38,814 bases of DNA from a virus, in IMG/VR virus record IMGVR_UViG_3300020370_000015, positions 1-38,814 of that record, one strand, 5' to 3'. The notes under the pieces were generated by a model that saw only the letters and a program-made list of their open reading frames with translations, did not search any database and was not told the DNA's origin. This document shows, piece after piece, positions 1 to 38,814 of the stretch (positions are counted from its first letter, which is position 1; every line of letters starts with the position of its first letter). The position numbers and the translations under genes are program-made.

Positions 1-102
1 GCTGCTGCTGGCTCGGTCGGCTCGGCTGGCTCAGTTGATCCCGATACCGGCTCGGCTGGCTCGGTCGGCTCAGTCGATACCGGCTCTGACGTCGCTCCGA
101 TG
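1..102. repeat. Terminal redundancy, left copy
   Basis: The first 102 bases match the last 120 bases of the window (38695-38814) except that the right copy has one extra 18-base unit. The same reading frame of the AAA+ ATPase gene runs through both copies, so this is an overlap joining the ends of a circular or circularly permuted molecule. It is not a chance repeat. The unique genome length would be 38694 or 38712 bases, depending on which copy is used. Confidence 0.93.
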
Positions 103-455
103 AAATCACCACGATTCAACCGGCGCCCAATTTCAGCGTGGACAACATCCCACCCCACGGAGCCAATGAAGTTCACGATCATTCTCATCACGTCAACATT
201 GCGCCGGTCTAAGTGTTGCCACGAATCGACCTGCTCAATTGCTAGCAGTTGATCGGCGGTCCCGTTCTCTCGGTAATGCCGGATAAGTCTCTGGACTTCC
301 GTCTTCTTTGCAATGCCATCGGGGGCACCGGCTATCACTTCGTCTTCATTGAAATGCACACTAACTTTCCGGCCGGTACTGAACTCAGCAATGACGCAAT
401 GTGCGTTAGCGTCCCACTTCGTCCCGGTCGGGTTTCCACTTGATTGAGCAGCCAT
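1..455 (-). CDS. CobS/MoxR-like AAA+ ATPase, N-terminal part (continues at 38814)
   Basis: The ATG at 455 opens a frame that is still open at base 1 (151 codons) and resumes in frame at the right end of the window. The joined gene (455 to 1, then down to 37692) encodes 485 or 491 residues depending on the repeat copy. The first roughly 120 residues form a compact mixed domain rich in charged residues that I do not recognise. An acidic Pro/Glu/Thr linker built of EPAEPT-type units and a run of alanines then leads to the ATPase. A purine-rich stretch (GAGAGAGG, about 464-472 on the minus strand) precedes the ATG. The linker probably separates a target-binding domain from the AAA+ ring; this is inferred from the architecture only. 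Confidence 0.85.
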   Translation of the reverse strand, partial: MAAQSSGNPTGTKWDANAHCVIAEFSTGRKVSVHFNEDEVIAGAPDGIAKKTEVQRLIRHYRENGTADQLLAIEQVDSWQHLDRRNVDVMRMIVNFIGSVGWDVVHAEIGRRLNRGDFIGATSEPVSTEPTEPAEPVSGSTEPAEPTEPAA

Positions 456-463
456 GAGGCTAC

Positions 464-511
464 CTCTCTCTCTTGATTAGGTCGGCTGATTCCGACCCCC
501 CAATTATCGCA
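464..511 (-). promoter_or_regulatory. Leader and extended -10 promoter of the AAA+/partner operon
   Basis: On the minus strand the sequence TGCGATAAT (511 to 503) fits an extended -10 box. No good -35 box lies at 16-18 bases, which is acceptable for extended -10 promoters. Downstream in the leader, GGTCGG and CCGACC (480-497) form a 6-bp stem with a 6-base loop, followed by a purine-rich ribosome-binding stretch before the ATG at 455. The box is seen by eye; promoter activity is inferred. Confidence 0.4.
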
Positions 512-538
512 CACTCAGCAACTAATTAACAGTCACAT

Positions 539-655
539 TTCAATGATGCCCGAGACCCCCCAGATTCAATGAATTTGCTATGTCTCGTCTGGAGGCGCTA
601 GGCACAAACATTCAATGAGGTATCCCCCCCGGCGATTCAATGAAACTTTCAATGA
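539..655 (+). repeat. Cluster of five TTCAATGA repeats (candidate iterons/operators)
   Basis: TTCAATGA occurs at 539-546, 565-572, 611-618, 636-643 and 648-655, all in the same orientation within 117 non-coding bases. The same 8-mer is scattered through the whole genome in both orientations, but the density here is the highest. Spacings are irregular (26, 46, 25 and 12 bases start to start), unlike regular plasmid iterons. The cluster sits between two divergent operons and next to a strongly strand-biased tract, so it could be an origin element or a multi-site operator. Confidence 0.85.
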
Positions 656-675
656 ACGCCAGACCCGGCGATGTG

Positions 676-840
676 CCCCGCCCCCTCCCCTGCGCCTCCC
701 GTATATCGCTGTTTTGGTGGGTTTGGTTCAACTGTTTTGGGCTGTTGGTGTGGGGGGTGAGGGTGTTTTTTTGTTGTTGTTGGTGTGTTGTGGGGGTGTT
801 GGGTTTGTTTGGGTGGTTACTGGTTGGGTGGGTGGTTGAG
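676..840. other. C-rich segment followed by a G/T-only tract
   Basis: Bases 676-700 contain 19 C in 25. From 721 to 840, 111 of 120 bases are G or T (5 A and 4 C by hand count), with several runs of three or more G separated by short T-rich loops, some spaced so that a G-quadruplex is possible on the plus strand. No convincing gene covers it. Such extreme strand asymmetry fits an origin, a transcription-linked R-loop site or a packaging/structural element; which of these is inference. Confidence 0.8.
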
Positions 841-845
841 CACAG

Positions 846-929
846 GTAGCCCCCTCTTTGGGGGACTACTGCGACTGGTTTGGAGCCTGTGGCGTCGCTT
901 GTGTAGCCAACAGGGGATTATTCTGTTGG
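846..929. other. Two stem-loops in the non-coding divergent region
   Basis: GTAG-CCCCC (846-854) pairs with GGGGG-A-CTAC (860-869) around a TCTTT loop, giving 9 base pairs with one bulged A. CCAACAG (907-913) pairs with CTGTTGG (923-929) around a 9-base loop. Neither is followed by a T run, so they are not typical terminators. They could be part of a structured RNA or an origin. I tested the area for a tRNA cloverleaf and did not find one. Confidence 0.55.
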
Positions 930-1078
930 AAGGCCGGGGTGTGATTGGCCGATTGTTTGTGTACTTTCCGGGCTTCCCTTGACAAGTACTCGGTTGCAAT
1001 CTCGGATCTGTGCTTTGAACGTCCTTGCTTGTGTGTTCACGGGGACGTTGGGGGGTTGCCCCTTTGACGGGCGACTCT

Positions 1079-1113
1079 CCCCCCGGTTCCGATCTCTCGG
1101 GGGGGCGGTTTTT
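1079..1113 (+). terminator. Possible terminator-like hairpin ahead of the late genes
   Basis: CCCCCC (1079-1084) can pair with the G run at 1099-1105 across a 14-base loop, followed by CGG and TTTTT (1109-1113). The stem is only C/G runs and there is no clear transcript to end here, so the assignment is weak. It could instead be the 5' structure of the late transcript. From here to the first gene at 1224 I see no convincing promoter; a TTGACT at 1178-1183 lacks a partner -10 at a usual distance. Confidence 0.3.
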
Positions 1114-1223
1114 CACCGGACAACCCTATTTTCCCTTGGGTCGGGGCCACTCTCTCGTGGTGTCTTCGTTTCCGTTTTTGACTATAGCAGATCGTTTTTT
1201 GGTTGTGGTGTTATTGTGGTAGT

Positions 1224-1487
1224 ATGGCTTCCCCTCGTGTGAAATCTCCTCGTGCTTCGGCTCGTTATTACGCAAAAAACCCGAAAGCTCGGGCCAAGAA
1301 AGCTTTAACAGATAAAAAAGTTAATGCTCGTCCTGCTCAGAAACGTAAAAGGGCGGAGTTGGCGAAAGCTCGCCGTAAGAAGGGAATGATGGGTAAGGGT
1401 GGGAAAGATCTTTCTCATACGAAATCAGGGAAACTGGTTCGCGAGAACCCTTCAACTAATAGAGCAAGAAATAGGGGGAGGAAGTAG
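1224..1487 (+). CDS. Small lysine/arginine-rich protein (87 aa)
   Basis: An 87-residue, strongly basic protein opens the late block. The ATG at 1224 is preferred over an in-frame ATG at 1203 because the residues between (Trp-Cys-Tyr-Cys) do not fit the basic character of the rest. The body is dominated by Lys, Arg and Ala and ends in a run of Asn/Arg/Lys. Proteins of this kind occur in marine phages next to terminase genes. Binding to DNA or RNA is likely from the charge alone, but no catalytic motif is seen. It is followed after 8 bases by the membrane protein gene, so the two are probably co-transcribed. Confidence 0.75.
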   Translation: MASPRVKSPRASARYYAKNPKARAKKALTDKKVNARPAQKRKRAELAKARRKKGMMGKGGKDLSHTKSGKLVRENPSTNRARNRGRK

Positions 1488-1495
1488 AGAGTGCG

Positions 1496-1786
1496 GTGGA
1501 CATTGAAGATGTTGCAGACAAAGCTGATGCTTGGTCTGAAGCAATAAAAAAAATTATTAAGGCTATTTCTGCGGCGGCTGTTGCTTTGGTTACGGCTATT
1601 GCTGCTGTAGTGACGTTGTGGCCGTCTGGTGATTCTTCACCTCCTGTACCTCCACCTCCTGCGGCTGTTTCGCAGGGTATGGGGTACGGGCCGCAATGTT
1701 CGCAACTTTATAATACAATCGAGCACACTTGGACGGAATCGCAATGGACTGTCTGGGAATCATTGAGAAGAGATTTAGGTTGTTAA
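1496..1786 (+). CDS. Small single-span membrane protein (96 aa), possible second holin
   Basis: The GTG start at 1496 follows a GGGGGAGG stretch about 12 bases upstream. Residues 1-18 are charged, residues about 19-44 form one long Ala/Val/Ile-rich hydrophobic helix, then comes a Pro-rich stretch (PPVPPPP) and a C-terminal part of about 40 residues rich in Trp and Cys. One membrane span with an external tail is compatible with a holin, an antiholin or a virion membrane protein. The function is unknown. A better holin candidate lies after the amidase at 24152. The stop codon abuts the ATG of the next gene, so the two are translationally linked. Confidence 0.65.
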   Translation: MDIEDVADKADAWSEAIKKIIKAISAAAVALVTAIAAVVTLWPSGDSSPPVPPPPAAVSQGMGYGPQCSQLYNTIEHTWTESQWTVWESLRRDLGC

Positions 1787-1942
1787 ATGCCCAAAAAAGG
1801 TTTGTATTCGAATATTCATGCTAAACGCAAACGCATTAAAGCCGGAAGTGGTGAGAAGATGCGTAAGCCGGGCTCTAAGGGGGCGCCTACTTCTAAAGCG
1901 TTTAAGCAGTCAGCTAAAACTGCGAAGAAGCGGAAACGGTAA
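1787..1942 (+). CDS. Small basic protein starting MPKKGLYSNI (51 aa)
   Basis: This 51-residue frame starts with an ATG directly after the preceding stop and ends in TAATG, sharing its stop with the next start. It reads as a basic peptide with the sequence KRKRIKAGSGEKMRKPGSKG in the middle. I recognise this as a short domain repeated in many marine phages and some large viruses, often at protein ends or as a stand-alone gene. Its role is not known; nucleic-acid binding is plausible. Tight coupling on both sides and the familiar sequence make it a real gene despite its size. Confidence 0.82.
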   Translation: MPKKGLYSNIHAKRKRIKAGSGEKMRKPGSKGAPTSKAFKQSAKTAKKRKR

Positions 1943-2199
1943 TGGCGGAGTTCAAAGGTAAGAAGGTTACGTTAAACAAACCTCGTAACATTTCTAAAGG
2001 TTCTGCTGGTTATGGACGCAAACAAAAAGAAGTGTTTGTGATGCATGACGGGAAAGTTAAACGAGTCACGTTTGGTGATCCGAATATGAAGAATCGTAGT
2101 AATGAGCCGAAACGTAAGAAAGCGTTTCGTGATAGACATAACTGCGATAACCCCGGTCCAAACACTAAAGCTCGGTATTGGGCTTGTAAGGACTGGTAA
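1942..2199 (+). CDS. Conserved small basic protein (DUF5872-like, 85 aa)
   Basis: The ATG at 1942 overlaps the previous stop (TAATG). The 85 residues contain a conserved core reading VTFGDPNM, then basic residues, then HNCDNPGP and a C-terminal RYWACKDW. This pattern, with two Cys and a His, recurs in many marine phage proteins and matches my memory of the DUF5872-type domain; the family name needs a profile search. The function is unknown. In other phages it accompanies structural or protease genes. It is one of four consecutive tightly packed small genes ahead of the terminase. Confidence 0.78.
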   Translation: MAEFKGKKVTLNKPRNISKGSAGYGRKQKEVFVMHDGKVKRVTFGDPNMKNRSNEPKRKKAFRDRHNCDNPGPNTKARYWACKDW

Positions 2200-2486
2200 T
2201 GCGTCGGCGCACGAGCAATTGCGGGTGCGACGAAGAAGAATGTATTTGCCACTTTTATCATTATGATTGCGCTTGCGAGCATTGCCCGGATTGCGCTGAA
2301 GACTGTTTTTGTTTTAACCCAGAGGATGCTATGGAACATCAGGCTGACGCCCAAGAATTATTTGATAACGGCATGTGGATGTCGTTGAATGAAATGGGTG
2401 AACGCCCAGAAATAGATCCTTTTGCGGACGACACTCCTATTGAGTGTGGGTTAGAAAACCCTGACGTTTGCGAATCGTGTCAGTAA
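2199..2486 (+). CDS. Cysteine-rich acidic protein (95 aa)
   Basis: Starts at the ATG of a TAATG overlap. It contains 13 cysteines in 95 residues, 10 of them in the first 40 as closely spaced CxC and CxxC pairs with several His, which suggests a metal-binding or zinc-cluster domain. The second half is acidic (many Asp and Glu) and ends in a CESC pair. I do not recognise a named family. Upstream of the terminase it might be a small regulator or a terminase accessory factor, but this is positional inference. No signal peptide is seen, so the cysteines are more likely metal ligands than disulfides. Confidence 0.75.
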   Translation: MRRRTSNCGCDEEECICHFYHYDCACEHCPDCAEDCFCFNPEDAMEHQADAQELFDNGMWMSLNEMGERPEIDPFADDTPIECGLENPDVCESCQ

Positions 2487-2495
2487 GGGGACATT

Positions 2496-4433
2496 ATGCC
2501 TTCAGGCAAAGCCACAACTATAGAGAAATGGGCCGACTACCTAGCGATGCGGCGACAAGGTGTTTCTCTGTACGGAGCATCAAAACAATGCGGGCTGTCT
2601 TACCACGCTTGCCGAGACGCAGAAAGTGGAAAAGCTCCACGTAACTATTTGGCAGCAGAAGAAGCATTAGGGAAAACCATTCAACCGGAGGTTCCTGCTT
2701 ATGACATTCTTTCTCCCGAAGCGCAAGCTGCTTACGACAATATCGAAATCTTTGCCAAAAGGTATTTCGGCATTATTTTACAACCGTGGCAGATTGAGGC
2801 AACCGAACGGATCATGGATCTCCTCAACACAGATTACGAGGAATACGCAGTAATTAATGCGCCACCGGGGTCGGGTAAATCAACTTTCTTTGCTAAGGTA
2901 TTGCCCGCATGGGCAACCGTGCGTAACCGAGCTATCAGGGGTATGATCGGTTCATCAACGCAACGATTGGCTGAATGGTATTGTCGCAGGCTGCGCGCCG
3001 AGTTAGACCGAGCGCATCCAGTAAAAGCTGAATTGAACGATGTTCGACTCGGTTTAGCGGTTGACGCCGAAGCCACGTTGCAAGATGACTTTGGAATGTT
3101 TAAGCCAGACTCGTCAGAGATTTGGCGGTCAGAAGCATTCACAGTGCTGCAACAAGATGATGCTCCTTTGTCACAGAAGGAGCCAACATGGTCTGCGTTT
3201 GGAATGGACTCCGGGTTTCTTGGTGGTCGTTTCGATCTAGTTATATGGGACGACGTTTACGATCCTCGAAAGATGCGGTCGGCAGAGTCTCGGGAAGATA
3301 TGCGCCGCTGGTGGGATGAAGTAGCTGAAACTCGGTTAGAGCCGGGAGGGTTACTGATTCTTCAAGGGCAACGCATGTCAGCAGATGACATTTATAGGTA
3401 CGCACTGGACAAAGTAGCCCCACCCGATGAAATTGAACTAGAGGAATTTGATCCAGAAGATGCACCAGAAGAATGGCGAAAATACCATCATGTCAGCTAT
3501 AAAGCGCACTACGAAGAAAGTTGTGAAGGCGATCACCAACCTGACGCCGCACCGTGGCCCGAGGGGTGTTTACTATACCCTCGTAGATTACCGTGGCGAA
3601 AACTGCGACACATTAAAGCGCAGACTCCAGACCGATTTGAAGTCCTGTATCAGCAATCGGACGTAAACCCGGCAAGCGTTCTCGTTGACCCATTATGGGT
3701 TAGTGGCGGTGTCGGCAAAGACGGTGTTGATTATGTTGGTTGTTGGGACAACGACCGTGACTTGTGGGAAATCCCCACGGGAGTCACGGGCGATTTATTT
3801 GTTGTAGCAACTGCCGACCCGTCACCAGCAAACTTTTGGGCAATTCAATGCTGGGCGTATAACCCAGAAACCGAATTCAGATATTTGTTGGAATCATACC
3901 GACGCAAAATGGATGCCCCTGATTTTCTTGACTGGAATCACACAGAGCAACGCTTTGGTGGAATAGCTGAAGAATGGTGGCAAATCACAAACGAGTTAGG
4001 GCGACCAATCACGCATTGGATCATTGAAGCTAACGCTGCACAAAAATTTATTTTGCAGTACGACCATTTCAAACGGTGGGCTGCTCTCCGAGGCGTACAA
4101 CTTGTTCCTCACTACACGCACTCTCGAAACAAAGGCGACCCCAAGTACGGGGTGCAAATGCTTGCGCCATTGTGGCGTGTCGGGCGGGTACGTTTGCCCG
4201 GAAAACAACGCACAGATGCAAGACCACACTCGTTACTTTTAGTGAATGAAGTCACTCGTTGGAACCCAGAAGGCACTGGGGCTCGGACAGACGACTGTGT
4301 TATGGCACAATGGTTCTTAGAACACAATTTAGAAAAACTTTACATACCCCCGACTCAGGGGCCAAAACAGTGGCGTCCCACATGGCTGACAGGGCATGAT
4401 ATAGAGGACGGCAAAATGTTCGCGAGGTCGTAG
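2496..4433 (+). CDS. terL: Terminase large subunit
   Basis: The DNA-packaging motor ATPase/nuclease, 645 residues. The N-terminus (about residues 5-45) looks like a helix-turn-helix, perhaps a built-in small-terminase DNA-binding element, since no separate small terminase is obvious. The Walker A motif PPGSGKST lies near residue 125 and Walker B (DLVIWDD) near 247-254. The C-terminal RNase H-like nuclease begins at the acidic motif TADPSPA near 436, with later acidic residues including TDDC. A ribosome-binding stretch AAGGGGA precedes the ATG. The next gene overlaps by one base (TAGTG). Packaging motor and portal are adjacent, as is usual. Confidence 0.93.
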   Translation: MPSGKATTIEKWADYLAMRRQGVSLYGASKQCGLSYHACRDAESGKAPRNYLAAEEALGKTIQPEVPAYDILSPEAQAAYDNIEIFAKRYFGIILQPWQIEATERIMDLLNTDYEEYAVINAPPGSGKSTFFAKVLPAWATVRNRAIRGMIGSSTQRLAEWYCRRLRAELDRAHPVKAELNDVRLGLAVDAEATLQDDFGMFKPDSSEIWRSEAFTVLQQDDAPLSQKEPTWSAFGMDSGFLGGRFDLVIWDDVYDPRKMRSAESREDMRRWWDEVAETRLEPGGLLILQGQRMSADDIYRYALDKVAPPDEIELEEFDPEDAPEEWRKYHHVSYKAHYEESCEGDHQPDAAPWPEGCLLYPRRLPWRKLRHIKAQTPDRFEVLYQQSDVNPASVLVDPLWVSGGVGKDGVDYVGCWDNDRDLWEIPTGVTGDLFVVATADPSPANFWAIQCWAYNPETEFRYLLESYRRKMDAPDFLDWNHTEQRFGGIAEEWWQITNELGRPITHWIIEANAAQKFILQYDHFKRWAALRGVQLVPHYTHSRNKGDPKYGVQMLAPLWRVGRVRLPGKQRTDARPHSLLLVNEVTRWNPEGTGARTDDCVMAQWFLEHNLEKLYIPPTQGPKQWRPTWLTGHDIEDGKMFARS

Positions 4434-6193
4434 TGAAAACCGTTGAGGAAATTATCGCCATATACACGGCAAGATCGCAAGCCGCTGGCGGCGCAAAATC
4501 TAAAATGCGTAATTTGCGAGACTATTACAACGGTGACGTAATTGTACCGTTACCGGAACTTGACTCAGACGAAAAATCTGCTGTCGCTAATTTACTTGCC
4601 CAAGGACTTGACCAAACCGCTATGCGAATAGCGTCAACAACTCCTGATGTTTTTTGTCCTCCAGCAGACCCGTCAAAGAAACGGTCAAGAGATAACGCCA
4701 ACATTAGACGTAAAGCAATTTTGGGTTGGTGGCAGCACTCGCGCATGGACTTGCAACTTTCAAAACGAGCAAGACATCTTATTGGTTACTCGTCAACAGT
4801 TACCCAACTTAGATTTAACTCTAAGACAGGTTGCCCTGAATGGCACCTTCGAGATCCATTGACAGCGTACCCAGCAAAAATGCTTGGCGTAGACGATATG
4901 CGTCCTCGTGATGTTGTGTTTGCTTACGAAAGATCTTTGGGTTGGATTAATTCAATGTACCCAGACGTAGGTCGTTTGTTCAGAGGCGACAGCAATGTTT
5001 CTGACGATCAGCCCATTGAAATCATTGAATATGTCAATGAAGAAGAACAAGTTTTAATTGCACAACGAGGCCCAATTCAATCAGGGTTGTTTCCGTCAAC
5101 GTCAGATGAGCAATCAAATGTGATTGCAGAACTTGAACGAGTGCCAAACATAATGGGACAAACGCCAGTTGTTTGTGCAGAGCGAATCAACTTAGATCAC
5201 GCCCAAGGACAATTCGACGGCATTCTTGGCATGTACCAAATGCAAGCCCGGTTAATGGCGCTTGAAGTTATTGCGGTACAAAAAGGTGTGTTCCCTGATA
5301 CTTGGCTTGTAGGCCGAGCCGGAGAAACACCTCAAATTGTAAACCCAGCCGACGGTCTTACTGGCGAAGTTGGTGTTGTCCGAGGCGGCGACTTGAAAGA
5401 CATGGCGCTGCAACCGGGTTACATGACTAACCCAGCTATTGACCGTTTAGAAAGAGCGCAACGATTAACTGCTGGCATTCCATCTGAATTTGGTGGTGAG
5501 TCAACTACCAATATTCGTACTGGACGCCGAGGCGACGCTGTGCTTTCTGCTGTAGTGGATTTCCCAATTCAAGAAGCTCAACGAATTATGGCAAGAGCTT
5601 TAGAAGAAGAAAACAAACTTGCAATTGATTTATCAAAAGCGTACGCCAACACTAAAGGCAAATCGTTCTATGTAAATACAAAGAACGGCAAAGGCCGAGT
5701 TGACTACACACCTAAAGAAAACTTTGAAACAAACGACAACGTGGTCAGCTACTCGCAAGCAGGAGCAGATATCAACAATCTTGTCATAGGGGGAGGACAA
5801 CGAGTTGGTATGGGCACTATGTCGAAACGGTCGTTTATGACAATAGATCCGTTAGTTGACGATCCAGAGTTTGAACACGACGCTGTAATAGCAGAACAAC
5901 TAGAACAAGCTTTGCTTGCTTCAATACAACAACAAGCTTCTGAAGGAATTATCCCTCCAGCGGATCTTGCCCGAATTATGGAACTTGTTGCTAATGACCA
6001 AATGGAATTAGCTGAAGCAGTAGACACAGTTCAGAAAGAAGCACAAGAGCGACAAGCAACAGAAGTTGATCCAATGTCGCCAGAAGCGCAACCGGGATTG
6101 GCATTACCGGGCATGGGGGCTGAAGCAATGCCAGCACCGGGCGGAGGGCCACAACAAGCACCTCCGTTAGCTGAACTTCTAGGAGCTTTGTAA
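4433..6193 (+). CDS. Portal protein
   Basis: 586 residues, GTG start overlapping the terminase stop. The early sequence (KMRNLRDYYNGD, then an Asn/Leu-rich helix) is typical of phage portal proteins, which form the dodecameric gate at the capsid vertex through which DNA is packaged and ejected. The middle contains a conserved mixed domain ending in a Gly-Arg-rich stretch with RTGRRGDAVLS near residues 361-371. The C-terminal part is Gln/Glu-rich with a Pro-rich tail, likely inside the capsid. Length and position after the terminase support the call. Confidence 0.88.
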   Translation: MKTVEEIIAIYTARSQAAGGAKSKMRNLRDYYNGDVIVPLPELDSDEKSAVANLLAQGLDQTAMRIASTTPDVFCPPADPSKKRSRDNANIRRKAILGWWQHSRMDLQLSKRARHLIGYSSTVTQLRFNSKTGCPEWHLRDPLTAYPAKMLGVDDMRPRDVVFAYERSLGWINSMYPDVGRLFRGDSNVSDDQPIEIIEYVNEEEQVLIAQRGPIQSGLFPSTSDEQSNVIAELERVPNIMGQTPVVCAERINLDHAQGQFDGILGMYQMQARLMALEVIAVQKGVFPDTWLVGRAGETPQIVNPADGLTGEVGVVRGGDLKDMALQPGYMTNPAIDRLERAQRLTAGIPSEFGGESTTNIRTGRRGDAVLSAVVDFPIQEAQRIMARALEEENKLAIDLSKAYANTKGKSFYVNTKNGKGRVDYTPKENFETNDNVVSYSQAGADINNLVIGGGQRVGMGTMSKRSFMTIDPLVDDPEFEHDAVIAEQLEQALLASIQQQASEGIIPPADLARIMELVANDQMELAEAVDTVQKEAQERQATEVDPMSPEAQPGLALPGMGAEAMPAPGGGPQQAPPLAELLGAL

Positions 6194-6558
6194 TGGCTAG
6201 AGCAAGACGACCAGAACTTAAAGGACTTCCTTACGGTCAAAAACAAGCAGCAGAAGAATCTATGGCTGCTGTCCCAATGGCTGACGAAGATTACGACCGA
6301 CCAGAACCTCCTCCTCGGGCAGTTCCGGGTCAAGCTGGCAGTCCTTTACGGTCTACGTCTTTGCCGGGTGAAAACATTATGACGCCCATAAACGGGAATC
6401 AGCCTTCAATGCTGCAAAGCGAAGAAATGGATTACAGCAAATACGAACAGTATTTACCAGCCATTGAAGAACTTGCTTCAGTTAATGGGGCAAGCCGAGA
6501 CATGATTATGTTTGCCAAACGTCTTCGTCTTGCAATTAACGCAAACAAGAGGACGTAA
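6193..6558 (+). CDS. Hypothetical protein between portal and ejection protein (121 aa)
   Basis: Starts at the ATG of the TAATG that ends the portal gene. The first 75 residues are Pro-rich and probably disordered; residues about 80-120 form a charged helical segment ending in basic residues. No family is recognised. Its position suggests a small virion or portal-associated protein. It ends in TAATG with the giant gene, so translation is coupled. Confidence 0.7.
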   Translation: MARARRPELKGLPYGQKQAAEESMAAVPMADEDYDRPEPPPRAVPGQAGSPLRSTSLPGENIMTPINGNQPSMLQSEEMDYSKYEQYLPAIEELASVNGASRDMIMFAKRLRLAINANKRT

Positions 6559-9500
6559 TGGTAGACATCGGCGGAGCCTTAAATCGCTTAGGAAGAATTG
6601 GTGGGGGCTTCATTGATGTAGTAGAAGCTCCAATCCAACTAACAATGGATCTTTTGTTAGCTCCTGTTCGAGAAGACGAATACGACGGAATCGCTGGCAC
6701 TCTTGTAGGCGCTGGCATGGACCGGTTCGGGCAAGCAATCGGTGGAGCATTCGGACCAGATAAAGGTCTTGGTGCAGCGTTTGGCGCAGTACCCGAAGAA
6801 TACCGTAAACCTTTTCGTCGGGCAGTTGATCCAGTTCTTGACGTACTCGACTGGACATACGACAACGTAACCGACCGAGCTTTAGCTACATCCTTTACAA
6901 TGGCACGAGTCAAAGCGCAACGATTCCTTGACGGTGACATCGGCGGATTACTTGATCTTGACGATTTTAGTTGGGCATGGGAAGTAGGCAAAAGCCGATC
7001 TGCCGGTCAAGCATGGGCAGTGTTACTTAACCCGTGGCTTGACATAACTGACCCCGAACAAGCACACGAATACATTCACTCTGAATGGGGCCAACTAATT
7101 AGCGGCACTTTTGACGCAATGGCTAACATTTGGCTTGACCCAGCAGACTTATTAGTAGGCAAAGTTGGGTTAGCTTCGCGTGCTGGCAAACTTGCGTTAG
7201 TTGCTAAAGGCGACGACGTAATAGACATGGGGACAGGAGTTCTCAGAGGTCAAAAAGGTGGGAAAGCTGCGTTAGAAGCTAGACGTGCTGTTTTGACTTA
7301 CGGCGACGGACGAGTCCCCAAACTATTTGGCAAACTCAATGAAGTCGAAAAAGCTCAGGTTAGGACAAACCGAATCAACAACGTTATAGGCGAAGTTGAT
7401 CCAACTACCGGTATGCGAACAGGTGGGTCAGCAAAATACATTAAGTTTGTTGACGATCTTTACCAAGTGTTAGAAGACACTGATGGTGCGTTTGGCACAG
7501 GAATGTCTGAAGGTTTCAGAACAACTGGTGTAATGGACAACTCTGATGACGTTGCTGCTATTTCTCGACGAACTGAAGTTATTAAAAAAGCTTTAGAAAA
7601 AGAAATACCGAAACGTCGTGGCGCTGACACAGATCGGTTGGCAGAAAAAGTTGCTTTTGCTAACTCCAGAGAAACATTAGAAAATGTTTTGCTTATGGAA
7701 CTGTGGGGACACGCTCCAACATGGGATGCAGCTTCTAAAGCGTATCGAACATATAAAGCATCTCTTGGAGAAGAAACAGCATACGGAGCTTCCCGACGAG
7801 CAGCGCAAACTGCTCGCACACAAGCAGACGAACTAAAAACTCAACTAAATGGACCTACGGAAGATTTAGGTTGGGAAACAATTGGAACTTCTAAAACAGG
7901 TGACGTTTACGTTGTCCAAGCAAATGACCCCCCAACGTTGCTTGTTGGAGGAAAACGCAAAGCTGTCAACGTAGGAGACAGAGTATTTCTTGATCCGGGC
8001 GTTCAATGGACAAACCAACGTAAAATTGCAACAGCAAAACTTCGCTTAGTTGACCGCATTGAAAAACTAACTAAAGAAGCTGTCAAAAACGAACGAGACA
8101 TGGTGCGTCGTGGAGCAAGAGCTTCTGCTGAAGCAGCCGACGCTGGGTTCCTTGTTGCAGCTATGGCTGACTTTAATTTCCGTGCCCGACGAGGAATAAT
8201 AGGCGAAGATGGTTCTTTGCTTGAATCAGGATTCCGTCTTGATCCGTATAAACAAGACGAGCTTTTCAATGGGCAAGCAGTCGTTGAAGGCGTAGGCGAC
8301 GTAAATCAAATGTCGTTAGTGGCGCTCATTGAACAAGGCGCTCGTGAAATGGTGGTAGCGCAACAAAAAGCATTACCAGAAATGGTTGCCACTGGTCCAG
8401 ACGTTACTTATCGCATGGGCGGAGTGGATGCTCTTGACCGATTTGTTCTTCCTAAAATGGATAGACAAATCCAAACTTTAATGAAAGCTGGGCAACCCGG
8501 TAGAGCCGAAACAGTAATGACTGCTTTTGGTAAACCAGTTCGTTTGTTCAAAGAGTTTCTGCCTCAACGGTGGATTAACTTCGCTGAAGATGCTTCAGCA
8601 ACAGATCAGTTTGACAGGATGTTGCGTCAAATTACGCGCCTCCACGAAAAACTCCCCGGCGATCTTGATGCTCTTTTAACTGAAGATCAACGTGCAGCTT
8701 TGCGTTTACAGTTCCAAACATCTGACAAAGTTGGCCGAGCCGCTTTATTTGATCGTACCGCTATGAGAGCGTACGAAGAAATTCTTAAACGGGCAGGCAT
8801 TACAGACGAACAAGCTCAACTAGTTATGGAGCGTATAAAGACGACGCAGAACGCTTTGACGGAAGTTAAAGATAAAACCACTAACTTCAAAACTAAAGAC
8901 GGCGATGTAGTAATTGTTAGTGCCCGAGATTATGAAAATGGTTCTGTTGTCGGTTCAATCTTGCCGTATACAAAACAACAAATGGCAAACGTAGCTTTAA
9001 TGCCACGATTTGATTTGCTTGTCAATGAAATTAACAAATACGCCCCCGGCATGAGATCTTCCACACGGCAAACAGTGTCAGCCACTATTGATACTGCCGA
9101 CAAACTTATGGCTCAAATAATGAAACATTGGCGAGCTTCAGCTTTGTTGCGTCCTGCGTGGGCAATGCGAGTTCTTCCAGATGAACTACTGCGAGCAATG
9201 TCAGTAGTCGGGCTTCTTGGTGTTGCTGGGGGTGTTGCTAGAGGAATGTCTGACATGCGTGTCGGTTTAATGGATCACATGAAAGGCATTGATTCTTTAC
9301 CGGGCACTCTTGAACAAATGGCTGAACATCCTTTGGTAAAGCCGTACATTGAAAGTTTGGGTAGAGAAGCAACAGCGTTAGAAATTGTTGCAGAAGCTAA
9401 CCGTAAGTTAGATCAAAAAGAAATCAACAAAATGATGACTCGCTCTATTGTGAGCGAAGACAAAACCCGCAGGTTTGGCAGAGCAAAGCGTACTTTAAGA

Positions 9501-12473
9501 CCAACAATGGTTGGGCTTGGAGCGTCAATTCTTTTGGGGCCGATGGGTGGCGCTGTTAGCGCAGGTCTTTATACCCGTATGGGGTACAAGACAGCGCAAC
9601 GACTTGCCCAAAAACAATTTGTTGGTGCTTACGGATCAGACATGCTTCGTTTAGCAGACAATTTGTTAGCTGAAGCAGCAGAAGCTAGTCCTGATGTAGC
9701 AAGACAGTTACGTCAAGCTAGCGATGACATTCTTACCCAATATAAAAATATTGACAAAGTTCGAAATGAACTTGGGTTGAACTTGACTGACAAAGTTGAT
9801 GAAGCTTTGACGTTGCAAGATCGTGTTGCAACTCAATTGCATGATCTAAAAGCTGGTCATATCCGAGTCGGGAACAGAGCAATTGATTCAGCTTTTGGGA
9901 CTAATGGTGCGTTGCGAGAAATAAACACTAGAGCAGCTTCAGCTTCCCGAGCTACAGCAAATCTTATGGGCTTTACCCACAAATCAATGGAAACGAAATG
10001 GAATGAGTTAGAAGAAGCGTCAACAATGGCTGGGTCTAATCCGGGTCTTTGGGACAAATTCGTAAATCAACAATTAAGTGGTTTCGGCACAGGACGCACT
10101 ATTCGAACTGCTGAAGAAAAAGCAATGGTGGCGGAAAGACTTGGCATTGAAGTTGATGATGTAACAAGTGAAGTTGTTGTTGCTCATAATGAATGGACTC
10201 GTCAAATTTGGGAACCAGCGTCAGAAAGCCCCGGAATGTTTGGGCCTCCAGCACGCACAGAAGATCAAATTGTTGACGATTTGCTTGATTGGATTAACTC
10301 GCGAGAAGCGGCTCCTCTTAGAGCCAATCTTCCGTGGATGGCAAACAGAGAAAACATTGTCACAATGCGAGGAACAATTAACAAGTTGTTGCCAGATCAA
10401 CCTGAACTTGTTGATTTGCGTATATCAATAGGAGAAGGAAACCAAGTTAGTTACCAGCGAGATGTTGCTCGAAGGCTAGACAGTTTAGATCCTGAACGTA
10501 GAGCCGAAATCGAAGACTTAATGGAGAAAATCACAGAGAAAGACGTTAGAGCAGTTAATGGCACTCTTTGGGAAACTGTTTCTGATTTCTTTGGGTTTCA
10601 ATCGAAAAGCCTCAGCCAATTTGTTGAAAGAGCGTTTGCTTCAATAGGTGGATTGCCAACTGACAATCTTGTTCGTAACCCGTTTTTCCGTGCTCGATAT
10701 GAAGTTGCCTTTAGGCGTCGGGTTCAATCACAAATTGATTTAGAAACCGGTGATTTACGAATGACCGGCGAACAAATCAATGCAATGCAAAATGCTGCTC
10801 GGACACAAGCCCTCAAAGAAACCCGAGAACTGCTTTACGATCTAGCTGAAAACACTAGGTTCGGAGAAATCGTAGCTAACTTCATGCCGTTCTACGGTGC
10901 TTGGCAAGAAGTAATTAGTCGTTGGGTAGGCATAACAGTCGAAAATCCAGCGCACACTTTGCGAGTGTTGCGAGCATACCGTCGTGCAGGATCAGGCGAA
11001 GATGGCATTGTTAGCACTTACAAAGACGACGACGACAACGAATACTGGGTATTTACTCCACCAGAAAGTCTGCGAGATGGATTGCTCGGCAAGGTTTTCA
11101 ATGGAGGAGCCATTCAAGATTTAGCTGGAGTTCCATTGAGATTCTCTAAATCTTCAGCGAACATGCTTTCCCAAGGGCTTCCCGGTTTCGGGCCGCTTGT
11201 TGGTATTCCAGTCAATGAAATGTTAATGAAACGCCCTGACCTTGAAGATGCAATGAAAATTGTTCTCCCGTTTGGGGTTCAATCAGGCGAAAGCGCTATT
11301 TGGCGTGGCTTTGGAGCAGTATCTCCAGCGTGGGCAAGACGATTGAAATCTTACTTGTCTGAAGATGAGTCTTATCTTTCAATGCAGCAAATGATTTTGC
11401 GAGACACATTGCAACAAATGGAGTTACGCAATGATGAATTTGATTTCAATAACCCTGAAGATGTCAATGAACTATTGAAAGAAATCGAAGAAAAAGCTAC
11501 AAACATTTGGATTGTCCGAGGAGTTGCAGCGTTAGTTGCTCCTATCCAACCGCTGCCTAGCTCTCCATTCCAAGCGCAAATAGACAAGTACCGTAAACTT
11601 CAACTAGCTGACCCTGAGTCTTTGATTAATGGGAAAGGCGAAATCAGTTCTGCTGACGAAATCTTCCTCGAAGAAGAAGGCGACGAGTTCTTCTATCTAA
11701 CTGCCCGGTTTACTCGCAACAACACAGGTATTCCAGCGACAATAGAAGGATACGAGTCAAGCAAACGACACGCTGATCTTATAGCTGCACATCCACGATA
11801 CGGACGTTTAATCATTGGAGCAGAAGCAGGAGGAAGTTCAGAGTTCTCTAACGCTGCTTACCGGATTCAACAAACAACAGAAGTTGCTCCGGGTTCAGAC
11901 ATTATGTTCCGTGAACGTTTAGGTTTGAAAGAAACTGCTGAACAAGTCGAAATAGCTAACGGTTGGCAGGAATACCGTAACTTTATGGACATGGTAGCTA
12001 TTGAAGTTTCAAAAGCTGGTTGTGTTTCAATCAATGACCCAGCATGTAAATGGCTTCGTGAACTTAAAGGCGATTACATATTCGAGTTAGGCCAAAGCAA
12101 TAAGCTTTGGTTTGAGGATTACAGGTTGCGTGACTCGGCAGTAAACCAAGCCGAAAACATGGCTGTGTTCCGCAAACTTATTGCTGACCCAGTAATTGGT
12201 CAACGTAGCGACATCCAGAAACTTGCAGAGTATGTCAGAACTCGGGACGCATTTGCTGAAGAACTGTTTGTTCTAGACAGAGAAGGCGGTTCGTCTTCGT
12301 TGTTCTCTCGTTCTAATGAATGGCTGCTTTCAATGTGGGATGATTACAAAGAAGAATTTTTATTAGCGCCGGTAACAGCAAATCTGCGACAATTTGTTGA
12401 GTTTGATTCTCTTGCTATTGAGTCATGGCCGGTGGAACTACAACGACTACAACGTGAAGTGGTGCAATCATAA
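6558..12473 (+). CDS. Giant internal virion protein, probable DNA-ejection protein (1971 aa)
   Basis: A single 1971-codon gene takes up about 15% of the genome. It is largely helical and charged, with Gly/Ala-rich hydrophobic stretches near residues 870-900 and 980-1010 and an aromatic segment near 1440-1465 that could insert in a membrane. Short-tailed phages carry large internal proteins (the T7 gp16 or P22 ejection proteins) that leave the head and build a channel through the cell envelope; size, position after the portal and hydrophobic patches fit this role. I see no clear lysozyme or protease motif. Homology to T7 gp16 is not claimed. There is no tape-measure-like coiled-coil repeat. 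Confidence 0.72.
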   Translation: MVDIGGALNRLGRIGGGFIDVVEAPIQLTMDLLLAPVREDEYDGIAGTLVGAGMDRFGQAIGGAFGPDKGLGAAFGAVPEEYRKPFRRAVDPVLDVLDWTYDNVTDRALATSFTMARVKAQRFLDGDIGGLLDLDDFSWAWEVGKSRSAGQAWAVLLNPWLDITDPEQAHEYIHSEWGQLISGTFDAMANIWLDPADLLVGKVGLASRAGKLALVAKGDDVIDMGTGVLRGQKGGKAALEARRAVLTYGDGRVPKLFGKLNEVEKAQVRTNRINNVIGEVDPTTGMRTGGSAKYIKFVDDLYQVLEDTDGAFGTGMSEGFRTTGVMDNSDDVAAISRRTEVIKKALEKEIPKRRGADTDRLAEKVAFANSRETLENVLLMELWGHAPTWDAASKAYRTYKASLGEETAYGASRRAAQTARTQADELKTQLNGPTEDLGWETIGTSKTGDVYVVQANDPPTLLVGGKRKAVNVGDRVFLDPGVQWTNQRKIATAKLRLVDRIEKLTKEAVKNERDMVRRGARASAEAADAGFLVAAMADFNFRARRGIIGEDGSLLESGFRLDPYKQDELFNGQAVVEGVGDVNQMSLVALIEQGAREMVVAQQKALPEMVATGPDVTYRMGGVDALDRFVLPKMDRQIQTLMKAGQPGRAETVMTAFGKPVRLFKEFLPQRWINFAEDASATDQFDRMLRQITRLHEKLPGDLDALLTEDQRAALRLQFQTSDKVGRAALFDRTAMRAYEEILKRAGITDEQAQLVMERIKTTQNALTEVKDKTTNFKTKDGDVVIVSARDYENGSVVGSILPYTKQQMANVALMPRFDLLVNEINKYAPGMRSSTRQTVSATIDTADKLMAQIMKHWRASALLRPAWAMRVLPDELLRAMSVVGLLGVAGGVARGMSDMRVGLMDHMKGIDSLPGTLEQMAEHPLVKPYIESLGREATALEIVAEANRKLDQKEINKMMTRSIVSEDKTRRFGRAKRTLRPTMVGLGASILLGPMGGAVSAGLYTRMGYKTAQRLAQKQFVGAYGSDMLRLADNLLAEAAEASPDVARQLRQASDDILTQYKNIDKVRNELGLNLTDKVDEALTLQDRVATQLHDLKAGHIRVGNRAIDSAFGTNGALREINTRAASASRATANLMGFTHKSMETKWNELEEASTMAGSNPGLWDKFVNQQLSGFGTGRTIRTAEEKAMVAERLGIEVDDVTSEVVVAHNEWTRQIWEPASESPGMFGPPARTEDQIVDDLLDWINSREAAPLRANLPWMANRENIVTMRGTINKLLPDQPELVDLRISIGEGNQVSYQRDVARRLDSLDPERRAEIEDLMEKITEKDVRAVNGTLWETVSDFFGFQSKSLSQFVERAFASIGGLPTDNLVRNPFFRARYEVAFRRRVQSQIDLETGDLRMTGEQINAMQNAARTQALKETRELLYDLAENTRFGEIVANFMPFYGAWQEVISRWVGITVENPAHTLRVLRAYRRAGSGEDGIVSTYKDDDDNEYWVFTPPESLRDGLLGKVFNGGAIQDLAGVPLRFSKSSANMLSQGLPGFGPLVGIPVNEMLMKRPDLEDAMKIVLPFGVQSGESAIWRGFGAVSPAWARRLKSYLSEDESYLSMQQMILRDTLQQMELRNDEFDFNNPEDVNELLKEIEEKATNIWIVRGVAALVAPIQPLPSSPFQAQIDKYRKLQLADPESLINGKGEISSADEIFLEEEGDEFFYLTARFTRNNTGIPATIEGYESSKRHADLIAAHPRYGRLIIGAEAGGSSEFSNAAYRIQQTTEVAPGSDIMFRERLGLKETAEQVEIANGWQEYRNFMDMVAIEVSKAGCVSINDPACKWLRELKGDYIFELGQSNKLWFEDYRLRDSAVNQAENMAVFRKLIADPVIGQRSDIQKLAEYVRTRDAFAEELFVLDREGGSSSLFSRSNEWLLSMWDDYKEEFLLAPVTANLRQFVEFDSLAIESWPVELQRLQREVVQS

Positions 12474-13273
12474 TGGTAGGTACAGAAGATTTCCTAAATC
12501 CTGATGGCAGTGGATTGAATCCTGTTGCTGTTCAACAGTACCAAGACACTTATCTTAAAGAAGCGGTAGACACAACGGTCATTGGATTCCGTGAACAAGA
12601 ACGTCAACTAGGTTCAATACTAAATCCAATAGAAGCCGCAGTTACTGGCAAAGAGCAGACTTGGACGGAAATAACTCCGGTTACAGCTACAGGCTTTTAT
12701 CAAAACTTTTCGCAAATGCCAGAAAATGAACGTAACGGCATCATCTTAGGTTTAGCTGCTGAAGGATATTTTGGGGTAGCTGATTCAACAGATGAAATGA
12801 GAGAACGAATGCAAGACCCAGTGCAAATTGCTGCTGCGTTAGCGACTTCGGTTAGAAATGCAGCGGCGACTGTTGCGACTGGTGTTGTTACTGACGATTC
12901 AATGATTCCGGGTGTAGGCGAAAACTATTCAATGAATGACTTTGAAATGCTTGTTGCGGATTACATTTCACCGGGTAAAAAATATCCACCTCCAACAATG
13001 ATTAATCGGATCTTAGATAAAACCGCTGAAAGAATGATTAACAAGCGGATGAGCCCTAGCCAACAGTCAGCGTTTTATGGGGGAGTGAAAGCAGCCATTG
13101 ATGCTGGCGAGTATTCCAGTGTTGATTATCAAGGGTTGGCTGAACAGTTTGTTGAAACGACTGATCCTGTGCGTGCTAGAGCCGGAGAGTTCGCTAATGC
13201 GGTAGGTGTGCTTCAGGGGGCTGTTAATCAGAAACGTATTGCGGGTTCAGTTATGCCGGGAGTAACAAGATAA
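12473..13273 (+). CDS. Putative internal virion protein (266 aa)
   Basis: Coupled to the giant gene by TAATG. 266 residues, mostly helical and acidic, without membrane spans or recognisable catalytic motifs. It sits in a run of four structural genes between portal and scaffold that, in podovirus-like genomes, encode inner-capsid or ejection proteins. No named family is recognised and an adaptor role cannot be excluded. Confidence 0.65.
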   Translation: MVGTEDFLNPDGSGLNPVAVQQYQDTYLKEAVDTTVIGFREQERQLGSILNPIEAAVTGKEQTWTEITPVTATGFYQNFSQMPENERNGIILGLAAEGYFGVADSTDEMRERMQDPVQIAAALATSVRNAAATVATGVVTDDSMIPGVGENYSMNDFEMLVADYISPGKKYPPPTMINRILDKTAERMINKRMSPSQQSAFYGGVKAAIDAGEYSSVDYQGLAEQFVETTDPVRARAGEFANAVGVLQGAVNQKRIAGSVMPGVTR

Positions 13274-15273
13274 TGAGTGCTTACGAGAAACTTGATGAAG
13301 CTTATGCTGACGCTCGTAAAGAATTAGAGCGAAGTTTACAATCTGTTCGGAACACACTTGCAGCTTTTGACGATGACCCTACTCGTTCTTCAAAAAGACA
13401 AGACATTGTTGACTTTCTAAAAGCAGCAACCTTAGAAAAAACTGAGTTAGAAGGAAAAGTTAAAAAAACTGAACAGTTGTTAGCTCGGTATGAAACTGAA
13501 GTTCTTAGTTGGAATCAACTTAATACTGCGTATAAAAAGATTTGGGGGGAACAGATACCGGGGTATCCGCAGACTAGAGGTTTAGACAGTAAAGAAAAAC
13601 AAGATGAAGTTAAAGAGTTACGGAAACAAAAGTTACGTCGTAACAGCGTCACTCTTTCCTTAAAAGATTTAGTAAAAGATGTTTCTGAAGAACTTGAAGA
13701 CCTTGAAAAAAGAAACGCAGGGATTGAATCTGAAATTTCAGATTACGATAAACAAACTGAAGAAGAAAAACAAAAGCTTGAAGATAAAGAAGTTGAGTAC
13801 GCTGAGGTACTTGGCGGTTTAGGTGACAACGCTACCGAAGATCAAAAAATTCAATGGCTTTGGGACAACGGGTACGAGTCAGAGTTAGAAAGCGTTATAG
13901 AAAAAGAAACACAAAGAACTGACGATGGCCGACAAATTCAAGTAAATCCTGAAGGTGCTCTTAACCTCAGGCGCAAGATTGAAGCGTTGTCTGGTGGGGA
14001 AGATCTAGTTAAAACAGAAGAAGTTGGGCCGGGGCCGCAAGGGCCAGCCAATATGTCTGAGTATTCCTCTACTCCTGAACCGGGAGAGTTGGGGGGTCGT
14101 GACACGATTCGCCCTGAAGCGGATGTTCTTAGCGATTCAGAGTTAGTGCGTGAAGGGCTAGACGGTGTAGATGACGGGCAAAAGCGTGTAACTGATCCTC
14201 GGCAAGCTGTACCCGAGTTTGGGGCACCAAATATGGGCGGCGGTAGTGGTAGCGGTACTGGGACTCAGCCTGCTCCACCTTTACCTGAAAATTACGAAGA
14301 CGAACTTGATGCCATAGCCGACGCTTTAGGAATCACTGGTGGTTTCGGTGCCAACTTCTTCTTAGATCGTGACGACATGATGATCACTCATCCTGTCACG
14401 AAAGAAAAAGTCAACATCCTTGAATACATAATGGATGAGCAATTAACGGGAGGCCCAGAAGTCGAAGAACTGTTAGAGCAGACCCAGTGGTGGTCAGAAA
14501 CTGACAGGCAAATGCGCGCCTTTGATCTTGAATGGAATCGTTTAGGCGACGGCACCGGGATTACCAACAAGTCACAACTTGGTTATATCCAACCAACCAT
14601 TAACACTGTTAAGACGCAGCTAACAAAACTTGGTGTTGAACTTGACGACAAAGTTGTTAATGCGATTGCTAAGTCTGCTGCTCGGTTGCAACTTACGGGA
14701 CGCCAACTTAGAGAACACTTGTCGGACCTTGATGGTTTCGAAGGCTTTGACTTTGATGCGCTGGTAGCTAGCCAAGAAGAAGGTTTGCTTGGCACTTACC
14801 GAGACGACATTCAAAAGGAAGCTTCTAAGTGGATGATTTCTTTGGGTGACGATATAGACGCAGACACAATGAACAACATGATTGAGTCGTTCTATGAGGG
14901 TGGGGGCACGCAGGACGATATAGATATGGCGTCAACGTATTTCGCTAATCAAGCAAAAGCTCTTTACCCGACGCTTGCTCCGATCATTGATCAAGGTATT
15001 TCTTTAAGCACTTATTTCTTGCCGTACAAGCAACGGGTACAGAACTTGTTGGAACGGCAGATTGATTTCTTGGGGACAGATCATGGGTTGTTTGACAAGA
15101 TCATTAGTTACACAGGTTCGGGTGAGGGGATTCCTCGGGTAGCGACGTTTAGTGAGATAGATCGCATGATTAAATCTGATAGAAGTTCTGGCTGGTGGGA
15201 AACTACTCAGGCGGCAAATAAGTCTCGTAGTTTGGCTGATACGGTTGGTCGAATGTTCGGAGCGGTGGCGTAA
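13273..15273 (+). CDS. Coiled-coil putative internal virion protein (666 aa)
   Basis: Starts at the ATG of the TAATG closing the previous gene. Residues 1 to about 215 are Lys/Glu/Leu-rich and predicted by eye to be coiled coil. Residues about 250-340 are Gly/Pro/Ser-rich and probably flexible. The last 320 residues form a helical domain with conserved-looking Trp and Asp/Glu residues (EQTQWWSETD near 392). This resembles internal structural proteins of aquatic actinophages in overall build. Its partners are probably the giant protein upstream and the 448-aa protein downstream. No enzyme motif is seen. Confidence 0.68.
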   Translation: MSAYEKLDEAYADARKELERSLQSVRNTLAAFDDDPTRSSKRQDIVDFLKAATLEKTELEGKVKKTEQLLARYETEVLSWNQLNTAYKKIWGEQIPGYPQTRGLDSKEKQDEVKELRKQKLRRNSVTLSLKDLVKDVSEELEDLEKRNAGIESEISDYDKQTEEEKQKLEDKEVEYAEVLGGLGDNATEDQKIQWLWDNGYESELESVIEKETQRTDDGRQIQVNPEGALNLRRKIEALSGGEDLVKTEEVGPGPQGPANMSEYSSTPEPGELGGRDTIRPEADVLSDSELVREGLDGVDDGQKRVTDPRQAVPEFGAPNMGGGSGSGTGTQPAPPLPENYEDELDAIADALGITGGFGANFFLDRDDMMITHPVTKEKVNILEYIMDEQLTGGPEVEELLEQTQWWSETDRQMRAFDLEWNRLGDGTGITNKSQLGYIQPTINTVKTQLTKLGVELDDKVVNAIAKSAARLQLTGRQLREHLSDLDGFEGFDFDALVASQEEGLLGTYRDDIQKEASKWMISLGDDIDADTMNNMIESFYEGGGTQDDIDMASTYFANQAKALYPTLAPIIDQGISLSTYFLPYKQRVQNLLERQIDFLGTDHGLFDKIISYTGSGEGIPRVATFSEIDRMIKSDRSSGWWETTQAANKSRSLADTVGRMFGAVA

Positions 15274-16619
15274 TGGCAACAGATAACCCAGATTTTGAGT
15301 TTGGCAAAGATCCTTACACTGGTCCTGATGTAACTAGCCAAGGCAAAGTAATTAACAAAGCTGACGGTTCTTATGTTGAAGGCGGTGTTCGTTACATTTG
15401 GACAGGCGAAAAGGACTACTTCATACCTGAAGGTGGGTGGAGTGATACTGCCCAACAGGAAGCTGCTGACGACTCTTTCGAGAAGGGTGGTGAACTTTAT
15501 GAAACTGACGAGGACGGTAATCCACTTTACACGCAGGTTATAAGAGCGGATGGGAGTCCCCAGCCGGGGGCATGGAGCATTAACCCTGACTATTACACGC
15601 CGGAACCTACCCCTGCTGATTTTGGGACAGTAGACGCCCAAGGCAACCCGAAGTATTTAACTGGGGAAGACAGCAAAGGCAACACTACTTACACCCTGAA
15701 CCCGGATTTCAATAGCGGCAAAAAAAACACGAACACGGGCGGCGGAGATCCTTCGGCGGCGTGGGGCAATGCAATGACTCAATGGCAGTCAGATGCAGCC
15801 AGACAAAACGCTAGCTCTGTTCTGGGAGATTTGTTGCGTCGTTGGGGTTTGAGCCCAGCACTTCAAACAACCATTGAACAAGCCATGATTGACGGAGTGT
15901 CAGACATAGGTATCGGCCAGTTAATACGAGAAACTGAATCTTATAAAGCTCGATTCCCCGGAATGGCTACACGGTTCCAAGCTGGGTTACCAGCAATTAG
16001 TGAGCAAGATTATTTAGATCTTGAACGTGATTACACGGCGCTTTCTAGACAAGCTGGATTCGCAGGCGTTTTAGATCGCCAAGAAATGGCAGATCTTATT
16101 GGCGGCGATGTGTCGGCACAAGAGTTTCAGACACGCATCACGTTAGCGGAGGCTGCTGTAACAGACGCAGACCCCGAAACAAAACGATTGCTTCGCGAGT
16201 TCTACAACATTACCGACGAAGATCTTGTCGGTTACTACCTTGACCCAGTTAAATCATCTAATTTGTTTGAAGAACGACGACGCCTTGAAGCTGCTGGTCT
16301 TGCAGCTACAACAATGGATGTTATCGGAGACACTCCAAATCTAGATGCTTTGCAAGTTACTGCTGAAGGATTAGCTGATGCAGGTATCCAACAAAGAGAA
16401 ATACAGCAACGCTTAGGGCAACGTCGTGGAACGACAAGTAGCTTGATTGGTTCTGAAGGAATGACTGGTGCGGAATTAGCAGCAGCAGAATTTGGTTTAG
16501 ATTCAGATAGTTCCATTGAATTAAATCGGTTACTACAACAAAGAAACGTACCATTTGGCGGCCAATCAGGGCTTTTAGTCAATGAACGAGGCGCATCAGG
16601 GCTTGGTTCAGCTAGGTAA
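15273..16619 (+). CDS. Putative internal virion protein (448 aa)
   Basis: Coupled by TAATGG to the previous gene. The first 160 residues are Gly/Asp/Asn-rich with beta-like repeats. From about residue 170 there is a helical domain with the pattern LLRRWGLSP, then ARFPGM and QAGLPAISEQDY, followed by FYNITDEDL and YYLDP. I recognise this domain from internal structural proteins of other aquatic phages but know no assigned function. The C-terminus is Gly/Ser-rich. It ends the first part of the late operon; a promoter-bearing gap of 141 bases follows. Confidence 0.68.
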   Translation: MATDNPDFEFGKDPYTGPDVTSQGKVINKADGSYVEGGVRYIWTGEKDYFIPEGGWSDTAQQEAADDSFEKGGELYETDEDGNPLYTQVIRADGSPQPGAWSINPDYYTPEPTPADFGTVDAQGNPKYLTGEDSKGNTTYTLNPDFNSGKKNTNTGGGDPSAAWGNAMTQWQSDAARQNASSVLGDLLRRWGLSPALQTTIEQAMIDGVSDIGIGQLIRETESYKARFPGMATRFQAGLPAISEQDYLDLERDYTALSRQAGFAGVLDRQEMADLIGGDVSAQEFQTRITLAEAAVTDADPETKRLLREFYNITDEDLVGYYLDPVKSSNLFEERRRLEAAGLAATTMDVIGDTPNLDALQVTAEGLADAGIQQREIQQRLGQRRGTTSSLIGSEGMTGAELAAAEFGLDSDSSIELNRLLQQRNVPFGGQSGLLVNERGASGLGSAR

Positions 16620-16621
16620 TT

Positions 16622-16675
16622 TCATTGAACTATTGACTTTTTCATTGAATTCTTTGTATTCTTTCATTCATTGAT
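16622..16675 (+). promoter_or_regulatory. Promoter for scaffold/capsid with embedded TCATTGAA operators
   Basis: TTGACT (16633-16638), an 18-base spacer and TATTCT (16657-16662) make a credible sigma-70-type promoter. One TCATTGAA (16622-16629) abuts the -35 from upstream, a second (16642-16649) lies inside the spacer, and a one-mismatch copy TCATTGAT (16668-16675) follows the -10. Another near copy (TTCAATGC) occurs about 25 bases further on. The layout is what one expects of an operator that controls the promoter. The rest of the gap to 16761 shows no gene. Confidence 0.55.
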
Positions 16676-16760
16676 CGTCCACCACTGGTGTCTAGAGGCG
16701 TTCAATGCCCCTCCATTTCGGTACCACCGCTGGAATGCGTACAGGTTAGGTGAGTGACAT

Positions 16761-17240
16761 ATGACAGAAAATGATTCCACTGGATACAGTGGCGAAGATT
16801 CTGCCAGTTCATCCGAATCGAAACCCAACTGGCGTCGTGATTTGGAAAGTCGATTGAAAGAAGCTGAGGCTCGTGCTTCAGATGCTGAAAATCGGGTTTC
16901 TAGTTATGAACGTCGGGATACGTTTAGGTCAGCAGGGCTTGATCCTGATGACGCTCGGGTTAAGTATTTTGTAAAGGCATATGATGGGGAAATGGATGCG
17001 GAAGCTATCCGCCAAGAAGCGGCAGCAGCCGGGTTCATTGGAGCAGATGCTTCAGCAGCTAGCTCCTCCCCTGCCATTGAAAATGCAATCCAAGCAGAAG
17101 AACGTATTACGGCAGCCGGGGAAGGTGGAGAACCGGTAACTCAATCTGACCTTGACGCTCGAATCAGGGCGACAACTTCAGAAGATGAACTCCGTTCTTT
17201 AATGGAGTCAGAGGGTTACTTGTGGGGAGCTTCGCAGTAA
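16761..17240 (+). CDS. Capsid scaffolding protein
   Basis: 159 residues. Typical scaffold composition: a Ser/Glu-rich disordered N-terminus, a Glu/Ala/Arg coiled coil (residues about 25-55), an Ala/Ser/Glu-rich middle and a helical C-terminal segment that would bind the coat protein. It lies directly before the major capsid gene, its usual place. The ATG at 16761 is preceded by AGGTGAG. Scaffolds direct prohead assembly and leave before or during packaging. Sequence family is not recognised in detail; position and composition carry the call. Confidence 0.82.
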   Translation: MTENDSTGYSGEDSASSSESKPNWRRDLESRLKEAEARASDAENRVSSYERRDTFRSAGLDPDDARVKYFVKAYDGEMDAEAIRQEAAAAGFIGADASAASSSPAIENAIQAEERITAAGEGGEPVTQSDLDARIRATTSEDELRSLMESEGYLWGASQ

Positions 17241-17283
17241 TTTAGCCCTTTGTTCATTGGAATCCTCACCGTAAGGATTACCA

Positions 17284-18222
17284 GTGGCATATACAACCAC
17301 ATCAACTCTGGACGATCAGGTTTCGACAGCGTTCGATCAGGTCGCGCATTTCGCTTTGCGTTCGCAGCCTTTGTTCGAAATGGTCGCTGACGTTCGTTCA
17401 ACAGCCCAAAGCCATAACGGTTCGGGTGTCCAATTCACGTTCTACGCTGACATGGCGCAGGCAACATCAGCCCTCACTGAAGGCACTGACGTTACCGCTG
17501 TTGCGTTGACAGACAGCGCAGTAACCGTAACTCTCGCAGAGTACGGTAACGCTGTCATCACCACCGCCAAGGTGCGTGGAACATCTTTCCTAAACGTAGA
17601 CGCTGATGCGGCCAACATTGTTGGTTACAACATGGCTGACTCGATGGACAAAATCGTTTCTGATGTCGCTAACGGCGGCAGCAACGTAACGCATGTCGGT
17701 CAATCAAGCCGTGGTGCTATCACCGCAAGCGACGTTTACACCGCTGCTGAAGGTCGTAAAGCTGTTGCACAGCTTCGTGGCCGTAGCGCTCCGGGTTGGG
17801 AAAACGGCAACTACATGGCAATTATTCACCCTGACGTTTCTTACGATCTTCGTGGAGACACAGCGGTTACTGACGTAATTGCATATCAAATCCGGCAAGA
17901 CGGCGCTCCCGTGCGTGCAGGTTCAATCGGAACTTTCAATGGCATTGAATACGTTGAAAACTCCCGTGCAGGACTTATTGCTGACGGTGGCTCCGGCACC
18001 GTTGACGTTTATCAGACTCTGATCTGTGGTCGTCAAGGGTTGGCTAAAGCATTTAGCCGTGCGGCTGGGTTTGGTCCTGAGCCAAGCATTGTTGTTGGTC
18101 CTGTGACTGACACTCTGCGTCGGTTCAACCCAATTGGTTGGTACCACCTTGTTGGTTATGGCCGCTTCCGTGAGGAATGCCTGCAACGAGTGGAATCAGC
18201 TTCCAGCATTGGAGCTAACTAA
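17284..18222 (+). CDS. Major capsid protein (N4-gp56-like)
   Basis: 312 residues, GTG start at 17284 after a TAAGGA ribosome-binding stretch. The sequence shows the pattern of the N4-gp56 group of HK97-fold coat proteins: ALTEGTDVTAVAL near residue 60, then AEYGNAV, an IIHPDVSYDLR motif near 180, then GTFNGIEYVENSRA and a C-terminal IGWYHLVGYGRF. These are known landmarks of that family as I remember it. Coding sequence here uses more C-ending codons than neighbours, which is usual for a very highly expressed gene. Followed immediately by a strong terminator. Confidence 0.9.
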   Translation: MAYTTTSTLDDQVSTAFDQVAHFALRSQPLFEMVADVRSTAQSHNGSGVQFTFYADMAQATSALTEGTDVTAVALTDSAVTVTLAEYGNAVITTAKVRGTSFLNVDADAANIVGYNMADSMDKIVSDVANGGSNVTHVGQSSRGAITASDVYTAAEGRKAVAQLRGRSAPGWENGNYMAIIHPDVSYDLRGDTAVTDVIAYQIRQDGAPVRAGSIGTFNGIEYVENSRAGLIADGGSGTVDVYQTLICGRQGLAKAFSRAAGFGPEPSIVVGPVTDTLRRFNPIGWYHLVGYGRFREECLQRVESASSIGAN

Positions 18223-18235
18223 TAGTTAGTTTCTA

Positions 18236-18290
18236 AGAGAAGTAGGGGGGTCGGGTTTTCCCCCTTCTCCCGACTCCCCTACGCTTCTCT
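18236..18290 (+). terminator. Strong hairpin terminator after the major capsid gene
   Basis: AGAGAAG (18236-18242) pairs with CTTCTCT (18284-18290), and TAGGGGGGTCGGG (18243-18255) pairs with CCCGACTCCCCTA (18269-18281) with one G-U pair, leaving a 13-base loop and a two-base bulge. ATTATTTT follows. Twenty paired bases make this the longest stem in the window. It would limit or attenuate transcription past the capsid gene and may also stabilise the capsid mRNA. Confidence 0.85.
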
Positions 18291-18305
18291 GCTATTATTT
18301 TAATC

Positions 18306-18407
18306 ATGCCTATCGTTAATGGAAAAAAGTATCCTTATACCGCTAAAGGTAAAAAGGCTGCTGCCGCCGCAAGGAAGAAAAAGAAGAATGCAAAAACCAA
18401 ACGGTGA
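18306..18407 (+). CDS. Tiny lysine/alanine-rich basic protein (33 aa)
   Basis: A 33-residue frame starting MPIVNGKKYPYTAKGKK and continuing with an Ala block and a Lys/Arg-rich end. Short proteins of this style occur after capsid genes in marine phages. It starts 16 bases after the terminator hairpin. It could neutralise DNA or be a minor head protein; this is speculation from charge. It is similar in composition to the basic proteins at 1224 and 1787. Confidence 0.6.
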   Translation: MPIVNGKKYPYTAKGKKAAAAARKKKKNAKTKR

Positions 18408-18459
18408 TGTAACGATCAGGCCAAAGCCGATCCAAGGAACGAGTAACACCAATGGCTAG
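18388..18459 (+). CDS. Possible 23-aa overlapping frame
   Basis: ATG at 18388 inside the preceding small gene opens a 23-codon frame that ends at 18459, overlapping the next start at 18452 by 8 bases. Such short overlaps are the style of this genome, so it may act as a coupling leader peptide for the 18452 gene. Equally it may be chance. No recognisable sequence. Confidence 0.25.
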   Translation: MQKPNGDVTIRPKPIQGTSNTNG

Positions 18460-18889
18460 TGGTCTTTATGTAGAAACTTTCGAGGCGGCGTTAAAGAACG
18501 ACCTTGCTCTCGATATGGACAATGACACTTTTAAGTGCATGTTGACGCTTACGGGGTACTCCCCAAACTTTGAAACTCACACAAATAAATCAGATGTGAC
18601 AAACGAAGCGTCAGGCACCGGGTACACAGCCGGTGGTGAAACACTTACCAGTGTTGCTATGACTAGCAGTTCCGATGGGACAGGCACAATTAAATGGGAC
18701 GCAGACGATGTGTCGTGGGCTAACTCTACGCTGACAGGAGTCACCGGAGCAGTTATTTACGACGATACGGTTACGGACGACCGTTTGATTGCGTACATAG
18801 ATTTCGGGGGATCATTCAGCACAACGTCAGGTACATTCCAGATTCAATGGAATGCGTCTGGCATCTTTACCCTCGACTTAAAGCCGTAG
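18452..18889 (+). CDS. Phage structural protein, probably head decoration or appendage base (145 aa)
   Basis: 145 residues, rich in Thr, Ser, Gly and Asp, with alternating hydrophobic residues typical of a beta sandwich. The opening GLYVETFEAALKNDLALDMDND, shown here in part as DLALDMDND, and the later VSWANSTLTGV resemble a family I have seen next to capsid genes in many tailed phages. Exact function is unknown; a capsid decoration or head-tail connector role is plausible from position. An AAGGAA stretch lies upstream of the ATG at 18452. Confidence 0.68.
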   Translation: MASGLYVETFEAALKNDLALDMDNDTFKCMLTLTGYSPNFETHTNKSDVTNEASGTGYTAGGETLTSVAMTSSSDGTGTIKWDADDVSWANSTLTGVTGAVIYDDTVTDDRLIAYIDFGGSFSTTSGTFQIQWNASGIFTLDLKP

Positions 18890-18898
18890 GAGATTTCA

Positions 18899-19570
18899 AT
18901 GCCAACAGCTAATTACCCAACTTCTTTGGACACAACTTCTACGCAGGTTACGCCTACGTCTTCTACTGACTTAGATGCGTCAGGTTTTGAACACGATCAG
19001 GTGCATGGTGCTGCTTCTACTGCTTTGATTGCTTTGGAAACGAAGCTTGGTATTGGCGCTGCTCCTGCTAGCGGTGGTTCTGCCAACTCGATTCTTATGA
19101 ACGGCGGCACGCCGGGTACTACCTCGTGGTCGAACACGATTACGGGCTCAACTATTGCTGGTGCAACTCTTTCGGGTGCTGTTGTGGGCGCAGACCAGAT
19201 TATGTCTGCGGTTACCCATAAGGACTACTCCGAAACGGTGTACGCCGGTGGGAACACAAGTACCGCAGTCACTCTTGATGAAACTAACGGCAATACTCAG
19301 ACGTGGACAGTAAATGGCAACTGCACGTTTACGATGCCTTCAGGCGCTGGGTTGCAGGCTGGTACTGCATTAACGTTAATTCTTACCCAAGACTCTACAG
19401 GTAGCCGTACTGGTACATTCACTGGTGTTAAGTGGGCTGGTGGTTCTGGTAATGCTCCGACGTTGACGACTACTGCGACTACGGGTGTAGATATTCTTAC
19501 GTTTATCACTTTTAATGGTGGTAGCTCTCCAGTTTGGTACGGGTTTACCGCTGGGGCGGATATGTCGTAA
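18899..19570 (+). CDS. Tail appendage/fibre-like protein (223 aa)
   Basis: Ribosome-binding GGAG lies 7-10 bases before the ATG. The protein is Thr/Ser/Gly-rich. Its N-terminal 60 residues (with GFEHDQVHGAASTALIALETKLG) form a helix often found at the virion-attachment end of phage fibres. The middle contains short beta repeats (NTITGSTIAGATLSG) and the C-terminal half is a beta domain reading TWTVNGNCTFTMPSG then TLILTQD. It is likely a short fibre or fibre base. It overlaps the next gene by one base (TAATG). Confidence 0.72.
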   Translation: MPTANYPTSLDTTSTQVTPTSSTDLDASGFEHDQVHGAASTALIALETKLGIGAAPASGGSANSILMNGGTPGTTSWSNTITGSTIAGATLSGAVVGADQIMSAVTHKDYSETVYAGGNTSTAVTLDETNGNTQTWTVNGNCTFTMPSGAGLQAGTALTLILTQDSTGSRTGTFTGVKWAGGSGNAPTLTTTATTGVDILTFITFNGGSSPVWYGFTAGADMS

Positions 19571-20196
19571 TGCCATTTGGGACCGGTAAGGTAGCTTTAC
19601 TTGGTGCCGCCGGTTCAGGTGGCGCTGGCAGTTCAGATTTAGAGTTTGTTCAAAAACATGAACTTACTTCTGGTAGTTCACTTATCCAGTTCACTGGCCT
19701 TGATACAACCTACGATCATTACCTAATTTTGTGGCGTGCTCGTCACACAAATAGTGCTGATGGTTCGTCAATGAATATCAAAATGAACAGCGATACAAAT
19801 AATGCTGTTTGGCAACACAGATATATGTATGATGCACCTGATTCCTCTAACCAAGCAAATTATATAGGCCAAACTTATAGCGGTAGTTCAACAGGTCGAA
19901 TTGGTGCAGTTGTTGGTACCAGTGACGGCAAAAGCGCTTATCACTGGTCGCATGGATACACAGACATAACAGCCGCTAACGATGTCAATGTTTACAACAA
20001 TGCTGTTGGGGTAAGTGGTGGTTACAAAGGCGGTAACGGTTCTACTTCTTGGGGAAACAACGGCCTTTACTATTACGCCTCTACTTTAAAATTTCAAAGC
20101 CAAGTAACTTCTATTCAAATTACCGTTAATGATGGGAGCTACACATTCGGTAGCGGATCGAAATTTGTTCTTTATGGATACAAGGCGGCTTCGTAA
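19570..20196 (+). CDS. Tail appendage protein 1 of a tandem family (208 aa)
   Basis: The ATG at 19570 (in TAATG) is chosen because the product then begins MPFGTGKVALLG, matching the start of the 491-aa appendage protein at 21574 (MPFGVNKAALFG). The rest is a beta-rich domain (HELTSGSSLIQFTGL, then YDHYLILWRA) ending in FVLYGYKAAS. The same layout and the same ending occur in the next two genes. It is probably a receptor-binding or decoration protein of the short tail. Tandem coupling suggests they assemble together. Confidence 0.75.
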   Translation: MPFGTGKVALLGAAGSGGAGSSDLEFVQKHELTSGSSLIQFTGLDTTYDHYLILWRARHTNSADGSSMNIKMNSDTNNAVWQHRYMYDAPDSSNQANYIGQTYSGSSTGRIGAVVGTSDGKSAYHWSHGYTDITAANDVNVYNNAVGVSGGYKGGNGSTSWGNNGLYYYASTLKFQSQVTSIQITVNDGSYTFGSGSKFVLYGYKAAS

Positions 20197-20720
20197 TGGG
20201 TTACAAACTTTTAGCTTCCGCAAAATCGTCTGACCATTCAGGTAGCCCCGGCTATTACATGGAATTTACGAACATCGATCAAGATTACGATGATTTGTTG
20301 ATTAAAGGATGGTTTGTTTCTAACCATAGTGTCGGTTCAATCCAATCTATATTGAAACTTGGTACTGCTCTTAATGGTTATAGCCGTGGTTGGTATTCGG
20401 AGGACGGAAGCACAATGAGTCGTCAATCAGACGGCAGCCAACGTATGACTATAAATAGCGCGGGCTCTAGTAGCGGTGCTTCTTGGAGAGATTCAATTTT
20501 TGAGTGTCGTATTCCAAGATATACGGATACTACTTATTACAAACGATCTATGAATTTGTCGTGGCAAGCTCACGGAAGTACTTATGGTTCTATTGAAGGC
20601 ACAGCGACACTGCAAAGCAACAATACTAACGCTATATCTGCGATCCAACTTCAACTAAACGGTGGTTACTCAATAGTTGGGGATTCTCAGTGGTGGCTTT
20701 ACGGGATAAAGAATAGTTAA
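20196..20720 (+). CDS. Tail appendage protein 2 of a tandem family (174 aa)
   Basis: Starts in the TAATG closing the previous gene. It lacks the MPFG leader but keeps the domain: YMEFTNIDQDYDDLLIKGW near the start and the terminal WWLYGIKNS, matching FVLYGYKAAS in the first copy. Between these lie beta strands with Ser/Gly loops and a long variable part. Copy 2 is shorter and diverged strongly from its neighbours, as expected for host-recognition parts under diversifying selection. Confidence 0.72.
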   Translation: MGYKLLASAKSSDHSGSPGYYMEFTNIDQDYDDLLIKGWFVSNHSVGSIQSILKLGTALNGYSRGWYSEDGSTMSRQSDGSQRMTINSAGSSSGASWRDSIFECRIPRYTDTTYYKRSMNLSWQAHGSTYGSIEGTATLQSNNTNAISAIQLQLNGGYSIVGDSQWWLYGIKNS

Positions 20721-21341
20721 ATGGACCATATAACAACTACTACCATTTCTGGTACGTCAACAAACACAGTCGAATGGTCTAATCTCGATACGGCTACTTA
20801 TTCTTCGTATTATGTGACGTGGGAAGTACAAGCAAACGCTTCAGGTTTAACAAACCAAGAACTTGCAGGGGGTTTGCATATTAAAACTGGGTATGTTGAG
20901 CCCAGTAACGGAATAACTTATTACGTTCTTGGTAGCGGCAATACTGTTAAAACCAATATAGGTTCTGATTCTGGTTACAGCTACATAACTAGCTCTGCGA
21001 CTAGTACAAACTATTTTTGTGGAGCAGGCGGATTTAACTTACCTTACGATTCTTCCGGTAATAAACAATATTGGGGGCAGGGGTTTATGTGGATACCGTT
21101 TGGCGGAGATGACGGTGACCCTGACGGTGACACATGCGCTCCAGCCTATATAGGTAGATCAGCAGCAGTAGATCAAGCTGAAACTAGTAACTACGGATAT
21201 GGTATGACTGACAATGTGCTTATCGCAGGTCATTCATATCGGCTAGCAGGCCTACAATTTTCTACAACTGCTGGCGGTAACACGATTGCGTTTGCACCGG
21301 GTAGTAGATTTTCATTGTTCGGATTAAAGGATTCAGCATAA
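20721..21341 (+). CDS. Tail appendage protein 3 of a tandem family (206 aa)
   Basis: Starts directly after the previous stop. The same beta-domain plan is recognisable: VEWSNLDTATYSSYYVTWEV near the start (compare the YDHYLILW and YDDLLIKGW lines in copies 1 and 2) and the ending FSLFGLKDSA. It carries a Gly/Asp-rich insert of about 20 residues in the middle. Probably a receptor-binding or appendage subunit; relationship is by pattern, not by computed alignment. Confidence 0.72.
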   Translation: MDHITTTTISGTSTNTVEWSNLDTATYSSYYVTWEVQANASGLTNQELAGGLHIKTGYVEPSNGITYYVLGSGNTVKTNIGSDSGYSYITSSATSTNYFCGAGGFNLPYDSSGNKQYWGQGFMWIPFGGDDGDPDGDTCAPAYIGRSAAVDQAETSNYGYGMTDNVLIAGHSYRLAGLQFSTTAGGNTIAFAPGSRFSLFGLKDSA

Positions 21342-21565
21342 TGCCTGATGTGATAAGTGTGAATGTCCAAACTGGTGAAGTCATTGAACGAGATTTTACT
21401 GAGTTAGAAAAAGCAGAAATAGCTGCGGCGGCTGGAGCTAATGCAGAAGCAGTAGCGCAACAAGAAGCTGAAGAAGCAAAAGCAGCAGCAGATCGGGAAT
21501 CGGGTAACGCCAAACTTAAAGAGCTTGGTTTAACTGACGAAGAAATTGCTGCTCTTACTAGCTGA
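21341..21565 (+). CDS. Small Ala/Glu-rich protein, possible fibre chaperone (74 aa)
   Basis: Coupled to the last appendage gene by TAATG. The start VNVQTGEVIERDFTELE, then an Ala/Glu/Gln helix, then LTDEEIAAL at the end, is a pattern often seen in small proteins after phage tail fibres, some of which act in fibre folding or assembly. It is entirely helical by composition and cytoplasmic. The assembly role is inferred from position. Confidence 0.6.
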   Translation: MPDVISVNVQTGEVIERDFTELEKAEIAAAAGANAEAVAQQEAEEAKAAADRESGNAKLKELGLTDEEIAALTS

Positions 21566-21573
21566 GGATTGTT

Positions 21574-23049
21574 ATGCCATTCGGAGTTAATAAAGCAGCG
21601 TTGTTTGGTTCGGGCGGAAGCAGCGAATCTGGGTGGGTTGTAGAACCTACTAGTTCTGGCTGGGGTACTACTGGCCGGTGGGTTTATGGCTTCACTCTTG
21701 ACGCTGATAACAATGCGTGGGGCGGCCTAATAGCCACTAGTAACAATAACTATCCTTTGTTCCAAGTGTTAGCTGATGGAACTGCTGGCGCAGCTAACAA
21801 TTGGAAAGAAATGAGCAACGCTCAAAGCGGCGGTGGTTCTGATGCTCGTGACGTAATTTACACTGGTTCTGGAGGCAGCTATTCAAATTGTATTGTTGCT
21901 ACTGGCGCTATGAATCGTTCAAATAGCATTTGGTCAATAGTTATGTCCAAGCACCAAGACGGCACACTAGTCCAAGATTGGGATAATGGGGTTAACCAGT
22001 CAAATGGTGGTTACGATAACTATGCTTACACGGGTTGTTCAGTTCATAAGCCGGGTGAAAATCATTTTTATGTAACTTATTATTGGTATGACTGGTCACA
22101 AGGCCGTTATTCGCCAGCTATGCAGAGAATAAGTCTTGCTGACGGATCTCAACAATATATAACTGGTGGTACCGACCATGCGTTTTATTTTTACCGTAAC
22201 TATGCGGAAACGTGGTACCCAACTCACCCACTTATTACCGATGATTCAAGCGGAAACCAATGGGTGTTTATGGCTTTAAGGTCTTCTAATAGCGCATACA
22301 CTGGGTTCGCTGGCATTAGACCACAAGAAAGTTCGGGTACGACACAGTTCCGTTACATGTATCAAATATCGTCAGGAACTAGTTCTGGTCATTCTGGTGG
22401 TTTAGCTGAAGCTAGCTCTACCCACATGTATTTTACTTCAGGTTGTCCAGCAACTAACACATGTCATTTATTGAAAGTAAATAAAACTACTGGTGCAATT
22501 GATTGGCAGCGACGGATATCACCAACCAACAACAGTGGTTTGTCATCTGTTTGCAATCCAGTGGTTGATTCATCTGGCAATATTTATGTTGCTTGGACAC
22601 AGTACGACACCAACAATATTATTGACACTGCGTATCGTTTAAATTGGGCTATGTACAACAGCAGCGGAACGTTGCAAACCATTGCTGGTTCACAAATGAG
22701 ATCTCTCTTTGTTAGCCCCGGTCATGGGACTCCTAACTATGGAACTAAAATGATGCTGTCTTCAGATGAGAAGTTCTTGTATATCTGTGGAATGATGGAT
22801 AGCCCCTCAAATGGTTATATAGCAAAACTGCCTACAGATGGTTCAGGAACAGGCACAACTTCTTTGTCAGGCAATACTGACAGCACTTACTATTATCGTG
22901 ACGATATTCCCGTAAGCGAAACAGCAGGGAACTACACAGAAGCCGGACAAATAGGTGTCCCCAATTCATTTAGTTCTTATCAAATGACAAACCCTGTTAA
23001 TAACGCTACTGCGGTTACACCCATAATTTTAAGTGATGAGTTGCACTAA
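21574..23049 (+). CDS. Large tail appendage/receptor-binding protein, beta-propeller-like (491 aa)
   Basis: Begins MPFGVNKAALFG, the leader shared with the gene at 19570, which may be the common virion-docking segment. The body is Ser/Gly/Asn/Tyr/Trp-rich with repeated units of the form YGFTLDADNNAWGG and VVDSSGNIYVAW, characteristic of beta-propeller blades (the D-x-x-GN-x-Y-V pattern). Such proteins bind sugars or surface proteins, so it is the best host-recognition candidate. No depolymerase active site is recognised. A GAGGATTG stretch lies before the ATG. Confidence 0.75.
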   Translation: MPFGVNKAALFGSGGSSESGWVVEPTSSGWGTTGRWVYGFTLDADNNAWGGLIATSNNNYPLFQVLADGTAGAANNWKEMSNAQSGGGSDARDVIYTGSGGSYSNCIVATGAMNRSNSIWSIVMSKHQDGTLVQDWDNGVNQSNGGYDNYAYTGCSVHKPGENHFYVTYYWYDWSQGRYSPAMQRISLADGSQQYITGGTDHAFYFYRNYAETWYPTHPLITDDSSGNQWVFMALRSSNSAYTGFAGIRPQESSGTTQFRYMYQISSGTSSGHSGGLAEASSTHMYFTSGCPATNTCHLLKVNKTTGAIDWQRRISPTNNSGLSSVCNPVVDSSGNIYVAWTQYDTNNIIDTAYRLNWAMYNSSGTLQTIAGSQMRSLFVSPGHGTPNYGTKMMLSSDEKFLYICGMMDSPSNGYIAKLPTDGSGTGTTSLSGNTDSTYYYRDDIPVSETAGNYTEAGQIGVPNSFSSYQMTNPVNNATAVTPIILSDELH

Positions 23050-23375
23050 TGTCCGAACAACATGTTTACGTCAACCCTGATGCTGAATGGCAATATCCGG
23101 GTGACATACGAAGAATAATTCCTGATTGGGAAATAGGTGATGAGCTACCTGAAGGTTGGCATGAAGTAACAAATCCTAGTCAACCAGAACCAATTTTTAT
23201 TTATCCTGAGTTTGGTGAAGGAGAAGATGAAACTAATACTGCTCCTATTAAACAAACGCTGTTTCATCGAGAGTTATCGGTGGAAGCAGGTGATGATGGT
23301 ATGACTTATAACACTGTATGGAATCCAGTGACATACGACATTGTTGAGGAGACTCCTCCCCATGAAATTGGTTGA
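23049..23375 (+). CDS. Acidic hypothetical protein (108 aa)
   Basis: Starts in TAATG after the propeller gene. 108 residues, strongly acidic, with Trp, Pro and Tyr spread throughout (DWEIGDELPEGWHEV). It overlaps the endolysin start by 14 bases. No family is recognised. Position suggests a small virion appendage or an assembly partner of the preceding protein. Confidence 0.65.
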   Translation: MSEQHVYVNPDAEWQYPGDIRRIIPDWEIGDELPEGWHEVTNPSQPEPIFIYPEFGEGEDETNTAPIKQTLFHRELSVEAGDDGMTYNTVWNPVTYDIVEETPPHEIG

Positions 23376-24174
23376 TGCTCCCGGCAAAGTCAACACTGGA
23401 CGACCACTCAAACCGTTCGGAATAGTTGTTCATCACACTGCTTCGAACCGTAACGCAGACCCTGACAACGTAATTGCGATGTGTGTTCGAGGAGTCAACA
23501 AAGTCCCCGGACCTTTGTACAACTACATCATTAAACGTGACGGCACCATCGTTAAGTTGACTGCTGAGAACGTGAAAGCTAACCACGCTGGTCGTGGCTT
23601 GCAGTCAGTGTTGACACGGATGCAGCAGAATAACCCTGTTACTGGTGACGCTACGAGCCCCGGCAAGATTAGTGCTAACTCTCGTTTGATAGGTGTTTCT
23701 CTTATTAATGACGGGTTAGGAGAAGATATTCCCGAGGCTCAGATGGACGCACTTGTAGAGTTGTGCGCTTTTTTGTGCGACGGATTTCAATGGAATCCAT
23801 TGAATACTGTGATTGGGCACAAAGAATGGACTTCGCGTAAAGTTGATCCGTCATTTTCAATGATTGAATTAAGAGCTTTAATTGCTAGAAAAATGATTGT
23901 AGAAGCTCCAACGCTTGTTTTGCCTAAAGAACCTGAAGATGGGTTAGTTCCGTTTCCGGGTACGTTACGCAAAGGTTCTAAATCTGCTGCTGTAAGATTG
24001 GTGCAGCAACGCATCGCAGTAGTAGCGGATGGTATTTTTGGACGGAAAACTAAAGCAAAAGTAATCGGATGGCAGCGAGCTAATTCGCTTGTTGCTGATG
24101 GAATTGTCGGTCCCCAAACGTGGGCGGCAATGAAGATACGGAGGAACCAAGTTGTTCAACCAGCGTTTTATTAA
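23362..24174 (+). CDS. Endolysin: N-acetylmuramoyl-L-alanine amidase with peptidoglycan-binding domain
   Basis: 270 residues from the ATG at 23362, chosen because GAGGAG lies just upstream and the family start (MKLVDAPGKV) follows. Residues about 19-160 are an Amidase_2/PGRP zinc amidase: GIVVHHTAS supplies the first zinc His, NHAG follows, and VIGHKEWTSRKVDP supplies the second His and the catalytic-region Lys/Asp. Residues about 195-262 are a PG_binding_1 repeat (LRKGSKSAAVRLVQQRI, then ADGIFGRKT and ADGIVGPQTW). It cleaves the amide between muramic acid and the stem peptide at lysis. No signal peptide, so export depends on a holin, encoded next. Confidence 0.92.
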   Translation: MKLVDAPGKVNTGRPLKPFGIVVHHTASNRNADPDNVIAMCVRGVNKVPGPLYNYIIKRDGTIVKLTAENVKANHAGRGLQSVLTRMQQNNPVTGDATSPGKISANSRLIGVSLINDGLGEDIPEAQMDALVELCAFLCDGFQWNPLNTVIGHKEWTSRKVDPSFSMIELRALIARKMIVEAPTLVLPKEPEDGLVPFPGTLRKGSKSAAVRLVQQRIAVVADGIFGRKTKAKVIGWQRANSLVADGIVGPQTWAAMKIRRNQVVQPAFY

Positions 24175-24355
24175 AGACAGTTTAGAACGTGCTGTCGCTA
24201 CCTTCGCTCAGGCGTGGGTAGCTGCTATGGCAGTCCCCGGTCCAGATTGGATGGACTCATTACAGGTCGCCGGAGTTGCGGCTCTTGTAGCTATTGGTAA
24301 AGCTGTTGCTGCTCGAAAAGTGGGAGATCCTGAAACGGCATCAGTTACCGGTTAG
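24152..24355 (+). CDS. Holin-like small membrane protein (67 aa)
   Basis: TTG start at 24152, supported by GGAGGA about 7 bases upstream, which overlaps the end of the endolysin gene. Residues about 12-28 and 36-56 are hydrophobic (ATFAQAWVAAMAV and LQVAGVAALVAIGKAVAA), with a short charged tail. This layout matches small actinophage holins of the r1t type placed after endolysins. It would open the membrane to release the amidase. Similarity is by pattern, not alignment. Confidence 0.78.
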   Translation: MFNQRFIKDSLERAVATFAQAWVAAMAVPGPDWMDSLQVAGVAALVAIGKAVAARKVGDPETASVTG

Positions 24356-24372
24356 AAAGATGAGGCTGTTCG

Positions 24373-25425
24373 GTGCCACTCCCCGCTGTCAATCCGTACA
24401 ACAAAGATGAGATTGAGTATCAAGAGCCGGGGTTCGACTACGCTCCAAAATATCCGGGCAGCTACGACTACAACGAAACCGGCATTCAATATAGGGAAGC
24501 TAACTTCGCATATTCGCGGCGTGATGCAACTGTATCTGTCAGCACAATTGCGTGTTCAGCAGATCTGTCACCCGTTTTCACCTATGTCTACACACCCAAA
24601 CGTCCCGGCGGCGTAGCCTATAGCGCAGGTTATGACTACAACAAAACTGGGTTCGATTACAACGAACGTGACACCTCGATACCGGACAACCGTATCTTGG
24701 TGGATTACAGCCAGTCGGGTGTTAGCTATTCTCAGCCTGTTGACACTGGTCATACTGTGGCGGTCATTGCGACGCCAGCCACAATCGGTGTTACGACAAC
24801 GTTCTCGGCAAGCATCTCGGTCCCGGCAACAGTTAATGCGTCAACCATTGCTTGCCCAGTAGTAATTGTCCCAACAGTTACTGCTAATTCAATCGTCGTA
24901 CACGGCGGCATTGAAGCCCCAGCTACCCTTCCCAGTCCTACAATCTCAGCGACCGTCACACCGGCTACTGTGGCGTGTCAGGCGGCTTTCCCCGGTCATT
25001 CGCTTTACATAACTATTGACGCTACGCCAGCGACTATTGCGGCTACAGCGTCAATGCCTTCGGAGACAGCAAGTGGCAACTACACATTTACCGCCAGCAC
25101 TATCAGTTGCACATCTACTGTTGGGGCCAAACAAGTGTACCGATTACTTGTTATGCCAACCTCTAACACGCTTCCACGGATCGGCGTCCCAGAAGATGCG
25201 CCTTCGCGAGCAGCGTATTCGTTAATGAGACACTTCTCACCGGGACCTAAAGGTGGGAACGTCTTCATTGTTAATGGGTCAACCGTTCAAACTAACCTTC
25301 CATCGGATGCCTCAACAGTGACAAGATGGATCTACGGGGGACACGATAGCCCTCGTGATTTAACAGAAGCCGAAGAAACTGTCCTCGTTGGGGCAGGTTA
25401 TTCATTCAGAGTAGGACCAGAATAG
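24373..25425 (+). CDS. Repeat-rich tail protein (350 aa)
   Basis: GTG start at 24373. The N-terminal 130 residues carry tyrosine-rich repeats of the form YDYN-x-TG-xx-Y (near residues 31, 87 and 111). The middle 150 residues contain about six repeats of roughly 30-40 residues around (A)TPATI-A or STIAC, typical of small beta-sandwich repeats. The C-terminal 80 residues differ and end with RWIYGGHD and TEAEETVLVGAGYSF. Probably a fibrous tail appendage or adhesion module. Function inferred from composition and position. Confidence 0.68.
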   Translation: MPLPAVNPYNKDEIEYQEPGFDYAPKYPGSYDYNETGIQYREANFAYSRRDATVSVSTIACSADLSPVFTYVYTPKRPGGVAYSAGYDYNKTGFDYNERDTSIPDNRILVDYSQSGVSYSQPVDTGHTVAVIATPATIGVTTTFSASISVPATVNASTIACPVVIVPTVTANSIVVHGGIEAPATLPSPTISATVTPATVACQAAFPGHSLYITIDATPATIAATASMPSETASGNYTFTASTISCTSTVGAKQVYRLLVMPTSNTLPRIGVPEDAPSRAAYSLMRHFSPGPKGGNVFIVNGSTVQTNLPSDASTVTRWIYGGHDSPRDLTEAEETVLVGAGYSFRVGPE

Positions 25426-25829
25426 TGCCAATTTATTGTTACCGTTGTCTTGATTGTGGGTTAAACCACGAGATCCGTCATGGGTTTGATGAAACTTATG
25501 GCGGTGTTTGCGATGCGTGTGGGGGAGTTGTTCGTAAATATTTCGGTGAAGTGCATATCGCTGCGTCAGCTACTCCGACTAGAGGAGTCCATGATGGGAA
25601 AGCTATTGATTGGGCTGGGAGTAAGTTCAATGAAAGACAAAAAGAAAGGGATATGGCGGCCTACAAAAGACTCCGATCTGAAGGTCTTCAGCCCCCTACT
25701 ATTGACGGGTCTGCCCGGCTTGAAACACACGCTGGGTCATCCCACGAGGTCAAGGGGGGCACAATTCTTTCGGAAAAGGGCCGTAAACGTAAAGAAGCCG
25801 CCCTTAATGACGTTCTTGGGAGTGCCTGA
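25425..25829 (+). CDS. FmdB-like zinc-ribbon protein (134 aa)
   Basis: GTG start overlapping the previous stop (TAGTG). The N-terminal 40 residues read MPIYCYRCLDCG, a helix, then CDACGG: two CxxC pairs, the FmdB-type putative regulatory zinc ribbon. The rest is charged with helical segments and a Lys/Arg-rich end. Zinc-ribbon proteins of this type are frequent in phage structural regions; whether they are virion, chaperone or regulatory proteins is not known. Confidence 0.72.
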   Translation: MPIYCYRCLDCGLNHEIRHGFDETYGGVCDACGGVVRKYFGEVHIAASATPTRGVHDGKAIDWAGSKFNERQKERDMAAYKRLRSEGLQPPTIDGSARLETHAGSSHEVKGGTILSEKGRKRKEAALNDVLGSA

Positions 25830-26773
25830 TGACCGCACAAGTATGGATTGACCAGACAAGAGACATGCTTTTGTCGGGGTATGTTGAGGAACTTGACCTT
25901 GTTATTGCGCCACTTATTTCTGATGCGACTAGCACAACTCTTTCGGTTCAAGGTTTAGCGGGTGGTATTTCAAGGGGCACTGTCATTGAAGTTGGGTCAG
26001 AACTTATGTATGTCACAGCTAAAACTGGTGACACTCAGGTCAGCGTGATCCGTGGATACGGGGGTTCTACTGCTTCAGCGACTGGGCATCCTGTTGATTC
26101 AATCGTTCGTGTTTCCCCAAAGTTCCCTACTCATAGGATTGTTCAATCAATCAATGATGAATTAGCTGATTTGTCTACGCCAAACAGCGGCTTGTTCCAA
26201 ATGCTAACAACAAGTTTTACTTACAACGGTGGGGTAGACGGTTACGATCTTAACACTGGAAGCAATGTAGTTAATTCTGTGTATTCAGTGACTTATGCAG
26301 ATGTTGGTTCAGAAGCTAGCGAGCCAGAGGTTATGTCTTGGCGATTGAAAAGAAACCGGGACACAGCCAATTTCAGCAGCGGGCTGGCTCTCATTTTGTA
26401 TACGGCGGCGTGGCCGGGCCAGAAAGTAACAGTAAGTTACAAGTCTCCGCTTACGCCCATCACGGATGGGACAACTGCTCGGTCTGCTACGGGGTTGCAA
26501 TCTACAGCTTATGATTTGCCTCCTTTGGGTGCAGCTTTAGCTTTAATGACAACTGCTCCTATACGCAGAGAATTTCTTGATGCTGAAGGCACATCTAGAA
26601 TGGCGGAAGAAGTTCCTGCTGGTGCTATATCTGCTTCAATGAGAGACTTGCGGTTCCGGCGAGATCAGCGTGTCCAGTCTGAAGCTGCACGGTTAGCTGC
26701 AATGTACCCTCAAATGTGGCAACGTAACTCGGCTAATCGTCCGAGTGCTAATTGGAGTGGGTTTAGAGCGTGA
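25829..26773 (+). CDS. Putative neck/tail protein (314 aa)
   Basis: Coupled by TGATG to the zinc-ribbon gene. Residues about 22-105 form a beta domain (TTLSVQGLAGGISRGTVIEV, then ELMYVT and SVIRGYGGSTA) often found in phage head-tail joining or tail-terminator proteins. The middle is beta-rich and the C-terminal 60 residues are charged and Arg-rich (RRDQRVQSEAARLAAMYPQM). It overlaps the next gene by 4 bases. Together with the 625-aa protein it probably builds the short tail or tail tube. Confidence 0.62.
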   Translation: MTAQVWIDQTRDMLLSGYVEELDLVIAPLISDATSTTLSVQGLAGGISRGTVIEVGSELMYVTAKTGDTQVSVIRGYGGSTASATGHPVDSIVRVSPKFPTHRIVQSINDELADLSTPNSGLFQMLTTSFTYNGGVDGYDLNTGSNVVNSVYSVTYADVGSEASEPEVMSWRLKRNRDTANFSSGLALILYTAAWPGQKVTVSYKSPLTPITDGTTARSATGLQSTAYDLPPLGAALALMTTAPIRREFLDAEGTSRMAEEVPAGAISASMRDLRFRRDQRVQSEAARLAAMYPQMWQRNSANRPSANWSGFRA

Positions 26774-28647
26774 GCTACAACCCCGCATCGCTGCCTGTTG
26801 AAGTTGATGGAACTCAGTTTCTTATCGACACACGCCAATACAGGCGTACAACGGTGCCTGCTTTGCGTGAACAAAGAGATACAAGTAAAGAACCGGGCGA
26901 GAACACATTAGACACGAGTGGCGCTTGGACTCGTTCTCAAACTGACTGGAGTTTTGGTGCTGGTCAAACGCATTTTGATTTGGATGACAGTGATCGTCGC
27001 AGGTTCAGTACTTCTGCCGGCATTGATCCGTGGACTAAGGGCCAAATCACTTTATTGAATTCAACTGAACAAAAAGTTTCTGTTGCTGACACGGATCTAA
27101 ATTTGGAAGCAGTAATAGATGACGTTTCAGGTAACACATTTGCTTATTATTCTGATGGGCAAAACCTGAAATACACATCAGCTTGGACAGGTGCTAGCTG
27201 GTCAGCGTCTACTGCTGACATGGGCTACGACATTAAAGATTTTACTTCTGATGGGTCGTACGTTTACGCAGCATTTGGTTCAACCGCAGCAATCAGACGA
27301 GTCCCTGTAAACAACGCCACTTACGACAGTGGATGGGGCGGCAGTGCTGTTAATGCAGAAATTATTGGCATTGTATCTGGGCGTTTCATTGGAGCGTTAG
27401 GCGGCAACATCTTTGAACTAGATGTCAATGGAGCCAAAGCTTCGTCGTCATTGGATTACACAGCGACACTCGGCGCAACAACGTGGGTTTCATTCGCTAG
27501 TGGCCCGTCAGGTATTTTCGCTGCGGCAAACACTAACGGCACTGGATCAATACATCACATTGGAGTAGCAACAGCAAACGGCACATTGAATGCACCAACG
27601 ATTGCTGGTGAGCTTCCTCGTGGTGAGTCAATCAATAAAATCATTTCTTATAACGGCATCATTGCTGCTGCAACTAGCGCAGGACTTCGCATAGGGCTTG
27701 TTGACACAGCTTCAAACGCTGTAACCATTGGGCCTGTCATTGATAACGGCGGTGCGGCCTATTCATTGGACGCAGACAATCGTTTCATTTGGTGGGGAGG
27801 ATCATCAGGGCAGGTTTACCGTGCTGATTTAACTCGGTTTACTGAAACGTTGGTCCCAGCTTGGGCACCTGACATTGTTTCTGCGGCTGCTTCTGGCAAT
27901 GTTCAATCAGTTGCAAGATTCAATGGGAAAACATATTTCGCTGAACGAGGCCAAGGAGTGTACGGCGAGTCAGGATCTGATGTAAAAGTAGCGTCAGGTT
28001 CTTTGACTGTTGGTGAAGTTTCGTGGTCAACGGTAGCTCCGAAGCTGTTGCGTTCGGTGACTGTCCGTCAAGACCGTGACCAGTACACCTTTGGTAACAC
28101 TTTGTACGATGCTTCAGGGGTTGTCTATCGAGACTCAGACCTCGAATACCGAGGAGATCCCACCTCTACGTTGCTTGGGAGCATTTCATTCACCGCAACA
28201 AACGACAACAATGCTTCTTCAGCGCTTTCATTGACCCCTAACGTCCCTAAAAACTTTGATTTTGTTAGCGAATCATCAGTTTCGTACAAGTTTGTTATCA
28301 CTTTAGGGCGGTCTACGAGCACTACAGAGGCTCCAATCGTGGAAGATTGGTTGACTACGTGCATCGCTACACCAGCTAGAGTCGATGAAATTCTTGTTCC
28401 TATTGTGTTGAGACGACAAGTGTTGACTTCCCATAACAGTGGGGCTCCAGCGACATTCAATTCGAGTCAAGTCTTTACTTCATTGAGACAACGAATGGAA
28501 TCAGGTCAAACGGTTACTTACAAAGAAGGTGACCGCATTGAAAACGTCACTATTGAAAGATTAGAGATGCAAGCAGAACGTCTATCCGACGATGAAGCAT
28601 GGTGGGAAGGTACCCTAATGGTAAGGCTGCTAACGGTACCAAGTTAG
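26770..28647 (+). CDS. Putative tail protein with beta-propeller-like repeats (625 aa)
   Basis: GTG start at 26770, overlapping the previous gene by 4 bases. 625 residues, beta-rich, with recurring short blades (for example GSYVYAAFGSTAAI, then GRFIGALGGNIFEL and DNRFIWWGGSSGQVY) suggesting a propeller or beta-helix from about 60 to 400. The C-terminal part (from about 500) resembles a tail-interaction domain ending in DDEAWWEGTLMVRL. In podovirus-like phages such a protein can form the tail nozzle or hub. This is inferred from size, position and repeats. Confidence 0.65.
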   Translation: MSYNPASLPVEVDGTQFLIDTRQYRRTTVPALREQRDTSKEPGENTLDTSGAWTRSQTDWSFGAGQTHFDLDDSDRRRFSTSAGIDPWTKGQITLLNSTEQKVSVADTDLNLEAVIDDVSGNTFAYYSDGQNLKYTSAWTGASWSASTADMGYDIKDFTSDGSYVYAAFGSTAAIRRVPVNNATYDSGWGGSAVNAEIIGIVSGRFIGALGGNIFELDVNGAKASSSLDYTATLGATTWVSFASGPSGIFAAANTNGTGSIHHIGVATANGTLNAPTIAGELPRGESINKIISYNGIIAAATSAGLRIGLVDTASNAVTIGPVIDNGGAAYSLDADNRFIWWGGSSGQVYRADLTRFTETLVPAWAPDIVSAAASGNVQSVARFNGKTYFAERGQGVYGESGSDVKVASGSLTVGEVSWSTVAPKLLRSVTVRQDRDQYTFGNTLYDASGVVYRDSDLEYRGDPTSTLLGSISFTATNDNNASSALSLTPNVPKNFDFVSESSVSYKFVITLGRSTSTTEAPIVEDWLTTCIATPARVDEILVPIVLRRQVLTSHNSGAPATFNSSQVFTSLRQRMESGQTVTYKEGDRIENVTIERLEMQAERLSDDEAWWEGTLMVRLLTVPS

Positions 28648-28654
28648 AGGGGCA

Positions 28655-29410
28655 ATGGCTAAAGTTCTTTTCTTTGATATAGAAACAGCCCCTAACTTGT
28701 CGTATGTATGGGGCCAATGGCAACAAGATGTCATTGAACATGCCAGAGAGTGGTACATAATTTGTTTCTCATACAAGTGGGAGCACGAAAAGAAAACTCA
28801 CGTCGTTTCATTGGATGACTTTGATCTTTACAACGAAGATCCCGAAAACGATTTCGATGTTGTTTACAAACTCTGGCAATTACTAGACGAAGCAGACATA
28901 GTAATAGGCCACAACTCAGACGCATTTGATATCAAAAAAGCTAACGCACGTTTCGTTTACCACAACTTTGGACCAACTGGTCCTTACCAAACGGTTGACA
29001 CATTAAAAATCGCACGTAAACATTTTAAGTTTAATAGCAACAGACTCGGACATCTCGGGGAACATCTTGGGCTCGGGGGAAAAGAAGTCACAGGAGGATT
29101 CCAAACATGGGCAGGTTGTATGAAGGGTGAAGCTAAAGCGTGGGGAACCATGAAGAAGTACGCGAAACAAGACGTTGATCTTTTGGTAGATGTTTACGAA
29201 CGGCTACGACCGTGGATGACTAACCACCCCAATAGAAACGTAATTGATTCAACTTCTCGTCATTGTCCTACATGTGGCAGCGACAGGTTACAAAAACGTG
29301 GGATTCGGTGTACCCGGACGATGAGTTACCAAACGTATCAATGTCAGCGTTGTCGTTCTTATTGCAGAGAAAGACTAACTAACAGTTCTGCACGTCCTGA
29401 AGTTGTTTGA
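28655..29410 (+). CDS. DnaQ-like 3'-5' exonuclease with C-terminal zinc ribbon (251 aa)
   Basis: A DEDD-type ribonuclease H-like exonuclease. Motif I is FDIETAP (Asp8, Glu10); motif II is VIGHNSDAFD (near residues 80-92); motif III is YAKQDVDLLVDVY (near 170). Residues about 203-232 add HCPTCG and YQCQRC, a four-Cys zinc ribbon. It resembles the proofreading domain of family-B polymerases, but no polymerase is present in this window. Being in the late block, it may process packaged or host DNA, or act with host polymerase. Starts 7 bases after the tail protein. Confidence 0.85.
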   Translation: MAKVLFFDIETAPNLSYVWGQWQQDVIEHAREWYIICFSYKWEHEKKTHVVSLDDFDLYNEDPENDFDVVYKLWQLLDEADIVIGHNSDAFDIKKANARFVYHNFGPTGPYQTVDTLKIARKHFKFNSNRLGHLGEHLGLGGKEVTGGFQTWAGCMKGEAKAWGTMKKYAKQDVDLLVDVYERLRPWMTNHPNRNVIDSTSRHCPTCGSDRLQKRGIRCTRTMSYQTYQCQRCRSYCRERLTNSSARPEVV

Positions 29411-29413
29411 TCA

Positions 29414-29743
29414 TTGAAACTTTTACTTATATGGTTACTCATAGACGCTGGTTCATTGAAAGTTGAGTACCCTCCACAAACACAAATAGTAGAAGCCGCT
29501 TCTGTATATTCGTGGCCGATACCAGAAACCCTTGGGATTGCTTGGTGTGAGTCATTCCACAAGTTGACTGCTTGGAACGGGTTTGATGCAGGGGCTTGGC
29601 AAATCAATGAATTCTGGTGGAAAGAATACTTTGGAAAGAAAACGTGGAGCTTGCGTTTCACCGCAGAAGGCTCTGCGTATATGGCTCATCACATCTGGTC
29701 TATGAAAGAGAACTTTCTTCTTTGGACCTGTGGCCGTAAATAA
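29414..29743 (+). CDS. Lysozyme/transglycosylase-like exported protein (109 aa)
   Basis: TTG start at 29414, inside a TCATTGAA repeat and 3 bases after the exonuclease stop; no strong ribosome-binding site, so the start is tentative. The first 17 residues are hydrophobic and could be a signal or anchor segment. Then follows the lysozyme-like core: ETLGIAWCESFHKL with the likely catalytic Glu, and AWQINEFWW, the classic Gly/Ala-x-x-Gln-Ile-Asn motif. This is a second peptidoglycan enzyme, separate from the amidase, perhaps acting during entry or at the outer face. It is short for a complete lysozyme. Confidence 0.68.
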   Translation: MKLLLIWLLIDAGSLKVEYPPQTQIVEAASVYSWPIPETLGIAWCESFHKLTAWNGFDAGAWQINEFWWKEYFGKKTWSLRFTAEGSAYMAHHIWSMKENFLLWTCGRK

Positions 29744-29782
29744 CTTCCCCCCACAAGGAGAGAGGAACTTGCGGGGGGAAGT
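29743..29782. terminator. Bidirectional terminator between convergent late and early blocks
   Basis: ACTTCCCCCC (29743-29752) pairs with GGGGGGAAGT (29773-29782); inside, CAAG (29754-29757) pairs with CTTG (29768-29771) with one mismatch, leaving a 10-base loop. It lies exactly between the end of the last plus-strand gene and the end of the last minus-strand gene (29811). T tails are short on both sides, but position and a 14-pair stem support termination of both transcripts. No gene lies in 29744-29810. Confidence 0.75.
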
Positions 29783-29810
29783 AAGTTTATGAATGAACAG
29801 ACAACAAGAA

Positions 29811-30131
29811 TCAGCTTGTCGCCTCGTTACGAAGAATAGCACGCATTTCTGCGAGGTGTTGCATAGCTGTTTCTCTAGACGCTTTAGGTGCAGGCAACTG
29901 ATTCCGGTGTTCAGGGAGCGGCGTCTTTGCTCTGTAGTGGCGCCTGTATTGCGCGAACGAAGGCCATTCATTCGTCTCGTCAGCGAGTGCGTGCAATGCA
30001 CGTTCCGCTGTTTCGTAATCGCAACCTTGTAGTTCGTTCTTCCACAACTGCAACGTGCCATCAGGGATGGTGTACTTCCACCAAAGCTGGGTCATTAAAA
30101 CCAGAAGCTGTTTAGCTTGTTCGTTATTCAT
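29811..30131 (-). CDS. Putative helicase loader (G39P-like, 106 aa)
   Basis: The ATG at 30131 is preferred over upstream 30164 because it overlaps the upstream stop by 8 bases, as elsewhere in this operon. The product begins MNNEQAKQLLVLMTQLW and contains LWKNELQGCDYETAERALHA with WPSFAQYRRHY, the helical pattern of the SPP1 G39P-type N-terminal domain, where the protein loads the replicative helicase. The C-terminal 40 residues are charged. Since no helicase or primase is seen, it would recruit the host DnaB. Assignment is by pattern; a profile search would decide. Confidence 0.5.
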   Translation of the reverse strand: MNNEQAKQLLVLMTQLWWKYTIPDGTLQLWKNELQGCDYETAERALHALADETNEWPSFAQYRRHYRAKTPLPEHRNQLPAPKASRETAMQHLAEMRAILRNEATS

Positions 30132-30306
30132 TGATTTCCTCTGTCCAACGGATTTGTACTCCACACCAATCAGGCAATTCTACCCACCGCACGTAAGGAT
30201 CTTTCGTGGGTACTTGGGTTCCTTCTAAATTAGCGTGTTCAATGAGATCAGCCAATGAAATCTCTATGACGTGAGTTCTCGTGGCGTAAGTGATCCTGTG
30301 TTTCAT
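30124..30306 (-). CDS. Hypothetical protein (60 aa)
   Basis: 60 residues, with overlaps of 8 bases downstream and 4 bases (ATGA) upstream. Alternating hydrophobic residues in the first half (HRITYATRTHVIEIS) and a Trp-rich acidic end suggest a small beta protein. No family recognised. Kept because both overlaps fit the operon and it has no overlap with another likely gene. Confidence 0.6.
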   Translation of the reverse strand: MKHRITYATRTHVIEISLADLIEHANLEGTQVPTKDPYVRWVELPDWCGVQIRWTEEINE

Positions 30307-30590
30307 GTATTTATTCCCCTATCTAGATGGTTTATTAGAGTTTCGTAAGCAATATCGTGCTTGTAGCCCGTTTCTTTCATTGCTTTTCTTCGTTCGTTGG
30401 AGGTGTAACCCCCCCAAATATGGCTTGGCATGTATGAACCGTCGAACCAATCGGCGTCTCCCAATGCGTAACCAAGACAATTAGCTTGCACTGGGCAATC
30501 CGAACAGAACTCAATGGTGATGTATTCAATGGGCAACCCGGTGCATTTAGCGTGGTCATACCAATCGGGAAGCTCATTGAGAACAATCAT
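30303..30590 (-). CDS. WhiB-like Fe-S regulator, divergent copy (95 aa)
   Basis: Four cysteines at residues 16, 29, 32 and 38 give the C-x12-C-x2-C-x5-C arrangement of WhiB-family [4Fe-4S] proteins, followed by IWGGYTSNERR near 58-68, the family's GxWGG turn and basic motif. WhiB proteins bind the sigma factor or DNA and sense redox or NO. Phage WhiB-like proteins can alter host transcription and septation. This copy is more divergent than the one at 34766. Overlaps neighbours by ATGA at both ends. Confidence 0.85.
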   Translation of the reverse strand: MIVLNELPDWYDHAKCTGLPIEYITIEFCSDCPVQANCLGYALGDADWFDGSYMPSHIWGGYTSNERRKAMKETGYKHDIAYETLINHLDRGINT

Positions 30591-30862
30591 TGGAGTCTCA
30601 TTACTCGATCCGCCGTTTCTCCAAAGTTAATTCTTTGGCCGCGTAACTGATATTCGATAGCTGCAACTGTGAAGGCTCTTGTTTTATTGAATGCTTCAAT
30701 GATTTGTTCAGTCGTGTAGCCAGCTTTGAGAGCTTTTTTAGCGAGAGCGCATACGACCGGTCTTGAAGCAATCGGTTTAGGGAACGCTTGATCCCAGAAC
30801 AAGTCAACAGTTGCGTCTGCTTGTTCGTTTGTAACAATTTCAATCTCTCTCTTTTCGAGCAT
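30587..30862 (-). CDS. Hypothetical helical protein, possibly replication-related (91 aa)
   Basis: 91 residues. The segment DLFWDQAFPKPIASRPVVC followed by LKAGYTTEQIIEAFNKTRAFT and AIEYQLRGQ resembles helical modules at the ends of phage replication organiser proteins. No catalytic residues are seen. Its neighbours are a nuclease and a putative helicase loader, so a role in replisome assembly is plausible but unproven. Starts adjacent to the upstream stop. Confidence 0.6.
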   Translation of the reverse strand: MLEKREIEIVTNEQADATVDLFWDQAFPKPIASRPVVCALAKKALKAGYTTEQIIEAFNKTRAFTVAAIEYQLRGQRINFGETADRVMRLQ

Positions 30863-31189
30863 TTAATCCCTCTCAATGAACTCTGCCCACATCCATAATG
30901 GCATAACAACATAAGCGTCTTTGACATTTCGATTGCGGCGTTTGACAATGGCAGCGTGCCATTTTGTGCCAGCGTTCTCGGATTCTTTCGCAGCTTCGTC
31001 CATAAACCCAGCAAGATTGATTGACTTGTGGTCTTTCAATTCGAGGCACCAGTCAGGGATTCCAATGAGATCTCCTTTATCGAGCGAACCGGCCAATGCT
31101 CTGCGCTCAACCCAATACTTTGTTTTCTCTTGGAGGAATCGAGCAACAGCAGTTTCGAATGCTGTCCCCCTTTGCTTGTTCTTTGTCAT
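30863..31189 (-). CDS. VRR-NUC/Holliday-junction-resolvase-like nuclease (108 aa)
   Basis: The order GTAFE (Glu12), then KGDLIGIPDWCLELKDHK, then AAIVKRR matches a PD-(D/E)xK nuclease of the VRR-NUC or resolvase type: acidic residue on the first helix, Asp, ExK on the strand pair, then a basic strand. Such small enzymes resolve branched DNA during recombination or clear it before packaging. The start overlaps the upstream stop by one base (TAATG). It belongs with the SSB, annealing protein and Cas4-like nuclease upstream in the same operon. Confidence 0.75.
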   Translation of the reverse strand: MTKNKQRGTAFETAVARFLQEKTKYWVERRALAGSLDKGDLIGIPDWCLELKDHKSINLAGFMDEAAKESENAGTKWHAAIVKRRNRNVKDAYVVMPLWMWAEFIERD

Positions 31190-31497
31190 TAGTCCAATTC
31201 AAATAGTGGTAGTTCTGGGTCGTCAAGGAAAAATCCAACGGCTGCTTGAATGACGTTGCTACGAAATGCCCAGAAAGGAATCTGATTTATCTCGTGAGGT
31301 GTCGCTGGATGATGTTTCATTGCATCGCAATAACAATCAAGTCGAAGCAATAGATCTGCGTGTAACCCCACGGAAACCATTTCAACATCTGCGGCTATGG
31401 CTACGCCGTCGCCGTTATCTTCTTCCATTACATCAATACTAGGGCATGGAGAGAGAACCGCATAACGAGATGCTCGGTCCTCCCTCCTGTCCCTCAT
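31189..31497 (-). CDS. Ribbon-helix-helix-like DNA-binding protein 2 (102 aa)
   Basis: ATG at 31497, overlapping the end of the smaller RHH gene by 4 bases. After an acidic stretch, residues about 40-95 read VEMVSVGLHADLLLRLDCYC, an insert, then FRSNVIQAAVGFFLDD: a strand, a helix, a turn and a helix as in CopG/MetJ-type proteins. An alternative start at an internal Met (near residue 24) would keep the domain. RHH dimers bind short direct repeats. It may regulate the early operon or bind the abundant 8-mer; both are inference. Confidence 0.65.
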   Translation of the reverse strand: MRDRREDRASRYAVLSPCPSIDVMEEDNGDGVAIAADVEMVSVGLHADLLLRLDCYCDAMKHHPATPHEINQIPFWAFRSNVIQAAVGFFLDDPELPLFELD

Positions 31498-31646
31498 GTG
31501 TACCGTTCCCTCAAAAGTTTTATTCCTTCGCGAATGATCCTGCTTTTACTTGTACCTTGTAAGCCAGCAAAAGCAGTGAGCCATTCATCGTCGGTAGAGG
31601 ATAAACGTATTGAAAGATGACGGTCGTTTGCGTCATTCGCCGTCAT
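31494..31646 (-). CDS. Ribbon-helix-helix-like DNA-binding protein 1 (50 aa)
   Basis: A 50-residue frame beginning 2 bases after the SSB stop and ending with an ATGA overlap into the next RHH gene. It reads RHLSIRLSSTDDEWLTAF, then GTSKSRIIREGIKLL: the arginine-rich strand, first helix, a GTSKSRI turn and second helix of a minimal CopG/Arc-type repressor. Strong sequence pattern and perfect spacing make it a real gene. The two adjacent RHH genes may form homo- or heterodimers. Confidence 0.78.
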   Translation of the reverse strand: MTANDANDRHLSIRLSSTDDEWLTAFAGLQGTSKSRIIREGIKLLRERYT

Positions 31647-31648
31647 CA

Positions 31649-32050
31649 CTAGAAGGGCTCCTCTCCAGTGAACGCTTCTTGGACAGCTTGAACTGCTTTC
31701 GTGTCTTCTCGTTTAGCGGCAGGGCCGTCACTGACAATTGGTTCGAACCGTATTGAAGGGCCAGCGTCATTGACCATGAAAACAGCTTTAGATCTTTTCT
31801 GTCCTTCTTTGGTTTCCCATTTCTCTTGAACAAGATAACCGTCGCTAATAATTCTCGTCCCTTTAGGGATCTCAGAAATGTTTTCTGCTAACGCTCCGAA
31901 ACATTTGCAATCAAAGAAAGATGTTTCTTTGTCGTCATCTCGGCCTCGGGTAACAGCAATACTGAATGTTGCCCAAGGTGTACCGCTCTTAGCGAAGCGT
32001 AGTTCTGGGGGCGCTGTTAGTCGGCCCACCATTGTTATGTTACTGCTCAT
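31649..32050 (-). CDS. ssb: Single-stranded DNA-binding protein
   Basis: 133 residues from the ATG at 32050, chosen because the OB-fold begins at once (MSSNITMVGRL); this start overlaps the upstream gene by 11 bases. The SSB signature is clear: LTAPPELRFAKSG, then TPWATFSIAVTR and ETSFFDCKCFG, and GTRIISDGYLVQEKWE. The short acidic tail ends in GEEPF, like the protein-interaction tip of bacterial SSB. It protects ssDNA in replication and recombination and could recruit host factors. Confidence 0.93.
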   Translation of the reverse strand: MSSNITMVGRLTAPPELRFAKSGTPWATFSIAVTRGRDDDKETSFFDCKCFGALAENISEIPKGTRIISDGYLVQEKWETKEGQKRSKAVFMVNDAGPSIRFEPIVSDGPAAKREDTKAVQAVQEAFTGEEPF

Positions 32051-32474
32051 TGGATTCTTCCTCCTTTTCAATGGCAGGTTCTTCACGCTTACTTAGCACG
32101 CTGTGAAGAATGTATTTTTCCCCGGACCACAAGTGAGTCCCAAGACCTATGCGCGAAGCTGCACGTTTAACTGCATCGCTTATGCAGTCTTTCATTGCTT
32201 CGCCTGCGTTTGGAGCTTTGCGCTCAACCGCACCAGCTTCTTCAATGGTTACAACGTCACCATCAATGGTGAAAGTAAATCGAACAATAGCTCCTTCGAC
32301 TTGACCTTCAGGGTTGCGGATTATTTCTTTGACTTCTTGATCGAATGGACCAAGTATCCCAAGCAAATGCTCAACAACAGTTGCGTGTGGAACGTAGGAA
32401 GCTTTGAAACTGCCCGGCTTTTCTTCAATGAAATGCGCTTGGAACGGTTTAGATAGTTTAAGTAAGTCAGTCAT
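32040..32474 (-). CDS. Rad52/ERF-like single-strand annealing protein (144 aa)
   Basis: 144 residues. The pattern YVPHATVVEHLLGILGPFD, a beta hairpin region (VRFTFTIDGDVV), then AGEAMKDCISDAVKRAASRIGLG matches the Rad52/ERF/Sak group, in which the conserved helix with AxKxCxTxAxKRA-like spacing is diagnostic. It anneals complementary strands during phage recombination and replication. Next to SSB and the Cas4/RecB-like exonuclease it forms a standard phage recombination set. The C-terminus is acidic (Glu-rich). Confidence 0.78.
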   Translation of the reverse strand: MTDLLKLSKPFQAHFIEEKPGSFKASYVPHATVVEHLLGILGPFDQEVKEIIRNPEGQVEGAIVRFTFTIDGDVVTIEEAGAVERKAPNAGEAMKDCISDAVKRAASRIGLGTHLWSGEKYILHSVLSKREEPAIEKEEESNEQ

Positions 32475-32592
32475 TTTTTTTGAGGTCCTCCTTTTTGTTT
32501 GCTAACTCAACAATTTTGCCGTCTTCAATGCGAGCAAACATGGATCTCCATAAGCCTGCTCCCAAAGGAATCGACACCCTTTTTATTTTCAT
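32467..32592 (-). CDS. Small basic protein coupled to the annealing protein (41 aa)
   Basis: 41 residues. Its ATG overlaps the upstream stop as ATGA (32589-32592) and its stop overlaps the annealing-protein start by 8 bases, so it sits exactly in the operon without a gap. The product is basic at both ends, with RVSIPLGAGLWRSMFARIE in the middle. No family is recognised. It may be a coupling peptide or a small partner of the annealing protein. Confidence 0.55.
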   Translation of the reverse strand: MKIKRVSIPLGAGLWRSMFARIEDGKIVELANKKEDLKKND

Positions 32593-32819
32593 TGTCTCTG
32601 TACATACTCCTGAATAGCGTTCATTAATTCTTTGCCTTCATCCACTAACCCAGATAAAGCTTTCTCTATTTCGCTAATACGTTTCTCGTGATCACGAAGA
32701 ACTACTGCGACTTGTTCGATTGACTCAATCGCAGTTTCTCCAAACGTTTCTATAGCTTTCATAGAGTTATTTATTTGCACGATCCATTGGGACAGTGCGT
32801 TGTGTTCAGGTTTATCCAT
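32589..32819 (-). CDS. Hypothetical helical protein (76 aa)
   Basis: The ATG at 32819 is chosen because AAGGAGAG lies just upstream; it overlaps the nuclease stop by 8 bases. The 76 residues are an almost continuous amphipathic helix (QINNSMKAIETFGETAIESIEQ and so on) and probably form a coiled coil. Function unknown; possibly an oligomerisation partner within the recombination operon. Confidence 0.65.
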   Translation of the reverse strand: MDKPEHNALSQWIVQINNSMKAIETFGETAIESIEQVAVVLRDHEKRISEIEKALSGLVDEGKELMNAIQEYVQRQ

Positions 32820-33651
32820 TCTCTCTCCTTGGTACAAGTATGGAATCTAAGGGTATTTGATGTGCAGGCAATGTGCTACACAATGAATTGAAATTGCAGT
32901 AACGGCATCGCCAGTGTCCGTCCCTGCTGTTAGGCGATGGGACAGAACCAACTGAACCATGTTCAGGTATGAATCGTTCAGGTAACAATTGATCTCTGAC
33001 TTCAGAAGCAATGGCGTTAATGCGTGTCGCTTCTGCTGAAGCTATTTGTTTGGGAGTGCGTCCGTCACCGGGAACAGGTTGATTCATGGGGAGTATCCAT
33101 TCAACTGTTTCGCCAGCACGAATAGAGTTACGCCCGTATTGTGAATCTTTAGCGAGGTACACGAGATGTACAGCATCGCAATTCAATGCCATTGCGTACA
33201 TAGCAGCTTGCGCTACCTCGTGGACTTCTGGTTCGAATGACTTGCGCGCAAGATTAAATCCGAATGCTGTTTTAGTTTTTAATTCCCAGCAAACAGTTTC
33301 AATGCCTCCGTTAGCTATGTCCCCGTAAACGCCATCAGCGTGCCCTGAAATGTCGTATCCCAATGGACGCAAATCGCATCCAACTTCAACTTGCATTCCC
33401 CATTCTTTAATCATTGCTTGCTGCAACAAATCGTGAAGGTGACTGCCAGTGTGAAAAGCAACCAGCGTGTTATCTTCAATGGGTTCAGTTTCAGTTACAT
33501 CGCCGAGCATTTCGAAACCAATTTTGCGTGAGCAGGAACCAGCCATTGAACCTCGACCCAATGTCCCGTGAGCGGTTTCACGGGGGCCTTCAGCTTCACG
33601 TTGATCTCGTAAATATTTCCTGTATGCGTCCGCTGTGCGGCTGCTATGCAT
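32812..33651 (-). CDS. Cas4/RecB-like PD-(D/E)xK nuclease with Fe-S cysteines (279 aa)
   Basis: The ATG at 33651 overlaps the previous stop by 8 bases and is used in place of an earlier in-frame ATG at 33708. The catalytic motifs are SGHADGVYG (Asp) and WELKTKTAFG (ExK), followed by HEVAQAAMYAMAL (the QxxxY helix). One Cys near residue 40 and three in CRYCNFNSLC at about 252-261 match the four-Cys Fe-S cluster of Cas4/AddB-type nucleases. It probably resects DNA ends to feed the annealing protein. In phages such genes belong to recombination modules, not to CRISPR; no array is present. Confidence 0.87.
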   Translation of the reverse strand: MHSSRTADAYRKYLRDQREAEGPRETAHGTLGRGSMAGSCSRKIGFEMLGDVTETEPIEDNTLVAFHTGSHLHDLLQQAMIKEWGMQVEVGCDLRPLGYDISGHADGVYGDIANGGIETVCWELKTKTAFGFNLARKSFEPEVHEVAQAAMYAMALNCDAVHLVYLAKDSQYGRNSIRAGETVEWILPMNQPVPGDGRTPKQIASAEATRINAIASEVRDQLLPERFIPEHGSVGSVPSPNSRDGHWRCRYCNFNSLCSTLPAHQIPLDSILVPRRENG

Positions 33652-33961
33652 CCTGCGGCTCGTAAGTATCTTCAGTAATTTCAATGGGTGCGTCGTACAA
33701 AAAGCCATGCAACGTTTCGGCTAATCGTCGGGCGCTTGTTTCGCAAAGAGACAACCCAAAACGTGGGCCGTCAATGCTCATCATTGAAATTCTAAAAATT
33801 GCACCAGATCTACCAAGGTCTGTTTCGGGATCAACTGGTTCAATGAATACGTCAGCGAGAGTGCCGGGTACAAGTTCGTCCACGTTGATGTGATCGTACT
33901 TGTCTCGCATCATGGTTGAATAGCTTGATTCTTTAGTGCGTCCGTGCGCGTGGATTGTCAT
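33644..33961 (-). CDS. Hypothetical protein (105 aa)
   Basis: ATG at 33961, overlapping the upstream stop (TAATG). 105 residues with a beta-rich centre (DLGRSGAIFRISMMSIDGP, then RFGLSLCETSARRLAETL) and an acidic end. No named family. It is encoded between a zinc-ribbon protein and the Cas4-like nuclease, all overlapping, so it is an early protein of unknown role. Confidence 0.65.
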   Translation of the reverse strand: MTIHAHGRTKESSYSTMMRDKYDHINVDELVPGTLADVFIEPVDPETDLGRSGAIFRISMMSIDGPRFGLSLCETSARRLAETLHGFLYDAPIEITEDTYEPQDA

Positions 33962-34518
33962 TAGTCCTCCAGTCCTAATGCTTCGTGGATACCTCCGACC
34001 CAATCTTCAAAGGGAGTGGTGTCCATAATCGGAACAAAGTCGTGCTGTTGATCGTCCCCTCTGTCGGCGTAGCTGGTGAAGATAATGATTTGGCCTTCGG
34101 GATCTACGTCGTAGTCCATCCCTCGCTCGATAATCATTTGCTCAATCAGCATTGCGTTAGTAGGGCGCACCCATGCTTGGCGTGCTGTCCGCACCCCGTG
34201 TTGTTCCCAATCGCCTGCGACAATGAAATCCTCAAACGCTTCGCTCATCCCACAGGGAGAACAAATGTAAGTCTTGTTATCTCGTCGGCTCAGTGCGTTA
34301 AGCACTTGGGCTGGGTTAATAGGTCCGCCACATCTTCGGCAATCGCTATCAAGATTGGGCAAGTAGCCTTCTTCTATTAGCTGGAACCCGTGCTCCATTG
34401 CTTCATCCGTTAAGGAGTTGTCTGTGTGTTGAGCAATGATGTCGGCTGCTGCTTTGTCGGCTGCCCCCATAAGCCTTGCTCTAACTGATGGGTGTTGTGC
34501 CTTCCTTTTTTCATCCAT
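33961..34518 (-). CDS. Zinc-ribbon hypothetical protein, first gene of the recombination operon (185 aa)
   Basis: The ATG at 34518 is preferred over 34545 because the promoter element TGTATTAC abuts it, exactly as at 36399. The product has one CRRCGG and one CSPCG pair about 30 residues apart, with ALSRRDNKTYI between them, a zinc ribbon common in actinophage early proteins. The C-terminal half (EDFIVAGDWEQ and so on) is acidic. Probably leaderless and the first gene of a thirteen-gene run down to 29811. Function unknown. Confidence 0.7.
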   Translation of the reverse strand: MDEKRKAQHPSVRARLMGAADKAAADIIAQHTDNSLTDEAMEHGFQLIEEGYLPNLDSDCRRCGGPINPAQVLNALSRRDNKTYICSPCGMSEAFEDFIVAGDWEQHGVRTARQAWVRPTNAMLIEQMIIERGMDYDVDPEGQIIIFTSYADRGDDQQHDFVPIMDTTPFEDWVGGIHEALGLED

Positions 34519-34559
34519 GTAATACAGAGTAATACAATTCGTCACACATTCTGTATTAC
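34519..34559 (-). promoter_or_regulatory. Triple TGTATTAC element upstream of the recombination operon
   Basis: On the minus strand TGTATTAC occurs at 34526-34519 directly before the ATG, again at 34536-34529, and inverted (as GTAATACA) at 34559-34552. The middle copy includes a TATTAC that could be a -10 box 10 bases before the ATG, consistent with leaderless or near-leaderless mRNA; no clear -35 is seen. The same element abuts the start at 36399. The three copies look like an operator around the promoter. Confidence 0.5.
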
Positions 34560-34583
34560 GTTACCAAACTGTAACAAAAGAAA

Positions 34584-34617
34584 CAGCCCCCTGACTTTGA
34601 CCCGAATCAGGGGGCTG
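34584..34617 (-). terminator. Rho-independent terminator (minus strand)
   Basis: CAGCCCCCTGA (34584-34594) pairs perfectly with TCAGGGGGCTG (34607-34617): 11 base pairs with a 12-base loop. On the minus strand it is followed by TTTCTTTTGTTAC, a good T-rich tail. It ends the transcript of the WhiB and small-gene group upstream and separates it from the recombination operon's own promoter. Confidence 0.88.
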
Positions 34618-34624
34618 CGAAATG

Positions 34625-34641
34625 GCTCGCGAGTCTCGTCA
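34625..34641. repeat. 17-base repeat, copy A
   Basis: GCTCGCGAGTCTCGTCA is identical to 36457-36473. It contains the palindrome CTCGCGAG. Both copies lie upstream of minus-strand genes whose start is abutted by TGTATTAC: copy A about 107 bases before 34518, copy B about 58 bases before 36399. Probably a duplicated regulatory region. Confidence 0.8.
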
Positions 34642-34806
34642 CTCTAGCGGCGGCTTCCTTTCAGGAAACAACTCACGACCGTCGTACTTGCGTCGTTTTT
34701 TCAATCGTTTCAATTGTTTTTTATCGCCTTCTCGTGCTCGAATAATTCCTTCAGCAGTGAAAGCATCAGGTTCGTTTAGATTCAATGAGTCTTTTGTTCT
34801 TCCCAT
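34639..34806 (-). CDS. Small basic protein overlapping the WhiB gene (55 aa)
   Basis: 55 residues from the ATG at 34806, overlapping the WhiB-like gene by 41 bases in another frame, and ending just before the terminator. The middle is highly basic (KKQLKRLKKRRKYDG). It fills an otherwise empty 120-base gap inside the transcript, which supports it, but the overlap is longer than usual here and no ribosome-binding site is strong. No family recognised. Confidence 0.5.
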   Translation of the reverse strand: MGRTKDSLNLNEPDAFTAEGIIRAREGDKKQLKRLKKRRKYDGRELFPERKPPLE

Positions 34807-35047
34807 TTTTTATTCTTTCTGCTCGTCGGTCTTTCCCTATTTGTCTGCGTTGCCGAGAAGAAGTTCCTCCCCACACGCCGGGCTCATTAAATTTCAATGC
34901 AAATTCAAGGCATGGCTCCTTTACTTCGCACGAAGCGCAAGCCCTCATTGCAAGTGTTTGAGTTGAATAAGTTCCTCTAGCTGGAAAGAATTCTTCTGCA
35001 TCCATTCCTTTGCAGGCTGCTTTATTTCTCCATTCGTGTTCGTTCAT
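34766..35047 (-). CDS. WhiB-like Fe-S regulator, canonical copy (93 aa)
   Basis: The ATG at 35047 (inside TTCAATGA, 4 bases after the preceding stop) begins MNEHEWRNKAACKG, the usual WhiB start. Cysteines at 12, 37, 40 and 46 provide the [4Fe-4S] ligands with the C-x2-C-x5-C core, and GVWGGTSSRQRRQ at about 57-69 is the diagnostic turn plus basic tail. WhiB proteins act on the principal sigma factor. As an early protein it may redirect host transcription. The second, divergent WhiB at 30303 is in the neighbouring transcript. Confidence 0.95.
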   Translation of the reverse strand: MNEHEWRNKAACKGMDAEEFFPARGTYSTQTLAMRACASCEVKEPCLEFALKFNEPGVWGGTSSRQRRQIGKDRRAERIKNGKNKRLIESKRT

Positions 35048-35051
35048 TGAA

Positions 35052-35246
35052 TTACCAAGCCCAACCGGGGCGAGTCCCCCAATAATATTCGTGGACATCC
35101 CAGAATCTTCCTGTCACAAGTGAATGCGTCAAGGCAACAAGCAAACAAATAACCGAGAACGCAAACACTCGCCGCCATTGAAAAGTTCTGTCCGGGTCAG
35201 GAAGTAAACGCCACCCGATCAAGTTCAATAACTTATTTACCACCAC
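35052..35246 (-). CDS. Small single-span membrane protein (64 aa)
   Basis: GTG start at 35246, overlapping the stop of the previous frame. Residues about 27-47 (VFAFSVICLLVALTHSLVTG) form one membrane span; the N-terminus is basic, giving an N-in orientation by the positive-inside rule, and the C-terminus is Trp/Tyr-rich. In an early operon it could be a superinfection-exclusion protein; that is inference from position and topology. A later GTG (35243) is an equally possible start. Confidence 0.6.
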   Translation of the reverse strand: MVVNKLLNLIGWRLLPDPDRTFQWRRVFAFSVICLLVALTHSLVTGRFWDVHEYYWGTRPGWAW

Positions 35247-35368
35247 GGCCAGTTCCCTTCTTCTTTCATTTCGTCAATCTGTCGATCAGCTTCATCCTCG
35301 TCAGACCATTCAATGACATCCCAGTCATCAAGGTCATCAGGAGGATCAGGAGAAATGTAAACATCCAT
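35237..35368 (-). CDS. Acidic small protein (43 aa)
   Basis: 43 residues with TGATG overlap to the upstream gene and a 10-base overlap to the membrane protein start. About 40% of residues are Asp or Glu, and it ends in WPWW. Such highly acidic early phage proteins are sometimes DNA mimics or inhibitors of host enzymes; there is no sequence proof here. Kept because spacing fits the operon perfectly. Confidence 0.6.
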   Translation of the reverse strand: MDVYISPDPPDDLDDWDVIEWSDEDEADRQIDEMKEEGNWPWW

Positions 35369-35559
35369 CACTGAACATTCACCCATTCCATTGAAACTCG
35401 TAGCAAGTTGTTGTAATCACCGCTAGTGGCTTCGGTTGTGTACTGGGCTATTTCTTCATGGGTGGCGCCTGCTTGCCGTAGGCCACGGGTTACCGCTCCC
35501 ATTACCGCGAAAGCGTTGCCGTCTTCGCCGGTTAGTTGTACTTCTACGTCGTATTTCAT
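35368..35559 (-). CDS. Conserved hypothetical protein (63 aa)
   Basis: 63 residues beginning MKYDVEVQLTGEDGNAF and containing GAVTRGLRQAGATHEEI and EATSGDYNNLL, a beta-alpha-alpha-beta pattern I recognise as common in phage and bacterial small proteins of unknown role. First gene of the group that also contains the membrane protein and the WhiB-like gene. Upstream, 35560-35643 is non-coding, with a TCATTGAA copy at 35574-35581 and a hairpin. Confidence 0.72.
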   Translation of the reverse strand: MKYDVEVQLTGEDGNAFAVMGAVTRGLRQAGATHEEIAQYTTEATSGDYNNLLRVSMEWVNVQ

Positions 35560-35598
35560 TTTTCCTCACTCATTCATTGAAACCGCTGATGGTTTCGT

Positions 35599-35634
35599 CA
35601 GCCCCTCGGAAGTAATCAGCCAACCGAGAGGCTG
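35599..35634 (-). terminator. Hairpin after the DUF3846-like gene
   Basis: CAGCCCCTCGG (35599-35609) pairs with CCGAGAGGCTG (35624-35634) with one mismatch, 14-base loop. On the minus strand it lies 10 bases after the stop of the 36399 gene. There is no strong T run, so termination may be partial. A smaller hairpin (GAAACC/GGTTTC) lies beside it. Confidence 0.45.
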
Positions 35635-35643
35635 CCGCAAGCA

Positions 35644-36399
35644 TCAGAGTGCGTCAGCTTCTTTCATTAAATCTCTGTACTCTTGGCTTTCAAACCCGAC
35701 AGTTGCGAACATCAATGCGGCGTTGTTTGCTCGGGCTTGTTCTTTGAACAATTCCATAGCTTTTTCCATTGGCATTTCTGTAACGAGGTTAGGAGTCATT
35801 TCAACTCGGCCAGTTGTTTCTAAGGAATCAACAACGGTGCGAGCTTCTTCGACTGTCCACCAAGGAAAAAGTGGGTGTTCTTGAATAAAAGTCTTGTTGC
35901 TTTCGTCGTCAGTCATCCAAGCAGCGGTCTTAAGTTTTTCGTACGCTTCATAGGGGACACAAACGGTGTCGCCTTGAAAGCATCCCCAAATAATTACGTC
36001 GCCGTAAATATCTTGTTTGGCTAGCAGAGAAGCAAAAGGATTGAAGTGCTTTTCTAAGATGCGGCCTTCGTCGTCTATCCACATATCTAAACCAAGGTTT
36101 AGGTTAGGGGGACGGGTACCGTCTTCTTCGGTCCATCCGTAACTATTGCAGATTTCTTCGAAGTCGTCTTCAGGTAGCCAAGGCAACCCGTCTGACTCTG
36201 GCAAGAGTTGAACAACATCTACCGGGCCGCTGCTTCCGTAGTCGTGCGAACGTGAAGCCGCTAACAGTTGGCTGGCAGTCAGCGTGTCTTTTGCGTTGAC
36301 CAGCAAACCGATACCAGTAGTTGTGATGAATATGCCGAGTTGTTTTACATCTTCTCGCTTGATGTGAAATGCCCCGTTGGAGGGGTCCTGCTCTCTCAT
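35644..36399 (-). CDS. Hypothetical early protein with DUF3846-like domain (251 aa)
   Basis: The ATG at 36399 is chosen over 36474 because a complete promoter ends 7 bases before it. Residues about 88-140 (ICNSYGWTEEDGTRPPN, then MWIDDEGRILEKHFNPFASLL and YGDVIIWG) resemble the DUF3846 fold, a phage/plasmid domain of unknown function. The last 60 residues are helical and Glu-rich. It is the first gene of the minus-strand early block and probably transcribed first after infection. Function unknown; a host-takeover role is inference. Confidence 0.65.
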   Translation of the reverse strand: MREQDPSNGAFHIKREDVKQLGIFITTTGIGLLVNAKDTLTASQLLAASRSHDYGSSGPVDVVQLLPESDGLPWLPEDDFEEICNSYGWTEEDGTRPPNLNLGLDMWIDDEGRILEKHFNPFASLLAKQDIYGDVIIWGCFQGDTVCVPYEAYEKLKTAAWMTDDESNKTFIQEHPLFPWWTVEEARTVVDSLETTGRVEMTPNLVTEMPMEKAMELFKEQARANNAALMFATVGFESQEYRDLMKEADAL

Positions 36400-36435
36400 G
36401 TAATACATGGTAGCAGTGTGTGTGACATTTATCAA
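36400..36435 (-). promoter_or_regulatory. Leaderless promoter of the first early gene
   Basis: On the minus strand TTGATA (36435-36430), a 17-base spacer and TACCAT (36412-36407) lie 7 bases before the ATG at 36399, so the transcript would start at or near the ATG, typical of leaderless actinobacterial mRNA. TGTATTAC (36407-36400) overlaps the -10 edge and touches the start codon, as it does at 34518. The boxes are seen directly; activity is inferred. Confidence 0.6.
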
Positions 36436-36456
36436 ATGTTTTTGTTTTGGGTTGTT

Positions 36457-36473
36457 GCTCGCGAGTCTCGTCA
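36457..36473. repeat. 17-base repeat, copy B
   Basis: Identical to 34625-34641 (GCTCGCGAGTCTCGTCA), 22 bases upstream of the -35 box of the first early gene. A position directly upstream of a -35 fits an activator or repressor site. Confidence 0.8.
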
Positions 36474-36486
36474 AGAGAAGCGTGAT

Positions 36487-36515
36487 AGTGAAAAATCAAA
36501 TAAAAATTTTTCACT
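36487..36515. other. A/T hairpin in the early intergenic region
   Basis: AGTGAAAAAT (36487-36496) pairs with ATTTTTCACT (36506-36515), a perfect 10-bp stem with a 9-base loop. With A and T runs on both sides it may terminate weakly in either direction, or be a protein-binding palindrome upstream of the early promoter. Confidence 0.6.
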
Positions 36516-36540
36516 TGGATTTCGCGAAAGCTCGGCCCGT

Positions 36541-36624
36541 TCATTGAATCATTGAATCTAGTTCATTGAATCTGTGTGAGGGCATGAAGAAACCCGGCCC
36601 CTTTCGAAGCCGGGTTTCATTGAA
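36541..36624. repeat. Cluster of four TCATTGAA repeats
   Basis: TCATTGAA at 36541-36548, 36549-36556 (directly adjacent), 36563-36570 and 36617-36624, all in the same plus-strand orientation, plus a one-mismatch TGATTGAA shortly after. They flank a terminator in the 312-base gap between 36399 and 36712. The remainder of that gap up to 36711 contains no gene that I can support. Confidence 0.85.
36589..36618 (-). terminator. Terminator of the AAA+/partner operon
   Basis: GAAACCCGGC (36589-36598) pairs with GCCGGGTTTC (36609-36618), a perfect 10-bp stem with a 10-base loop. The stem itself starts and ends with A/T pairs; the minus-strand tail has only two T after the stem. It lies 94 bases downstream of the last gene of the leftward G+C-rich operon. 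Confidence 0.7.
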
Positions 36625-36711
36625 CTTTGATTGAAACTTTCTATCTGTTATCGATCACCGCCCACAGTGCCCAGTGTGTCAGGGCAATGAAAGCGGCCAC
36701 CGCTAGCGGAC

Positions 36712-37692
36712 TCACTCGGCTACTTTCCAGCCGAGCGCCCCGAGAATGTCTCGCACCATCTCATCGTGACTGACTTTGTTACCGCTCATTGAGCAGTAAT
36801 CTCGCTGCTCCCCGTAAACGTTAGTGAACCCGTTTTCATACATCCGAGGGCCGGGGATGATTCGCCCATCGTGCCATTCAGCCGGAAGACTGAACAAGTC
36901 GATAGGCATCGGAGACCCTTGATCCACAACATAGTCAGAGTAGAACCCGTCATAGGCGGTCACGCTGTCAGCCACTGCAAATTTCATTACCCGATTCATT
37001 GCCGGATTACCAACAAAGAAAGCCTCGACCCCTAGGGGCATTGGGTACCGAGTGTCTGCTATCGGCCATAGCCAGTTCATGCGGCCGGGCTTCCTCGGGC
37101 TATGCGCCGATGAGACACAACCGGATAGCTCCACTTGACCGCCTGCCATGCGAACGGTCTGCATTGCTACCGACATAGCCTCGGCCCATCGGAGAATGTC
37201 AGCGCCGTCAATGTCAGAGCCGAACCCCATTGAAACAACAGCCTTGACGGGAACCGGTACTAGGTTCGTCGCTGCTCGGTATTCGAAAGTGCAAGCCGGA
37301 TCGCCGGCAGCATAAGCGCCATGATCGAACCCATCGGTACCGCATTCGCTGATGACGAATGAATCACGATAGCCGTCTTCCCATTGAATCTGTGCAGTCT
37401 CGGCGCCGGCTAGCGGCCACCCCGAGTTGGCCCATTCAATGAGGTCACTGACTGCCGTGCCTTTCTGACCGGTCGCCCACTCGGCGCGCCCACCTTCCAT
37501 GAACCTAATCATGGGGGCAAGCATTGCCGGATCATTGAATATTTGTTGAGGGTGCGCCAGTTGAGCGAATCCCGCTCTGGCCTCTCCACATATTTCCATT
37601 GATTCAATGACTGTTCCGAGTAGGTCGGACTCTGCTCGGTTCGTGTTCGAACCGGCGCGGTGATTCTTCCCGCAGAATGTGCAGCTACTCAT
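36712..37692 (-). CDS. Partner of the AAA+ ATPase, vWA-like candidate (326 aa)
   Basis: 326 residues, start overlapping the ATPase stop (TGATG). The N-terminus has CTFCGKNH, a likely zinc site with a later Cys. Residues about 140-205 (PVPVKAVVSMGFGSDIDGADI, then ILRWAEAMSVAMQTVRMAGGQVELSG) look like the first strand, loop and helix of a Rossmann-type von Willebrand A domain with a degenerate metal site (GFGSD in place of DxSxS). MoxR/CobS ATPases usually pair with vWA proteins, so this adjacency supports the reading. I recall phage proteins of the DUF7192 type with this plan. Sequence identity to them was not computed. Confidence 0.6.
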   Translation of the reverse strand: MSSCTFCGKNHRAGSNTNRAESDLLGTVIESMEICGEARAGFAQLAHPQQIFNDPAMLAPMIRFMEGGRAEWATGQKGTAVSDLIEWANSGWPLAGAETAQIQWEDGYRDSFVISECGTDGFDHGAYAAGDPACTFEYRAATNLVPVPVKAVVSMGFGSDIDGADILRWAEAMSVAMQTVRMAGGQVELSGCVSSAHSPRKPGRMNWLWPIADTRYPMPLGVEAFFVGNPAMNRVMKFAVADSVTAYDGFYSDYVVDQGSPMPIDLFSLPAEWHDGRIIPGPRMYENGFTNVYGEQRDYCSMSGNKVSHDEMVRDILGALGWKVAE

Positions 37693-38814
37693 CAGACCAA
37701 CTCCTTGATCCCGGAGGTGGTTAGTTGCTGCTCATTGAGCCGAGCTAGGAAAGTAATCTTTGCAGCGCTCTGCGTTGATTCTTCGGGGTCGGCTATCCAT
37801 CGGGCGCCGGCGATAACGTCACGCTGTCCGATGACTACCGGCAACTTGGAATCGTAGGCCGCTTGACGTGCTCGGTCTACCAGTGCCGCCCAGTCCCGGC
37901 CCTGCTCCTCGGTGCCTCCGTACTGGACACAATTGGCAGCGCCTAGGGCGGCCTCTAATTCAGTGTCCGGTAGCAGGTCATGAGTGTAAGCGAACCGGCT
38001 TATCGTTGCAGCGTCTAGAGCGTTGCGCCCTACATACATCCGGTCCGGTCCGGTTCCGAAAGTGTTAGCAGTTGCGACTACTAGACAATCGTCATGCTTC
38101 ACGACATCACCGTCCGGGAAGGGGTGAACTGATCCGGCGTCATCGGATAACAGTTTGTTGAGCACTACAAGCATGCCGGGGTGGCCGGCATCAACCTCAT
38201 CAAGTAAGAGAATGCCACCATTCTGATACCAGTCCCGAACCGGTGTTGATACATACTCTCCGTTGGTCGGTTGCTTGTATCCGAAGAACGCAGATGCCGT
38301 CATGGCCGCCCCCATTGAAACAGTGTGAAGCGCTAACCCCAGAGCCTCAGCAACCTGCTTGCAAAGGTAAGTCTTGCCGGTACCGGCCGGCCCTACCAGA
38401 TAGACGCCTAGACCCTCAGACTTGGCAACCTGCTTAAGAACCTCGTCAAAATCCTTGTGGAGTTTGTCCGTGTTCAATGACTGAATGGGCCGAGGTTCTT
38501 TCGTCACAATTTCGATCGTCTTCGGTCGGGTCTGAATGTTGGCAACGGCCTCGGCTAGCACGTCCCCGATAATCGATTGAAGCTCATCGGCAGATAATCC
38601 GATATCGGCTCGGTCGATCTGCTCATCGGCTATCTCTCTGACTCGCTGCTCTAGAGCATCTAGGGGACTTGGAGCGGCGGCCGGTTCTGCTGCTGCTGCT
38701 GCTGGCTCGGTCGGCTCGGCTGGCTCAGTTGATCCCGATACCGGCTCGGCTGGCTCGGTCGGCTCGGCTGGCTCGGTCGGCTCAGTCGATACCGGCTCTG
38801 ACGTCGCTCCGATG
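37692..38814 (-). CDS. CobS/MoxR-like AAA+ ATPase, C-terminal part (begins at 455)
   Basis: Open to the right window edge and in frame with 455-1. After the Pro/Glu linker and a helix comes the AAA+ domain: LVGPAGTGKT (Walker A), GILLLDEVD (Walker B), TANTFG (sensor 1) and DAATISRF, a probable arginine-finger region, then a helical lid. This is the MoxR/CobS class, which remodels protein complexes with a vWA partner; in cobalamin synthesis CobS inserts cobalt with CobN/CobT, but no such genes are here, so a cobalt role is not supported. An internal GTG at 38561 could start a short form without linker. G+C is higher than elsewhere (one sampled 60-base line 63%, versus 42% in a late-gene line). 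Confidence 0.9.
   Translation of the reverse strand, partial: IGATSEPVSTEPTEPAEPTEPAEPVSGSTEPAEPTEPAAAAAEPAAAPSPLDALEQRVREIADEQIDRADIGLSADELQSIIGDVLAEAVANIQTRPKTIEIVTKEPRPIQSLNTDKLHKDFDEVLKQVAKSEGLGVYLVGPAGTGKTYLCKQVAEALGLALHTVSMGAAMTASAFFGYKQPTNGEYVSTPVRDWYQNGGILLLDEVDAGHPGMLVVLNKLLSDDAGSVHPFPDGDVVKHDDCLVVATANTFGTGPDRMYVGRNALDAATISRFAYTHDLLPDTELEAALGAANCVQYGGTEEQGRDWAALVDRARQAAYDSKLPVVIGQRDVIAGARWIADPEESTQSAAKITFLARLNEQQLTTSGIKELV
38695..38814. repeat. Terminal redundancy, right copy (18 bases longer)
   Basis: Matches 1-102 with one extra 18-base unit encoding a six-residue EPAEPT-type repeat, so both versions keep the reading frame. Either the population contains two lengths of the linker, or the assembler collapsed or expanded a tandem repeat. 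Confidence 0.92.

Follow-up and report, generated by a model that had tools for sequence, protein, structure and literature searches.

A candidate RNA-type replication origin beside an operator-like array of a genome-wide DNA word in a putative actinophage

The window analysed here, from a marine bacterial virus, is the complete IMG/VR virus record IMGVR_UViG_3300020370_000015 (38,814 nucleotides; 38.8 kb). The ends of the record (1-102 and 38695-38814), both within one gene, share a 102-bp overlap with one 18-bp indel, which makes the genome a closed circle of ~38.7 kb. The indel corresponds to one TEPAEP-type repeat unit in the linker of an AAA+ ATPase gene, so the repeat number in this linker differs within the population or the assembly. 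Genes are arranged in two arms. The rightward genes (1224-29743) encode TerL, portal, capsid and tail; the leftward genes, which run from 455 round to 29811, have a CobS-like AAA+ ATPase, WhiB-like proteins and SSB among their products, and this arm also carries the genes for an Erf/Rad52-like annealing protein, a PD-(D/E)XK nuclease and a RusA-like resolvase. The presence of WhiB-like genes points to an actinobacterium as host. There are two of them in this one small phage genome (30303-30590 and 34766-35098), and one is short and divergent. A single protein of 1971 aa (6558-12473), encoded in the interval between portal and capsid, takes up ~15% of the genome. The pattern of a 117-aa early protein (29811-30164) is reminiscent of SPP1 G39P-type helicase loaders; Pfam and PHROGs scans with this protein gave nothing significant.

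The two arms are separated by a divergent intergenic region (456-1223), which is flanked on one side by the AAA+ ATPase gene of the leftward early arm (from 455, wrapping round to 37692) and on the other by the late arm, which runs rightward. A preliminary description of positions 539-840 had called this DNA non-coding and placed it at the divergence of two transcription units. Indeed, no genes were called between 455 (leftward) and ~1224 (rightward), and the longer ORFs within 455-1224 overlap a low-complexity tract. The left part of the region carries an operator-like cluster (539-655, plus strand) of five direct copies of the word TTCAATGA, at 539, 565, 611, 636 and 648, exactly as had been claimed. 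It is followed by a putative promoter (670-707, plus strand), for which relatives were compared by eye and which consists of the family-conserved GATGTGCC (670-677), a C-rich segment (676-700) and TATATC (702-707). The C-rich segment had been described with 19 C in 25 bases, and the richest 25-mer, 676-700, has this very number.

The adjoining G+T tract (709-840, plus strand; 92.4% G+T) has little RNA structure, and its composition is kept in relatives, many of which have a stretch of 100 nt with 94-99% G+T upstream of TerL. The earlier figure of 93% G+T over 120 bases was reproduced with 92.5% for 721-840 and 93.3% for the best 120-mer (710-829); no 120-mer exceeded 72.5% in 50 Markov-1 simulations, and none in the rest of the record exceeded 69%. 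The tract had also been regarded as easily melted or R-loop-forming. The second property fits it better: with 57 G and 54 T per 120 bases it is G-rich, and it is not an A+T-rich unwinding element. It has one G-quadruplex-like stretch (792-828). The sharp strand asymmetry at the junction of the C-rich segment and the tract, upstream of TerL, might also be that of a cos or packaging site. However, there is no accumulation of relatives' contig ends at the junction and the record of the window closes elsewhere, inside a gene, and we give this reading hardly any credence.

The label given to the locus in the preliminary description was that of a replication origin, with the cumulative GC skew of the circularised genome named as a check. 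The skew has its minimum at 700 and its maximum at 29963. The minimum shifts to 561 with 601-1200 masked, and in five of eight relatives it is found 0.25-0.57 kb upstream of an RNA hairpin that is described below. As the genes diverge at 456-1223, the skew minimum is consistent with an origin but is not independent proof of one.

The word TTCAATGA is by no means restricted to this locus. There are 38 copies in the genome where 2.2 are expected, a number reached in none of 100 shuffles, and they are distributed 19/19 over the strands; the shorter TTCAATG is found 82 times, on both strands, compared to 5.6 expected. Five TTCAATGA copies per 117 bp exceed even this raised genomic density (Poisson p = 1.5e-7). 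Noncoding DNA makes up 2.2 kb of the 38.8 kb and contains 14 of the 38 copies, and the 8-mers cluster ahead of transcription units. A second cluster on the minus strand (36541-36624), with four TTCAATGA sites and TTCAATCA at 36628, is located upstream of the gene 36474-35644, whose product (35644-36474, minus strand) is a clade-specific protein of 276 aa to which no function was assigned. Three intergenic TTCAATG sites (16622, 16642 and 16701; 16622-16707) precede the gene at 16761. The majority of the TTCAATG sites is intragenic (64 of 82) and since synonymous codon shuffling gives only 13.6 ± 3.4, amino-acid content is not the explanation.

Enrichment of TTCAATGA was seen in none of 31 relatives that had been chosen by their terminase (0-7 copies per record of 25-60 kb). 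The word is enriched in the contigs that are closest by capsid (L123-L127 and L132) and in L203, which belongs to one contig together with L127 and covers its early-gene end; L127 has 39 copies where 3.0 are expected and L203 has 36 where 1.5 are expected. L127 (91% identity) has kept 28 of 30 aligned sites, where 58% would be expected from all 7-mers (p = 2e-5), and L203 (86% identity) has kept 21 of 27, where 41% would be expected (p = 1e-4). Judged from these alignments, TTCAATG is a short DNA word that the nearest relative has conserved more than background would predict, and TTCAATGA looks like a dispersed operator, a word for the docking of a protein. A search of viral contigs for the TTCAATGA cluster returned loci without DNA similarity to the window, and when virus contigs were queried with the AAA+ protein, with the N-terminal part of it and with the 326-aa neighbour, no contig with a closely related origin flank came up.

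Comparison with related phages had also been named as a check in the preliminary description, and its outcome was divided: the G+T tract and the RNA are kept, but in several relatives the repeats are swapped for LexA-type boxes (CGAAC-N4-GTTCG). Nine relatives have one to four such boxes per region, and in L051, L052, L054, L059, L061, L062, L066 and L085 they occupy the slot of TTCAATGA upstream of the tract. Arrays of three to four boxes beside the G+T tract, upstream of TerL, as present in L054, L061, L062, L066 and L085, suggest that the phage switch of these five is under SOS control. The window has no CGAAC-N4-GTTCG box, and a LexA-controlled switch is not assigned to it. As the repeats differ among relatives, the left part is a control module that can be exchanged, and the conserved core consists of the tract and the RNA.

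This bears on the function first ascribed to the repeats, that of initiator sites. Direct repeats that adjoin a strand-biased tract in the skew minimum do recall a classical origin, in which TTCAATGA would be an iteron bound by a phage initiator beside a melted tract. We consider this very unlikely. The 38 copies belong to a genome-wide word that is not confined to the origin, the word is not enriched in most of the relatives that keep tract and RNA, some relatives have LexA-type boxes instead, and the adjoining tract is not A+T-rich. Moreover, no RepA-like or Rep-type initiator was found among the phage proteins scanned, and there is no conserved ORF in the region.

Which protein could read the word? 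Seven early genes are present in L203 yet missing from eight non-enriched relatives, and one of these encodes a ribbon-helix-helix protein of 51 aa (31494-31649, minus strand) that is 88% identical in L203. It matched a PHROG transcriptional repressor with an E value of 3e-4 and Pfam RHH_1 with an E value of 0.0098, the latter below the curated cut-off. Arrays of short sites are the typical targets of ribbon-helix-helix dimers, and TTCAWTGAA is an odd palindrome. From this, we infer that the 51-aa protein is the leading candidate for the regulator that binds TTCAATG. The word could also be an address for something other than a repressor, be it a parS-like partition site, a genome-condensing site or a recombination hotspot. 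Such a role would be in line with 82 7-mers on both strands that are mostly intragenic, far beyond the codon-shuffled number, and with sites kept in relatives beyond background; it does not account for the concentration of the 8-mers in noncoding DNA before transcription units, and neither ParA nor ParB (parABS) was found among the phage proteins scanned. We therefore regard it as unlikely and favour the repressor.

A repressor that reads many sites has precedent in the stoperators of cluster A phages (L5 gp71 type; PMC5712189, PMC9283540). As with TTCAATG, many short asymmetric sites are spread over one genome, they are clustered at the early promoter region, and the word changes between lineages. 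However, TTCAATG has 7-8 bp and the stoperator 13 bp, the 64 intragenic of the 82 TTCAATG sites and their two orientations contrast with stoperators that are mostly intergenic and one-way relative to transcription, and the candidate binder is of the ribbon-helix-helix type, whereas the stoperator repressor is a helix-turn-helix protein. Pfam and PHROGs scans of the early genes revealed no homologue of the cluster A repressor. Because it is shorter, largely intragenic and not one-directional, TTCAATG is not classed as a stoperator.

Downstream of the tract lies a covarying structured RNA (841-1165, plus strand) that the window has in common with RNA-based prophage origins. One of its hairpins, CCAACAG-GGGATTATT-CTGTTGG, is followed by AAGGCCGG (907-938, plus strand) and is the counterpart of the GGRATTACT hairpin in proven origins. 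The most conserved hairpin is GTTGCCC-CTTTGAC-GGGCGAC (1055-1075, plus strand), and by hand count a hairpin CCC-YTYTGAC-GGG is found upstream of TerL in 46 of the 52 relatives whose sequence extends at least 1.5 kb in that direction. RNAalifold predicted 18 pairs from 27 relatives, 13 of which have changed on both sides. The 3′ domain with its two hairpins is 96% paired and has 41 double-change cells compared to 13.6 in shuffles; its score was reached by none of 500 shuffles and by no slid control. The fold is more stable on the forward strand, where G-U pairs outnumber A-C pairs in the marine groups; this comparison is confounded by the strand itself being G/T-rich, and in cluster A it favoured neither strand. 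The element matched no Rfam family, including 6S, and a search for tRNA and tmRNA gave nothing. The Ms1/6S RNAs are structured actinobacterial RNAs as well. Ms1 folds into a single long hairpin, interrupted by a central bubble, and adjoins a HAD hydrolase gene (PMC4191392, PMC9130861), whereas the RNA of the window is a series of short hairpins; an identity with Ms1/6S was rejected on the published structure and gene context.

A 20-base match connected the element to Mycobacterium and Gordonia phages, in which the matching DNA is noncoding. A covariance model (R2) made from 25 marine sequences, with the subtype of the window and all mycobacteriophages left out, detected the window at 1052-1105 (E = 2e-8) and the origins of the mycobacteriophages LadyBird (2e-9), RedRock (5e-8) and Alma (3e-4). 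Further matches were to Rahalelujah (4e-7), the A4 phage LeoAvram (6e-7) and Daredevil and Coeur (~4e-4), and the best E value among unrelated control loci was 0.45. These matches argue firmly for homology of the 3′ domain to the cluster A origin RNA. A model of the 5′ domain made from cluster A sequences (R1) matched Daredevil with an E value of 4e-22 and the window weakly, at the expected place (E = 0.01 in 768 nt). In an alignment (A2), a hairpin with the loop GGRATTANT, then AGGCCGG, is common to both groups, and homology of the 5′ domain, in diverged form, is thereby supported.

To our knowledge, RNA-based prophage origins have so far been described only in cluster A mycobacteriophages. 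Regions of ~600 bp with the ori of Alma, LadyBird, RedRock or Gladiator suffice for plasmid replication with no protein required, and deletion of ori in Alma and LadyBird destabilises the lysogens (Wetzel et al. 2020, PMC7157519). Alma without ori shows normal lytic growth (PMC7157519), and whatever role there is may thus be confined to the prophage state. The searched text of that paper gives no RNA structure (PMC7157519). The structured RNA covers much of these ~600-bp fragments; Alma 35, a cluster A ORF that overlaps the element, occurs in integrating phages too (PMC7157519). Like the cluster A origins, the element in the window is intergenic with no protein initiator found, and its two signature hairpins follow one another as they do in those origins, with similar spacing. 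It differs in that it lies between divergent early and late arms and not upstream of parA, in a genome in which parABS was not found, in the long G+T tract that precedes it and is absent from cluster A origins, and in a strongly diverged 5′ domain. By homology, use of the element as an origin in this phage is plausible. The origin label of the preliminary description is thus backed by the skew minimum at 700 and the homologous RNA downstream, but not its mechanism: the origin would work through RNA rather than iterons, and the conserved core, 841-1165, lies outside 539-840.

The gene neighbourhood of the element varies. In cluster A, it is directly upstream of parA in 14 of the 14 parABS phages examined that carry it; in the Gordonia phage Daredevil and in the marine phages it heads the late operon, upstream of TerL. 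In integrating A4 phages (LeoAvram, L226 2450-2560, and 157 related records) the hairpin element is located close to the early promoter, within noncoding DNA at the right end, and on the strand opposite to early transcription. Because it is also present in these integrating phages, the RNA is not exclusive to extrachromosomal prophages. The main rival to the origin reading is therefore a phage RNA that regulates the late or the early operon, such as a leader, an antitermination element or a host-takeover RNA, and that has another job inside the mycobacteriophage origins. In addition to the position at the head of the late operon, this is favoured by the fact that the right-end noncoding region of A4 phages is where cluster A makes abundant early RNA from Pleft and that part of this region is undeletable in L5 (PMC5712189). 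On the other hand, the element of the parABS phages is within ~600-bp fragments that replicate autonomously with no ORF needed, and the skew minimum falls at the region. We regard a purely regulatory role as possible but somewhat unlikely.

We modelled the strand opposite to that of the RNA which has been reported from lysogens (PMC7157519), and the leftward early RNA of cluster A is likewise on that other strand. Either there is an antisense pair, as is the case for ColE1, or it is the other strand that functions. Rhodococcus and Nocardia genomes (L250 6535-6710, L257, L261 and L253) also have the structured RNA. Its neighbours in L250 are an ABC-F ATPase gene, a cytochrome oxidase assembly-like gene and a tRNA, with no obvious phage genes in the part viewed. 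A conserved housekeeping RNA of the host was rejected, as only 2 of 60 further genomes from the family to which one carrier belongs have the RNA; a sporadic spread in actinobacterial genomes is as expected for a mobile element. Plasmid records gave no match.

Taken together, we lean towards the view that 456-1223 is an actinophage origin and control region, probably made up of an RNA-type origin and an operator array to its left. From the sites, the tract and the folded RNA we infer a promoter, an R-loop, a priming event and a repressor that would act as follows. A rightward promoter near 670-710 would give rise to a transcript that has the unstructured G/U tract first and then the folded RNA. 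The G/U tract would stay hybridised to the C/A template, and the RNA of this R-loop, after processing, would prime DNA synthesis by host enzymes, without a phage initiator protein. The TTCAATGA array (539-655) would serve to switch off the leftward early promoter, and perhaps the rightward one too, and a ribbon-helix-helix repressor made by the phage would recognise the 38 exact sites (82 TTCAATG). R-loop primed origins such as that of ColE1 with its RNA II offer an analogy, as they also combine a G-rich transcribed tract with a folded RNA and have no initiator protein. In the window, however, the tract is 5′ and the structure 3′; this order is opposite to that of ColE1, and hence the principle alone is borrowed.

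It is tempting to speculate, though only tentatively, that marine, Mycobacterium and Gordonia phages have a widespread and as yet uncatalogued family of origin RNAs that confers protein-free replication at the junction of early and late genes and that is coupled here to TTCAATG and a tiny ribbon-helix-helix repressor. A covarying structure common to uncultured marine actinophages and proven origins is a testable model of the functional parts, and the covariance model is a tool to search for replicons missed by gene-based annotation. Such elements may also serve as plasmid origins for actinobacteria for which few tools are available. The clade-limited 7-mer, kept beyond background in coding sequence, clearly exemplifies a phage genome that has been shaped to fit one DNA-binding word, and with TTCAATG the origin and turnover of stoperator-like systems become directly testable.
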